NCBI RefSeq assembly: GCF_016595525.1
Contig: NZ_JAENII010000003.1
Location: 1-64,000 of the forward strand
Reading direction: 5' to 3'
DNA length: 64,000 nt
Source of the DNA: Haloferula rosea
Lineage (GTDB): Bacteria; Verrucomicrobiota; Verrucomicrobiia; Verrucomicrobiales; Akkermansiaceae
Translations under genes and position numbers: made by a program
The notes under the pieces: model-generated
The model's input: the letters and a program-made list of their open reading frames with translations, nothing else
Told to the model about the DNA's origin: nothing
Databases searched by the model: none
Part shown: positions 1 to 64,000 of the stretch, piece by piece
Position numbering within the stretch: position 1 is the stretch's first letter
Layout: each line of letters opens with the position of its first letter

Positions 1-156
1 TCCTTCTAATCGGGTTTCCCCGTCCCCCCCACAAGCAAGGGATTCTTGCCATCATAACACCCGCGTCTCAGCGAGTGGAGGCATCATACGGGTCCTAGAT
101 TTCGACCATTAGAAGCTTGGCGGCGGCGGTCGTCTCAGGCCCTGGGGTCAGTCCTT

Positions 157-440
157 TCATTTTGCATTTCGATGAACCGGCGAGCTTTCCCGTGCCTTTC
201 TGATCCCCAGTTCGGCCAGCGCTTCGGCCTTCTTTCGTAGCACTCGGGATTCGCTTACCCTGCTTACCGCTCGACTGACGTTCAAAGGATGGCCCATCGC
301 CAACCGTTCCGCCACTCATTCATTGGACACCCTCGTGCTCGAACGCGCCACGTAGGCAACCAAAGCCTTTTCAGATTCATGACCGGGGACGGTCGTACCA
401 CATCGCATTCCCGACTCCCTCCCAATAACAGCAGCATTCC
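157..440 (-). pseudogene. Remnant of a REP-type (Y1/TnpA_REP-like) transposase C-terminus
   Basis: Read on the minus strand, one frame from about 440 down to a stop at 157 is open except for a single TGA near the middle. It encodes a tail typical of REP-associated tyrosine transposases, which help mobilise short palindromic repeats: a segment resembling KALVAYVARSSTRVSNE, then the stop where a Trp is expected, then VAERLAMGHPLNVSRAVS and a basic end. The catalytic N-terminal HUH domain is absent; upstream the frame runs into the neighbouring gene. What is seen is a recognisable C-terminal motif broken by a stop codon. The family assignment is from memory of motif similarity, and it could be another transposase with the same tail. 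No intact gene is seen in bases 1-440. Confidence 0.5.
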
Positions 441-442
441 TC

Positions 443-3298
443 TCAAACCCCTTCCTGTAAGGCCCGTAGATGGGACACCGCCGCCTTAGCTAGACCATCC
501 GGATCGTAGCCCCCTTCCAGGATCGAGATCACCCTCCCCTTCGCCCATCTCTCGGCGATGGTCACCACGGCCCGAGTCAGGGTGGCGAAATCCTCGTCGG
601 TCAGGCACAAGTCGCCGAGCGGATCCCCCAAGCGGGCGTCAAAGCCCGCCGAAACCAGCACCAGCGCCGGGCGGAACTTCTCCATCGCCGGCGCGAGTTG
701 ATCCTCGATGCCCGAGAGCATGCGCTCGATCCCGCTTCCCAGCGGCAAGGGCAGGTTCATGTTCGTCCCCATTCCCGGGCCCGCCCCGGTTTCCTCCGCC
801 GCTCCGGAGAACGGGAAAATTCCCGACTGATGCGCGGAAAAGAAGAATACGCTCTCATCAGCAAAGAAGATGTCCTGGGTGCCATTCCCGTGATGCACGT
901 CCCAATCGACGATCAACACCCGGTTCACCCCAAACTCCTCCTGCGCGTGGCGGGCCATGAGCGCGATGTTGTTATAGATGCAGAAGCCCATTCCCCGGTC
1001 AGTCGTCGCATGATGCCCCGGCGGACGAACCGCCACGAAGGCCCGCTCGACCCGCCCTTCCATCACCGCGGCCACGGCCTCAAGGCCAGCCCCGGCCGCC
1101 AACTTCGCCACCTCCTCACTTTCCGCACAGATCGGTGTATCCCCCGTCCGCAGGCGGTCCGCCAGACTCTCGACATCGATGTGGACCAGATCGAGATAGT
1201 GCGCCGCATGGCACCTCAACAATTCCTCCCGACGGATCTCCCGGTTCGGCAAGGGCACCGCGCCAAGCTTCTTCGCCTCCTTCTCAAGCGCGGCGAGCAG
1301 CACCCGATAGCGTTCGGGATTCTCCACCTCGTTCGGCCCGGTCGCATGCCGGAGATACTCTTCGGAACCATGCCAACCGATCGTCACCTTGGCGGACGCG
1401 CTCTTCTTCGAGCTCGGTTTCGCCCCACCCGCTGTCAAACGCAGCACCGTGGCCACCTTCATCCGATAGATCAGTTCGTCGCCATCCGGTGAGCGCTCGG
1501 CCTTGCCACCGAAACGCTCGAACAGCTCACCCATCGGTCGATTCCCCGGCAGCACCTCGGCCCAGAACCCACGGATCCCGCGCCTCTTCGCCACCTTGGC
1601 CAGCTCCCGGAACAAGCGGCTCGCCATCCCCATTCGCCGCGTCTCATCGTGGACCACAAAGGCGATTTCCGCCTCCTCCCCCTCCGCATCCCGGTAGAAC
1701 CGACCCACCGACCGCAGCAACGACTCGCGGCCCACCCCGCGTTCCTCGAAGATCCCCAGCGCCAAATCCACCGACTGATCCACACCGACCAACTTGTAGG
1801 CGGAGTCCGCAGGCATCGAATCGCGCAGGTAGCCATAGCGGTTCCGGATCGTCTCCTCGGAGTGACTGTAGAAGAACTCCTGCAATCGCCGGATGTCCGA
1901 AGCATGCAGCGGCCGCATGAAGAAAGGCCTCGAGTCGTCCCCCAATGAAAGCCGGTGAAACTCCACCCCGCTCTCGGTGTCGCCGGGCTGCAGGCTCGTC
2001 GGAGCGACCGACACGAACTTCGGAATCCACCCGCGCTCGTGCGCCCCGCGCATCAATGCTTCACGGAACTTCGGATGCGCGATCTGGATCATCTCCAATG
2101 CCCGCTCCCGAATGCTCCTGCCGCGCAAACAAGCCACCCCATACTCGGTGATCACATAGTGGACGTCGGTCCTCGCACTCGCGACCACCGAACCTTCACC
2201 CGGGCTGGCCACAATGCGCGAGATCTTCCCGTCCGAACTCGTGGATGGCATCACATGCACCGGACGCCCCCCCGGACTGGCAGCCGCACCACGCACGAAA
2301 TCAATCTGCGCGCCGATGCCCCCATGGAATTCATGGCCGGCCGAATCCCTCACCACCTGCCCGGTGATGTCGATCTGCCGCGCGCCATTCACCGCCACCA
2401 TCTTCTGGTTCATCGCGATGATCCCGGGGTCGTTCACCCATGCGCTGGAACGGAACTCGATCTCGGGATTCTCATGCGTGAAGCGATACAGCTTCCGTGA
2501 CCCCAGAGCATGACTCACCACACTCCGCCCGCTCATGAAATGCTTGCGGCTGTTGTCGACCGCCCCACAGCGCATCAGCTCCATCAGAGACTCGCAGAAC
2601 ATCCCGCTGTGAATCCCCAGGTGCTTGTGGTGTTTCAGCGCCTGGATCGCCACCACCGGCGTCACCCCGATGCCGACCTGCAGCGTGGATCCATCGTCCA
2701 CCAACTCCGCCAGATACACCCCGATCTTCCTCCGCACCTCGTTGCTATGGGCCTTCGGCGCCTCCACCGGAGCCAGATCCCGCTTCAGAAAGTAATCGAT
2801 CTCGCTGACATCCAGCTGCGACTCACCATACGTCCTCGGCACCCGCGCATTCACCTGGGCGACCACCACCCGCGCCGATTTCACCGCCGCCCGCACCACA
2901 TCCACACTCACCCCCAGCGAAACCTTCCCATGCTCGTCCGGCGGACTGACCGACACCAGTGCCACATCGATCGGGAGCACCGTCGAAGTGAACAACTTCG
3001 GCACCTCGGACAGCGAACACGGCGTGTAGTCCGCACGGCCCTCGAGCACCGCCTGCCCGACCTCGGGAGTCAGGAAAAAGGTGTTGGTCCGCAGCACATC
3101 GGCATACTCCGGAGTAACCCACGGCACCTCCCCCAGCGTATGGATGTGCACCAGTTCCACATCCCTCAGGTGGTCCGCCACCGACAGCAATTTCTCGATC
3201 AAGGCACGTGGAACCGACGCCCCCGACCCGATGAATACCCGTGAGCCGGGCCGGATGATCTTCAGCCAAGCGTCTTTCGAGGAACCCAGTTTCTCCAC
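443..3298 (-). CDS. Fusion protein: acetyl-CoA hydrolase/CoA-transferase + GNAT acetyltransferase + HDAC/AcuC-like deacetylase
   Basis: A 951-residue protein with three domains. Residues about 1-440 are an acetyl-CoA hydrolase/4-hydroxybutyrate CoA-transferase fold (N-terminal RPGSRVFIGSGAS, C-terminal GGIGAQIDFVRGA and VITEYGVACLRG). Residues about 450-620 are a GNAT N-acetyltransferase (AEIAFVVHDETRRMGMASRL is the acetyl-CoA loop). Residues about 645-951 are a class II-type histone-deacetylase/AcuC fold with RPPGHHA, DWDVHHGNGTQ, SAGFDA and EGGYD, so the zinc and catalytic residues look intact. In the CoA-transferase part the usual GIHSE(M) glutamate is Gly (GIHSGM), so this half may not be a normal transferase. 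The start is GTG. It is divergent from ackA-pta, which fits a role in acetyl-CoA/acetate balance and reversible lysine acetylation, as with AcuA and AcuC in Bacillus; this role is inferred. Confidence 0.9.
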   Translation of the reverse strand: MEKLGSSKDAWLKIIRPGSRVFIGSGASVPRALIEKLLSVADHLRDVELVHIHTLGEVPWVTPEYADVLRTNTFFLTPEVGQAVLEGRADYTPCSLSEVPKLFTSTVLPIDVALVSVSPPDEHGKVSLGVSVDVVRAAVKSARVVVAQVNARVPRTYGESQLDVSEIDYFLKRDLAPVEAPKAHSNEVRRKIGVYLAELVDDGSTLQVGIGVTPVVAIQALKHHKHLGIHSGMFCESLMELMRCGAVDNSRKHFMSGRSVVSHALGSRKLYRFTHENPEIEFRSSAWVNDPGIIAMNQKMVAVNGARQIDITGQVVRDSAGHEFHGGIGAQIDFVRGAAASPGGRPVHVMPSTSSDGKISRIVASPGEGSVVASARTDVHYVITEYGVACLRGRSIRERALEMIQIAHPKFREALMRGAHERGWIPKFVSVAPTSLQPGDTESGVEFHRLSLGDDSRPFFMRPLHASDIRRLQEFFYSHSEETIRNRYGYLRDSMPADSAYKLVGVDQSVDLALGIFEERGVGRESLLRSVGRFYRDAEGEEAEIAFVVHDETRRMGMASRLFRELAKVAKRRGIRGFWAEVLPGNRPMGELFERFGGKAERSPDGDELIYRMKVATVLRLTAGGAKPSSKKSASAKVTIGWHGSEEYLRHATGPNEVENPERYRVLLAALEKEAKKLGAVPLPNREIRREELLRCHAAHYLDLVHIDVESLADRLRTGDTPICAESEEVAKLAAGAGLEAVAAVMEGRVERAFVAVRPPGHHATTDRGMGFCIYNNIALMARHAQEEFGVNRVLIVDWDVHHGNGTQDIFFADESVFFFSAHQSGIFPFSGAAEETGAGPGMGTNMNLPLPLGSGIERMLSGIEDQLAPAMEKFRPALVLVSAGFDARLGDPLGDLCLTDEDFATLTRAVVTIAERWAKGRVISILEGGYDPDGLAKAAVSHLRALQEGV

Positions 3299-3427
3299 AG
3301 GTGCAAACTAGGGATCCACCTCCGCGGTGTAAAGGGGGCGCGAAAGACTGCGCGATCCTTGCCGAAATTCGCGCGGTTCCGTCGTTCCCGTTGACCTGCC
3401 GCCCCGCTAGGCTTCACTTCCATCCCC

Positions 3428-4633
3428 ATGGGAATCCTCGTCATCAATTGCGGCAGCTCGTCCGTGAAATTCGCCATCTTCGACGACCTCGATGCCGACC
3501 CGATCGTCCGCGGCAGCGTCGAGCAAGTGGGATCCCCCGCGATCTCGGGCCACTACATCGTGCGGGAGGCCGACCCCGTCCCCATCCGTTTTCCCGGTCA
3601 CCACGATCATGCCGCCGCACTCGCAGCCACCTTCTCAGCCCTCAAGGCCGACCCCCAGCTGCAGGACCTCAGCATCACCGCCGCAGGCCACCGCGTGGTG
3701 CATGGAGGCCAGGCCTTTTCCGGACCCGTCCTCGTCGGCGAATCCGAGATCGAGCGGATCCGACAACTCTCTCCGCTCGCCCCCGTCCACGCGGTGCATA
3801 ATGCCCTCGGCATCGAAGCGGCCATCGCCGCGCTCCCGGGAGTCCCGCAGGTCGCCGTGTTCGATACAGGATTCCACCAGACCATCGCCCCCCATGTCTA
3901 CCGCTACGCCGTTCCTGAGTTCCTCTATCGGGACCACCAGGTCCGCCGCTACGGTTTCCATGGTACTAGCCATCAGTTCGTCGCCGCGGAAGCCTGCCGC
4001 CGCCTCTCCCTGCCGCTCGACTCATCCCGACTCATTTCCGCCCACCTCGGCAATGGATGCAGCGCCACCGCCATCCTCAACGGCCGGTCGGTCGACACCA
4101 CCATGGGCCTCACCCCACTGGAAGGCATGCCGATGGGAACCCGCAGCGGCAACATCGATCCGAACCTCCACAGCTACCTCCACGAGCAGACCGGCATGTC
4201 GCTTCAGGAAATCACCGACCTCCTCAACAAGAAGTCCGGCCTGCTGGGGGTCAGCGGACTCTCGAACGACCTGCGCCTCCTCACCGAGAAGCTCGCCGCA
4301 GGCTGCGAGGCCGCCCAGCTCGCCGTCGACATCTTCTGCTTCCGACTCGCCCGCGAACTCGCCGGCTTGACCGTCGCGCTCCGTGGCATGCCCGATGCCC
4401 TGATTTTCACCGGAGGCATCGGGGAAAATTCCGCCCTCGTGCGTGAGAAGACCCTCGAGCACCTCACCCACTACGGTTTCGAGCTCGATGCCGGGACGAA
4501 CGCCTCCCACGGGGCGTCGACCCAAGGCATCATCACCCGGTCGGACTCCCCGGGCCCTCCGGCCATCGTGGTTCCCACCAACGAAGAACTCGCCATCGCC
4601 CGGGCCACCCGGGAACAGGTCTGCACCCACTGA
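3428..4633 (+). CDS. ackA: Acetate kinase
   Basis: A 401-residue cytoplasmic acetokinase converting acetyl phosphate and ADP to acetate and ATP, or the reverse. The family motifs are complete: N-terminal INCGSSSVKF phosphate-binding segment, GHRVVHGG, DTGFHQTI, HLGNGCSATAI, the signature TTMGLTPLEGMPMGTRSG, and FTGGIGENS near the end. The length is normal for the family. It sits 5 bases ahead of pta, so the two form the classical ackA-pta operon. The start ATG is preceded by a 129-base divergent intergenic region shared with the acetyl-CoA hydrolase-GNAT-HDAC gene, so the two units may be co-regulated. No Shine-Dalgarno sequence is obvious. Confidence 0.97.
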   Translation: MGILVINCGSSSVKFAIFDDLDADPIVRGSVEQVGSPAISGHYIVREADPVPIRFPGHHDHAAALAATFSALKADPQLQDLSITAAGHRVVHGGQAFSGPVLVGESEIERIRQLSPLAPVHAVHNALGIEAAIAALPGVPQVAVFDTGFHQTIAPHVYRYAVPEFLYRDHQVRRYGFHGTSHQFVAAEACRRLSLPLDSSRLISAHLGNGCSATAILNGRSVDTTMGLTPLEGMPMGTRSGNIDPNLHSYLHEQTGMSLQEITDLLNKKSGLLGVSGLSNDLRLLTEKLAAGCEAAQLAVDIFCFRLARELAGLTVALRGMPDALIFTGGIGENSALVREKTLEHLTHYGFELDAGTNASHGASTQGIITRSDSPGPPAIVVPTNEELAIARATREQVCTH

Positions 4634-4638
4634 ATCCC

Positions 4639-6759
4639 ATGCCGCACCACACCTTCCTCACGGTCCCGATCGGCCGCAACGTCGGCCTGACCTCCGTCAG
4701 CGCCGGGCTCGTCCGCGCCCTCGACCGACTCGGTATCCCATTCGGTTTCTTCAAGGCGCTCGGCCAGCCCCATCCAGAGGAAACTTTTGACCGCTCGTCG
4801 GCCTACCTGAACGCCACCACCACACTCACACCGCCGACCCCCATCGACTACCAGATGGTCGTCGCCGCGATGAACACCGACTCGGTGGACGACCTGATGG
4901 AAGAGGTCATCACCCGCTACGAACAACTGCCACCCGGCCAGGAGGCCATCATCGTCGAAGGCCTCGTGCCTACCTCCGACCTGCCCCACGCCCACCGGCT
5001 CAATGTCGCCCTGCGACGCACCCTCAATGCCGAGGTCGTGCTCGTCATGAGACCGGAGAAAAGTTCCTGCTCGGTCATCAGCAACCAACTCCGCGACCTC
5101 TTCGATTCCATCCCCAAGGAATTGTTCGATCGAAAGCCCGGCGTCGTCATCAACCACCTCGACACCCAGCTCCTCGCCGACGAACTCGGCTGTCCCTCGT
5201 GCGACCCTTCCGAACTGCTGCCCGCCTTGCGGAAGTCGCTCGGTCCCGGCTCGGACCGCTTCGACCTGATCGGGCTCGTCCCCTTCCAAGCCGAGCTCAG
5301 CTACACCCGCGTGGTCGATGCCATCGCCGAGCTAAACGGCACCGTCATCTTCCCCGGCAACATGGAACAACGGCGCATCAAGAAGATCAGCCTGTGCGCC
5401 CGCACCGTCGCCAACAGCATCCGGGGGTTCACCTCCGGCACCCTCGTCGTCACCCCCGCGGACCGCAGCGACATCATCGTGGGCGCCGCGCTCGCCGCCA
5501 GCAAATCCATCCAACTTGCCGGCTTGATCATCACCGGTGACACCGAACCGGACGAGAAGCTGCTGGATTACTGCTCGGACGAATTCTCACTCCACGGCGG
5601 CCTGCCCGTCCTCCGCGTCCCGAGTAGTTCGTTCGAGATCTCACGCGCCCTGCACGAACTCAACCCGGAGATCCCGGTCGAGGACGTCGATCGCATCAAT
5701 CTCGTCATGGACACCGTGGCCCGCCACGTGGACTCCGGCTGGATCAGCCAGCGCTGCGCCACCCACGTTGCCAAACGGCTTTCCCCGCCCGCCTTCCGCC
5801 ACCGCATCAGCAAGACGGCACGCGCCAACCAACAGCGCATCGTCCTTCCCGAAGGCGAAGAACCGCGGACCATCGAAGCCGCCGTGCGCTGCGCGGAGCG
5901 CGGCATCGCCGAGTGCCACCTGATCGGGAATCCACGCCAGATCGAGGAACTTGCACGCATCAACGAACTCGAAATCCCGCCCGCGGTGAAAATCATCGAC
6001 CCGGAATCCATCCGCCATCGCTATCTCGCCCCTCTGCTGGAACGCCGGAAACACAAGGGACTCACCGAAGCCAATGCCATCGAAGCCCTGCGCGACAACG
6101 TCACGCTTGGCACCATGATGCTGGCCATGGATGAGGTCGACGGCCTCGTTTCCGGAGCCATCCACAGCACCGCCTCCACCATTCGCCCCGCCCTCCAACT
6201 GATCCGCACCGCACCTCACGCCAAGGTCGTCTCCTCGGTCTTCTTCATGTGCCTGCCGGATCAGGTGCTCGTCTACGGCGACTGCGCCGTGAATCCAGAT
6301 CCCGATGCCGAAACCCTCGCCGACATCGCCATCCAGAGTGCCGCCTCGGCCAAGGCCTTCGGCATCGACCCCATCGTCGCCATGATCAGCTATTCCACCC
6401 TCGGCTCGGGATCAGGCAGTGAGGTCGAAAAAGTCCGTGAGGCCACCGCCATCGCAAGAAAACGCGCCCCCGAACTCATCATCGATGGCCCGTTGCAGTA
6501 CGATGCCGCCAGCAACCGCGAAGTCGCCGCCACCAAGGCCCCCGACTCGGAGGTCGCAGGACGCGCCAATGTCTTCATCTTCCCCGACCTGAACACCGGC
6601 AACACGACCTACAAGGCCGTGCAACGTTCCGCCGGCGTCATCTCCATGGGCCCCATGCTCCAGGGCATGCGCAAGCCCGTCAACGACCTCAGCCGGGGAG
6701 CTTCCGTCGAGGACATCCTCTACACCATCGCGCTCACCGCCGTGCAGGCCCAAGGCTGA
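4639..6759 (+). CDS. pta: Phosphate acetyltransferase (long form with DRTGG domain)
   Basis: A 706-residue enzyme that interconverts acetyl-CoA plus phosphate and acetyl phosphate plus CoA. The N-terminal third is a P-loop-like AAA/dethiobiotin synthetase fold (VPIGRNVGLTSVSAGL). Residues about 220-330 are a DRTGG regulatory domain. The PTA/PTB catalytic domain starts near residue 390 (RIVLPEGEEPRTIEAA) and contains ISYSTLGSGSGSEVEKV, DGPLQYDAA and FPDLNTGNTTYKAVQR. This is the long, regulated architecture seen in Escherichia coli Pta. It follows ackA by only 5 bases, so both are probably translated from one mRNA and form the substrate-level acetate/ATP pathway. Confidence 0.97.
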   Translation: MPHHTFLTVPIGRNVGLTSVSAGLVRALDRLGIPFGFFKALGQPHPEETFDRSSAYLNATTTLTPPTPIDYQMVVAAMNTDSVDDLMEEVITRYEQLPPGQEAIIVEGLVPTSDLPHAHRLNVALRRTLNAEVVLVMRPEKSSCSVISNQLRDLFDSIPKELFDRKPGVVINHLDTQLLADELGCPSCDPSELLPALRKSLGPGSDRFDLIGLVPFQAELSYTRVVDAIAELNGTVIFPGNMEQRRIKKISLCARTVANSIRGFTSGTLVVTPADRSDIIVGAALAASKSIQLAGLIITGDTEPDEKLLDYCSDEFSLHGGLPVLRVPSSSFEISRALHELNPEIPVEDVDRINLVMDTVARHVDSGWISQRCATHVAKRLSPPAFRHRISKTARANQQRIVLPEGEEPRTIEAAVRCAERGIAECHLIGNPRQIEELARINELEIPPAVKIIDPESIRHRYLAPLLERRKHKGLTEANAIEALRDNVTLGTMMLAMDEVDGLVSGAIHSTASTIRPALQLIRTAPHAKVVSSVFFMCLPDQVLVYGDCAVNPDPDAETLADIAIQSAASAKAFGIDPIVAMISYSTLGSGSGSEVEKVREATAIARKRAPELIIDGPLQYDAASNREVAATKAPDSEVAGRANVFIFPDLNTGNTTYKAVQRSAGVISMGPMLQGMRKPVNDLSRGASVEDILYTIALTAVQAQG

Positions 6760-6790
6760 TCGACCACCCCCCCACCGCGTTCGCACCACT

Positions 6791-6810
6791 TTGTCCTCCC
6801 CAAGGAGGAT
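6791..6810 (+). other. Short inverted repeat between pta and the hydrolase gene
   Basis: TCCTCC and GGAGGA are separated by CCAA and lie directly before the promoter-like sequence at 6816. It may be a weak transcription-pausing hairpin after pta; there is no T-tract, so I do not call it a terminator. Confidence 0.3.
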
Positions 6811-6815
6811 GACCT

Positions 6816-6824
6816 TGTTAGCGT
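6816..6824 (+). promoter_or_regulatory. Extended -10 promoter element before the alpha/beta hydrolase
   Basis: TGTTAGCGT fits an extended -10 (TGnTAnnnT). Its last base is 8 bases from the ATG at 6833, so a transcript starting at the usual distance would have almost no leader. The same arrangement recurs at 13506, 23068, 48708 and 59487. No clear -35 is visible. Confidence 0.4.
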
Positions 6825-6832
6825 CGCCTTCG

Positions 6833-8332
6833 ATGAAGAAGACGTTTGCTCAACACTCCGTCACGATGCTCCGCCGGGCATTGGGCTACGGGATCCTCGT
6901 CACGCTCGTGTCCCTGATCGCCATCGCGATCTACGTCCTCAACAACCGCGCCGACCTCCACCTGTGGCACGAGGTCGATCTGGACGAGGAATTCACCACC
7001 AAGTCCGACGTCGACGACTTCTCCGGATATCTCGCGCTAGAAGAACGCCTCTTCGATCAACTCGAAACCGAAGTCTATGCCAAGATGCCGCCCGGTGACG
7101 CCCAGGCCATCAACCGTTTCCAAAAGGGCAGCATGATGGACCCCACCAGCATGGAGACCAATTGGAACCGCACCTTCCAGCTGACCCACGAAAGCCCCAC
7201 CGCCGGCGTCCTGCTCCTCCATGGCATGTCGGACTCCCCCTACAGCCTCCGTCACCTCGGGGAAACCTACCACCAGCAAGGCGCCGACGTCATCGGCCTG
7301 CGCATCCCCGGACACGGAACCGCCCCGAGCGGACTGATCGAGACCACCTGGAAGGACATGTCCGCCGCCGTCCGGCTCGCCGCCACCCAACTGCAGAAAC
7401 AGGTCGGCGACCAACCGATCTACCTCGTCGGCTACTCCAATGGCGGAGCACTCGCCGTGATGTATGCCATCGAGTCCCTTGAGGATGACTCACTCCCACG
7501 CCCCGAGGCCATGGTCCTCCTGTCGCCGGAAATCGGTGTTTCCAAGGCCGCGGCGCTCGCCGTCTGGCAGGGCCGGGTCGGACACTGGCTCGGGCTCGAC
7601 AAGCTCGCGTGGAACTCCATCTCCATGGAATACGACCCCTTCAAATACGGTTCCTTCGCCATCAACGCCGGGGATCAGGCCCACCGCATCACCGCCGAAA
7701 TCGACAAACGGCTCGGCAGCATGTCAGCAGCGGGTGAGCTCGACAACTTCCCGCGCACCCTCGTCTTCCAATCCGCCGTCGATGCCACTGTCTCAGTGCC
7801 CGCCCTCATCTCGCGCCTCTTCAGCCGCCTTCCTCCATCCGGCCACCAGCTCGTCCTCTTCGACATCAACCGGGTCGAACTCATCGAGCACTTGCTGAAA
7901 ACGGATCCCGCCGACCAACTCGCCGACCTCCTCAAGGGCGCCAACCACCCCTTCACCCTCAGTGTGGTCAGCAACACCACCGCCAACGAAGCTCCCACCT
8001 CGCTGGTGCAGATCACCCACCGGCAGTCCGGCGAATCAACCATCTCCATCGAATCCACCGACCTCTCATGGCCCGGCGACACCTTCTCGCTGTCCCACGT
8101 CGCCCTTCCCTTCCCCGAGGATGACGGCCTCTACGGAAGTGGCGATGGCGGCAAGACCCCGACCTTGGGAAACCGCGCCCTTCGCGGCGAACGTGGCACC
8201 CTCCTCATCAGTCCGGGCGAGATGCTTCGCCAGAAATGGAACCCATTCTATCCGTGGTTGGAGAAGCAATGCCTGACCTTCACCGGATTCGGCCCCGGCG
8301 AGACCAATGCACCTGCAGCCGCCCCGGAATAG
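6833..8332 (+). CDS. Membrane-anchored alpha/beta hydrolase (serine esterase/lipase-like)
   Basis: A 499-residue protein with an N-terminal transmembrane or signal segment (residues about 12-35) and an alpha/beta-hydrolase domain from about residue 120. The oxyanion region reads VLLLHGMSDSPYSLR and the nucleophile elbow is GYSNGG, giving Ser as nucleophile. This type resembles serine aminopeptidase S33/monoglyceride lipase-like hydrolases. Substrate is not predictable. The region after residue about 330 is an extra C-terminal part without recognised motifs. In-frame TTG (6791) and ATG (6809) lie upstream, but the ATG at 6833 is chosen because it begins a positively charged signal-anchor (MKKTFAQ) and follows a promoter-like motif. 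It lies downstream of pta in the same direction but probably has its own promoter. Confidence 0.8.
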   Translation: MKKTFAQHSVTMLRRALGYGILVTLVSLIAIAIYVLNNRADLHLWHEVDLDEEFTTKSDVDDFSGYLALEERLFDQLETEVYAKMPPGDAQAINRFQKGSMMDPTSMETNWNRTFQLTHESPTAGVLLLHGMSDSPYSLRHLGETYHQQGADVIGLRIPGHGTAPSGLIETTWKDMSAAVRLAATQLQKQVGDQPIYLVGYSNGGALAVMYAIESLEDDSLPRPEAMVLLSPEIGVSKAAALAVWQGRVGHWLGLDKLAWNSISMEYDPFKYGSFAINAGDQAHRITAEIDKRLGSMSAAGELDNFPRTLVFQSAVDATVSVPALISRLFSRLPPSGHQLVLFDINRVELIEHLLKTDPADQLADLLKGANHPFTLSVVSNTTANEAPTSLVQITHRQSGESTISIESTDLSWPGDTFSLSHVALPFPEDDGLYGSGDGGKTPTLGNRALRGERGTLLISPGEMLRQKWNPFYPWLEKQCLTFTGFGPGETNAPAAAPE

Positions 8333-8441
8333 CCGCTCTTTCCCTCCCGGACATCGCAACCACACGGTCACCCACCCCTCATTCCCTTGCTTTCATAACG
8401 ACAGGACCTGAGTATGGTCTTTCTTCTCTCAACACTGAACC

Positions 8442-9419
<978 letters not shown>

Positions 9420-9453
9420 TCCCGGCCGCCTTCCACCTCCATCGGCGGAAGGA

Positions 9454-9639
9454 TTACCAGCCCAGTTCCCGCTCCTTCTCCATCACTTCCTGCTGACGCT
9501 TCTTCTCATCTTCGAAGGGCGTCCGCATCTCCGGTTCCTGATAGATCACGTTCCCGGAACTGTCGGTCACCGTCCGCTCGACGACACACGAACTCAGCAA
9601 AGCGGACACCACGGGAACGAAGAGGAGAAGGAAGCGCAT
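9454..9639 (-). CDS. Small lipoprotein
   Basis: A 61-residue protein beginning MRFLLLFVPVVSALLSSC. The hydrophobic stretch ends in a lipobox (LSSC), so it is a probable lipoprotein of about 44 residues after processing, with a short charged C-terminal helix (DEKKRQQEVMEKEREL). An in-frame upstream start at 9684 adds a basic, non-signal stretch and is rejected. No family is recognised. It is convergent with the HAD phosphatase gene and 85 bases downstream of the sulfatase gene on the same strand. Confidence 0.6.
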   Translation of the reverse strand: MRFLLLFVPVVSALLSSCVVERTVTDSSGNVIYQEPEMRTPFEDEKKRQQEVMEKERELGW

Positions 9640-9724
9640 GTCCCAACTCAGTCGATTCCGACCCTTGCGGCAAGGACGGATCACAGACCGCTGATGCGCC
9701 CCACGCCCACGAAACCCGAGTCCG

Positions 9725-11176
9725 CTACTTGGGCGCGGTCACCGCGTGGGGATCGACTTTCCGGCCCTTGAGACGGTTCACGTATTCCGTCGGGATCCGG
9801 TTCCGTTCATCCCGCTTGTCCAGACCGAACCGGTCCTTCGCCTGCAGGAACGGCACCGGACCGTCCTCGGAAAGGTAATCGTTTTGCTCCTTCATCCACA
9901 GGAACAACCGGTTCTTCAGCTTCTCCTTGATCGCGGCATACTCGGGATCCTGCGCGATATTCCTGAGTTCGTGCGGATCACTCTGGGTGTCGAAGAGCAT
10001 CTCCTCCCGGTGCGTGGGATACCTTGCAGCCCCCTTCTTGAGGAAATAATCCACTTCCCTACCGACCTTCTCTTCGCGCTCCAGACGCTCGAGCGTGTTG
10101 AAATTGTGGATGTAGTGGTAGCGACCGTCATGAATCGAACGCTGGGGAAATACGTGCCTCCCGAGCGTCCCCTGATTGACGGTCACGCCATACACGTAGT
10201 CGTGATGATGAGTCGCCTTTCCTGCCAGCACCGGGAGCAGGCTCTTGCCGTCGAATCCCTGCGGACGATCTCCCGCCAGCTCAATCATCGTCGGCACGAA
10301 GTCCGCGAAACTCACCAGTGCCTTGCTTCGCCCCATCGCCACCTTCCCGGGCCACCGGACCATGAATGCCACATTCAATCCTGAATCGTAGCTCGTGAAC
10401 TTGCCTCGTTCCATGCCGTGGTCATCCGCATAGAAGAAAACCGACTTCTCCCGCTGCCCATGCTTGTCGAGCAGCTTCAGAAGAGCCGCGAGTTCCATCT
10501 CCTTCTGCTCGATGTTCGCGTAGTAGTGGGCCGCGGCCTCCTTCGCCGAATCGCTTTGCTTCGCATACGGAGGCAGTACCACATCCCCCGCCTTGAACCG
10601 CGTCTTCTCCATGTAGGGCGAATGGGGAAACTCGCTCGCCACGATCAGGCAGTAGGGATCAGGACCCGGATCCGCCAGGAAACGATCGATCTCCTCGAGT
10701 GGGATCCAGTGCCTCGACGCACCAGGCTTTTCGACCGGCAGGAAACGATGGGACCATGGGAAGCTCTGGTCAGGGCTGACGTGGGATTTCCCGGCAAGCA
10801 CCACCGTGTAGCCACGCTCCTTGAGCAGCGAGGGCAGCGTCTCAATGCCGGGCCGCACCTTGGTGTGGTTCATGAAGCAGCCATTGCGCAGCGGATAGAG
10901 CCCCGTGTAGAGCATCGACCGACTCGGCGCACAGATGGCCTGTCCCGTGAACGCCTTGTCAAAGACGAGCGATTCCTTGGCAAGGGCCGCCGTCGTCGGA
11001 GTCGGAACCGTCGGATGACCGTAGCTCGTATGATTGAAGCGGCTCTGATCATCCCCGAGGAAGAAGACCACATTGGGGCGCGATCCCTTCATCGGGAAAC
11101 CACCCACAGCGTCCTCCGCCGATAGGGATGACAGGACCACCAACAGGACCAGCTTCGTGAATACCAGATTCTTCAT
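9725..11176 (-). CDS. Secreted sulfatase (type I, formylglycine-dependent)
   Basis: A 483-residue sulfatase with a signal peptide (residues 1-20). The metal-binding start is PNVVFFLGDDQSR and the maturation motif CAPSR lies at residues 82-86, so Cys82 is expected to become formylglycine. FFYADDHGMERGKF is the second Asp/His metal cluster. It resembles heparan/N-sulfoglucosamine sulfohydrolase-like enzymes (S1_8-type), but substrate cannot be assigned. The hydrolysis of sulfate esters from polysaccharide would occur in the periplasm or outside. No maturase (FGE or anSME) is in the window. SD-like GAGG precedes the ATG by 7 bases, unlike many genes here. Confidence 0.92.
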   Translation of the reverse strand: MKNLVFTKLVLLVVLSSLSAEDAVGGFPMKGSRPNVVFFLGDDQSRFNHTSYGHPTVPTPTTAALAKESLVFDKAFTGQAICAPSRSMLYTGLYPLRNGCFMNHTKVRPGIETLPSLLKERGYTVVLAGKSHVSPDQSFPWSHRFLPVEKPGASRHWIPLEEIDRFLADPGPDPYCLIVASEFPHSPYMEKTRFKAGDVVLPPYAKQSDSAKEAAAHYYANIEQKEMELAALLKLLDKHGQREKSVFFYADDHGMERGKFTSYDSGLNVAFMVRWPGKVAMGRSKALVSFADFVPTMIELAGDRPQGFDGKSLLPVLAGKATHHHDYVYGVTVNQGTLGRHVFPQRSIHDGRYHYIHNFNTLERLEREEKVGREVDYFLKKGAARYPTHREEMLFDTQSDPHELRNIAQDPEYAAIKEKLKNRLFLWMKEQNDYLSEDGPVPFLQAKDRFGLDKRDERNRIPTEYVNRLKGRKVDPHAVTAPK

Positions 11177-11216
11177 CGTTTGACCTCACCGGGAGGGGTT
11201 TCATGGAAAGAGGCAA

Positions 11217-11225
11217 AGCTTACCA
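11217..11225 (-). promoter_or_regulatory. Extended -10 element before the sulfatase gene
   Basis: On the minus strand TGGTAAGCT fits TGnTAnnnT. It is 40 bases before the ATG at 11176, leaving room for a leader with a GAGG ribosome-binding site. Confidence 0.35.
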
Positions 11226-11278
11226 AGTGACCATCCGCTGAAAAGTCCCCTAAACCGGGTAGGCGACTCCCTCACCTG

Positions 11279-12157
11279 CTAGAGTTCGCGGTAGGACATC
11301 GAGAAGGTGTCCCCGTCCTCGATCCGACCGCTCTTCAGTCCCTTCATGAACCACCGCATCCGTTGCTCGGACGTTCCGTGGGTGAAGGAATGGGGAACCA
11401 CCCGCCCCTGCATCTTCCGCTGGATCGCATCGTCCCCGATCGCATTGGCGGCACGCATCGCTTCCTCGATGTCTCCGTCCTCCAGATACTTGCGCGAGTG
11501 ATGGGCCCACACTCCGGCCAGATAATCGGCCTGCAGCTCCAGGCGGACGGAATACTCGTTGTAGTCGGGCTGACCCCGCTTTGCCGCCACCTTGTCGGAG
11601 GTTCCCAGTAGCTTCTGCACATGGTGTCCCACCTCATGGGCGATCACGTAGGCTTGGGCAAAATCCCCCGGCGCCTCGAAGGTCTTGGCCAGTTCGTCGT
11701 AGAAACTCAGGTCGATGTAGACCTTCCGATCCGCCGGGCAATAAAACGGCCCCATCTCGGACTGCCCGGTGCCGCATGCCGTCGAAACCTGACCCCGATA
11801 GACCGTCATGCCCGGCTCTTCGTAGCGCAGTCCCACCCGTGCGAACTCCTTGGCCCATACATCCTCCGTATCCCCCAGGACCACACTCACAAACTCGAAT
11901 CTCTCCTGCTCCTCCGGGCTGACCTGAACCGACTGACTCGTCGTCGATCCGCCGCCATCCATCAGCATGCTTGGATCCACCAGCCCCATCTTCCACGCCG
12001 CGAAACCCAGCACCCCGATGATCAACAGCCCCTTGATCCCGAAGGTCCTCCCGATCAGTGCAACCAAGGTGAAAAGGCCACCCCCTCCTCCTCCGGAAGC
12101 ACGACGTCCCCGGGCATCTTCCACATTCGAACTCTTTCTACGACCTTTCCACTCCAT
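11279..12157 (-). CDS. ypfJ: Putative neutral zinc metallopeptidase (YpfJ family)
   Basis: A 292-residue protein of the PF04228 type. A transmembrane helix at residues about 27-52 (GLFTLVALIGRTFGIKGLLI onward) follows a basic, low-complexity N-terminus, so the enzyme domain is outside the membrane. The zinc motif HEVGHH lies in YVIAHEVGHHVQKLLG and a second segment LELQADYLAGVWA supplies the downstream Glu. The conserved ends FSHGTSEQR-like (HGTSEQRMRWFMKGLKSG) also fit. Function in bacteria is poorly known, and substrate is not predictable. It sits alone between sulfatase and cysteine desulfurase genes, all on the minus strand. Confidence 0.9.
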   Translation of the reverse strand: MEWKGRRKSSNVEDARGRRASGGGGGGLFTLVALIGRTFGIKGLLIIGVLGFAAWKMGLVDPSMLMDGGGSTTSQSVQVSPEEQERFEFVSVVLGDTEDVWAKEFARVGLRYEEPGMTVYRGQVSTACGTGQSEMGPFYCPADRKVYIDLSFYDELAKTFEAPGDFAQAYVIAHEVGHHVQKLLGTSDKVAAKRGQPDYNEYSVRLELQADYLAGVWAHHSRKYLEDGDIEEAMRAANAIGDDAIQRKMQGRVVPHSFTHGTSEQRMRWFMKGLKSGRIEDGDTFSMSYREL

Positions 12158-12174
12158 GATGATTCAAATTCAGT

Positions 12175-12183
12175 TGGCTAGCA
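12175..12183 (-). promoter_or_regulatory. Extended -10 element before ypfJ-like gene
   Basis: Minus-strand TGCTAGCCA is a good extended -10 with TG and TA in register. It ends 17 bases before the ATG at 12157, giving a leader of about ten bases. Confidence 0.35.
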
Positions 12184-12240
12184 TTAGCGGAAGCCACGCC
12201 CGCCGACAAGGAACAGATCGCCCCACCCTCTTCATCCACC

Positions 12241-13425
12241 TCACGGCGAATACACCGTCACCGGGCCGGTCCCCCCACCCTGCACCCGCCTCAGTCGCTC
12301 CACCGCGCTGACCACCGCTTCCACCCCGGCGTCGCAGTCGGACTGAGTCGTCAGCTTTGAAAAGCCGAACCGCAGGCTGCTCTTTGCCTTGTCGTCGCTG
12401 AAACCCATCGCCTTCTGCACATGCGACGGCTTCTGCTTTCCCGTCATGCACGCACTCCCGGCCGAACACGCCACACCCCGCTCATCCAGAAGCACCAGCA
12501 GGCCCGCCGCTTCACATCGATCGAAGGACAAGTGCGAGGTCGTCGGCACCCGGTGGATCAAATCCCCATTCACCGTCACCCCCTGCACCCGCTCGACCAA
12601 TGCCGACTCAAATCCATCGCGTAATGCAGCCACCCGCTGCATCGCTTCCTTCTGGTCCTTGAGCGCAAGCTCTGCCGCTTTCCCCAGACCGACGATGGCC
12701 GCGACATTCTCCGTCCCGCTCCGCCGGTCCCCCTCCTGGCCACCCCCGCGCACCATCGGCTCAAACCGACAACCGCGGCGCACATAGAGCGCTCCCACTC
12801 CCTTCGGGCCATGGAACTTGTGACCACTCAGCGAAAGAAAATCGATGTCGAGCCCGCCAACCTCGACCGGCACCTTCCCCACCGCCTGGATCGCATCGGT
12901 GTGGAAGGCCAGACCGTGCTCACGCGCCACCGCCGCCGCGTCCTCCACCGGCTGGATCACTCCGGTCTCGTTGTTCACCCACATCAGGGACACGAAGCCC
13001 CCTCCCTCCGCCGCCTTCTCACAGGCAGCACGGTAGGCCTCCTCATCCAAGCGCCCGCCCGCATCCACCGGCACCCGCACCACCTCGTAGCCCACCTTCT
13101 CGAAGGTCTCGATCGGCTTGAGCACCGCACTGTGCTCGATCTCGGAAGTCACCACCGTCCCGCTCTTCCGGCCCACCAGTCGGGCCAGCCACTTCAGTGC
13201 CATGTTCGTGCTCTCCGTCCCCCCACCCGTGAAAACAAGCTCCTCCGTCGACGCCTCGATCAACGCCGCCACCTGCTCGCGGGCCGACTCGATCGCATCC
13301 CGTGCTTCACGCGCCCCGGCATACGACGCATTCGGGTTGCAGAACCGATCCCGCAGCCACGGCACCATCGCCTCATACACCTCAGGCAGCATCGGAGTCG
13401 TCGCATTCGCATCGAGGTAAATCAC
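12241..13425 (-). CDS. Cysteine desulfurase (NifS/IscS type)
   Basis: A 394-residue PLP-dependent aminotransferase class V enzyme that takes sulfur from cysteine for Fe-S clusters or thiolated cofactors. MIYLDANATTPM is the typical start, TSEIEHSAVLKP carries the active-site His, LSGHKFHGPKG carries the PLP-binding Lys, and the mobile loop with the catalytic Cys is GVACSAGSACMTGKQKPSH. No IscU, IscR or Suf genes are adjacent, so it may be a stand-alone enzyme, for example for tRNA thiolation. It is divergent from the GntR gene (96 bases between starts), which might link their control. Confidence 0.92.
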   Translation of the reverse strand: MIYLDANATTPMLPEVYEAMVPWLRDRFCNPNASYAGAREARDAIESAREQVAALIEASTEELVFTGGGTESTNMALKWLARLVGRKSGTVVTSEIEHSAVLKPIETFEKVGYEVVRVPVDAGGRLDEEAYRAACEKAAEGGGFVSLMWVNNETGVIQPVEDAAAVAREHGLAFHTDAIQAVGKVPVEVGGLDIDFLSLSGHKFHGPKGVGALYVRRGCRFEPMVRGGGQEGDRRSGTENVAAIVGLGKAAELALKDQKEAMQRVAALRDGFESALVERVQGVTVNGDLIHRVPTTSHLSFDRCEAAGLLVLLDERGVACSAGSACMTGKQKPSHVQKAMGFSDDKAKSSLRFGFSKLTTQSDCDAGVEAVVSAVERLRRVQGGGTGPVTVYSP

Positions 13426-13502
13426 GCCGCCATCGTAGGCCGTCCGCCCGCCGCATCAATCGTTTCCGAATGCCCCTCCCATCATTGCGGAATCGAATCC
13501 CG

Positions 13503-13514
13503 TGGTGTTACCCT
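13503..13514 (+). promoter_or_regulatory. GntR/FCD-type operator overlapping an extended -10
   Basis: TGGTGTTACC contains the GGTnnnACC core typical of FadR/FCD-type GntR operators. It overlaps a -10 (TGTTACCCT, 13506-13514) that ends 6 bases before the ATG at 13521. Binding here would block the promoter, so simple autoregulation is likely. Inferred from sequence only. Confidence 0.4.
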
Positions 13515-13520
13515 CCGCTC

Positions 13521-14198
13521 ATGCAACGCCTCAGCGCCCGGATCGCCAGCGAACTCGAAGCCGAGATTCTCGCTGGAAAGATCCCCAAGGAAGAACGATT
13601 GCCGTCCGAGGAAAAGCTGTGCGTCCGCTTCGATGCCAGCCGCACGGTCATCCGCGAGGCCATCCAACAACTCCGCGGCCGCGGGCTCCTCCGCACCCAG
13701 AAGGGCTCCGGCACCTACCTCGCCGACCCCAGCCTGGAATCACTCGGCTCCGCCGTCGAAACCTACTCCATCCTCGTCGAGGAAGCCGACTTCCTCGAAC
13801 TCATCGACTTCCGGATCCTCGTCGAGTCGGAGTGCGCCCGACTCGCCGCCCAGCTCGCCGGCGCCCATGCCATCTCCGACATCCGTCGGGCCCTCGAACA
13901 GATGAAGGCCAGCGAAGGATCACGCCGCCCCTTCAGCAAGGCCGACATCAGCTTCCACATGGCCATCGCCCTCGCCTGCCCGAACCGCATCTACGCCACC
14001 CTGCTCGGCGCACTCGAAAAGCGCTGCATCGACTACGCCCAGACCAACCGCGGACACGACCAATGGTATGGCGAGGTCATCGAGCAGCACGAAGCCATCC
14101 TTGATGCCATCGAGCTCGGTCGCGGAGACCAGGCCGCCGACGCCATGCGCCGCCACCTGCTCAGCTCACGACGCCACTTCGTCGACTTGAAAGAGTAG
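13521..14198 (+). CDS. GntR-family transcriptional regulator (FCD/FadR subfamily)
   Basis: A 225-residue regulator. The N-terminal winged helix-turn-helix is clear (AGKIPKEERLPSEEKLCVRF, then SRTVIREAIQQLRGRGLL and a QKGSGTYLA wing). The C-terminal all-helical FCD ligand domain (residues about 90-225) has the metal-site-like pattern FRILVESECARLAA, DISFHMAIALA and EVIEQHEAILDAI, with His and Asp residues usual for organic-acid-binding FCD members. The reading frame is open 73 codons upstream, but the ATG at 13521 begins the conserved domain and follows a promoter/operator-like site. The effector is probably a small carboxylate or sugar acid; this is a family-level inference. Divergent from the cysteine desulfurase gene. 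Confidence 0.9.
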   Translation: MQRLSARIASELEAEILAGKIPKEERLPSEEKLCVRFDASRTVIREAIQQLRGRGLLRTQKGSGTYLADPSLESLGSAVETYSILVEEADFLELIDFRILVESECARLAAQLAGAHAISDIRRALEQMKASEGSRRPFSKADISFHMAIALACPNRIYATLLGALEKRCIDYAQTNRGHDQWYGEVIEQHEAILDAIELGRGDQAADAMRRHLLSSRRHFVDLKE

Positions 14199-14209
14199 CC
14201 ACCCGCCAC

Positions 14210-14872
14210 TCACACCACCCATAGATCCGCCGCCACCGCTTCACCCAGTTTCAGCGGCTGGCCGGCCACCTCGATCTCGACGATGCCACCCAGCCGGTCA
14301 CAGCCGACCACCTGAAGCTCCGCCCCCGGTCGCAGCCCCGCCTTCTGCAGCCACTGGAGGAATTCCGGCTCATCCCGTGACACCCGGACCAGCCGGCACG
14401 GCCCCGGTTCACGATCCACCATCGGCCGCGATCGATCCTCACGCATCGCCCCCGTCGCATCCGGGATCGGATCACCATGCGGATCATAGGCCGGCCGACC
14501 CAGCATCTCATCAATCCTCTCCACCAATAGGTCGGACAAGGCATGCTCCAACACCTCGGCCTCGTCGTGCACGTGAGCCCAGTCGAGATGCATCACCTCG
14601 ACCAGAAACAGCTCGATCAAGCGGTGGCGACGCAGCACCTGCAGCGCCATCAGCCGCCCCTTGTCCAGCATCTCCACTCCCTTCCGAGGGTGGTAGCGGA
14701 TGAAGGCCTCCTTATCGAGGTGCTTCATCATCGTCGTCACGGTTCCAGGCGTCAGCTCCAGAGCTTCGGCGATCTTCCCGATCGGCACCAGGGCCTGCTC
14801 GTCGGAGTGCTCGGCGATCCCGTAGATCGCCTTCAGGTAGTTCTCGACCGTGCTGCTCGGCATGACGCTCAA
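14210..14872 (-). CDS. DtxR/MntR-family metal-dependent transcriptional regulator
   Basis: A 220-residue protein with an N-terminal winged helix (SSTVENYLKAIYGIAEHSD, then IGKIAEALELTPGTVTTMMKHL), a dimerisation/metal-binding domain containing HLDWAHVHDEAEVLEHALSD with the conserved Glu and His ligands, and a C-terminal FeoA/SH3-like domain (LRPGAELQVVGCDRLGGIVEI). It binds DNA when Mn(II) or Fe(II) is bound and normally represses metal uptake genes. No uptake gene is next to it in the window. A perfect 14-bp palindrome sits directly in front of its start (14882-14895), consistent with autoregulation. Confidence 0.92.
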   Translation of the reverse strand: MSVMPSSTVENYLKAIYGIAEHSDEQALVPIGKIAEALELTPGTVTTMMKHLDKEAFIRYHPRKGVEMLDKGRLMALQVLRRHRLIELFLVEVMHLDWAHVHDEAEVLEHALSDLLVERIDEMLGRPAYDPHGDPIPDATGAMREDRSRPMVDREPGPCRLVRVSRDEPEFLQWLQKAGLRPGAELQVVGCDRLGGIVEIEVAGQPLKLGEAVAADLWVV

Positions 14873-14881
14873 ACCATGCGG

Positions 14882-14895
14882 TTTGATGCATCAAA
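14882..14895. promoter_or_regulatory. Perfect palindrome, candidate DtxR/MntR-type operator
   Basis: TTTGATGCATCAAA is a perfect 14-bp dyad 10 bases upstream of the regulator's ATG and 21 bases downstream of the squalene/phytoene synthase-family stop codon. Size, AT-rich arms and position fit a DtxR/MntR operator for self-control. Confidence 0.5.
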
Positions 14896-14915
14896 GTCCA
14901 GCGGAGATCCGCCGT

Positions 14916-15815
14916 TCACATCCACCACGCCTGCCACAGACACCGGCGCACCGTCGATCGCGATACCTTCACGCCGCCCTCCATCCGTTCCCAATCCGCG
15001 CCGTCCAACAGATCCAGCGTTTCCCTCCCCAGCCGTGCCGGCAATGCCACCGCCACCTTGAGCCGACGCCCCCCCATCGCTGCCGCGTAGCGCTCACCCT
15101 CGGCCATCCACTCACGCGCCGTCGACCGCCACCGCGCCGCCACCGCCATCACCTCGTCGCGATCCCGAGGATCCCGCACCGGCAGATAGCAGCGCCCCTC
15201 CTTCAGGTCACCCGGCAGATCGCGCAGAATGTTCACCAGTTGCAGCCCCTTGCCGAAGCGGTCGCCGACCGCCGCCAATGGATCCGCAGGCTCCCTTGAA
15301 AATCGTTCCCCCAGCGTCTCGAACCCGATCCGGGTCCAGAACACCCCCACACATCCCGCCACCCGATGACAGTAGTCCAACAAGGCCTCATCATCCGGCA
15401 ACACCCCTCCCCCTTCACCGAAACGCTGCACATCCAGACGCTGCCCACCCGTGATCGTGGCCACCACCTCGCGCACCAGCGAGCGCTCCCCCGCAGGCAG
15501 CTCGGCCAACAGCCCGAAAGCCTCATGCAGACGCTCCAACAACCGCTTCTCCCCGTCGTGCCGCTGGCGGGATGAAAACCCACTCAGATCCTCACGCCAT
15601 GCCGCACTTCCACCTTCCATCTCCGCGATGAATCCGTCCAACAGCTCCAGTCGCTCCGCCGCAGGCACCTCCGCCGTGTCCGCCAGCGTGTCACTCGCCC
15701 GTGCCAGCAGGTAGGCCAGACTGACCGATGGACGCATCGGGCCCGGGAGCACCCGCAGCGACAGGTAGAACGAGCGCGACACATCGCGCAACAAAGTGGC
15801 ATCCGGGCTCGCCAT
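14916..15815 (-). CDS. Squalene/phytoene synthase-family protein
   Basis: A 299-residue prenyl-synthase-fold protein of the head-to-head condensing trans-isoprenyl diphosphate synthases. The first Asp-rich region is RASDTLADTAEV and the second is GLQLVNILRDLPGDLKEGRCYLP, both expected to hold Mg-diphosphate. Such enzymes make squalene or phytoene for hopanoids or carotenoids. The ATG at 15815 (MASPDATLL) is preferred because the longer in-frame start at 15854 would overlap the upstream kinase gene by 34 bases. It follows the kinase-TPR gene by 5 bases, so the two are probably cotranscribed. No other terpenoid gene is nearby, so the product is unassigned. Confidence 0.85.
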   Translation of the reverse strand: MASPDATLLRDVSRSFYLSLRVLPGPMRPSVSLAYLLARASDTLADTAEVPAAERLELLDGFIAEMEGGSAAWREDLSGFSSRQRHDGEKRLLERLHEAFGLLAELPAGERSLVREVVATITGGQRLDVQRFGEGGGVLPDDEALLDYCHRVAGCVGVFWTRIGFETLGERFSREPADPLAAVGDRFGKGLQLVNILRDLPGDLKEGRCYLPVRDPRDRDEVMAVAARWRSTAREWMAEGERYAAAMGGRRLKVAVALPARLGRETLDLLDGADWERMEGGVKVSRSTVRRCLWQAWWM

Positions 15816-15820
15816 GCGGT

Positions 15821-18349
15821 CTAACGAACGTCGTCGAGGCGCTGGCGGTTCCACGCCAGGGCTTCCTCGTATTCCTCGCTGCCCGGCCGTTCCCGGTTCA
15901 GATTCTCCCAGGTTTTCACCGCCTGGGTGAAGGCACTGGAAGACAGGTCGTCATTCCCCACCAACTGCGCCGCATGTCCGAGATCACCCAGCAGATACCC
16001 GAGCGAACGCCGGATCTGCTCACCCCTCGCCACACCGTACGGCGTTTCTAGTAGCTGCTGCAGCATCTCCACCGCGCGTTGTTCCGCCACGATCTCCTCC
16101 TCACGCTTGCCGCTGAAACCCAGCATCCTCCCCTTCTCCCACGTCAGCAGGGCGTAGCGGTATCTCGCCATCGGATCCCCCTTCTCGCTGACCGCCATGC
16201 CTTCCAGCAGACGCAGCCCTTCATCGTAAAGTTCGAGCGCCTCCTCACCCTCACCGCGGTCCCGGAGGATGCCGGCCATCAGCCCGCGCTGCGCCGCCAG
16301 CCGCGAGCGCGCCACCACACTGTCAGGCCGCTGCGGAAGCACATCCGTCAGCAGCTTCACCGCCCCCTTCGACATCGATTCCGCCTGGACCACATCCCCT
16401 GCCATCAGTGAACTCTCCGCGATCGCTCCGTAGCACCCCGCCAGCTCGAGCCGCAGGTTCAGATCCTCCGGGCGCTCCTTGATCAGCTCCAGCAGCTTCT
16501 CGGAAGCCATCTGCCGGAGCGCACGCGCATCGCCCATCTCCCCCATCCCATCGAGGATGCCCGCCGAGGAAAGATAACACGCCACCAACTCGGATCGCAG
16601 AATCGCCGCCTCCGGCCGGTGATCCGCAAGCGCATTGAGCTTCTCCGTCGCACGATGAAGAAGCTCCAAGGCCTCCCCCTCCTTGCCCGCCACCGCCAGG
16701 AACCGCGATTCATTCAGATCCAGCGTCGCCAGCAGATAGGTCATGCGGTCGCCATCCACCTCGGACTGCGGCACCCGCTCCAGCGCCTGCCGCGCCGCCA
16801 GAAATGCATCCCCCGTCTTCGGGTCATTCTGCTCCTGCAGTAGAAGCGCCAGCACCAGACGGTCCGTCGCAAGCCGCAGATCCAGATCCGCGCTGTCCTC
16901 CAGCTGCTCCGCGGCCTTCACCGCCACTTCAAACCGCCGCGTCGCCTCATTCGGATCCCCCTTGGCCAGCGCGATCTCCGCCAGCTGCAGCCGCGCACGC
17001 GCGCGCTCTTCGTCAAGCTCCGGCACCTGCGCCGTGCGCTCCAGAAAACGATCATAATACGCCTCCAAGCGCGCCAGGCGAAGCTCCCGCCCATCGAGTG
17101 GCGGCAGACTCCGATGACCTTTCTCCATCGCCCACGCAAACAATCGATCGCCGATCAAACGCGACTCCTCGATCCGCGCCAGCCACGTCGTGCGCTCGGT
17201 GGTTAGAGTCGTCCGCGCTTCGTCCTCGGAAGCCTTCGCGATGTCCCGCTGCGACTCCGCCTCGGCCAGACGCCCTTCCAGCGAAGCCACCTCCGCCTTC
17301 CGACCCTCGACCTCACGATCATACTGACTCTGGGCCAACTGCCACAGGAACACCATCGCCACCAGACCCGCCAGCAACGCCCCGGCCGCCAGACTCGCAC
17401 GCCACGCCGCACGCTGCGCCCGCCGATGCTGGTCCAGCACCGCATCCCGCTTCTCCTCCTCCTCCACCGACACCTCGGCGCGGCGGATCAACTGACGAAG
17501 CTCGATCGCATTCGCCGGCCTCGCCAAGGGATCGAGCGCCAGACACCGGTCCAGAATTTCACGGTAGAGCAGCTCCAGCTCATTCGACGGCCCGTCCGGC
17601 CATTCGATCGCCGTCTGCCCCTCCAGCGACTTCGCGATCATCGGCAGATCCGCCGCGATCCCCTCACGCGAAATCTCACCACTCACCGGAGCCACCTGCT
17701 GGAAAGTCTCATCACAGCGCGGGAAGGCCCCCGTCAGCAGACGATACGCCAGCACACCAATCGCAAACACATCCCACCGGTATCCCTCCTCCTCCAGATA
17801 GCCTTCCGCCGACCGCAGTTGCTCCGGCGGCTGGTACAAGCACGCATCCGTGAACTCCTGATGCCCCACACCCGGCATGTTCCCCAGGGCCCAGTCGACC
17901 ACCACCACCCGGTTCTCGTCGTCGAAAAACACATTCCCCGGCTTCAGGTTCGCATGCGCCACCTGGCGGTCGTGCAGCGCCGCCATCGCATCGACCAATC
18001 CCAGCACCACTTCCCACGAACGCTCCCCCGGAAACTCATCCAGCTGATGCTGCAGCGAGCGCGGTCGCCAGTGACCATCCTCCGTCGGATCCGCCAGACA
18101 CGGCGTCACCCGGGCCGCCGGCCGCGCACGGAAGTCCGCCTCCAGCACCTCCAGCACCCCTTGGGGCCAGCCGCCCTGCTCCAGCCTGGCACACGCCTTT
18201 TCGAGGATTCCACGGTTCACCGCCATCCCGTCGAGCAGCTTCACCGCACTCACCGTGCCGTCATCCTTGACCGCACGAAACACAGCACCACTCGGCCCTG
18301 AGCCAAGCAGTTCACGGTCGCCGAAGGCTTCCAGATGCGGTGATTCCAT
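15821..18349 (-). CDS. Membrane Ser/Thr kinase-like protein with coiled coil and TPR repeats; probable pseudokinase
   Basis: An 842-residue protein. Residues about 8-290 are a PknB-like kinase domain: glycine loop GSGPSGAVF, AVKLL with the ATP-binding Lys, and an APE-like YQPPEQL. The catalytic loop reads HANLKPGN where HRDLKPEN is usual, so the catalytic Asp is Asn; the DFG-equivalent reads DWA and keeps Asp. A transmembrane helix lies near residues 313-333, followed by a coiled coil (about 335-390). Residues about 420-840 are TPR-like helical repeats (RLQLAEIALAKGDPNEATRRF and others). Either a pseudokinase scaffold or a divergent kinase. It lies 5 bases ahead of the squalene/phytoene synthase-family gene. 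Confidence 0.88.
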   Translation of the reverse strand: MESPHLEAFGDRELLGSGPSGAVFRAVKDDGTVSAVKLLDGMAVNRGILEKACARLEQGGWPQGVLEVLEADFRARPAARVTPCLADPTEDGHWRPRSLQHQLDEFPGERSWEVVLGLVDAMAALHDRQVAHANLKPGNVFFDDENRVVVVDWALGNMPGVGHQEFTDACLYQPPEQLRSAEGYLEEEGYRWDVFAIGVLAYRLLTGAFPRCDETFQQVAPVSGEISREGIAADLPMIAKSLEGQTAIEWPDGPSNELELLYREILDRCLALDPLARPANAIELRQLIRRAEVSVEEEEKRDAVLDQHRRAQRAAWRASLAAGALLAGLVAMVFLWQLAQSQYDREVEGRKAEVASLEGRLAEAESQRDIAKASEDEARTTLTTERTTWLARIEESRLIGDRLFAWAMEKGHRSLPPLDGRELRLARLEAYYDRFLERTAQVPELDEERARARLQLAEIALAKGDPNEATRRFEVAVKAAEQLEDSADLDLRLATDRLVLALLLQEQNDPKTGDAFLAARQALERVPQSEVDGDRMTYLLATLDLNESRFLAVAGKEGEALELLHRATEKLNALADHRPEAAILRSELVACYLSSAGILDGMGEMGDARALRQMASEKLLELIKERPEDLNLRLELAGCYGAIAESSLMAGDVVQAESMSKGAVKLLTDVLPQRPDSVVARSRLAAQRGLMAGILRDRGEGEEALELYDEGLRLLEGMAVSEKGDPMARYRYALLTWEKGRMLGFSGKREEEIVAEQRAVEMLQQLLETPYGVARGEQIRRSLGYLLGDLGHAAQLVGNDDLSSSAFTQAVKTWENLNRERPGSEEYEEALAWNRQRLDDVR

Positions 18350-18482
18350 GGCGGGATCTTAGCGGGGTAAGGACGATCAACAACCCCACAATGAAACCGA
18401 ACGAACCAAAAAATGCTTCACGATGCCTGAAAACAAGGCGATTTGTGACACGTAGCCCTTTGAACCGCCCGTCCCTAGAATC

Positions 18483-19805
18483 ATGAAACCTCACTGCCCA
18501 GGAAACCCACTCGAACGCTACAGCTCCCGCCGCGAATTCTTCTACGTCGGACTGCTCGGTGGCCTCGGCCTTTCACTCCCCGGATTCCTTCGCCAGCAGG
18601 CCATGGGAGCCCAGAAATTCTACGAAACCAAGGAAGGCCCCGCCAAAGGCATCATCCACATCTTCCTGCCCGGCGGCATGGCCCACCAGGAGTCCTTCGA
18701 CCCGAAACCCTACGCCCCCGCCGAATACCGCGGCCCCTTCGGCGCCATCGATACCGCCCTGCCCGGCATCCAGTTCGGCGAGAAACTCCCCCATCTGGCG
18801 AAAATGGCCGACAAGCTCACCGTGATCCGCTCCATGTCGCACGGCGAAGCCGCCCACGAACGCGGCACCCACAACATGTTCACCGGCTACCGGCCGTCGC
18901 CCGCCCTCGAATATCCCTCCATCGGCTCCGTCATCTCCCACGAGCTCGGCTCCAAGAACAACCTGCCCCCCTACGTCTGCGTCCCGAATGTCCCCAACGA
19001 GTTCGCCAACTCCGGCTACCTCTCGTCCGCCTACGGACCCTTCGCCCTCGGCTCCGATCCCGCCCAGGGCAACTTCAAGGTGCGCGACCTGAACCTCCCC
19101 GGCGACGTCTCCGAAGAACGCTTCAACCGCCGCCGCTCACTGCTCGAGACCGTCGACTACCACTTCCGCTCCCTCGAGGACTCCGATGCCCTCGAGTCCA
19201 TGGACGCCTTCTATCAGCACGCCTACAAACTCATCTCCTCCGAGAAGGCCCGCGAAGCCTTCAACCTCGCCAAGGAAGATGACAAACTGAAGGAACGCTA
19301 CGGGAAGACCCAGGCAGGCCAACGCATGCTCCTCGCCCGCCGCCTCATCGAGGCCGGCACCCGCTTCGTCTCCCTCACCGCCGGCGGCTGGGACCACCAC
19401 GACAACATCAAGTCAGGCATCGAAGGCAACCTACCCAGCGTCGACAAGGCCGTCGCCGCCCTCATCAACGACCTCGAAGAACGTGGCATGCTCGATTCCA
19501 CCCTCGTCATGGTCACCTCCGAGTTCGGACGCACCCCCAAGATCAACCAGACCGGCGGACGCGACCACTGGCCACGCGTCTTCTCCGTCATGCTCGCCGG
19601 CGGCGGCGTGAAGAAAGGCTACGTCCACGGCAGCTCCGATGCCCTCGGCGGAGAAGTCGATACCGATGGCGTCACCGTCGCCGACCTCGCCACCACCATC
19701 TACGGCCAGATCGGCATCACCGCCGACAAGGAACTCATGGCCCCAGGAAACCGCCCCATCGAGATCGTCGATGGCGGCCAGGTGCTCAGCTCCATCCTCG
19801 CATGA
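18483..19805 (+). CDS. DUF1501 secreted protein (Tat signal)
   Basis: A 440-residue DUF1501 protein of the sulfatase-like/alkaline phosphatase fold, common in Planctomycetes and Verrucomicrobia. The N-terminus has a twin-arginine-type signal (SRREFFYVGLLGGLGL). Typical segments are IIHIFLPGGMAHQESFDPKP, MSHGEAAHERGTHNMFTGY, LTAGGWDHHDNI, and MVTSEFGRTPKINQTGGRDHW with the conserved Asp, Gly and His. Its biochemical role is unknown; it usually pairs with DUF1549/DUF1553 cytochromes, which are absent here. The next gene (secreted PPC-domain protein) starts 138 bases downstream and is a common companion. Confidence 0.92.
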   Translation: MKPHCPGNPLERYSSRREFFYVGLLGGLGLSLPGFLRQQAMGAQKFYETKEGPAKGIIHIFLPGGMAHQESFDPKPYAPAEYRGPFGAIDTALPGIQFGEKLPHLAKMADKLTVIRSMSHGEAAHERGTHNMFTGYRPSPALEYPSIGSVISHELGSKNNLPPYVCVPNVPNEFANSGYLSSAYGPFALGSDPAQGNFKVRDLNLPGDVSEERFNRRRSLLETVDYHFRSLEDSDALESMDAFYQHAYKLISSEKAREAFNLAKEDDKLKERYGKTQAGQRMLLARRLIEAGTRFVSLTAGGWDHHDNIKSGIEGNLPSVDKAVAALINDLEERGMLDSTLVMVTSEFGRTPKINQTGGRDHWPRVFSVMLAGGGVKKGYVHGSSDALGGEVDTDGVTVADLATTIYGQIGITADKELMAPGNRPIEIVDGGQVLSSILA

Positions 19806-19942
19806 AACAGGGCCCCCGGAGAGACCTCCGCGCCCACCCGCACCACGCACCCTGAGCGCCGCCACGCCATGCCGGCCCGCCAGCCAGCGACCGCCGACAT
19901 CCCGGCCCAGCCGAAACGCTGACCCAAGCCCACTCACCACCC

Positions 19943-22375
19943 ATGCGCCCGCAGCTCATCCTCCTTCTCACCGGCCTGCTCACCCTCGCCGCCTCCGCCT
20001 CCTTCAGCCCGAAGCTCGACGTCATCCTCCCCCGCGGCGCCCAGCGCGGCCAGGAACTCCAGCTCCACCTCGTCGGCCAGCGCCTCGACAAGCCCCAGGA
20101 ACTCCTCCTCCACCGCCCCGGCATCGAAATGCTCGGATTCGAGCAAAAGGACAAGCGGCTCCTCGCCAAAGTCCGCATCGCCCCCGATGCCCCGCTCGGC
20201 GAACACCCCATCCGCCTGCGCACCACCGGCGGCGTCAGCTACCTCCGCTCCATCTGGATCGGCCAGTTCCCCACCGTCCAGGAAGCCGAACCCAACGACA
20301 CCTTCGACACCCCCCAGAAGATCCAACTCGGCAGCACCGTCCAGGGCGTCTCCAAAGTCGAAGACGAAGACTTCTACTCCGTCACCCTCAAAAAAGGCCA
20401 AACCCTCTCCGTCGAAGTCGAAGCCATGCGACTCGCCCGGCGCTTCTTCGACGTCTACGTCGCCATCCTCGACCCCAAACGCTTCGAACTCGCCGCCTGC
20501 GATGACGCCACCCTCGTCCGCACCGATGCCTTCGCCTCCATCGTCGCCCCCGAAGACGGAGAATACCGCATCCTCGTCCGCGAAGCCGCCTACGAAGGAC
20601 ACGATGCCAACCAATACCGACTCCACGTCGGCAGCTTCCCCCGCCCCTCCGCCGTCTTCCCCCCGGCCGCCAAACCCGGTGAAACCATCGACCTCCGATT
20701 CATCGGCGATGCCACCGGCGACCTCACCCGCAAGGTCACCCTCCCCGCCGATGCCAGCGGCCTGTTCCCCGTCTTCGCCGAGCGCGATGGACTCTCCTCC
20801 CCCTCGCCGAACTGGATCCACGTCTCCCCCCTCGAAAGCATCAACGAGAGCGAACCCAACGGCACCCACAAAGAGGCCAACCCCATGCCCCCCATTCCCG
20901 GCGCCGCCCATGGCATCCTCGCCGAACCCGACGATACCGACACCTACCGCTTCACCGCCAAAAAGGACCAGAACCTCGAAATCCGCGTCCTTGGACGAGA
21001 GCTCCGATCCCCCATCGACTCCACCCTCATCCTGCGCGAAGCCAAAGGCAAAGGCCTCGCCAACAACGACGACCAGGACGGCCCCGACTCCATCCTGAAA
21101 TGGAAATGCCCCGCCGATGGCGACTACCTCCTCAGCGTGCGCGATAAACTCGGACGCGGCGGCCCCGACTTCACCTACCGCCTCGAGATCCTCACCCGCC
21201 AGCCCGCCATCACCGCCACCCTGCCCCTGGCCGAGCGCAACAATTCCCAGGCCCAGAAGATGATCTGCATCCCGCGCGGCGGACGCTACGCCACCGCCAT
21301 CAACATCACCCGCACCAACCTCGGCTGCGATGCCCGCTTCGAAGCCCTCACCCTCCCCCAGGGCGTCACCATGCACACCCCGCCCTCCATCCCCCGGGCC
21401 ACCAGCAACTTCCCCGTCATCTTCCAAGCCGCCCCGGACGCCCCCATCGCCGGCGGCTACCACGCCTTCCGCATCCATGCCACCGGAGACAAGGCACCCG
21501 AACTCAGCGGCCCGCTCGAAGAAGCCATCCACCTCGTCGAGATCAACAACCAGGGCCCCTACCACTCCGTCTTCAGCGAGAAGATCGCCGTCGCCGTCAT
21601 CGACCAAGCCCCCTTCACCCTCGAAGTCGAATCCCCCGTCGCCCCCATCGTGCCCAAAGGCGTCAAGAAGCTCAAAGTCCGCGTCAAACGCAAAGAAGGC
21701 TTCGACGCCCCCATCACCCTGCGCCTCCCATGGAAACCACCCGGCATCGGCGCCCCCGACACCATCAAGATCGAAGCCAAGAAGAACGAAGCCGAATACG
21801 AACTCAACGCCAACGGCGACATCCAACCCGGCGATTGGAAACTCGTCGTCCAGGGACAAGCCAACGCCAAAGAAGGCCCCCTCTTCGTCTCATCCGCCTT
21901 CGTCCCCCTCACCATCGCCGAGCCCTACCTCACCGCCAGCATCGACCTCGGCGCCACCGAGCAGGGCCAGGACGTCGCCGTCCTCTGCAAACTCGAGACC
22001 AACCAGAAATTCAGCGGCAAAGCCAAAGCCGAACTCATCGGCCTGCCCCACGGCACCTCCACCCAGGTCCTCGAGTTCAGCCACGACACCAAGCAACTCA
22101 CCTTCCCCGTCACCGTCGCCAAGGACGCCGCCGTCGGCAAACACAGCGGACTCTTCCTCCGCATCCACATCCCCTATCAGAGCGACACCATCCTCCACCA
22201 ATGCGCCCAAGGCGGCACCCTCCGCATCGACAAACCCCGCCCCGCCGTCGCCAAAGCCAAACCCAAGTCAGACGCCCCACCCACTGCCGACAAGCCCGCC
22301 AAAGAAGCCCCCAAAAAGCCACTCTCCCGCCTCGAACAACTCCGCCAACAAGCCAAGGCCAAAGCCTCCCAATAG
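19943..22375 (+). CDS. Large secreted protein with pre-peptidase C-terminal (PPC) type domains
   Basis: An 810-residue protein with a signal peptide (residues 1-20) and repeated beta-sandwich domains. PPC-type units are recognisable by EAEPNDTFDTPQKI near residue 113 and ESEPNGTHKEANPM near residue 300, each followed by a D.D.Y.....G..L pattern. Residues about 540-760 hold further beta-rich repeats. The last 50 residues are Lys/Ala/Pro-rich. Such proteins accompany DUF1501 and PSD1-type cytochromes in this phylum; function is unknown and no protease domain is present. Codon use is very biased to C-ending codons, producing a long but non-coding antisense ORF. Confidence 0.85.
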   Translation: MRPQLILLLTGLLTLAASASFSPKLDVILPRGAQRGQELQLHLVGQRLDKPQELLLHRPGIEMLGFEQKDKRLLAKVRIAPDAPLGEHPIRLRTTGGVSYLRSIWIGQFPTVQEAEPNDTFDTPQKIQLGSTVQGVSKVEDEDFYSVTLKKGQTLSVEVEAMRLARRFFDVYVAILDPKRFELAACDDATLVRTDAFASIVAPEDGEYRILVREAAYEGHDANQYRLHVGSFPRPSAVFPPAAKPGETIDLRFIGDATGDLTRKVTLPADASGLFPVFAERDGLSSPSPNWIHVSPLESINESEPNGTHKEANPMPPIPGAAHGILAEPDDTDTYRFTAKKDQNLEIRVLGRELRSPIDSTLILREAKGKGLANNDDQDGPDSILKWKCPADGDYLLSVRDKLGRGGPDFTYRLEILTRQPAITATLPLAERNNSQAQKMICIPRGGRYATAINITRTNLGCDARFEALTLPQGVTMHTPPSIPRATSNFPVIFQAAPDAPIAGGYHAFRIHATGDKAPELSGPLEEAIHLVEINNQGPYHSVFSEKIAVAVIDQAPFTLEVESPVAPIVPKGVKKLKVRVKRKEGFDAPITLRLPWKPPGIGAPDTIKIEAKKNEAEYELNANGDIQPGDWKLVVQGQANAKEGPLFVSSAFVPLTIAEPYLTASIDLGATEQGQDVAVLCKLETNQKFSGKAKAELIGLPHGTSTQVLEFSHDTKQLTFPVTVAKDAAVGKHSGLFLRIHIPYQSDTILHQCAQGGTLRIDKPRPAVAKAKPKSDAPPTADKPAKEAPKKPLSRLEQLRQQAKAKASQ

Positions 22376-22392
22376 GCGCCACCTACTCCACC

Positions 22393-22448
22393 CAAGGGTT
22401 CAGGGCCTGAGAGGTCAGGGCCCAAGCGATGCCAGCATATAGGGAGCG
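22393..22448. repeat. Direct repeat copy 1 (about 56 bp)
   Basis: A 56-bp unit starting CAAGGGTTCAGGG and containing CCAAGCGATGCCAGC recurs 350 bases later at 22744-22799 with roughly four-fifths identity. It marks the start of a repeat cluster in a 702-base gene-free interval. Confidence 0.7.
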
Positions 22449-22464
22449 CGGCTTTCCAAGCCGC
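22448..22464. repeat. REP-like hairpin
   Basis: GCGGCTT TCC AAGCCGC is a perfect 7-bp stem with a 3-base loop, directly after direct repeat copy 1. It belongs to a set of short palindromes in this interval. Confidence 0.6.
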
Positions 22465-22743
22465 TGCAGCTCACACGCCCCCTCATTCCCTTTCCACTTT
22501 CTACTTTCCACTCACCAACCGCAGCGCATGCGGAGCTCTCGTTTCGCGCCCCTTTCGCGGTTCCCTCAACTCTTCAAACCCTTCAATCCAAGGCCCAGCC
22601 CTAGGTGAAACCCGCGCCTAGGAACCCAGGCCCAACGGGCCGACACCCCTCAGCCCAAGGCGCAGCCTTGGGGTAGGACAATCGCCCTAACAATACGGCC
22701 TGAAGGGCCGTGATCCCCAAGCAGCCCGAGACCCCATTCCCAC
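22465..22743. repeat. Cluster of short palindromes (REP/BIME-like) in gene-free DNA
   Basis: Several short dyads occur here: CCTAGG repeated 11 bases apart near 22600-22620, CCCAAGGC with GCCTTGGG around a 3-base loop at 22654-22672, and ACGGCC-TGAAG-GGCCGT near 22700. No ORF has coding character in 22376-23077. The pattern fits REP/BIME-type intergenic elements mobilised by REP transposases, one remnant of which is at 157-440. Inference from structure. Confidence 0.5.
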
Positions 22744-22799
22744 CAAGGGTTCAGGGACTAAGGGATCAGGGGCCAAGCGATGCCAGCGAGTGAGGGAGC
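22744..22799. repeat. Direct repeat copy 2 (about 56 bp)
   Basis: Partner of the unit at 22393-22448, same orientation, with scattered substitutions. Between this and 23068 I see no further structure except a promoter motif. Confidence 0.7.
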
Positions 22800-23067
22800 C
22801 AAACCCGGACCGCGTGACGCCGTCGCGCATCCCCAGGGCAAGCGGAGCTTCCCCCCCACTCTCCACTCCCTCTTCATCCCCCCGCTCAAGTCATCCGAAA
22901 AGCCGGGATATCACTCCCCGACCAGCCCCGCTCCCTGCCGCCGCTCCAACGACCTGATATACCGATTCATCGACCCGATACCCCTTGCCAATTCGATGAA
23001 TCCTCCATCAAACTCCCCCCAATGGGCCACCCGGGATAGCCTGCCCGGATCGCCTACGAATCAATAC

Positions 23068-23076
23068 TGTTAGCAT
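23068..23076 (+). promoter_or_regulatory. Extended -10 abutting a start codon
   Basis: TGTTAGCAT ends one base before the ATG at 23078. If used, transcription would begin inside the first codons, so either the transcript is leaderless or the motif serves another start. Confidence 0.35.
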
Positions 23077-23077
23077 C

Positions 23078-24022
23078 ATGAAATCTGCCCGATGCCTCAC
23101 CGTTCTGGTCGCTTGGGCACTCTGTGACATGGGTTCTCTTGCGGCCGATGAGTATCCGTTTCCGGCAGTTGAGGATGTAGCGGAGAGGTCTTTGATCGCA
23201 GTCGATGAGTATGGCCATCCGCGAATTGAAGACGACAATAAGAAGCAAGTGGCCAAGCTTGCTGCCGCCAGTGACACCCCAGAGAAGCTTCGATTCTACG
23301 CAATATGGGGCTTGGCGATCTCAGGCTATTCAGTTGATTCGGCTGAGGGGCTGATACAAGCCGCTGAAGACCAAGGCCTAAGCGCAGCCGCGAGAGGATA
23401 TGCAGCGATGGGACTCCGCAACTTCTCACGGGACCTCCCTCCTGAATCGAAGGGGGTGCTTCGAGGGAGACTCCGTCACACTGTAGCGTCTGAATCCGGA
23501 TCTATACCGGACTCGATTATTCGGACGCTGATTGCTTGGGGAGACGCGGAGTGGATTGCCAACCGTCTCGGCGACCAGATACAGGGACATCAAATGGAGA
23601 TTGAGATCCTCAGTGCATTAGAGCCGCCCCGCGCGACAGATCGCTTGCTCGAGATCTATCGGGCAGCCCAGCGGCAGAGCGTACGGGAGAGCTACAATCG
23701 CCGCGCCGAGATTGGGAGGGCATTGCTGGCCTTTCACGATAGGCGCGGGATCGATATTCTTGAGTCACTTCTTGATGCGGAGGTTGTGCCCCTGAGCGGC
23801 GAGCAACCGAATCATCAATACCGCCACAACGTGTTCAACGCGATTACCCGGGCAGCAGGACAGGACTTCGGTTACGAGCACGTGAACTTCGACCCGAGCA
23901 TCGACGAAGCAATCAGGCGATTCCGCTCTTGGTGGCTTGAGAATCGCTTCACGTTCACCTTTCCTAAGGACGACCACCCCACGGAAAACAACAATCCTAA
24001 TCGGGTCCCGGGAAGTAGTTAG
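23078..24022 (+). CDS. Secreted hypothetical protein, HEAT-like helical repeats
   Basis: A 314-residue protein with a signal peptide (residues 1-23, ending GSLAADEY). The rest is predicted mostly helical, with HEAT-like units (for example KLAAASDTPEKLRFYAIWGL and GLSAAARGYAAMGLRNFS). No catalytic motif is recognised. Base composition is more AT-rich and codon use less C-ended than in the flanking genes, suggesting acquired DNA. The last residues (RVPGSS and stop) lie inside a 67-bp repeat (24001-24067) found again at 24832, so the native C-terminus may have been replaced by repeat insertion. Confidence 0.65.
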   Translation: MKSARCLTVLVAWALCDMGSLAADEYPFPAVEDVAERSLIAVDEYGHPRIEDDNKKQVAKLAAASDTPEKLRFYAIWGLAISGYSVDSAEGLIQAAEDQGLSAAARGYAAMGLRNFSRDLPPESKGVLRGRLRHTVASESGSIPDSIIRTLIAWGDAEWIANRLGDQIQGHQMEIEILSALEPPRATDRLLEIYRAAQRQSVRESYNRRAEIGRALLAFHDRRGIDILESLLDAEVVPLSGEQPNHQYRHNVFNAITRAAGQDFGYEHVNFDPSIDEAIRRFRSWWLENRFTFTFPKDDHPTENNNPNRVPGSS

Positions 24023-24067
24023 CTCCCCGGTCCCACACCACCCTGCGTACGGTTCCTTACAGGGCGG
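24001..24067 (-). repeat. Structured 67-bp repeat copy 1; resembles a group II intron 3' end (domains V/VI)
   Basis: It matches 24832-24898 at about 61 of 67 positions. On the minus strand it reads CCGTACGCAGGGTGGTGTGG, then a hairpin CCGGGGAG-CTAACTA-CTTCCCGG, then ACCCGATT. The order of a GTACG..GGTGGTGTG segment, a stem with an AAC loop and an end in ..CGAT(T) is like domain V 3' strand plus branch-point domain VI of some group II introns. The stem differences between copies are G-T wobbles on the minus strand, so pairing is kept. No intron body or reverse transcriptase is present. Identification is tentative. Confidence 0.4.
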
Positions 24068-24197
24068 CCGCGATGGCGGGAAGTGATCCGCCGCAGCCGC
24101 CGTGATACACGGCCTTGGAGCGGCTTCCGCCAAGGGCGTAGGCGATGGCGATTGATTCCTTGTGGGCGTCGAGTCCGATGGAGTAGGTGTCTTTCAT
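24057..24197 (-). pseudogene. IS110-family transposase N-terminal remnant
   Basis: A 46-codon open segment begins MKDTYSIGLDAHKESIAIA, the start of the DEDD (RuvC-like) domain of IS110-family transposases with its first catalytic Asp, and ends after YHGGCGGSLPAIAAAL where the 67-bp repeat begins. The remaining several hundred codons are missing. No ends of the element can be drawn. Upstream, 24198-24416 holds no other recognisable feature. Confidence 0.65.
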
Positions 24198-24416
24198 GGT
24201 GTTGTCGTCTGTTCTTTGTTTATGGTTGCACGAACCGGAACCTGTTCCGGGGAAGTGCGCTAAACATGCGGCTCTGCTCCTCACCGGAATAGCCCGCGAG
24301 AAATGGAACGGCGGCAACACCACTCACACTTTTCCACCAACACGACTGACGCAACTCGCTCATCAGCCATAGAATCTCGCTGAGAAAGTAGTCGGGCGAC
24401 CTCGAAGGAAACTCGC

Positions 24417-24773
24417 ATGTCACTGGTCCAACGAGTATTGATCAATGCACTTCCAGTTTTGCTGGGAGGATGCTGCCTCCTACTGCTTGGCGCGCGCTAC
24501 AGCCGCTACGGAAGTCTCGGTGATTATCACTACCGACTTTTCCAACTCCAGCCAGTTCACGGATCGCTATTGATTGGCGGTTGGTTTCTCTTGGGCGCAG
24601 GCATTGGATGCGCCGTTGCTGGGGCAGTCCGAAGGATGTCTGACGGAGAGTTTCAGGCGGATCAGACTCCTTCACACCGCTTCATATGGGAGGACTTCCG
24701 CTTCGTAGCCGTGTTGGCCATGTCAGGGTGCCTGTGTCTTGCTGCGGGTACGATCCTATTCGGCAATCCGTGA
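24417..24773 (+). CDS. Small membrane protein, unknown function
   Basis: A 118-residue protein with three hydrophobic segments at about residues 9-25, 50-70 and 95-115, separated by short loops; the N-terminus is probably inside. No family is recognised. It lies between the two copies of the 67-bp structured repeat in the low-GC accessory stretch, with no operon partner. An ATG start at 24417 is accepted because the first helix follows directly; no clear ribosome-binding site is seen. Confidence 0.5.
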   Translation: MSLVQRVLINALPVLLGGCCLLLLGARYSRYGSLGDYHYRLFQLQPVHGSLLIGGWFLLGAGIGCAVAGAVRRMSDGEFQADQTPSHRFIWEDFRFVAVLAMSGCLCLAAGTILFGNP

Positions 24774-24831
24774 ACTACGGTGTGGACGATGCAGTGGCAC
24801 TCCCTGAAAACGCCAAAGAACCAAAGCCGAA

Positions 24832-24898
24832 CCGGGTCCCGAGGAGTCGTTAGCTCCCCGGTCCCACACCACCCTGCGTACGGCTCCTTACACGGCGG
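24832..24898 (-). repeat. Structured 67-bp repeat copy 2
   Basis: Second copy of the element at 24001-24067, same orientation. The hairpin here is CCGGGGAG-CTAACGA-CTCCTCGG on the minus strand, with one G-T wobble at a position different from copy 1. The rest of 24774-25120 holds no gene I can support; an ORF on the minus strand across it has no recognisable content. Confidence 0.5.
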
Positions 24899-25120
24899 TT
24901 CCGAGTCCACGCGGGACGGTCCCAATAAGGCTTTTGGCATCTCCCAAATCGGACAGTGATGGGAAATCGGGGTGGACCGACATGCCGCCCATCCTCAAAT
25001 ACCCTGCCCGAAAAAGAGCTTTCGCTCCAGTGGGCCTTTCGTGATATTGGATTGCGATAACACAAATCGCACATTCGCGCATCCCTGTTTCGAAGCATTA
25101 CCGATCCGATCTCATTCATC

Positions 25121-25399
25121 ATGAACACGAAAACGAACCATCTCATCACCACTCTCGCCGTGATTGTCCCTCTTCTTTCCAGCAGCTGCGTTGTTGTCGA
25201 AGAATCCAATCCAGGCAGCACCGCGGGGTCGGCGGCAGCCACTTCGTCGGGCTACGCCGCTGGCTACGAAAAAGGCAGGGCGGATGGCGCGGGAGGCCTG
25301 TCGCGCACCCCCACCCGCCATGAGTATCTCTACTCCGAGGCGGACCGCAGCGACTTCTTCCGCGGCTATGAGGCCGGCTACAACGCAGGCATCCGCTGA
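25121..25399 (+). CDS. Small lipoprotein with Gly/Tyr-rich repeats
   Basis: A 92-residue protein: signal peptide ending in lipobox LSSSC (Cys at about residue 24), then a low-complexity Ser/Ala stretch and GYAAGYEKGRADGAGG, with a related FFRGYEAGYNAGI at the end. The G-Y-x2-G-Y-x-K-G pattern looks like a short glycine-zipper-like or surface-associated repeat. Function unknown. Followed 44 bases later by another small lipoprotein gene, so the two may be cotranscribed. Confidence 0.6.
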   Translation: MNTKTNHLITTLAVIVPLLSSSCVVVEESNPGSTAGSAAATSSGYAAGYEKGRADGAGGLSRTPTRHEYLYSEADRSDFFRGYEAGYNAGIR

Positions 25400-25442
25400 T
25401 CGCGTCCGCTATCATCCATTCATCCACCGAATTTTCTCAGGC

Positions 25443-25724
25443 ATGCGTGCGATCCGAATTCTCCCAGGACTGTTTTTGTCTCTGCTCATGGCAGCATGCA
25501 CCACCAAGGACAAGATCTGGAACGCTTCCGATCTGGAGGTGTGGGTGAAGGATCAGGCGGTGGCACAGGGATACCGGGAGGAGTCGATCCAACTGGAGGA
25601 ATGGTACCGAGACGAGGACGGCCAACTCGTTTGGCACGGGGAAGGTGTCGAGGCCTCGAGCGGGAAGAAAAGTCCCTTCAGCATTCGCGTCGACAAGGTC
25701 TGGACCCCGTCCGGTTCCGACTAA
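25443..25724 (+). CDS. Small lipoprotein, unknown function
   Basis: A 93-residue protein starting MRAIRILPGLFLSLLMAAC; the lipobox MAAC places the lipidated Cys at residue 19. The mature part is acidic and beta-like (SIQLEEWYRDEDGQLVWHGE) with no recognised domain. The reading frame is open upstream to 25164, but that part overlaps the previous lipoprotein gene and has no signal; the ATG at 25443 starts a clear signal peptide. Confidence 0.6.
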   Translation: MRAIRILPGLFLSLLMAACTTKDKIWNASDLEVWVKDQAVAQGYREESIQLEEWYRDEDGQLVWHGEGVEASSGKKSPFSIRVDKVWTPSGSD

Positions 25725-25771
25725 CCACCTCTCCCCGGCGCGATCAGGACATTCGGCTCAGCCCATCGTCC

Positions 25772-25780
25772 TGTTAGCCT
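25772..25780 (+). promoter_or_regulatory. Extended -10 element upstream of a sulfatase gene
   Basis: TGTTAGCCT matches the extended -10 pattern seen at other genes in the window. Transcription from here would begin near 25787 and include both candidate starts (25799 and 25910) of the sulfatase. Confidence 0.4.
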
Positions 25781-25909
25781 CCTAACCTCCGCATTGAAAT
25801 GTTCTTCAAGCTGGGAGGATCATCATTCTTGTCCTACGTAGGACCTCGCATCCATGCCACCCATCAGACTCTCCGAAGCAGCATCATCGGCTCAGAGACC
25901 CCACAGATC

Positions 25910-28363
25910 ATGAACTTGACCCTCAAACGCCATTCAAGCCGCCTCGTCCCTATTCCGCGGTTCGTCGCCACTTTCGCCACGTCCGTACTGCTGACTTCGG
26001 CATCGTATGCACAGACGCCGGGTGACTTCATCGACCCCTCACCTCCAGAGGGTTATGATGGCCAGATCGAGCTCGACATCCGCGATTCGAAACCGGATTG
26101 GAAACCCTACATTCCCAAGGCGGCACCGGAAGGGGCACCCAATGTCCTGTTCATTCTCTACGATGATACCGGGATCGGCGCTTGGTCAGCCTACGGGGGT
26201 CGGATTCAGATGCCCACGCTCGATCGACTCGCCAAAAACGGTCTCACCTACACCCAATGGCACAATACCGCCCTCTGCTCACCGACCCGTTCCACGATTC
26301 TTACGGGGCGCAACCATCACCTCAACGGGATGTCCTGCATCACCGAGGGAGCTCAGGGCTACCCCGGATGGAGTGGACGCATTCCGGCTCAGTGCGCGAC
26401 CGTCGCGCAAGTTCTTCAGGACAGCGGATTCAGCACCTTCTGGCTGGGGAAGAACCATAACGTCGCCGAACCGGATGTCGCGCCAGGCGCGGGCAGGCAA
26501 GAATGGCCGCTCGCCAAGGGTTTCGACCGCTTTTACGGATTCCTCGGAGGCGAAACCAACCAGTGGTTCCCGGATCTCGTGGAGGACAATCGATTCGTCG
26601 AGCAACCGTATGGCCCGGAGGACGGCTATCATCTTTCCAAGGACCTCGCCGACCAAGCGATCCGCATGCTTCGCAACCAGAAGGCGTCGAATCCGTCCCG
26701 CCCGTGGTTCATGTGGTACTGTCCGGGCGCAAATCACGCTCCACATCACGCCCCCGAAGACTACATCGCCAAGTACAAGGGCAAGTTCGATGATGGCTAC
26801 GAAGCGTATCGGGAGTGGGTTCTGGAGAAGATGATCAGTAAGGGCATCATGCCGGAAGGAACGGAGCTGACGCCGCTGAATCCCTTCCCCGAGGACCGGG
26901 CTAACAAGGCGGATTATGTCAGACCTTGGGGCGAACTGAACGAGGACGAAAAGAAGCTGTTCTCCCGCATGGCGGAGGTTTTCGCCGCATTTTCGGAATA
27001 CACCGACGCCCAGGTCGGCCGGTTGATCGACTATCTCGAGGAGACCGGACAACTCGACAACACCCTCGTCATCTACGGTGCCGACAACGGCACCTCGGGT
27101 GAAGGAAGCCCGAGTGGATCCGTGAACGAGAACAAGTTCTTCAACGATTATCCGGACTCACTTGAGGAGAACATGAAGTACCTCGACGTCCTCGGGAGCG
27201 AGGAGACCTACAACCACATGCCGACCGGTTGGGCGGCGGCGTTCTCGACTCCGTTCAAGATGTTCAAGCGCTATTCGCACTCGGGTGGCACCTGTTCGCC
27301 GCTCGTGATCCACTGGCCGAAGGGGATCAAGGCCCGGGGAGAAGTCCGCCATCAGTATTCACACTCTGTGGACATCACGCCAACGATCCTTGAGGCGGTT
27401 GGCCTTGAAATGCCGAGCGTCTACCGCGGAGTTCAACAATGGCCGCTTTCCGGCAAGTCGATGCTCTACAGTTTCGATGCCAAACCGGATGGTCCGACGG
27501 TCCGGGACCGCCAGTATTTCGCCATGCTGGGAACCCGTGGCGTCTGGGAGAAGGGCTGGAAGGCGGTGGCGGTGCACGCGCCGCTCACGGATCGCGGGAA
27601 ATTCCCCGAGGACGAATGGGAGCTGTATCACGTCGATGACGATCGTTCCGAGAACAAGAACCTCGCAAAGGAACACCCGGACAAGCTCAAGGCCTTGGTC
27701 AAAGCGTGGGACGAGGAGGCGGAATCCAACCTCGTACTGCCGCTGGACGACCGGACAGCCGCCCAGATCCTCGCGGTGGAACGGCCCAGCGCCGAGCCGA
27801 TCCGGGAGCGCTATACTTACTATCCGGGAACGACTGCGATTCCCGAGGGCGTCGCCGTCAATGTCAGGAACCGTTCCTACAAGGTTCTTGCAAACGTAAC
27901 CATCGAACAGGACGCGTCGGGAGTGATCTTCGCCCACGGTTCGCGCTTCGGGGGCCACTCCCTGTTCATCAAGGACGGCAAGCTGCACTACGTTTACAAT
28001 TTCCTCGGCATCAAGCCCGAGCAGGAATTCGTTTCGAAGAAAGCTCTCGCCCCCGGCAAGTACACTCTGGGAATGGAGTTCACCCGTGAAGGTGCCGGCG
28101 ATAACCGTGAGAGCCTCGGCAAGACCAAGCTCTACGTGAACGACGAGGTGGTGGCTGAGGGCAAGATGCGCACCCAGCCCGGGAAATTCACCCTCTCCGG
28201 CGATGGCTTGTGCATCGGCTACGACAGTGGCGATGCGGTCAGTGAACAATATCAGTCACCCGGTCGCTTCACTGGGGGTCAGATTCAGTCGGTCGAAGTC
28301 TCCGTCGACGGTGCCGCCTACGAAGACCGCGAACTTGAGCTGCGCCGCGCCCTTCGTGACTGA
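25910..28363 (+). CDS. Secreted arylsulfatase-like sulfatase with C-terminal beta-sandwich
   Basis: An 817-residue sulfatase. Start at 25910 gives a normal signal peptide (cleavage after SASYAQ); an in-frame ATG at 25799 would add 37 residues without signal character. PNVLFILYDDTGIGAWSAYG binds the metal, and LCSPTRSTILTGR at about residue 122 carries the Cys to be converted to formylglycine. ADNGTSGEGSPSG is the second metal cluster. The last about 150 residues form an additional beta-rich domain (SLFIKDGKLHYVYNFLG). The architecture is like large arylsulfatases of Pseudomonas AtsA type (S1_4). Substrate unknown. Confidence 0.92.
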   Translation: MNLTLKRHSSRLVPIPRFVATFATSVLLTSASYAQTPGDFIDPSPPEGYDGQIELDIRDSKPDWKPYIPKAAPEGAPNVLFILYDDTGIGAWSAYGGRIQMPTLDRLAKNGLTYTQWHNTALCSPTRSTILTGRNHHLNGMSCITEGAQGYPGWSGRIPAQCATVAQVLQDSGFSTFWLGKNHNVAEPDVAPGAGRQEWPLAKGFDRFYGFLGGETNQWFPDLVEDNRFVEQPYGPEDGYHLSKDLADQAIRMLRNQKASNPSRPWFMWYCPGANHAPHHAPEDYIAKYKGKFDDGYEAYREWVLEKMISKGIMPEGTELTPLNPFPEDRANKADYVRPWGELNEDEKKLFSRMAEVFAAFSEYTDAQVGRLIDYLEETGQLDNTLVIYGADNGTSGEGSPSGSVNENKFFNDYPDSLEENMKYLDVLGSEETYNHMPTGWAAAFSTPFKMFKRYSHSGGTCSPLVIHWPKGIKARGEVRHQYSHSVDITPTILEAVGLEMPSVYRGVQQWPLSGKSMLYSFDAKPDGPTVRDRQYFAMLGTRGVWEKGWKAVAVHAPLTDRGKFPEDEWELYHVDDDRSENKNLAKEHPDKLKALVKAWDEEAESNLVLPLDDRTAAQILAVERPSAEPIRERYTYYPGTTAIPEGVAVNVRNRSYKVLANVTIEQDASGVIFAHGSRFGGHSLFIKDGKLHYVYNFLGIKPEQEFVSKKALAPGKYTLGMEFTREGAGDNRESLGKTKLYVNDEVVAEGKMRTQPGKFTLSGDGLCIGYDSGDAVSEQYQSPGRFTGGQIQSVEVSVDGAAYEDRELELRRALRD

Positions 28364-28722
28364 TTCGCGAACAGCTTCTCCTGCAGTTCGAGCAGGCTGA
28401 TTTCATTCTGATCTGCAATGGATACAGAACTGATCATGGCTTTGGATTCACCATGGCCGGGGTGATTCACGTCAAATCAGGCAAGTTGATCCCGTTTGAA
28501 GCAGAAGATCCCGTAGCCGCAGTCTATCTCCGGGAATCAGCCGCTCCATTGATCCCTTTCCTTCAAACGATTTAATCGAACGCCCCCAAGGGGCGTGGGG
28601 GGCAATTGGTGAAGACCATTCCCCAAGGACTTCTTGCTGAAACAGGGATGAGCGCTGCAGAGCTCAGCCAGGGTCTCGCCAAACCAGATGGCTCGCAAAG
28701 CCGGGTGTGCCGGCGCCTTTGA
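28360..28722 (+). pseudogene. Fragment of an unrecognised gene interrupted by an in-frame stop
   Basis: Directly after the sulfatase stop, one frame is protein-like for 71 codons (including ADFILICNGYRTDHGFGFT and AAVYLRESAAPLIPFLQTI), meets a TAA at 28573, and continues in the same frame for 48 codons (LLAETGMSAAELSQGLAKPD, resembling a helix-turn-helix) to TGA at 28720. There is no ATG at the front, so an N-terminal part has been lost. It could be the remains of a small regulator or DNA-binding protein. Family not identified. The remaining 28723-28850 shows nothing else. Confidence 0.35.
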
Positions 28723-28850
28723 ACATTCTTATCTACTTCTAGGGATCCCCCACCCGAAGGACATCCGTCGCCTTTACCGACTCTTAACAATTCTTGGTCT
28801 GCCGGGGCGCAACCCTTCGCCGAGAAGACGGTTCATCCTGAAAACCCGGC

Positions 28851-31800
28851 ATGAAGCGACTTCTCTTCCTCACCACTTCCCTCCTCCTGCCCCTCGCGGC
28901 CGCCCCGCTCGAGAGCTCATGGTTGACCGATCTGTCCGGGCAGTATGCCCGGATCTACCCGACCACCGCCGACGAATCGGCGAATGCCGCGACGACGAGC
29001 TGGCTGCACCCGAACGGCGGCGCCGGCCAACCCCAGCCGACCTATGCGGGGGTCAACGAGATCTCGAGAACGTCCACGGATCTCTACATCCGGACCAGTG
29101 GTCTCGCATTCCATGTCATGGGACCCTGGTATGGAGGAAACGGAAGCCTCTTCCCCAACTACCCCTCCAACATCGCTCAAACGGCAAGGTTTCCGCTGGC
29201 CCCCGAGGTCGCACCTGCACCCAAACCGCTCACCGGACTCGGAGCCATCGGCTACTTCGTCGATGGCGTGGCGATGTTCGACTCAAGGGATGCCTTTTCC
29301 TTCATCAGCGCCACCCAGAGCGATGCAGGGCCACCCACCGTGCCGAATCGGGGCGACGGCATCTGGAACCGAGATGCCTTCGTCAACGAGTCCGACACCT
29401 TCGACCCCGCCCTCGCCCACCAGGCCGGAGGCACCCACCACTACCACGCCAACCCCTTCGGCCTGCGACACCTCCTCGGGGATTCCGTCAACTACGACGC
29501 CTCCAGTAACTCCTACACCGAAGCCCCGAACGGACAACACTCCCCCATCCTCGCGTGGACTTTCGACGGCTTCCCCCTCTACGGACCCTACGGCTACTCC
29601 GACCCGATGGATCCGGAGAGCGGAGTCCGCCGCATGAGTTCCGGGTATCAGAAGCGGGATGGCAGCAACGGCTCCACCAACCTCATCTCCACCGGGCGGA
29701 CCTCTCTCCCCGAGTGGATCACCCGTAACGAACCCTCGAGAACCAACCCACTGGCAACCGGCCAGCACGGCCCCAACGTCAACCCAACCTATACACTCGG
29801 CCACTACCTCGAGGACTACGCCTACAAGGGCGACTTGGGAATGACCCATGGAGTGGATTTTGATCTGAACGAATACAACGTCCGCTACTGCGTCACGCCT
29901 GAGTTCCCGGGCGGCACCTGGGCCTACTTCTCCTGCATCGCCGCGGATGGCACTCCGGTCTTTCCCTACAATATCAGCCGCTACTACTTCGGAACGGTCC
30001 AGGGGGCCAACAACGTCAACCTTCCCGCCGGCCGATCGGTGATCTTCGAGGGTGGCCCCGAGACCGACCTGGCACTGCAGGATCTCGAAGTCGACCCGGG
30101 CAACGGAGACATCACGCTGACATGGTCCACCGCCGAGGGGGGCCAGTACACCATCGAACGATCCAACCTCCAGGACCCCTGGGTCCCTCTCGCCACGCGC
30201 CGTGCCGATGCAGCCAGAACCACCATCGCGGACCCGGGTCGCGCCGCCACCGAGAGGGCGCACTTTTACCGCGGTGAACTCGACTACCTCGCCCCCTTCG
30301 ATGACAACGGCTACGACTACGACAACTCCATCGTCGGAACGCCTCCCCGCCACAACGTCCTGCTCCTGATCCTTGATGACTGGGGCATCGATGCCTCCGA
30401 GCTCTACAACTCCCCCGGACCCGGCATCCAACTCGCCAACATGCCGACTCTGGAGACCCTCGCCCATGCCGGACTCCTCTTCACCCGTGGCTATTCCCAA
30501 CCGATCTGCTCCCCCACACGAGCCACCCTGCTGACCGGGCGCCACCCCTATCAGCACACCGTCGGGAACCCCCAGGCGGACTCCACCCTGCCTGACAGCG
30601 AACTCACTTTTCCCGAAATCATGGCCACCGAATCACCCGACTACCGGCTCGGTTCGTTCGGCAAATGGCACCTCGGCTCCGGCACCTCGGGACCCGCCGA
30701 CACCGGCGGCTGGCCGAACTTCACCGGCACCCTCACCGGCGGGGTCCAGGACTACGCGTCGTGGACCCGCGTGAAGATCGTCAATGGCACGACCACTGAC
30801 AGCGGCACAGGGATCAACAGCCTCGTCCCCGGAACTTACAGCAGCCCCTACGCCACCTCGGTTCAGGTCGATGAAGCCTCCTCCTTCATCGCCGCCCAGG
30901 GGGACGAGCCCTGGGTGGTATGGATGGGCTTCAACGCCCCGCACGATCCCTTCCACGACTCCGCCCCCTACGTCACGCCGACCCAGGGCTATTCGACCAC
31001 CGGCACCACCAACAAAGACAACTACATCCGCATGCTCGAAGCACTCGACCATGAGATCGGACGCCTTCTCGAAGTCGTGGACCTCGCCACCACCAACATC
31101 ATCGTCGTCGGTGACAATGGGACCCCGGGGCAGGTGGATCAATCTCCTGCGGGCGGCATCGCCGGAGCGAAAGGATCACTCAATGAGGGAGGCATTCACG
31201 TGCCGTTCTTCGCCGTCGGCCCCGATGTGATCGCGACCGGCACCACCGACAAGATGGTCCACGTGGTCGACCTGTTCTCCACCATCCTCGAGATCGCCGG
31301 CATCAATGTTCCCAATGCCACCCAAGGCATCGAGATTCACTCCCGTTCGCTCCTCCCCATCTTCCACGGGCACGACGCGATGGACCGGTGTGTGATCGCG
31401 GAAAAATTCGGGCTCGATCCCGCCACTGACGGTCGCGCCCTGATGCTCGACGACTGGCCGCAGTATAAACTCGTGTCGGTTCAGGACGTCACGGACGCCG
31501 ACGACATCCCGGTCTACCAGATGTATGCCCTCGGTTCCAACGGAGTGGAATCCACCACCCTCACGACCCCGCCGAACCCCGGAGACGCCCACGAGGCTGC
31601 CTACCAGGCACTGGTGGCCAAGAATCAATCACTCATACCTCCCACACCTGCAGGCCCCACGCTCTATCTCGAACTTCCGACCACACCCTCCGGCCCGGCA
31701 GGGGTGCCCCCGAACCTCGCCATGAACCCGATCTCGATCACCATCGACGGCGTCCCGGCCACCTTCATTGCGCGGGTCGATGTCAATGGCGCCCCGGACC

Positions 31801-31952
31801 AGTATTCGGTCCAATGCACGCTCCCCGACAGCAGTGGAGCCCCATACGATCCGGTCAACACGCCTGCCATCGTCACCTTTCCCGACAACCCGAACAACCC
31901 GACGGGAGGGAATCGCGTTTTCCAGGCCATCGCCATCACTACGGCTCCCTAG
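28851..31952 (+). CDS. YHYH-domain and sulfatase fusion protein
   Basis: A 1033-residue secreted protein (signal peptide residues 1-20, ending PLAAAPLES). Residues about 60-400 are a YHYH domain with GGTHHYHANPFG and SPILAWTFDGFPLYGPYGYS, a family of putative metal-binding secreted proteins. Residues about 410-470 are a beta-type linker. From about residue 500 a sulfatase domain follows: HNVLLLILDDWG, PICSPTRATLLTGRHPYQHT (Cys near residue 553) and VVGDNGTPGQVDQSPAGG. The end (residues 960-1033) is an extra beta domain. The sulfatase motifs look intact. I know of no standard architecture joining these domains. It lies upstream of an EF-hand protein and an MbnP-MbnH fusion. Confidence 0.9.
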   Translation: MKRLLFLTTSLLLPLAAAPLESSWLTDLSGQYARIYPTTADESANAATTSWLHPNGGAGQPQPTYAGVNEISRTSTDLYIRTSGLAFHVMGPWYGGNGSLFPNYPSNIAQTARFPLAPEVAPAPKPLTGLGAIGYFVDGVAMFDSRDAFSFISATQSDAGPPTVPNRGDGIWNRDAFVNESDTFDPALAHQAGGTHHYHANPFGLRHLLGDSVNYDASSNSYTEAPNGQHSPILAWTFDGFPLYGPYGYSDPMDPESGVRRMSSGYQKRDGSNGSTNLISTGRTSLPEWITRNEPSRTNPLATGQHGPNVNPTYTLGHYLEDYAYKGDLGMTHGVDFDLNEYNVRYCVTPEFPGGTWAYFSCIAADGTPVFPYNISRYYFGTVQGANNVNLPAGRSVIFEGGPETDLALQDLEVDPGNGDITLTWSTAEGGQYTIERSNLQDPWVPLATRRADAARTTIADPGRAATERAHFYRGELDYLAPFDDNGYDYDNSIVGTPPRHNVLLLILDDWGIDASELYNSPGPGIQLANMPTLETLAHAGLLFTRGYSQPICSPTRATLLTGRHPYQHTVGNPQADSTLPDSELTFPEIMATESPDYRLGSFGKWHLGSGTSGPADTGGWPNFTGTLTGGVQDYASWTRVKIVNGTTTDSGTGINSLVPGTYSSPYATSVQVDEASSFIAAQGDEPWVVWMGFNAPHDPFHDSAPYVTPTQGYSTTGTTNKDNYIRMLEALDHEIGRLLEVVDLATTNIIVVGDNGTPGQVDQSPAGGIAGAKGSLNEGGIHVPFFAVGPDVIATGTTDKMVHVVDLFSTILEIAGINVPNATQGIEIHSRSLLPIFHGHDAMDRCVIAEKFGLDPATDGRALMLDDWPQYKLVSVQDVTDADDIPVYQMYALGSNGVESTTLTTPPNPGDAHEAAYQALVAKNQSLIPPTPAGPTLYLELPTTPSGPAGVPPNLAMNPISITIDGVPATFIARVDVNGAPDQYSVQCTLPDSSGAPYDPVNTPAIVTFPDNPNNPTGGNRVFQAIAITTAP

Positions 31953-32158
31953 CAGGCCACGATTCGGAAGCCGTTAGGGACACATATGCTGGCGTGCGGT
32001 GACTCATCAAAGCCACCCATGTGATCACAAGATCTTCTCATCGTTTCGATCTCTTTGGACGGTTCCGCTCTTCCCTGACGAAAGATTTACAATCGATCCG
32101 CCCTTCCACATCAGAGATTTACAATCAGAGCATTCACTCAGTCATGCCAACCCGCACA

Positions 32159-32677
32159 ATGAACATGACAAACCACCCCATCATTCCCGCCCTCGCACTC
32201 GGCCTGCTGTTTCCCACAGTCGTATCGGCCATGCCTCCCGGCCCACCACCCCATCCCGTCGTCGAGAAGCTCGACAGGAATCAGGATGGCGAACTATCCG
32301 CCCGGGAGATCAAGAACGCCAGCAAAGCCCTGTCCAAGCTCGATGAGGACGATGACAAGGCGCTGAGCAGCGAAGAAATGCGCCCCGAACCCCCTCGCGA
32401 AGAGCGCCGGGGCAAGCGCAACGACGAGAACCAGGAGCGCCCTCCCGGACCTCCACCATCACCCCTTGTGAGCGCGATCGATACCGACGGTGACGGCTCC
32501 CTTTCTGAAGCCGAAATCGCTGCGGCCCCGGAATCCCTCCTCAAGCTCGATACCGACGGCGACGGCGAACTCAGCACCGAAGAAGCCGGATTGGGCCGCA
32601 GACAAGGCCCCCGCGGACAAGGAGGCCCACCTCAAGGCGGACAGGGCGGACCTCCTCCTGGAGGCCCTCGCCGCTGA
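32159..32677 (+). CDS. Secreted EF-hand calcium-binding protein
   Basis: About 172 residues, signal peptide (ending VVSAM), and four EF-hand-type loops: DRNQDGELSAREI, DEDDDKALSSEEM, DTDGDGSLSEAEI and DTDGDGELSTEEA. The first, third and fourth keep the DxDxDG-like calcium ligands; the second is weaker (no Gly). The middle is Pro/Arg/Glu-rich and the C-terminus is Gly/Gln/Pro-rich. Start candidates at 32144, 32159 and 32165 differ by a few residues. It probably binds calcium outside the cytoplasm and may stabilise secreted enzymes or sense divalent ions; no catalytic domain is present. Confidence 0.8.
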   Translation: MNMTNHPIIPALALGLLFPTVVSAMPPGPPPHPVVEKLDRNQDGELSAREIKNASKALSKLDEDDDKALSSEEMRPEPPREERRGKRNDENQERPPGPPPSPLVSAIDTDGDGSLSEAEIAAAPESLLKLDTDGDGELSTEEAGLGRRQGPRGQGGPPQGGQGGPPPGGPRR

Positions 32678-32858
32678 TCCAAGGAAACCCTCAACCCACC
32701 CCATCGAGGCTCACTGCCGGTTCCCCAAGTGAGCGTCGATGGGGTCGCCTCTTCATGAAACCGTGTTCCTTGTCTGGAAGCGGGAAGCACTCAGGGGATT
32801 CGTGCTTTCCGACGCCCCCCCGGAATCGTCAGAGTCAAGCGACCGACCCCCACCCGGA

Positions 32859-34628
32859 ATGACCATGTCGAGCGTCGACCCCCCAGCCCTGATCAATCGA
32901 GGCATCTCTGTTCATGGATCTGCGCTGCTTGCGGCAGTCATCCTCGCCATCTCGAACGCTTCCGCCGCCTCGCTCGACCTCGTTTTCACCCACTTTGATT
33001 CCAGTGCCCCCCTCCGTTTCGACTCACTCAGATACAAGAACCATGCCGGCGAGGGATACTCATCCACCCGCTTGGCCTATCTGATCCACGATGTTCGTCT
33101 GGCCGGGGCGGAAGGCGCGGCCAGCCAGCACTCAGACACGGTTGGATTCATCGATGCCACCCGCTCCCGCGACCGGATCCGCATCCACGACGTGACGCCC
33201 GGGCACTATCAGTCCATCACCTTCCACGTCGGCCTCGACTCCGCACTCAATCATTCCGACCCGGCCGGCTACATCGCCGACCACCCCCTGAATCCCAACC
33301 TCAACCGGCTTCACTGGGACTGGCAGGGCGGCTACATCTTCATGGCCCTCGAAGGACACTGGAGGAAGCAGGGGGCTACCCTCCCGGAAGGCTACGCCTA
33401 CCACTTCGCCAACGACAACAATCGCACCACCATCACCCTCAACGCCGGGATCGAAGTGACTGACGAGACCGAAGTCGTGCTCGGCCTGGACCTCGCAAAA
33501 CTGCTGCGGGGTCTTTCCTTCGAGAAGGATGGCGCCACTACCCACTCCCAGGCAGGCGACCCGGTCGCGAGTCAGCTGAAGAACAACCTGCCCGAAGCGT
33601 TTGAGGTGCTCCATGTTCGTCAAGGCATCGAGATGCCGGCGCAACCCAGGCTCATCCCCATCGACCTGCCCGCTTCACCCACGCCCTTTTCCGTCTCCTT
33701 CCCCAGACACATCCCTATCCCGAAGCTCCCCCTCGACAACCCACTCATCGCCGAGCGGGTGGCCCTCGGAGAACGACTCTTCCACGACAGGCTCCTGTCC
33801 AGAACGCAGGAGATCTCCTGTGCTTCATGCCATCAGGGACAGGTCATGTCTGACCCCCGCCGCTTCAGTCTCGGCGTCGAGGGCCAGCCAGGACCACGCC
33901 ACTCCATGCCGCTCTTCAATCTCGCGTGGAAGGACGATTTCTTCTGGGACGGTCGGGCATCCTCGCTGCGCTCACAGGCACTCGTCCCCATCGAAGACCA
34001 CCTGGAGATGGACAACTCCATCAAAAAGGTCATCAAGAAGCTGGAGGCCGCCCCCGACTACCCCGGTCAATTCGCCAAGGCATTCGGCAGTGGCCGGATC
34101 ACGGGAGAAACCATCGGATTGGCGATCGAGAACTTCCTGCTGACGAAAATGAGTTTCGACTCGAAGTTCGATCGCTCGATGAAGGGGCAGACCGAGCTAA
34201 GCGCCGAGGAAAAGCGCGGCTTCGAGCTGTTTTTCACCGAATCCGAACCCCGACTCGATCGCCGGGGTGCCGACTGCTTCCATTGCCACGGCGGCGCCCT
34301 CTTCACCGATCACGGTTTTCACAACACTGGTCTGCCGCCGACCGAGGACCTTGGACTGGAGGCCACCACCGGTAGGAAAAGCGACCGCTACAAGTTCAGC
34401 ACCCCATCGCTGCGGAACATCGCCCTCACCGCCCCCTACATGCATGATGGTCGCTTTGCCACGCTTGAGGAGGTCATCGATCACTACAACACCCCCTTCG
34501 AGTTGTCCCCCACCCTCGACCCCAACCTCGCGAAGCATCCGCAGGGACTGGGGCTGAACGAAGCCGACAAGAAGGCTCTCGTGGCCTTCCTGAGGAGCCT
34601 GACCGATCCCGCGATGCAGGAACGCTGA
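32859..34628 (+). CDS. MbnP-MbnH fusion: copper-binding-type protein plus di-haem cytochrome c peroxidase-like maturase
   Basis: A 589-residue secreted protein. Residues about 35-270 form an MbnP-type domain (LDLVFTHFDSSAPLRFDS and WDWQGGYIFMALEGHW, the latter with the conserved Trp-rich stretch). Residues about 280-589 are a MauG/CcpA-like di-haem domain with CASCH at about residue 321 and CFHCH at about 473, plus ADCFHCHGGALFTDHGFHNTG and TPSLRNIALTAPYMHDGRF. In methanotrophs and other bacteria, MbnH oxidises a tryptophan of separately encoded MbnP to kynurenine, creating a copper site. Here both lie in one chain. Start at 32859 begins the signal peptide. A role in copper handling is inferred. 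Confidence 0.88.
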   Translation: MTMSSVDPPALINRGISVHGSALLAAVILAISNASAASLDLVFTHFDSSAPLRFDSLRYKNHAGEGYSSTRLAYLIHDVRLAGAEGAASQHSDTVGFIDATRSRDRIRIHDVTPGHYQSITFHVGLDSALNHSDPAGYIADHPLNPNLNRLHWDWQGGYIFMALEGHWRKQGATLPEGYAYHFANDNNRTTITLNAGIEVTDETEVVLGLDLAKLLRGLSFEKDGATTHSQAGDPVASQLKNNLPEAFEVLHVRQGIEMPAQPRLIPIDLPASPTPFSVSFPRHIPIPKLPLDNPLIAERVALGERLFHDRLLSRTQEISCASCHQGQVMSDPRRFSLGVEGQPGPRHSMPLFNLAWKDDFFWDGRASSLRSQALVPIEDHLEMDNSIKKVIKKLEAAPDYPGQFAKAFGSGRITGETIGLAIENFLLTKMSFDSKFDRSMKGQTELSAEEKRGFELFFTESEPRLDRRGADCFHCHGGALFTDHGFHNTGLPPTEDLGLEATTGRKSDRYKFSTPSLRNIALTAPYMHDGRFATLEEVIDHYNTPFELSPTLDPNLAKHPQGLGLNEADKKALVAFLRSLTDPAMQER

Positions 34629-34836
34629 CCGTCCGCCCCTGGAGCCGGAACGACCTGCCGACTAAGGGATCATTCTCAAGGAGCCGATTTCAGCCGCCCC
34701 TGCGCCCGGTTCCTGCCCCATTCCACGGCAGAACCGGGGGACATCCTGATATCAGACTCCGGTCTTGCGGCCTCCCCCGCGAAGGGATTCACTCATCCCA
34801 ACCCAGAGCACCTGCTAACAACCCAGCCACCTACCC

Positions 34837-41015
<6,179 letters not shown>

Positions 41016-41044
41016 ACACCGATCACTCCAGACCCCGACAACCC

Positions 41045-42220
41045 ATGCCACTTCCTCTCAACCCACCACTGGCCGACCTGGCTGGTGACGCTGCCGACCA
41101 ACTCCGATCCGCATTTGGCAGTGAAGCAAGCATCACCGCTGCCGCTCCCGGTCGCGTGAATCTGATTGGTGAGCACATCGACTACTGCGACGGCTTCGTG
41201 CTTCCCTTCGCAATCGATCGCTACATCGTGATCGCCGCCTGTGGAAACGGTACCCAGGAAGCACGCATCGGATCCACCGGGCAGGATCCGGTGCATCTCG
41301 ATCTGAGCAAAAAACAGGAAGTCGGCGAGCCGAAGTGGGCGAACTACATTCGCGGTGTCATTCGTGGTTTCCAGGACCGTGGACACAGCGTTCCGGGCTT
41401 CGATGCATGGATTGTTTCCTCCGTCCCCCTCGGTGCCGGGCTCTCCTCATCCGCCGCCCTCGAATGCGCAGTCGCCACTCTGCTTGAAGGCCTACTCGAC
41501 ACCGTGCTCGACACCCGGGAGAAGGCGCTTCTCGCCCAGAAGGCGGAGCACGAGTTCGCAGGAGTCCCCTGCGGCATCATGGACCAGTATGCCTCCGCCT
41601 TCGGCCAGGCAAACCGCCTGATCCTGATCGATTGCCAGAGCGGCGAACCGGAACTTGTGCCCTTCGAGAACCCGGACCTCACCGTGCTCATCTCCAATAC
41701 CAATGTGAGCCACGAGCTCTCCGACGGAGGCTACGCCGCCCGGCGCAAGAACACCGAGGATGGACTTCAGATCATCGGCAAGGACTCATGGAGGGATGTC
41801 AGCATGGACGATGTCACCGCCAAGTGGAACGAACTCGGCGAGCCTGTCGACCGGCGCTCCAGACACGTCGTCGGGGAGATCCAGCGCACGGTCGATGCCG
41901 CGAAGGCCCTGGAGTCGAACGACTTCGAAGCACTCGGACCCTTGATGTCCGCCAGCCATGACTCCCTGAAGGATGACTTCGAGGTGTCTTGCGAGGAGCT
42001 CGACATCATGGTCGACATCGCCCGCCGCATCGGCCGCGAAGGCGGGGTGATCGGCGCCCGCATGACGGGTGGAGGATTCGGCGGATCCACCGTGACTCTC
42101 TGCGAATCCAGCAAGGCGGCAGAAATCGCCGACACCCTCGAGCGCGAATACAAGGCCGCGACGGGCATCACGCCCGAGATCTTCGCATCCCGCCCATCGC
42201 GGGGAGCTCACCTGCTTTGA
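41045..42220 (+). CDS. galK: Galactokinase
   Basis: A 391-residue GHMP kinase that phosphorylates galactose at C1 (Leloir pathway). The signature GRVNLIGEHIDYCDGFVLPF, the ATP loop VPLGAGLSSSAALE and the C-terminal RMTGGGFGGSTVTL are all present. It follows beta-galactosidase by 29 bases, which is consistent with cotranscription. GalT and GalE are not in the window. Confidence 0.95.
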   Translation: MPLPLNPPLADLAGDAADQLRSAFGSEASITAAAPGRVNLIGEHIDYCDGFVLPFAIDRYIVIAACGNGTQEARIGSTGQDPVHLDLSKKQEVGEPKWANYIRGVIRGFQDRGHSVPGFDAWIVSSVPLGAGLSSSAALECAVATLLEGLLDTVLDTREKALLAQKAEHEFAGVPCGIMDQYASAFGQANRLILIDCQSGEPELVPFENPDLTVLISNTNVSHELSDGGYAARRKNTEDGLQIIGKDSWRDVSMDDVTAKWNELGEPVDRRSRHVVGEIQRTVDAAKALESNDFEALGPLMSASHDSLKDDFEVSCEELDIMVDIARRIGREGGVIGARMTGGGFGGSTVTLCESSKAAEIADTLEREYKAATGITPEIFASRPSRGAHLL

Positions 42221-42291
42221 GCGAAGGCAAGTTCGGACCGGACTGACGGATTCATTGGGAAGATTGCCGTTCACCCGACGTATTTCGTCGA

Positions 42292-44589
42292 GTGTCCGCA
42301 ATCTCGTCCAAATGGCTCCGGTCGGCCCCCATGGCCTCCCTCCTCTTTTCCGCGACCCATGCTGAAGAGCTCGAGGAGGCTTGGAAGAAGGAGATCCTGC
42401 CGCTCTTCGACTACCACTGCTACGAGTGCCACGGCGAAGGGATCAAGGAAGGCGAACTCGCTCTCGATGAATTTGACGGCATCCCCTCGATGCAGGCCGA
42501 CCGCGAGCGCTGGAAGCGCATCCGCGCCCACATCGACCAGCGGTTGATGCCACCCATCGACGAGGAGCAACCCACCTCCGAAGAACGCGACAAGATGGTC
42601 CAGTGGATCGACGCCGCGGTCTTTCCCGTCGACCCGGACAAGCCGGACCCCGGCCGTGTCACCCTGCGGCGCCTCAATCGCATCGAATACGAGAACACCC
42701 TCAAAGACCTTCTCGGCGTCCGACTCGAGCTCCAGGAGCTCCTGCCGCCCGACGACTCGGGCTACGGCTTTGACAACATCGGCGATGTCCTGACCCTCTC
42801 GCCCGCCCACATGGAGCGCTTTCTGGCCTCGGCGCGGTTTGCGCTGGAGCAGACGGTCCATGCCGACCCGATGCCCTTTCCCAGCCGGACCATCCCCGGG
42901 CGCAAAATGGAAGGCGGAGGCCATCGCGACGAGAACGGCCACTTTCTTTTCCGCAATGGAGCCGCCACCACGGATCTCGAGTTCCCGAAGGCCGGCCGCT
43001 ACCGGATCAGCATCGCGGCCGGAGGCACATTCGGGGCGAAAGAGGGCCCTCAGATGATTGTCCGACTCGACAAGGAGAAACTCGGCTCATGGGAGATCCG
43101 GGATTCGCTCGAGACCCCGGGCACCACCGACATCGAGGTCACGATTGCCAAGCCCGGCCGCAAAACCCTCGCTGCTGAGTTTCCAAACGACTGGTTCGAC
43201 GAAAACTACCCCGTCCCCACCGCCCGTGACCGGAACCTCCTCGTTCACCAGGTTTCCCTTACCGGGCCCCTCGATGGGCCCCGTCCCCGGAAGCCGGAGA
43301 GTCATCGCAGGATCTACGGAGAACGTCGTAGCGGCGAATCCGACGAAGCCTGGGCCACCCGCATCTTCTCCCGGTTTGCCCGCCAGGCATTCCGGCGTCC
43401 CCTCGAGCCGGGTGAGGCCGAGCGCTACCTTCACTTCATCCGCCTGGCGGAAAGAGAGGGTCGCGACTTCGAGCACGGTGTGCTGCACGGATTGGAAGCC
43501 ATCCTGGTTTCGCCATCCTTCCTCTTCCGCGAGGAACCGCAGCCCGAGCCTGACAATCCGGAGCGCATCCACCCGATCAATGAGCACGCGCTCGCCTCCC
43601 GGCTTTCCTATTTCATCTGGTCGACCATGCCGGACCAGGCGCTGAGCAAACTGGCGGACGACGGACTGCTTCGCGCCAACCTCCACGCGGAGGTCGAGCG
43701 CATGCTCAACTCCCCGAAGGCCGAACAATTCGTCAGCAACTTCGCCGGCCAGTGGCTGCAACTCCGCGATCTCCGGTCCGCAAACCCGTCGCGCCGGGCC
43801 TTCCCCCGCTTCAACAGCCGGCTGCGCCAAGACATGGCCCGCGAAACCAACCTGCTGTTCGCACACATGATCCGCGAGAACCGGCCGATCACCGACTTGA
43901 TCGACGCCGATTACACCTTCGTGAATCGAAGACTCGCCAAACACTACGGCATCGAAGGAGTGGAATCGGACTCCTTTGAGCGGGTGTCGCTCTCGGGTTC
44001 CCCACGGCGTGGCATCCTCGGCCACGGCTCGTTCCTTCTCGTCACCTCCCATCCTCTGCGCACCTCCCCCGTCCTGAGGGGCAAGTTCGTGCTCCAGAAC
44101 CTGCTCGACATGGCACCGCCACCACCACCGCCCAATGTGCCCCAGCTCACACCGCCCGAGAAACACGGCAAGGGACTCAGCCTGCGCGAGCAGATGGAAA
44201 AGCACCGCGAGGACCCCGGCTGCGCATCCTGCCACGCCTTGATGGACCCGATCGGATTCGGCCTGCAGAATTTCGATGCCGACGGCTCATGGCGAACCAA
44301 GGAGAACGGGAAACCGATCGATGCCTCCGGTCAGCTCGGTGACGGCCAGAAGTTTCAGGGCGCGGATGACTTGCGCAGACTGCTCCTCGAGCACCATCGC
44401 GAGGACTTCCTCCGCTCCGCTGGATCGAAAATGCTCACCTATGCCCTTGGCCGTGGCACGGATTGGTATGACAAACCCGCAATTGATCGTATCGTCCGCG
44501 AGACCGAAGATGGCGATTTCGGCACCCGCGCCATGATCCACGCCGTCATTCGCTCCGTTCCCTTCCAGTATCGCCGCGGAGAAGGGTGA
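42292..44589 (+). CDS. Secreted c-type cytochrome of the DUF1587/1592/1588/1585 set
   Basis: A 765-residue protein of the planctomycete/verrucomicrobial type. A haem-binding CYECH lies near residue 43 after the signal region, then DUF1587 (LNRIEYENTLKDLLGV, about 125), a carbohydrate-binding-like segment, DUF1595/DUF1592 (FARQAFRRPLEPGEAERYL; about 360-500), DUF1588 (RGILGHGSFLLVTSHPLRTS and a second haem motif CASCH near 645) and DUF1585 (RSAGSKMLTYALGRGTDW). Function unknown; an extracellular redox role is inferred from the haems. GTG at 42292 is used as start; ATG at 42331 is an alternative. The next gene, DUF1552, is its usual partner. Confidence 0.88.
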   Translation: MSAISSKWLRSAPMASLLFSATHAEELEEAWKKEILPLFDYHCYECHGEGIKEGELALDEFDGIPSMQADRERWKRIRAHIDQRLMPPIDEEQPTSEERDKMVQWIDAAVFPVDPDKPDPGRVTLRRLNRIEYENTLKDLLGVRLELQELLPPDDSGYGFDNIGDVLTLSPAHMERFLASARFALEQTVHADPMPFPSRTIPGRKMEGGGHRDENGHFLFRNGAATTDLEFPKAGRYRISIAAGGTFGAKEGPQMIVRLDKEKLGSWEIRDSLETPGTTDIEVTIAKPGRKTLAAEFPNDWFDENYPVPTARDRNLLVHQVSLTGPLDGPRPRKPESHRRIYGERRSGESDEAWATRIFSRFARQAFRRPLEPGEAERYLHFIRLAEREGRDFEHGVLHGLEAILVSPSFLFREEPQPEPDNPERIHPINEHALASRLSYFIWSTMPDQALSKLADDGLLRANLHAEVERMLNSPKAEQFVSNFAGQWLQLRDLRSANPSRRAFPRFNSRLRQDMARETNLLFAHMIRENRPITDLIDADYTFVNRRLAKHYGIEGVESDSFERVSLSGSPRRGILGHGSFLLVTSHPLRTSPVLRGKFVLQNLLDMAPPPPPPNVPQLTPPEKHGKGLSLREQMEKHREDPGCASCHALMDPIGFGLQNFDADGSWRTKENGKPIDASGQLGDGQKFQGADDLRRLLLEHHREDFLRSAGSKMLTYALGRGTDWYDKPAIDRIVRETEDGDFGTRAMIHAVIRSVPFQYRRGEG

Positions 44590-44634
44590 TCAATCGCCCC
44601 CTTCTGCCACGTATTCCTCCAAATCGACATCGCC

Positions 44635-45936
44635 ATGCACCCTCGAAGACAGTTTCTCAAAGGCATCGCCGCCACGCTCGCCCTGCCCTCACTCGAGTCC
44701 TTGGCAGCCGTCTCGAAGACCCCGGCGGCAAATCCACTGCGACTGGGTTTCGTCTATGTTCCCAATGGCGTGAACCAGAGCCATTGGCAGGTCAAGGGGG
44801 CGGGTCCGGACTATGAAATTTCGGAAACGCTCAAGCCGCTTGCCGGCATGCGCGACCAATTCTCCATCCTGCGGAAGCTCGACCACGAGAAGGCCGAATC
44901 GAATGGTGACGGTGCAGGCGACCACGCCAGAGCGAACGCCACCTTCCTCACCGGATGCCAGGCGCGAAAAACCGCCGGGGCCGACATCGAGATCGGGATC
45001 TCGGCCGACCAACTCGCCGCCCGTCAGATCGGCCACCGCACCCGGCTGTCCAGCCTCGAGCTCTCCACCGACCCGCCAAGACGATCCGGCCACTGCGACT
45101 CCGGCTACTCGTGCGCCTATCAATACAACCTGTCCTGGCTGGATGAGAACACACCGGCCCCGGCCGAGCGCGATCCCCGTCTGGTATTCGAGAAGCTCTT
45201 CGGATCTGGAAACCGCGATCAGGATGCAAAGCGCCGTCACTACCAGCAAAGCATTCTCGATTTCGTCAATGAGGACGCCAAGCGGTTGCAGAAGCGCCTT
45301 GGAGCCACCGATCGCGGCAAGATGGACGAATACATGACCGCGGTTCGCGACATCGAAACCCGCATCGAACGCGCCGAGGAGTTCCGTGTCGAGGTCCCGG
45401 AATCCCAACGCCCGAACGGCGTGCCCGAATCCTACAAGGAGCACATCCGGATTCAGTTCGAGCTGATGGCACTCGCTTTCGAAACCGACAGCACACGGAT
45501 CTCCACCTTCATGCTCGCCCATGACGGATCGAACCGGCCTTTCCCCGAACTCGAGATCCACAGCGGACACCACGAGCTCTCCCACCACCGCGGCAACCGC
45601 GAACATCTCGAGCAGATCGCACGCATCGACCGCTTCTACATGGAACAGTTCGCCGCCTTCCTCGAGCGCTTGAAGAACACACCGGAAGGTGACGGCAACC
45701 TGCTCGATCACTCGATGATCGTTTACGGAAGTGGCATCGGAGACGGAAACCGTCACAACCACAACGACCTGCCCGTCCTGCTGGCGGGCGGTGGCAATGG
45801 GACACTCAACCCGGGTCGCGTCGTCGACGCCCGCGAAGGAACCCCCATGACCAACCTCTACATTTCCCTCCTCGAGCGAATGGGCGTGAACGCCGAGCGG
45901 ATCGGTGACTCGAACGGCAAGTTCGAATCCATCTGA
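44635..45936 (+). CDS. DUF1552 secreted protein (Tat signal)
   Basis: A 433-residue DUF1552 protein with twin-arginine signal (PRRQFLKGIAATLALPSLE). It has the typical conserved core: FVYVPNGVNQSHW, HARANATFLTGC, CAYQYNLSWL and MIVYGSGIGDGNRHNHNDLPV. The fold resembles DUF1501/alkaline phosphatase-like proteins. Function is unknown. It starts 45 bases after the DUF1592 cytochrome and is almost certainly cotranscribed with it. Confidence 0.88.
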   Translation: MHPRRQFLKGIAATLALPSLESLAAVSKTPAANPLRLGFVYVPNGVNQSHWQVKGAGPDYEISETLKPLAGMRDQFSILRKLDHEKAESNGDGAGDHARANATFLTGCQARKTAGADIEIGISADQLAARQIGHRTRLSSLELSTDPPRRSGHCDSGYSCAYQYNLSWLDENTPAPAERDPRLVFEKLFGSGNRDQDAKRRHYQQSILDFVNEDAKRLQKRLGATDRGKMDEYMTAVRDIETRIERAEEFRVEVPESQRPNGVPESYKEHIRIQFELMALAFETDSTRISTFMLAHDGSNRPFPELEIHSGHHELSHHRGNREHLEQIARIDRFYMEQFAAFLERLKNTPEGDGNLLDHSMIVYGSGIGDGNRHNHNDLPVLLAGGGNGTLNPGRVVDAREGTPMTNLYISLLERMGVNAERIGDSNGKFESI

Positions 45937-45976
45937 TTGACCAGCGAGACAGGTCGCCCCACTCCGAGTCGACTCG

Positions 45977-46348
45977 ATGGACTGGAACCGCAGCGCCAAC
46001 GACGGAGCGACCGACGATGTCGCCGACTGGGCCTATCCTCCCAACGGAGGACGGTTGAAAATGGTTCTGGCGGGCCTGCTTCTGCCGCTCTGGGTCGGCT
46101 ACCGGGCATGGGTGGCGTGGACCACGGAGACCGCCATCTGGTTCGGCAACCGAAGCTCGGACATGGAAGTGAAGGGCGACACCGCCAAGGCCATCGCCGT
46201 CTGCTACCTTGCCGCCGCTCTTTTCGCCCACTTCCGGTGGTTCTGGGGTCTCTGGCCCTGCTACCGGATCTTTGAAATCGGCATCATGCTGGCGATGATC
46301 CTCGGGCTCGGAGGCTGCGGATCCGCCTGGTATTTCGCGTTTCGCTGA
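45977..46348 (+). CDS. Small membrane protein, unknown function
   Basis: A 123-residue protein with transmembrane segments at about residues 28-45, 74-90 and 97-120. A Trp-rich middle (WVAWTTETAIWFGNRSS) lies in a loop. No family is recognised. It starts 40 bases after the DUF1552 stop, so it may be part of that operon. It ends 60 bases before the TPP riboswitch. Confidence 0.6.
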   Translation: MDWNRSANDGATDDVADWAYPPNGGRLKMVLAGLLLPLWVGYRAWVAWTTETAIWFGNRSSDMEVKGDTAKAIAVCYLAAALFAHFRWFWGLWPCYRIFEIGIMLAMILGLGGCGSAWYFAFR

Positions 46349-46406
46349 GCCCCCGGGTCCTCCTCACCTTGACTTCCCCCGCCCCACGTCCACACTACCG
46401 GGAGCA

Positions 46407-48652
<2,246 letters not shown>

Positions 48653-48707
48653 GACTGTCATTTGAGATGCCTCGCGCTCTCTTTTGATTGCAGACCACGG
48701 GAACCCA

Positions 48708-48716
48708 TGCTATCCC
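48708..48716 (+). promoter_or_regulatory. Extended -10 element before the Xre antitoxin gene
   Basis: TGCTATCCC fits the TGnTAn pattern, with the T at the sixth hexamer position replaced by C. It ends 6 bases before the ATG at 48723, as in the gene at 13521. Confidence 0.3.
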
Positions 48717-48722
48717 ATGGTC

Positions 48723-49172
48723 ATGGACTACCGTGATCGCCCCGTGGTGCAGGCCCTCCTGCCTCCTGCTGAGGATGGCATGGGGGCCGTGCACGAGGAC
48801 CCCTTTCTGGACACTCCATTGGTGGAGCGGATCCGGACCGGCCTTCCCATGTCGGAATTCCGCGCCTTGCTCGCCTTGCTGAGGATTTCAGAAGAAGAAC
48901 TCGGCCGCCTTCTCGGAATCTCACCCGCCACCCTGAATCGCCGCAAAAAATCCAAGCTCCTCGCCACCCCGGAGAGTGAGCGCATCGTTCGCTTCGCCCG
49001 CCTGTTCGGCATCGGTATGGAGGTCTTCGGAGAGGAAGAGGCCACCCGGCAATGGCTGAAGGCTCCCAACCCGGGAACCGGTGGCGAATCCCCCCTGTCC
49101 TACGCGGACACCGAATTCGGAGCGCGTGAAGTCGAAGACCTCCTTGGTCGTTTGGATCATGGCGTCTTCTGA
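48723..49172 (+). CDS. Xre/ParS-type antitoxin (DUF2384)
   Basis: A 149-residue protein with a helix-turn-helix in the middle (SEEELGRLLGISPATLNRRKKSK) and the C-terminal MbcA/ParS-type toxin-binding region (RFARLFGIGMEVFGEEEATRQWLKAPN, then EFGAREVEDLLGRLDHG). Its end overlaps the RES gene by 14 bases, the usual layout of an Xre-RES toxin-antitoxin operon in which the antitoxin is first. ATG at 48717 is an alternative start. It likely represses its own promoter. Confidence 0.88.
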   Translation: MDYRDRPVVQALLPPAEDGMGAVHEDPFLDTPLVERIRTGLPMSEFRALLALLRISEEELGRLLGISPATLNRRKKSKLLATPESERIVRFARLFGIGMEVFGEEEATRQWLKAPNPGTGGESPLSYADTEFGAREVEDLLGRLDHGVF

Positions 49173-49605
49173 AACAGGCGGGACCGTTTCCGTCTACCGC
49201 ATCGTCTCTCCCCGCTGGACCGCCTCGGCCTTCTCCGGTGAAGGAGCGCAGAAGTACGGTGGACGCTGGAATTCACCGGGGCGACGCGTCGTTTACACGG
49301 CAGGAAGCCGTGCGCTCGCCGCACTGGAAATGCTCGTTCACCTGACAACTCCCGGCAGCAGGTCCAAGCCCTACTCCATCATCGAAGTGACACTCCCGCT
49401 CGAACAGATCCAGGAGATCGGATCAACGGCCCACCCGGTTCAAGCAGGCGACGATTGGCTCAAGAGCGGGAGCTCCCTCGCCCTCCGGGTGCCCTCCATC
49501 ATCATCCCCGAGGAGCCGAACTACCTGATCAATCCCGAGCATCCGGCCTTCGCCGAGCTTCGTATCGGCAAGCCCTCGCCCTTCGGATTCGACTCACGGA
49601 TGTAG
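49159..49605 (+). CDS. RES-domain toxin
   Basis: A 148-residue RES domain of the ADP-ribosyltransferase-like fold. Residues include YRIVSPRWTASAFSGEGA, the RWNSPG segment with Arg, and VVYTAGSRALAALEMLVHL with the Tyr/Ser/Glu pattern. RES toxins deplete NAD+. The family's catalytic Arg, Tyr, Glu and Ser positions appear present. It overlaps the antitoxin gene by 14 bases, so translational coupling is likely. It is followed by a strong bidirectional terminator hairpin. Confidence 0.88.
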   Translation: MASSETGGTVSVYRIVSPRWTASAFSGEGAQKYGGRWNSPGRRVVYTAGSRALAALEMLVHLTTPGSRSKPYSIIEVTLPLEQIQEIGSTAHPVQAGDDWLKSGSSLALRVPSIIIPEEPNYLINPEHPAFAELRIGKPSPFGFDSRM

Positions 49606-49611
49606 CACAGA

Positions 49612-49642
49612 AAAGGCCCGCCGGATCACTCCGGCGGGCCTT
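49612..49642. terminator. Bidirectional hairpin terminator between RES toxin and enolase
   Basis: AAGGCCCGCCGGA and TCCGGCGGGCCTT form a perfect 13-bp stem around TCAC. It lies between converging genes and can end transcripts from both sides. The T-tracts are short. Confidence 0.8.
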
Positions 49643-49660
49643 GAGAATTCGAACGGCGAA

Positions 49661-52809
<3,149 letters not shown>

Positions 52810-52876
52810 CGGGGTGACCGTGCGAATCCACGTTGGAAAACGCAAGGCCCATCCGGCCAAAATCGGCCTGAAACTG

Positions 52877-53653
52877 TCAGCGTTCCCTAACTACCGGAGG
52901 GGTCACGACCCTTGGGCGAGGGCGGCGCACCTTCCAATCGTCGTCCTCGGCATGATGCATCGTACGCATCAGCGCTCCGACCGAGCACTTCCAGTCACGC
53001 GGAACCACCATTTTGCCATCCTTGCGGACCGGGCCTTCGTAGATGGTTTCACCATCGCCATCGCGGATCACGACCATCGCCTCACCATCCTCGTGGTGCA
53101 GCTGGGCCGTGCTTCCATCTTCACGTGAAACCACCGCCTTGCGTGCCTGCGGATAAACAATCGAGCGGGGCATCCCAGGTACACCGGCCGGAACCAGAGG
53201 AATATCGACCGGAGAGATCTCGGACTGCACCTGCCGGGGCGGCGCAGGGGCCAACTCCAGATCCATTGCCAGATGCTTCCCCGAGCGCACGATCGTCATG
53301 TTCACGGAATCCCCGATCTTGTGCATCCGCAGCAGCGTCCCGAACTGAGCTTCGTTGATCAGGATCTGATCGTTGAATTTCCACAGGATGTCATAGCTCC
53401 GCAGACCGGCCTTGTCAGCCGGGCTTCCTGCCGTGACCCCAGTGATGAGGAATCCAGCGCCCATCGGGACATCGACCACATGCGCACGCATCGCGTCATC
53501 GAGCTTGCCCACCTCAAGTCCCACCCATGGGGTCTGGGCCATCGGTCCTGCCGGCACCGGACGAGGGTCCGCGACCTCCTTGGCCGGTTCTTGGGCCGTC
53601 AGCGGCAGCAGAACGGCCAGAAGGATCGGTGAAACATGTTTGATCACGCTCAT
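52877..53653 (-). CDS. Secreted PDZ-domain protein
   Basis: A 258-residue protein with a signal peptide (residues 1-20). Residues about 45-135 are a PDZ domain (PMGAGFLITGVTAGSPADKAGLRSYDILWKFNDQ). No protease domain. The C-terminal part is beta-rich with GSTAQLHHEDGEAMVVIRDG. It lies 5 bases downstream of the candidate anti-sigma gene and 67 bases upstream of the Gre-like gene, all on the same strand, so it belongs to the ECF sigma operon. It may bind peptide tails in the envelope and feed the sigma/anti-sigma pair; this is inferred. Confidence 0.8.
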   Translation of the reverse strand: MSVIKHVSPILLAVLLPLTAQEPAKEVADPRPVPAGPMAQTPWVGLEVGKLDDAMRAHVVDVPMGAGFLITGVTAGSPADKAGLRSYDILWKFNDQILINEAQFGTLLRMHKIGDSVNMTIVRSGKHLAMDLELAPAPPRQVQSEISPVDIPLVPAGVPGMPRSIVYPQARKAVVSREDGSTAQLHHEDGEAMVVIRDGDGETIYEGPVRKDGKMVVPRDWKCSVGALMRTMHHAEDDDWKVRRPRPRVVTPPVVRER

Positions 53654-53658
53654 GGCAC

Positions 53659-54126
53659 TCAGAAGGAACTCACAGGCATCAATACCACCTCGTCACGTGG
53701 ACGCACCACCGTGACCTCATGGCCCGTTTGCGGATCATGGAATCGCTCCTGATTGACGACCTGGACGTGCCAAGCTCGCATCAGGTTTCCCTCGTCGTCG
53801 GACACCAGTCGATCTTCGGCTTCCGCGGACACGACTCCCACCTCCTCAGACACCAGCGAAACGGACTGGACCTGATCGGACCAGCCGACGAAAGCATCCA
53901 CGGACTCCGGGGCATTCATCCACGTAATGCCAAAGGCCAGAGCGATGCCTGCCGCCGCGGACCCCGTGAGCCACGCCATGCGGTGGCCATTGAAGGAGGC
54001 CGCCTCGTCAGCGGTGCCCGCCAACTCGTCGATCATCTGATCCATCGCTTCCATCCCCGCCTCACTGAAACCGCGAGGGGTGAGGCAGCGCTGAAGGCGT
54101 CGTTCGATTTCCTCAGGCGTGTCCAT
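53659..54126 (-). CDS. Single-pass membrane protein, candidate anti-sigma factor
   Basis: A 155-residue protein with a cytoplasmic N-terminus of about 48 residues (EEIERRLQRCLTPRG), a transmembrane helix at about 50-70 (MAWLTGSAAAGIALAFGITW) and a periplasmic part of about 85 residues. No zinc-anti-sigma HxxxCxxC motif is seen. Its start overlaps the sigma factor gene by 14 bases, the normal place of an anti-sigma factor. Function is inferred from position and topology. Confidence 0.65.
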   Translation of the reverse strand: MDTPEEIERRLQRCLTPRGFSEAGMEAMDQMIDELAGTADEAASFNGHRMAWLTGSAAAGIALAFGITWMNAPESVDAFVGWSDQVQSVSLVSEEVGVVSAEAEDRLVSDDEGNLMRAWHVQVVNQERFHDPQTGHEVTVVRPRDEVVLMPVSSF

Positions 54127-54643
54127 GTCGAACCTCCTTCACTCGGCGCATGGCAAGCGCCAGTTGCTCCAATGCATACCGATACCTCGAAGCAGCGGTA
54201 TTGGGCGAAATCGCCAGCGACTCGGAGATCTGAGCAAAAGTCAGACCTCCCCAAATCTTCATCGTGACCACCTCACGCAGCTTCGGGCTCAGACCCTCGA
54301 CCGCTTGACGCAGCAGGACCGCCTCCTCGTCCTCCTCGACCGAGGGATCCAGCCACACGTCTTCGAAATCGTTGAGATAGATAATCGATTCCTCGCGCTT
54401 GCGCCGCCGTGTATCCGAGCGGTAGCGGTTCAGCCCGCAGAAGCGGATGGTGGAAAAAGCCAACGGCAAATCGGGCGGAACGCCTCCCTTGTCCTGCTGC
54501 ACCTTCCACAACCGCATCACCGCTTCCTGCACCAGATCCTCGGCATCCGCCTGAGCGGGCGCCCAACCACGGGCAAACAGGAGCATGCGATGACCATTCT
54601 CGGCCATCCACTGCTTCCAGTTCGCTGCGGTTTTCTTACCCAT
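54113..54643 (-). CDS. ECF RNA polymerase sigma factor
   Basis: A 176-residue sigma-70-family protein with region 2 (PAQADAEDLVQEAVMRLWKVQ) and region 4 (LREVVTMKIWGGLTFAQISE with SPNTAASRYRYALEQL, the DNA-recognition helix). No region 3. The frame is open to 54751, but ATG at 54643 gives normal length. It is the first gene of a run with anti-sigma-like, PDZ, Gre-like and eno genes, each separated by 68 bases or less. Confidence 0.9.
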   Translation of the reverse strand: MGKKTAANWKQWMAENGHRMLLFARGWAPAQADAEDLVQEAVMRLWKVQQDKGGVPPDLPLAFSTIRFCGLNRYRSDTRRRKREESIIYLNDFEDVWLDPSVEEDEEAVLLRQAVEGLSPKLREVVTMKIWGGLTFAQISESLAISPNTAASRYRYALEQLALAMRRVKEVRHGHA

Positions 54644-54767
54644 CCACCCTAAAAATGCCGCCAAATCGGCCCTTTGTCTGCAAAATCTTTCCGCCCGAGA
54701 TCCCTTGATTTCGCTGACACAGGGATGCACTGGCCAGACGGCCCGGTTCATGCTCCATTCGCCCCGA

Positions 54768-57440
54768 ATGACCCGCGAACACGAGCGCTTGAATGATGCG
54801 AAGGAACCCTCGACCCCATGGCGTCGGTGGGGGCCATTTCTCAGTGAGCGCCAGTGGGGTACGGTCCGGGAGGACTACTCGCCCAGTGGCTTCAGCTGGG
54901 GCGCCTTCCCGCACGACCACGCACGCCGGCGCGCCTACCGCTGGGGTGAGGATGGACTGCAGGGCTGGACCGACCGCCAGTGCAGGCTGTGTTTCGCCCC
55001 CGCTCTCTGGAACGGAAAGGATCCGATTCTGAAGGAACGCCTTTTCGGCCTTGGAGGCCACGAAGGCAACCACGGCGAAGACGTCAAGGAGTGCTACTAC
55101 TACCTCGATTCCACCCCGACCCACTCCTACACCAAGGCACTCTACAAATACCCGCAGTCGGAATACCCCTACGCCTGGCTGCGTGGCGAGAATGCCTCGC
55201 GCTCTCGCTTGGAACCCGAACTCGAGTTGGCCGATCTCGGCGTCTTCGACGAAGGGCGTTACTTTGACGTCGTCCAGGAAGTCGCCAAGCGCAGCCCCGA
55301 AGACATGCTGTGGCGGATCACCGTCAAGAACAACGGCCCCGAAGCCGCGGAGATCCACGTGCTCCCGACCCTTTGGTTCCGTAACGTCTGGTCCTGGGGC
55401 GGCACCCGGGAAGATCCGGTGCTCAAGCCGACCCTCGAGCTCCACGACGGCAGCCTGCTCGTCAACCACCCTCAACTCGGGAGCTATCGGTTCCACGTCG
55501 ACTCCCCGGACCTCGCCACCCCCATTCCCTGGTGGTTCACCGAGAATGAAACCAACAACCCGTCCGTCTTCGGCACCCCCGCCGAGAACCCCTACACGAA
55601 GGACGCGTTTCATCGGCACCTCATCGATGAAGAAAAGGACGTCATTTCCCCACACTCGATCGGCACCAAGGCCACTCCGCACCTGAAGTTCACGATCCCG
55701 GCGGGCGGCTCCGTGACGATTCGCTGCAGACTTCACGAACTGCAGGAAGACAACGGAATCAAGGCACTCGACCAATTCGAGGAAACCCTCGAACAACGGA
55801 CCGCCGAGTCCGATGAGTTCTACGACGACATCATTCCACAGAAGGCGGACACCGAGGAACGGATGATCTGCCGGCAGGGCTACGCAGGCCTGCTGTGGAC
55901 CAAGCAGTTCTACTACTACGCCATGGACGAATGGTTCCGCGGCGATGGCAATTCGGCCCCTCCCCCGCCGGAGCGTCGTCGCGGCCGGAACCGGGATTGG
56001 AAGCACTTCCACGCGCGTGACATCCTCTCCATGCCCGACAAGTGGGAGTATCCGTGGTTCGCCGCCTGGGACACCGCCTTCCACATGATCCCCTTTGCCA
56101 AGATCGACCCCGACTTCTCGAAGCACCAGCTCCTCTTGCTACTACGGGAGTGGTACATGCACCCGAACGGTCAACTTCCCGCCTACGAGTGGAATTTCTC
56201 GGACGTCAATCCACCCGTCCACGCGAGTGCCGTGTGGCGGGTCTACAAGATCTCCGGCAACAAGGGGGAACGGGACATCCTGTTCCTCGAGCGCTGTTTC
56301 CAGAAACTCCTGCTGAATTTCACCTGGTGGGTGAACCGCAAGGACACCGAGGGCAACCATGTCTTCGGGGGCGGCTTCCTCGGACTGGACAACATCGGCG
56401 TCTTCGACCGGTCTCATGCGCTACCTGACGGATCCACGCTCTATCAGGCGGACGGCACCGCCTGGATGGCCGGCTACTGCCTGACCATGCTGACCATGGC
56501 CCTCGAGCTGGCCCAGACCAAGCCGGCCTACGAAGACATTGCCTCGAAATTCTTTGAACACTTCGTTGCCATCACCGAAGCCATCAACTCGTCCGACGAC
56601 GCCGGTCTCTGGGACGAGGAGGACGGCTTCTATCACGACAAACTGATCCTCGGAGATGACTGCGAGGCACTGCCCCTGCGCATCCGGTCCCTCGTCGGCC
56701 TGCTTCCACTCTGTGCGGTCACCGTTCTCAAGCAGAAGCTCCTGGACAGCCTGCCCGGCTTCCGCAAGCGGGTCGACTGGTTCCTTGCCAACCGTCCCGA
56801 GGTGCTGCGCTACATCAGCGTCCGCCGCGTCGAAGGAGAAAAGAACCCGGGGCGCTGTCTCCTCGCCGTGCCGACCGAGGAACGCCTCCGGAAATGCATC
56901 CAACGCCTCATCGATGAAGATGAATTCTTCTCCGGCCACGGCATTCGCTCGCTGTCGAAGGCCCACGCGAAGGCGCCGTTCGTTTTCGAACACGGCGGCC
57001 AACGCAATGAGGTCCGCTATACGCCGGGAGAAGCCGACACCGACATGTTCGGCGGCAACTCAAACTGGCGGGGCCCCATCTGGTTCCCGATCAACTACCT
57101 GATCATCGAAGCCCTGCAGCGCTACCACTACTACTATGGTGATACCTTCACCGTCGAGTACCCGAAGGGATCGGGCAAACAGGTCAATCTGCGCGAAATC
57201 GCGAATGAGATCTCCGACCGCCTGATGTCCCTGTTCAAGTTGGACAAGGACGGCTACCGGCCATGCTTCGGCGATGCCAAACGCTACAGCGACGAAACCG
57301 ATTGGCAGAACCTACTGCTGTTCCACGAGTACTTCCACGGCGAAACCGGAGAAGGACTCGGTGCATCCCACCAGACCGGATGGACGGCGCTCGTTGTCCG
57401 CTTGATCCGCGAGCGGCGCGAGTCCCTTGGCGCCTCGTGA
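54768..57440 (+). CDS. GH63/MGH1-type glycoside hydrolase
   Basis: An 890-residue, apparently cytoplasmic protein (no signal peptide). An N-terminal beta-sandwich (about 1-270, YSPSGFSWGAFPHDHARRRA) precedes an (alpha/alpha)6 barrel (about 380-890) with FAAWDTAFHMIPFAKIDPDF, NGQLPAYEWNFSDVNPPVHA and SNWRGPIWFPINYLI. This is like mannosylglycerate/glucosylglycerate hydrolases and GH63 glucosidases, so an alpha-glucosidase or compatible-solute hydrolase is likely. ATG at 54768 is chosen; ATG 54750 and TTG 54705 are in frame upstream. Divergent from the sigma factor gene and convergent with the DUF255 gene. Confidence 0.85.
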   Translation: MTREHERLNDAKEPSTPWRRWGPFLSERQWGTVREDYSPSGFSWGAFPHDHARRRAYRWGEDGLQGWTDRQCRLCFAPALWNGKDPILKERLFGLGGHEGNHGEDVKECYYYLDSTPTHSYTKALYKYPQSEYPYAWLRGENASRSRLEPELELADLGVFDEGRYFDVVQEVAKRSPEDMLWRITVKNNGPEAAEIHVLPTLWFRNVWSWGGTREDPVLKPTLELHDGSLLVNHPQLGSYRFHVDSPDLATPIPWWFTENETNNPSVFGTPAENPYTKDAFHRHLIDEEKDVISPHSIGTKATPHLKFTIPAGGSVTIRCRLHELQEDNGIKALDQFEETLEQRTAESDEFYDDIIPQKADTEERMICRQGYAGLLWTKQFYYYAMDEWFRGDGNSAPPPPERRRGRNRDWKHFHARDILSMPDKWEYPWFAAWDTAFHMIPFAKIDPDFSKHQLLLLLREWYMHPNGQLPAYEWNFSDVNPPVHASAVWRVYKISGNKGERDILFLERCFQKLLLNFTWWVNRKDTEGNHVFGGGFLGLDNIGVFDRSHALPDGSTLYQADGTAWMAGYCLTMLTMALELAQTKPAYEDIASKFFEHFVAITEAINSSDDAGLWDEEDGFYHDKLILGDDCEALPLRIRSLVGLLPLCAVTVLKQKLLDSLPGFRKRVDWFLANRPEVLRYISVRRVEGEKNPGRCLLAVPTEERLRKCIQRLIDEDEFFSGHGIRSLSKAHAKAPFVFEHGGQRNEVRYTPGEADTDMFGGNSNWRGPIWFPINYLIIEALQRYHYYYGDTFTVEYPKGSGKQVNLREIANEISDRLMSLFKLDKDGYRPCFGDAKRYSDETDWQNLLLFHEYFHGETGEGLGASHQTGWTALVVRLIRERRESLGAS

Positions 57441-57468
57441 GGGGCCAAGGAAAGCGCCGCAACCCGTT

Positions 57469-59481
57469 TCACGGCCAGGGCTTGCACAGGAGCTTCCGAC
57501 ACTCGATCACCTCACCCGGACCATCGGACTTCGTCCACACCGCCCCCGGGAGGTAGGTCCGTCGGAGTCTCTTTTCGAGTTCAGGATCCAGCACACCCCG
57601 GACGTCCATCTTCGGGACATCTCGGAGTTTCAGGTCATACGCCCCCAGCAGCACCGGACTCGCGAACCCCTGCTTCTCCATCCTCAGTGAGCCCGCCCGC
57701 AGGATCGCTTCGGCGCGCTTGCCGAATTGGTCGTCCGCCTTCAGGGCCTCCAGCCGCAGGAGGTTCTCCGCCGCAACATGATTCGCCGCCGGTTCCGCAC
57801 CATCGTAGTCTTCCAGGATGGTCATGAGGACCTCATCGCCCAAGGACGAACGCATGACGTACCCCGCCATTTCCTCCTCCCAGTAGCGCTCGTCCAACTC
57901 CCCCTGAAGCTGGACCGCCCAATCAAGCCAGCGATCTCCCTCTTCGCGACCATGCAACTCCAACAGGCCGGAAATCAGGCAGGCATAGTCGACGGCAAAG
58001 CCCTGCACCTCCCCTGCCTTGCCCCTCCATGACCTCATCAACCCACCCTCCGGGGACCAAAGGTGTTTCTTAACAAAGGTGGCAGCCTCCTCCGCGGCAT
58101 CCAACAGATCTTCACGCCCCAGGACCCGACCTCCCTTCGCCAACCCGGCAATCATCCAGCCATTCCAAGCCGTGATCACCTTGTCATCCCGATGAGGATG
58201 CGGACGCTTCGCTCGCTCTGTTAGAAGCAAACTCATCGAGGCATCGAGCGACTGCTCCACATCCGCCTCGCTCATTTCAAATTGTTCGGCCAAGCCCGGG
58301 TCCGGCATCGCCCGGAACAGGGTGTTCTGATCCTTGAGTTCACCGTGCGGATCGCTTTCCGGCCGCGAATTGCCATCCTGTTCCACCCCGAATGCCGCGC
58401 AAAAAAGCGCCGCCGCCTTTGGCTCCAGCAGGCGGTAGATCTCGTCCGCCTCCCAGGTCCAGTAGGCACCTTCACGCTTCTTCTCCGAATCCGCCGCGGG
58501 CAGGCTGTCCGCATCCTCTGCCGCATGGAAGCCCCCTCCGGCAGCCTTCATGTCCCTTGTGACGTAACCGAACAGACGCTCCGCCACCTGGCGAAAATCG
58601 GCACGCCCGGTGACTTGGAAGGCCTCCACGTAGAGCAGAGCCAGCTGTCCCTGATCGTAGAGCATCTTCTCGTAGTGAGGAACGTGCCAGTAACGATCCA
58701 CCGAGTAGCGGTGAAAACCCCCGCCCAATTGATCGTGCATCCCCCCCACCGCCATCGCCTTCAGTGTACGTTCAACCATCTGCAGGCATGCCTCGCCCTC
58801 CTCGGTCTTCGCGCCGAACCGGTCCACCAGTTGAAGCAGCAGTCGAGGCACCGCCGGCCGCGGAAACTTCGGAGCACTCCCCCAGCCGCCCCACTCCGGA
58901 TCGAAGCTCGCCTCGCAGCGGTCGATGAAGTCGCCAAACACCTTCTCCGACGGCAGCCCCCGGAGGACCGCATCCGGCTTACTCTCCGACCTCAGGTGCT
59001 CCATCACCTTGTCCGCGCTCTCCAGCATCCTCGCCCTGTCATCCTTCCAGAGTCGACCAAGCTGCGCACAGAGCTTTGGAAATCCCGGACGCCCACCACG
59101 GTCGTCCGGAGGAAAATACGTGCCCCCCACCACCGGCTTCGCATCGGGAGTCAGCCAGACACTCATCGGCCACCCACCCGACCCGGTCGTCGCCTGCACG
59201 AATGCCATGTAAGTGGCATCCACATCCGGTCGCTCCTCGCGATCCACCTTCACGCAGACGAAATTCTCATTCATCACCTTGGCGATGGCCTCATTCTCGA
59301 AACTCTCGTGCTCCATCACATGGCACCAATGGCAGGTCGAGTAACCGATCGACAGAAACACCAGCTTGTCCTTCTTCTTTGCCTTCGCGAACGCAGCCTC
59401 GCCCCATGGCAGCCAGTCCACCGGATTGTTCTGGTGCTGAAGCAGATACGGCGACGTCTCTTCGGACAGGGCGTTGGGCAT
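57469..59481 (-). CDS. Thioredoxin-domain protein of the YyaL/SPATA20 (DUF255) family
   Basis: A 670-residue protein. Residues about 1-165 are a DUF255 thioredoxin-like domain with the CHWC motif ([16 protein letters not shown]) and the family segments [12 protein letters not shown] and [12 protein letters not shown]. The rest is an (alpha/alpha)6 barrel like six-hairpin glycosidases ([26 protein letters not shown], then [13 protein letters not shown]). The in vivo role is unknown. ATG at 59481 is preferred over GTG at 59496 because the conserved N-terminus begins there and the promoter-like motif 59487-59495 overlaps the longer start. Confidence 0.9.
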
Positions 59482-59486
59482 GCTGA

Positions 59487-59495
59487 AGGCTAGCA
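59487..59495 (-). promoter_or_regulatory. Extended -10 element before the YyaL-like gene
   Basis: Minus-strand TGCTAGCCT is a clean TGnTAnnnT match, ending 5 bases before the ATG at 59481, which implies a leaderless transcript. Confidence 0.45.
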
Positions 59496-59607
59496 CTCCC
59501 CCCCAACCTGTCGCTCATAAAGCATGACCCGCCCATCACGGATGACCGAGCTTTAGGCTTGGCCGATCAGCCCGCAGAAGGCCAGTGTCGGAGTTTCCGA
59601 TCCGACC

Positions 59608-61290
59608 ATGGCAATCCCGAGACCTCTCCTCATCCTGCTTTTCCCGATCGCATTCCTGATGGTGACCGCCATGGGTGAGACGTCGGCCCCATCCCCTGAT
59701 GCCGCCAAGGGAATGCTGAAATCCGCGGCCGAGGTCGAGAAGGAGGAAAGCACCAAGCCCGTCGACGGCCCGGCCCCAGCCGACCTGAGTTGGTGGAATC
59801 GACAGATCGCCACCTTCCGCGCCACGGCCGAGGGACTTACGCCGGAAGTACGGACCGAGAAGGCCTTGAGCGCCCTCGACGCCACCGCCAGCGAATGGGC
59901 AGAGGAGAGTTTCAAGAAGGAGAATGCGACGTACGAAGAACAACCCAGTGTCCGATTCCTCGTCGGCGAGACCTACCTGTTCAGCCTGCTGGAGGCCGAC
60001 CTGGACGTCCTCGCTGGAGAAACCCTGGACAAGGCATCGTCCGAAACCCTCACCGCTTTGAATGAAATCCGTGAGGCCAGGATCAAGCAAGCGTCCGCAG
60101 AATTCCTGATCAAGAGCACGAGCCGGGCCATCGTCGCCACCCTAATCTTCGTGCTCGCCTACGTGGTGCTTCGCTGGACAACCCGGAGGCTTGCCAAATT
60201 CATGGTCACGCGGGTGCGGAACTGGCGACGACTCCGCCTCGGCAAGTCCGATCTCCGGCCCTATCTCTCCACGGTTTTCGAGCAAGTCGTCAAACTTCCG
60301 GCATTCTTCCTCTTCCTCTATCTGCTCTGCGTCTGGGTCGCCTACGTCTTCAACCAGTTTCCGCGCACTGCCCCCCTTGGCAACGCGTTCACCGGCCATC
60401 TACTGAGCTTTGCCAAATCGATCATCGCCGAGTTCACCGGCGCCCTGCCCGGACTCATCACCGCCGGGGTCATCCTCTTCATCACCCGCTGGATCGCCCG
60501 GATCGCCGACCGCACCATCTCCGGGCTGGGTGACGACAGCAACAAAGGTGTCATGGCGAATGACGCCGCCAAAGCAACCCGCAGGATTGCCGTCGCCTTC
60601 ATCTGGCTGTTCGGCATCGTTCTGGCCTATCCCTACATCCCGGGCTCCGGCAGCGATGCGTTCAAGGGGCTCAGCGTGCTCATCGGACTGATGGTCTCGC
60701 TGGGATCCAGCGGGTTGATCAACCAGGTCATGAGTGGTTTCGTCCTGCTCTACTCCGGATCGGTCCGCACCGGCGAATACATCAAGGTGGGCGAGATCGA
60801 GGGCACCATCTCAGAAATGGGTCTGCTCGCCGTGAAATTGCTCAACCCCGCCCACGAGTTCCTGGTCATTCCCAATGCCGTCATGCTCAGCAACCCGACC
60901 ACCAACTACTCCCGCCTTGCCGAGGATACCGGTGTCCCGCTGAAGACCACCGTCACCATCGGCTACGACACGCCATGGCGGCAGGTACACCAACTGCTGA
61001 TGGAATCGGCAAACGCCACCGAAGAGATCCTCGATTCACCTCCACCAAGGGTCGTTCAGAACGCCCTGTCCGACTGGTATCCTGAATACACCCTGATTTC
61101 CTACATCAAGAATCCCAACCGTCGCACTGCCGTCCTCTCGGAACTCAACGGACACATTCAGGATGCCTTCAACGAAGCGGAAGTCGCCATCATGTCCCCT
61201 CACTACAATTGCGACACCCCCGAACCCCTCGTCATCCCCAAGAACCGCTGGTTCCCGAAAGTTGCCACTCCCGACAAGCAAGAATCCTGA
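59608..61290 (+). CDS. MscS-family mechanosensitive channel (long form)
   Basis: A 560-residue membrane protein: signal peptide (about 1-24), a periplasmic part of about 130 residues, then about five membrane helices and the MscS core. The pore helix and beta domain read LMVSLGSSGLINQVMSGFVL, SVRTGEYIKVGEIEGTISEM and HEFLVIPNAVMLSNPTTNYS. It opens under membrane tension to release solutes. The second MscS gene starts 20 bases later on the same strand, so both are likely cotranscribed. The MscS core of this one lacks the classic GAAGLAVGLAL pore text but keeps the family pattern. Confidence 0.9.
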   Translation: MAIPRPLLILLFPIAFLMVTAMGETSAPSPDAAKGMLKSAAEVEKEESTKPVDGPAPADLSWWNRQIATFRATAEGLTPEVRTEKALSALDATASEWAEESFKKENATYEEQPSVRFLVGETYLFSLLEADLDVLAGETLDKASSETLTALNEIREARIKQASAEFLIKSTSRAIVATLIFVLAYVVLRWTTRRLAKFMVTRVRNWRRLRLGKSDLRPYLSTVFEQVVKLPAFFLFLYLLCVWVAYVFNQFPRTAPLGNAFTGHLLSFAKSIIAEFTGALPGLITAGVILFITRWIARIADRTISGLGDDSNKGVMANDAAKATRRIAVAFIWLFGIVLAYPYIPGSGSDAFKGLSVLIGLMVSLGSSGLINQVMSGFVLLYSGSVRTGEYIKVGEIEGTISEMGLLAVKLLNPAHEFLVIPNAVMLSNPTTNYSRLAEDTGVPLKTTVTIGYDTPWRQVHQLLMESANATEEILDSPPPRVVQNALSDWYPEYTLISYIKNPNRRTAVLSELNGHIQDAFNEAEVAIMSPHYNCDTPEPLVIPKNRWFPKVATPDKQES

Positions 61291-61309
61291 CCCCCAACAG
61301 AAACGGTCC

Positions 61310-62587
61310 ATGAAATACCGCAGCCTCATTGCCTCACTCGCCCTATTTCCACTGCTGCCGCTCACGGCACAGGACGACCCGACTCCGGAGAAACAAGGAG
61401 AGGTCGCCGTAGCCGTCGTCTCACCCGGCGGCGAGATCAAGCCGGAGATCCTCGATCTGAAACTTGTTCCCCTCACCGTCGACGAACTCGCCGAAGAGGC
61501 CAAGCAATGGCAACAAGCCATCAAGGAGGGCGCGGAGAAGGTGGCCGAAGCCGCCATTCGCAACGCCGAAGCCGAAGCAGGCACCGACGCCAAACAGACC
61601 GCTTTGGACGACTTGGCGAAAGCCCGTGACGAGGAGAAAGCACTCCTCACGAACTTCGAGGTCATTCTCGATGCCTGGGAAGCCAAGGGCGGAGATGCCG
61701 CGGAACTGCGCCTCTACGCCTCCACCCTCAATGCCACCAAAGTGGACATCAAGGACACCAGTGCCCTGATGGACTCCTTCAACCGCTGGATCAAATCGGA
61801 AGACGGTGCGTTGAAGTGGCTCGGCAGGATCGGAGCCTGCATCCTCATTCTCATCGTCGCCTGGTTCATCTCCGGCTTTGTCGAGCGACTCGTGAACAAG
61901 GCGATGACCCAGCACAAGGGCACCTCGGAACTCCTTGATCGCTTCATCGAGAAGATCATCCGCCGGACCATTCTTGCCATCGGTGCCCTCGTCGCCATCT
62001 CCACCCTCGGAGTGCAGATAGGCCCGGTTCTCGCCCTCCTCGGTGGCGGAGCCTTCATCATCGGCTTCGCCCTTCAGGATTCCCTGAGCAACTTCGCCAA
62101 TGGCGTCATGCTGTTGATCTATCAGCCATTTGATGTGGGTGATGCCGTCGAGGTCGGGGGCATCTCGGGAAGTGTGGATTCGGTCAGTCTCGTCAACACC
62201 ACCATCCGGACCTGGGACAACAAGGTCGTCCTCGTTCCGAACAAGAACGTCTGGGGACAGACCATCACCAACATCAATGCGGCGGGCGAACGCCGCGTCG
62301 ACATGGTATTCGGCATCGGCTACGACGACGACATCGACAAGGCCCAGGCCATTCTCGAGAAAATCGTCTCCGAAACCGAAGGCGTGCTCGAAGAACCGGC
62401 CACCACCATCAAGATGCACGAACTTGCCGATTCATCAGTCAACTTCGTCTGCCGTCCTTGGGCCAAGTCCGCCGATTACTGGGCCGTCCACTGGAGCATC
62501 ACCAAGCGTGTGAAGCAGGAGTTCGACGCTGCGGGGATCAGCATTCCCTACCCACAAACGGACATCCACCTGCACAAGGTCGAGTGA
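61310..62587 (+). CDS. MscS-family mechanosensitive channel
   Basis: A 425-residue protein with a signal peptide (residues 1-20, SLIASLALFPLLPLTAQD), a periplasmic helical part of about 130 residues (partly coiled-coil), three membrane helices and a typical MscS beta and alpha/beta C-terminal domain. The pore segment is LGGGAFIIGFALQDSLSNFA and the beta motif is YQPFDVGDAVEVGGISGSV. ATG at 61310 is chosen because the reading frame's earlier part overlaps the previous gene. Likely acts with the preceding MscS gene in osmotic protection. Confidence 0.92.
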   Translation: MKYRSLIASLALFPLLPLTAQDDPTPEKQGEVAVAVVSPGGEIKPEILDLKLVPLTVDELAEEAKQWQQAIKEGAEKVAEAAIRNAEAEAGTDAKQTALDDLAKARDEEKALLTNFEVILDAWEAKGGDAAELRLYASTLNATKVDIKDTSALMDSFNRWIKSEDGALKWLGRIGACILILIVAWFISGFVERLVNKAMTQHKGTSELLDRFIEKIIRRTILAIGALVAISTLGVQIGPVLALLGGGAFIIGFALQDSLSNFANGVMLLIYQPFDVGDAVEVGGISGSVDSVSLVNTTIRTWDNKVVLVPNKNVWGQTITNINAAGERRVDMVFGIGYDDDIDKAQAILEKIVSETEGVLEEPATTIKMHELADSSVNFVCRPWAKSADYWAVHWSITKRVKQEFDAAGISIPYPQTDIHLHKVE

Positions 62588-62593
62588 TTCATC

Positions 62594-62633
62594 GTGCCGC
62601 CGGCCACGCACCGATCAGCGCGTGGCCAGGCAC
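62594..62633. other. Long inverted repeat between converging genes
   Basis: GTGCC and GGCCACG pair with CGTGGCC and GGCAC across a short loop. It sits just after the MscS stop (62587) and 64 bases before the stop of the sulfatase on the other strand. There is no T-tract, so it may be a bidirectional Rho-independent-like stop or a 3' stabiliser. Confidence 0.4.
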
Positions 62634-62696
62634 ACTGAATCTCCACGGCGGGACACTTGCCTGACCTCGCCGGGAGGAGATTCGCGGCCGATCAAC

Positions 62697-64000
62697 TCAG
62701 AGCAGGTCGGGGTAGACCGACCTCAGATCCAACGGATCCGACATCTCTTCCTGCAGGGCAAGCAGTCCTGCAAAGAGACGCTTCGCGAGACGCTTGCCCT
62801 CTGCAGTCCCGTAGAGGTCGTTCATCTCATGCGGATCGGCATTCAGGTCGAACACGCGGGCCACCTCGGCAGCAGGGTAAAGGATGAGCTTCTTGCCTTC
62901 CATCTCGATCATGCGCTGTGAATTCATGTAGGCACCGTAGACCGCCTTGGTCCGCTTGGGCCGCCCTTGCCAGAATGGGACCAGCGAATCGAAGTCCACG
63001 GATTCCGGCACCTCCGCACCAGCGAGTTCGAGGGTGGTGGGCATCACATCCTGCAGGTAAATCGGCTCCCGGGTCACCTTGCCCGCTGGAATCCCGGGAC
63101 CAGCGATGAGGAAGGGAACGCGAACCGACGCATCATAGAGGTTCTGCTTTCCGAGCAAGCCGTGCTCTCCGCAGGACAACCCATGGTCGGCGGTGAAACA
63201 GATGAAGGTCTCCTTCGCGGCCGGACTGGCGTCCAGCTGATCGAGGATCCTGCCGATCTGCGCATCGAGGTGGGTGATGATCGCGTAGTACTCCCGGCGA
63301 TGAGTCTTGACCGCGAACGGGGTGCGCGGCGAGGGAGCCAACCTTTCATCCCTCAACGACTGGGGTGCCTTCATCGGCTTCCGATAAGGATACACCGGCA
63401 GGAAGTTCTTGGGCAGTTCGATCCGGTCGAGCGGATACTGGTCAAGGATCTCCTGAGGCGCCTGACGCGGGTCATGGGGAGCATTGAATGCCAGATACAT
63501 GAACCACGGACGATCGTCCTCGGCAGCGAGAAAATGGCCGAAGTCATCGGCGATGACCTCGCTCCAGTGTTTGCCTCCCTCCCAGAATCCACCCTCCTTC
63601 GGGTCGGAGGCACTCCAAGGGTCCGGCCTGCCCTCCACAGGTCGCTCATACGCATTCTTACCATCTTTGGGCATCCCACCCGGACGTTCATTGCGGATCT
63701 GCTCGAAGACACCGTCGGCATCCATCTGCATGTGCCATTTGCCGGAGAAGCAGGTGCGGTATCCTTGCTTGGCCATCAGTTGGGCCCAGGTCCGGTCTTT
63801 GGCGACATAGTCCTTTTCCAGGGTTTTCTCCGCGGCTTTCGCCTTCCACAGCTGCTTGCCCGTATTCAGCATCGTCCGACTGGCCACACAGATGGCCCCG
63901 TGCCAGCCACCCGAGTTGTAGGCATGACTGAAGGTCATCCCGCGCGCCGCGAGGCGATCAAGATTCGGAGTGTCGATGTCCTCGTCGGACAGTGCATTCA
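62697..64000 (-). CDS. Sulfatase, 5' end beyond the window
   Basis: At least 434 residues of a sulfatase whose start lies beyond position 64000 (frame open to the edge). The visible part starts in the N-terminal core (DEDIDTPNLDRLAARGMTFSH) and contains the maturation motif as CVASR (GAICVASRTMLNTG) rather than CxPSR. The segments FMYLAFNAPHDPRQ and FTADHGLSCGEHGLLGKQ supply metal and phosphate-type ligands. Likely a choline/iduronate-sulfatase-like enzyme of the S1 family. Secretion cannot be judged. Product unknown. Confidence 0.9.
   Translation of the reverse strand, partial: NALSDEDIDTPNLDRLAARGMTFSHAYNSGGWHGAICVASRTMLNTGKQLWKAKAAEKTLEKDYVAKDRTWAQLMAKQGYRTCFSGKWHMQMDADGVFEQIRNERPGGMPKDGKNAYERPVEGRPDPWSASDPKEGGFWEGGKHWSEVIADDFGHFLAAEDDRPWFMYLAFNAPHDPRQAPQEILDQYPLDRIELPKNFLPVYPYRKPMKAPQSLRDERLAPSPRTPFAVKTHRREYYAIITHLDAQIGRILDQLDASPAAKETFICFTADHGLSCGEHGLLGKQNLYDASVRVPFLIAGPGIPAGKVTREPIYLQDVMPTTLELAGAEVPESVDFDSLVPFWQGRPKRTKAVYGAYMNSQRMIEMEGKKLILYPAAEVARVFDLNADPHEMNDLYGTAEGKRLAKRLFAGLLALQEEMSDPLDLRSVYPDLL

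Follow-up and report, generated by a model that had tools for sequence, protein, structure and literature searches.

One gene in the window (the whole stretch of 64,000 nucleotides analysed here) probably encodes a reversible lysine-acetylation module in a single polypeptide, with AMP-forming acetyl-CoA synthetase (Acs) as its most likely main target. From domain content, alignments and gene distribution we infer the enzymatic activities, the sensing of acyl-CoA and the choice of Acs. We propose the following mechanism: the N-terminal CoA-transferase-like domain, having lost the catalytic Glu, probably binds acyl-CoA or CoA and senses its level; when acetyl-CoA is plentiful, the Pat-type GNAT domain would acetylate the active-site lysine of Acs (PKTRSGK); and the C-terminal class II deacetylase domain would take the acetyl group off. 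More tentatively, writer and eraser may serve the same target in one chain, with the pseudo-CoA-transferase as a built-in acyl-CoA gauge and the binding of a CoA ester tipping the balance between the opposed active sites.

One reading frame for three domains

The minus-strand frame at 443..3298 is unbroken, starts with GTG and encodes 951 aa. Pfam finds AcetylCoA_hydro at residues 15-174, AcetylCoA_hyd_C at 266-417, Acetyltransf_1 at 535-597 and Hist_deacetyl at 658-947 (E 3.3e-90). The single frame, these domains and the AlphaFold2 model (mean pLDDT 91.1) bear out the three-domain order that an earlier note on this DNA had described. The model was built from an input alignment of 61 hand-picked rows from the window and loci L061-L140, and its pLDDT is below 50 at residues 319-327, at 627-635 (the GNAT/HDAC junction) and at 839-843. 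The window starts at contig base 1, and the downstream side of the fusion gene is off the contig. The features of the gene are as follows:

443..3298, minus strand: 951-aa fusion of CoA-transferase-like, GNAT and histone-deacetylase domains (ORF, Pfam, AlphaFold2)
2039..3271, minus strand: family I (4-hydroxybutyrate-type) CoA-transferase-like domain, residues ~10-420 (PF02550/PF13336; matches to 3gk7, 2oas, 9vag)
2603..2605, minus strand: Gly232 for the family's catalytic Glu, HTE to HSG (alignments)
2297..2323, minus strand: altered active-site loop GGIGAQIDF, SGxGGQxDF in the family (alignment; low pLDDT at 319-327)
1484..1936, minus strand: GNAT domain, residues ~455-605, Pat-type (Pfam; PDB matches; NF058543 below its cut-off)
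1667..1669, minus strand: Glu544, candidate GNAT general base (aligns with AEVAF of 4oll, Pat)
1394..1420, minus strand: flexible GNAT-HDAC linker (residues 627-635, low pLDDT; sequence varies among fused relatives)
458..1327, minus strand: class II type Zn-dependent deacetylase, residues 658-947 (PF00850; HDAC6/HDAH matches)
1010..1015, minus strand: His762-His763 catalytic pair (78/78 aligned HDACs)
893..901, minus strand: Asp800-x-His802 zinc ligands (78/78)
638..640, minus strand: Asp887 zinc ligand (78/78)
506..508, minus strand: Tyr931 catalytic tyrosine (77/78; the exception, L105, runs off its contig)

The GNAT and deacetylase domains and their probable target

Among solved structures, the GNAT domain is closest to Pat-type protein acetyltransferases: its best matches are 4nxy/4u5y (4nxy at E 8e-12), followed by 4oll/4ava, labelled acetyltransferase Pat / lysine acetyltransferase. 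Pat-type protein acetyltransferases modify Acs. The R-x-x-G-x-A acetyl-CoA loop is intact in the window protein. Among the 110 aligned rows, all 105 that have a GNAT domain carry Glu in the 544 column; the other five lack the domain.

In the deacetylase domain, H762, H763, D800, H802, D887 and Y931 are all present, and the zinc residues are intact as the earlier note had said. The note calls the domain AcuC-like; the closest solved structures are class II HDACs (HDAC6, HDAH). The gatekeeper is Leu894 in the window and L, V, I, M or F in all 78 aligned sequences. A gatekeeper Glu marks polyamine deacetylases (HDAC10-like); this identity is rejected on the strength of the hydrophobic gatekeeper, with Glu in 0/78. 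Two other genes of the window genome, one for a sirtuin and one HDAC-like, have products that could deacetylate Acs.

Acs fits better than AckA/Pta as the target because of its distribution. It is found (E<=1e-200) in 24 of 25 genomes carrying the gene for the CoA-transferase-like and GNAT domains (CoAT-GNAT gene), versus 91 of 263 non-carriers (Fisher p 9e-10, uncorrected for kinship, which confounds this co-occurrence), and it lies near the gene at 11 of 99 related loci (19 from the phylum sample plus the best 80 of 252 contig loci). These 11 loci belong to three lineages; all their Acs carry PKTRSGK and share 51-55 % identity with the Acs of the window genome (L034), which has the same acetylatable lysine motif. 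When neighbours of the best 80 of 252 contig loci and of the window were clustered, no family besides the CoAT-GNAT/HDAC group occurred in more than nine loci, and the family found in nine is acs. In G214, G151 and G216, acs and the CoAT-GNAT gene are divergent and ~2.5 kb apart; in G000, acs lies 258 kb from the fusion. Twenty further carriers, hand-chosen and with no control set, all have Acs. The sequence around each of the other 88 loci gave no Acs match, nor did that around the six other fusions.

It is also conceivable that the protein is a general regulator of many proteins, or that it acts on a substrate other than Acs, such as other acyl-CoA synthetases or small amines. Promiscuity occurs among GNATs and HDACs of bacteria, and the 88 loci lacking an Acs match would agree with a broader role. 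However, the GNAT is Pat-type, Acs accompanies the gene in nearly all carriers of both sets (24/25 and 20/20), and the gatekeeper is not the Glu of polyamine deacetylases; we thus consider a general or non-Acs role unlikely, if still worth serious attention.

A CoA-transferase fold with an altered active site

The N-terminal domain is 37 % identical to 3gk7 and 40 % to 2oas. The catalytic Glu of the HTE/HSE motif is absent from this part of the window protein, which the earlier note calls acetyl-CoA hydrolase; Gly232 takes its place. The column holds Glu in 68, Gly in 39 and Asp in three of the 110 aligned rows. According to PMC8360832, GGQxDF is the active-site motif of family I CoA-transferases; the window domain has GAQIDF instead. 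All 39 Gly232 rows have Gly for Ser at 326 and Ala, Ser or Asn for Gly at 330. Fused or unfused, these rows form one verrucomicrobial clade (SH-aLRT 100), and they keep the catalytic residues of GNAT and deacetylase despite the altered CoA-transferase active site. The loss of Glu and the changed loop, with the GNAT and HDAC residues kept, therefore make the CoA-transferase part probably a sensor of acyl-CoA or CoA, comparable to the catalytically dead acyl-CoA synthetase part of type I Pat. If so, evolution would have made a sensor of acyl-CoA out of a family I CoA-transferase, in parallel to the synthetase domain of Pat.

Alternatively, the domain may be a working enzyme, performing an intramolecular or altered CoA transfer or hydrolysing acyl-CoA, with its product or substrate feeding the GNAT. 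Gly232 is no proof of lost catalysis: the family I CoA-transferase ThnP also has Gly there and yet catalyses intramolecular transfer (PMC11659651). Gammaproteobacterial relatives with the same gene pair keep Glu at position 232, or Asp in three Alkalimonas; the CoA-transferase-like domain equals GNAT and HDAC in conservation when the window is compared with its six fused relatives (70 %, 72 % and 66 % identity, respectively, to the fused relative L061); and the window protein keeps the loop Gln331. Against catalysis, the change from Glu to Gly is accompanied by those at 326 and 330 in 39/39 rows, and the loop Gln column is kept in only 5 of the 39. A working enzyme thus appears rather improbable, and the sensor reading is preferred.

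The ackA-pta neighbourhood is not conserved

Two genes stand divergent beside the fusion gene, as the earlier note had observed (domain/family matches):

3428..4633, plus strand: ackA, divergent neighbour of the fusion, in a neighbourhood that is not conserved
4639..6759, plus strand: pta, long form

The fusion protein had accordingly been proposed to set the acetylation state of the neighbouring AckA/Pta. Besides the window, this reading can draw on one locus, L113, where pta-ackA is convergent to the HDAC gene. This is the only AckA/Pta match among the 99 related loci (0/19 in the phylum sample, 1/80 of the best 80 of 252), searched over flanks of up to 10 kb, some shorter; none was found beside L061 (68 % identity), with 10 kb searched on each side. 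In addition, ackA (E<=1e-60) is present in 10 of 25 carrier genomes versus 178 of 263 non-carriers (Fisher p 0.008, uncorrected for kinship), and it was not found in G178, of the same genus, or G215, of the same family. With 98/99 loci and 15/25 carrier genomes lacking a match at these thresholds and flanks, AckA/Pta are rejected as a conserved partner, and their role as targets is very unlikely. What survives of the earlier proposal is the AcuA/AcuC-like design, with acetylating and deacetylating parts in one protein that also has a domain from a family that binds acyl-CoA.

Fused and two-gene forms

Most relatives encode the pair as two genes, which often overlap, whereas a single gene encodes it in the window's lineage. 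The contig loci examined are the best 80 of 252. They were ranked against the full-length fusion, a choice that favours those carrying the HDAC; 77 are evaluable, three ending within 1 kb. In 67 of the 77, the two genes lie directly next to each other on the same strand, and four more are fused (L061, L063, L064, L065). With mechanical start choice, a 4-base overlap of the CoAT-GNAT and HDAC genes is found in 21 of the 67, and likewise in G251, G215 and G178. The phylum sample, taken as Verrucomicrobiota as inferred from relatives, holds at least 25 carriers; with up to three best candidates scored per genome, others may be missed. HDAC is fused in three of the 25 (two of them, L003 and L004, completing the six other fused proteins) or adjacent in five, as placed from neighbourhood DNA in 20 (G206 short) and from match coordinates only in five; among the Glu-keeping carriers, it is adjacent in 2/19 (G194, G211). 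It was not found in the sequence around three Gly-clade loci (L088, L094, L103). A class sample around Glaciecola (229 genomes, E<=1e-60, up to three best candidates per genome, so that carriers may be missed) matched the CoAT-GNAT/HDAC pair in the centre genome only, and the pair is therefore patchy there. A parallel arrangement is seen at L150 (G457), where an HDAC gene comes straight after a gene for acyl-CoA synthetase plus GNAT.

The tree covers 105 of the 110 rows (five CoA-transferase-only rows dropped) over the first 640 residues, with method 'quick' and SH-aLRT without bootstrap. The fused L061 and L064 fall into one group with the window (SH-aLRT 100); their best segments are 68 % and 64 % identical to it, but their linkers only 33 % and 20 %. 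Since they come from different public records, share this clade and have diverged linkers, the joined state is old. L003 and L004 are nested among two-gene forms, sister to L107; starred branches force at least two changes of fusion label, and the tree needs four. One origin for all seven fusions is thus not favoured. The long-branch rows L063, L064 and L065 are of uncertain placement. An assembly or sequencing artefact has next to no probability: one indel could join the genes, since both other sampled genomes of the window's genus have them separate with a 4-base overlap, but six other proteins are fused, and two of these, from different records, share the window's clade with diverged linkers.

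The earlier note had also considered that the fusion may be common and unconnected to ackA-pta. Half of this applies: the fusion is uncommon (3/25 phylum-sample carriers), its nearest relatives often have the two-gene form, and neither arrangement is linked to ackA-pta. In the open-access literature, no paper on a CoA-transferase, GNAT and HDAC architecture was found by title or abstract opening; among the matches listed for a 2024 survey of bacterial deacylases (PMC11532494), 'fused', 'domain architecture' and 'verrucomicrobi' do not occur.

Comparison with known systems

Acetate activation is otherwise controlled by a sensor-GNAT with a sirtuin, or by AcuA/AcuB/AcuC. If our reading is true, the fusion is a further design for such feedback control; one soluble protein offers joint study of a writer, an eraser and a sensor of lysine acetylation, and genes matching both the acetyl-CoA hydrolase/transferase and GNAT families gain a hypothesis for their function.

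AceK, the isocitrate dehydrogenase kinase/phosphatase, is a bifunctional modifying and demodifying enzyme, and the writer/eraser fusion would be its lysine-acetylation counterpart. With class II HDACs and bacterial HDAH (5g0y, HDAC6), the deacetylase domain shares the fold, zinc ligands, Tyr and hydrophobic gatekeeper; here, however, it is the C-terminal domain of a GNAT protein. Family I / Cat1 CoA-transferases (4-hydroxybutyrate CoA-transferase, 3gk7) have the same fold, whereas here Gly replaces the catalytic Glu and the loop is altered; the Gly is common to the active ThnP (PMC11659651).

In Bacillus, AcuA/AcuC control AcsA (PMC13121692; PMC13039410), and acsA is divergent from acu in Bacilli (PMC13121692). 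The acuABC system (AcuA, a GNAT; AcuC, an HDAC; AcuB, a regulator) resembles ours in the genetic linkage of a GNAT and a Zn deacetylase and in the divergent acs of G214, G151 and G216; it differs in that here the GNAT is Pat-type with a CoA-transferase-like domain, the HDAC is class II-like, and all are in one chain. The dead synthetase domains of type I/II GNATs are thought to sense acetyl-CoA, according to PMC8556138. As in S. enterica Pat and S. lividans PatA (same source), an acyl-CoA enzyme domain that is catalytically impaired is joined to the same kind of GNAT; in our protein, however, a CoA-transferase (PF02550/PF13336) takes the place of the NDP-forming acyl-CoA synthetase as accessory domain, and the chain also includes a deacetylase.

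A fused protein and its two-gene counterpart

The fusion is real, and it has a two-gene counterpart in which a gene with CoA-transferase and GNAT domains (CoAT-GNAT) stands beside a separate histone-deacetylase (HDAC) gene. In the window, 443..3298 (-) is one open frame of 951 codons, and the Pfam search places in it, in the order that the earlier note had claimed, a pair of acetyl-CoA hydrolase/transferase domains, then GNAT models, then a histone-deacetylase domain. The NCBIfam matches, every one below cut-off, were related CoA-transferase models and one for the mycobacterial acetyltransferase Pat. Window position 1 is the first base of contig C33 in its genome; 9725-28363 encodes two sulfatases along with one DUF1501, one PPC-domain and one kinase-domain protein, the last at 15821-18349. 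An AlphaFold2 model of the fusion, made from 61 aligned rows that comprise the window and locus sequences, has a mean pLDDT of 91.1 and a pTM of 0.68, with pLDDT <50 at 319-327 (CoA-transferase active-site loop), 627-635 (linker) and 839-843. Its top Foldseek PDB matches are 4-hydroxybutyrate-type CoA-transferases (3gk7, 2oas and their kin), followed by bacterial HDAH and HDAC6 structures.

Separate genes or a misassembly, which that note had raised against the fusion, are spoken against by other fused relatives (genomes G039 and G048; loci L061, L063, L064 and L065). Among 288 genomes sampled from Verrucomicrobiota, the window's phylum, the matches listed span CoA-transferase and GNAT in 25 (carriers), and HDAC is fused in three of them: the window's G000, G039 and G048. 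In G251 and G178, of the window's genus, and G215, of its family, HDAC is a separate gene that overlaps the end of the CoAT-GNAT gene by 4 bases; the HDAC gene that follows directly in G194 and G211 is more distant (33 % identity). Of the other 17 carriers, 12 have no adjacent HDAC in their neighbourhood DNA (the G206 stretch is short), with one 2.6 kb downstream in G168 and one ~6 kb off in G214; five were judged from match coordinates alone.

Scanning contigs with A1, an alignment of six sequences, brought up 252 relatives, and the best 80 were kept by a ranking that favours loci having HDAC. Among these best 80 of 252, four are fused (L061, L063, L064, L065 (Rubritalea marina)), in 67 the next gene downstream, on the same strand, is HDAC, in L113 an HDAC gene lies 2 kb downstream, three run off the contig, and five have no HDAC within the locus sequence examined. 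Going by record titles, the relatives belong to Verrucomicrobiota, to one Geobacteraceae MAG and to Gammaproteobacteria, with genera such as Glaciecola, Alteromonas, Colwellia, Rheinheimera, Idiomarina and Microbulbifer. In L113 (9983-18348, Akkermansiaceae MAG), a 487-aa ORF on the opposite strand splits the CoAT-GNAT and HDAC genes. In a maximum-likelihood tree built by a quick method from 105 CoAT-GNAT rows, the window falls with L061 and L064 at SH-aLRT 100, and the relatives L003/L004 are nested among two-gene forms; thus, the fused state has changed at least twice.

GNAT and deacetylase active sites

GNAT Glu544 is Glu in 105 of 110 rows, the other five being without GNAT, and the loop R/Q/H-x-x-G-x-(A/G/S/T) is present. 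The closest sequence matches to the GNAT part by itself are 4nxy (E 8e-12) and 4u5y, both labelled 'Acyl-CoA synthetase', which we take to be S. lividans PatA; further kin are 4oll, 4orf and 4ava, chains of Pat or of lysine acetyltransferases. The Pat enzymes of these structures acetylate Acs, the AMP-forming acetyl-CoA synthetase. The HDAC zinc residues, noted earlier as intact, are so across the alignment: 78/78 fused or operon HDACs keep the His pair, Asp-x-His and Asp, and 77/78 keep the Tyr, the remaining row being truncated. All 78 have a hydrophobic gatekeeper (Leu, Val, Ile, Met or Phe) and none has Glu, the mark of HDAC10, which points to a predicted action on lysine rather than polyamine.

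CoA-transferase-like domain

Judged from the alignment, catalytic residues are missing from the CoA-transferase part. Window Gly232 aligns with E238, the catalytic Glu of 4-hydroxybutyrate CoA-transferase 3GK7 (PMC11659651). Across 110 rows this column holds Gly in 39, Glu in 68 and Asp in 3; the Asp rows are Alkalimonas L069, L079 and L087, all of the two-gene form. The 39 Gly232 rows are all verrucomicrobial, going by record title or membership of the phylum sample, and form one clade (SH-aLRT 100); HDAC is fused in 7, directly adjacent in 27 and at 2 kb in 1, while 1 ends at a contig edge and 3 have no HDAC in the locus sequence examined. The domain could remain catalytically active despite Gly232, given that the family I enzyme ThnP also has Gly there and yet catalyses intramolecular CoA transfer (PMC11659651), and that the window keeps the loop Gln331, as do only 5/39 Gly232 rows in all. 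However, the same 39 rows are also altered at position 326 (Gly for Ser in 39/39; Ser in 68/71 other rows) and at 330 (Ala 31, Ser 7, Asn 1 and the family Gly in 0/39; Gly in 68/71 others). The loop with these positions is the family's GGQxDF motif; in a butyryl/caproyl-CoA transferase, its Asp and Ala are important to activity (PMC8360832).

The CoAT domain is as conserved as GNAT and HDAC when the window is compared with the other fused proteins (70, 72 and 66 % identity to L061; 52, 48 and 49 % to L065), which implies that it still does something; we infer a CoA-ester sensor.

Candidate target

AckA/Pta, encoded divergently beside the fusion and proposed earlier as its target, is not borne out: AckA/Pta matches lie near 1/99 related loci (0/19 from the phylum sample; 1/80 contig loci, best 80 of 252), namely L113, where pta-ackA is convergent and follows HDAC, and ackA (E<=1e-60) is rarer in carriers (10/25) than in other phylum-sample genomes (178/263). 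Acs (TIGR02188, E<=1e-200) is found in 24/25 carriers, all but G206, versus 91/263 others (Fisher p 9e-10, kinship not corrected), and in 20/20 carriers hand-picked from contig loci, a set with no control. In 11/99 loci, a raw count that contrasts informally with 1/99 for AckA/Pta, there is an Acs gene with 51-55 % identity to that of the window genome: 0.5-0.7 kb downstream of HDAC in two Microbulbifer loci, 3-7 kb downstream in seven Alteromonadaceae loci, and divergent, ~2.5 kb off, in G214 and G151; match coordinates place one likewise in G216. The active-site lysine motif PKTRSGK is in 11/11 of these Acs. The window genome has one Acs above the family cut-off, with PKTRSGK and 258 kb from the fusion; also present are genes for a sirtuin and for another HDAC-like protein. 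In L135, a Geobacteraceae MAG locus, an AMP-forming synthetase (12865-14373) 28 % identical to Acs is convergent to the HDAC gene.

LuxR-type response regulator and hybrid PAS histidine kinase ORFs recur near acs in Alteromonadaceae (clusters of 6 and 5 loci), their domains identified by scanning one member per cluster, each near acs and a CoAT-GNAT/HDAC pair:
L128, 21523-22236: LuxR-type response regulator
L121, 18679-22167: hybrid PAS histidine kinase
These are reminiscent of the CrbS/CrbR pair, which controls acs (PMC5436829, PMC5715377).

Proposed mechanism and known systems

Taking sequence and genome facts together, reversible Acs acetylation is the most likely reading, with activity, sensing and target identity all predicted. 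At high acetyl-CoA, the GNAT domain would acetylate and silence its target, most likely Acs, and the HDAC domain would undo this, while the CoA-transferase-like domain would probably signal the acyl-CoA/CoA state to GNAT, HDAC or both. A single chain carrying both acetyltransferase (writer) and deacetylase (eraser) would fix their ratio and put both at the target.

In Bacilli, acsA is divergent from acuABC, with AcuA inactivating and AcuC reactivating AcsA (PMC13121692), and acuB/acuC overlap by ATGA (PMC13039410). Locus L150 (G457:C2:84000-92000), from a single genome in the class sample around Glaciecola, encodes at 3475-7440 (-) a 1013-aa protein of acyl-CoA synthetase domains and a C-terminal GNAT, the type I Pat architecture, with an HDAC gene 3 bases on. 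This is the same writer-eraser pairing as CoAT-GNAT/HDAC, but the accessory domain differs, being in L150 the classical sensor domain. The bacterial GNAT classification gives acyl-CoA synthetase and cAMP-, amino-acid- and NADP-binding accessory domains, as well as tandem GNATs, and the available portion of its text has neither 'CoA-transferase' nor 'acetyl-CoA hydrolase' (PMC8556138). A literature search, judged from titles and abstract starts, found no paper on the CoAT-GNAT-HDAC architecture. On the basis of that search and classification, we call reversible Acs acetylation known, and its accessory domain and the writer-eraser fusion in a few Verrucomicrobiota new.
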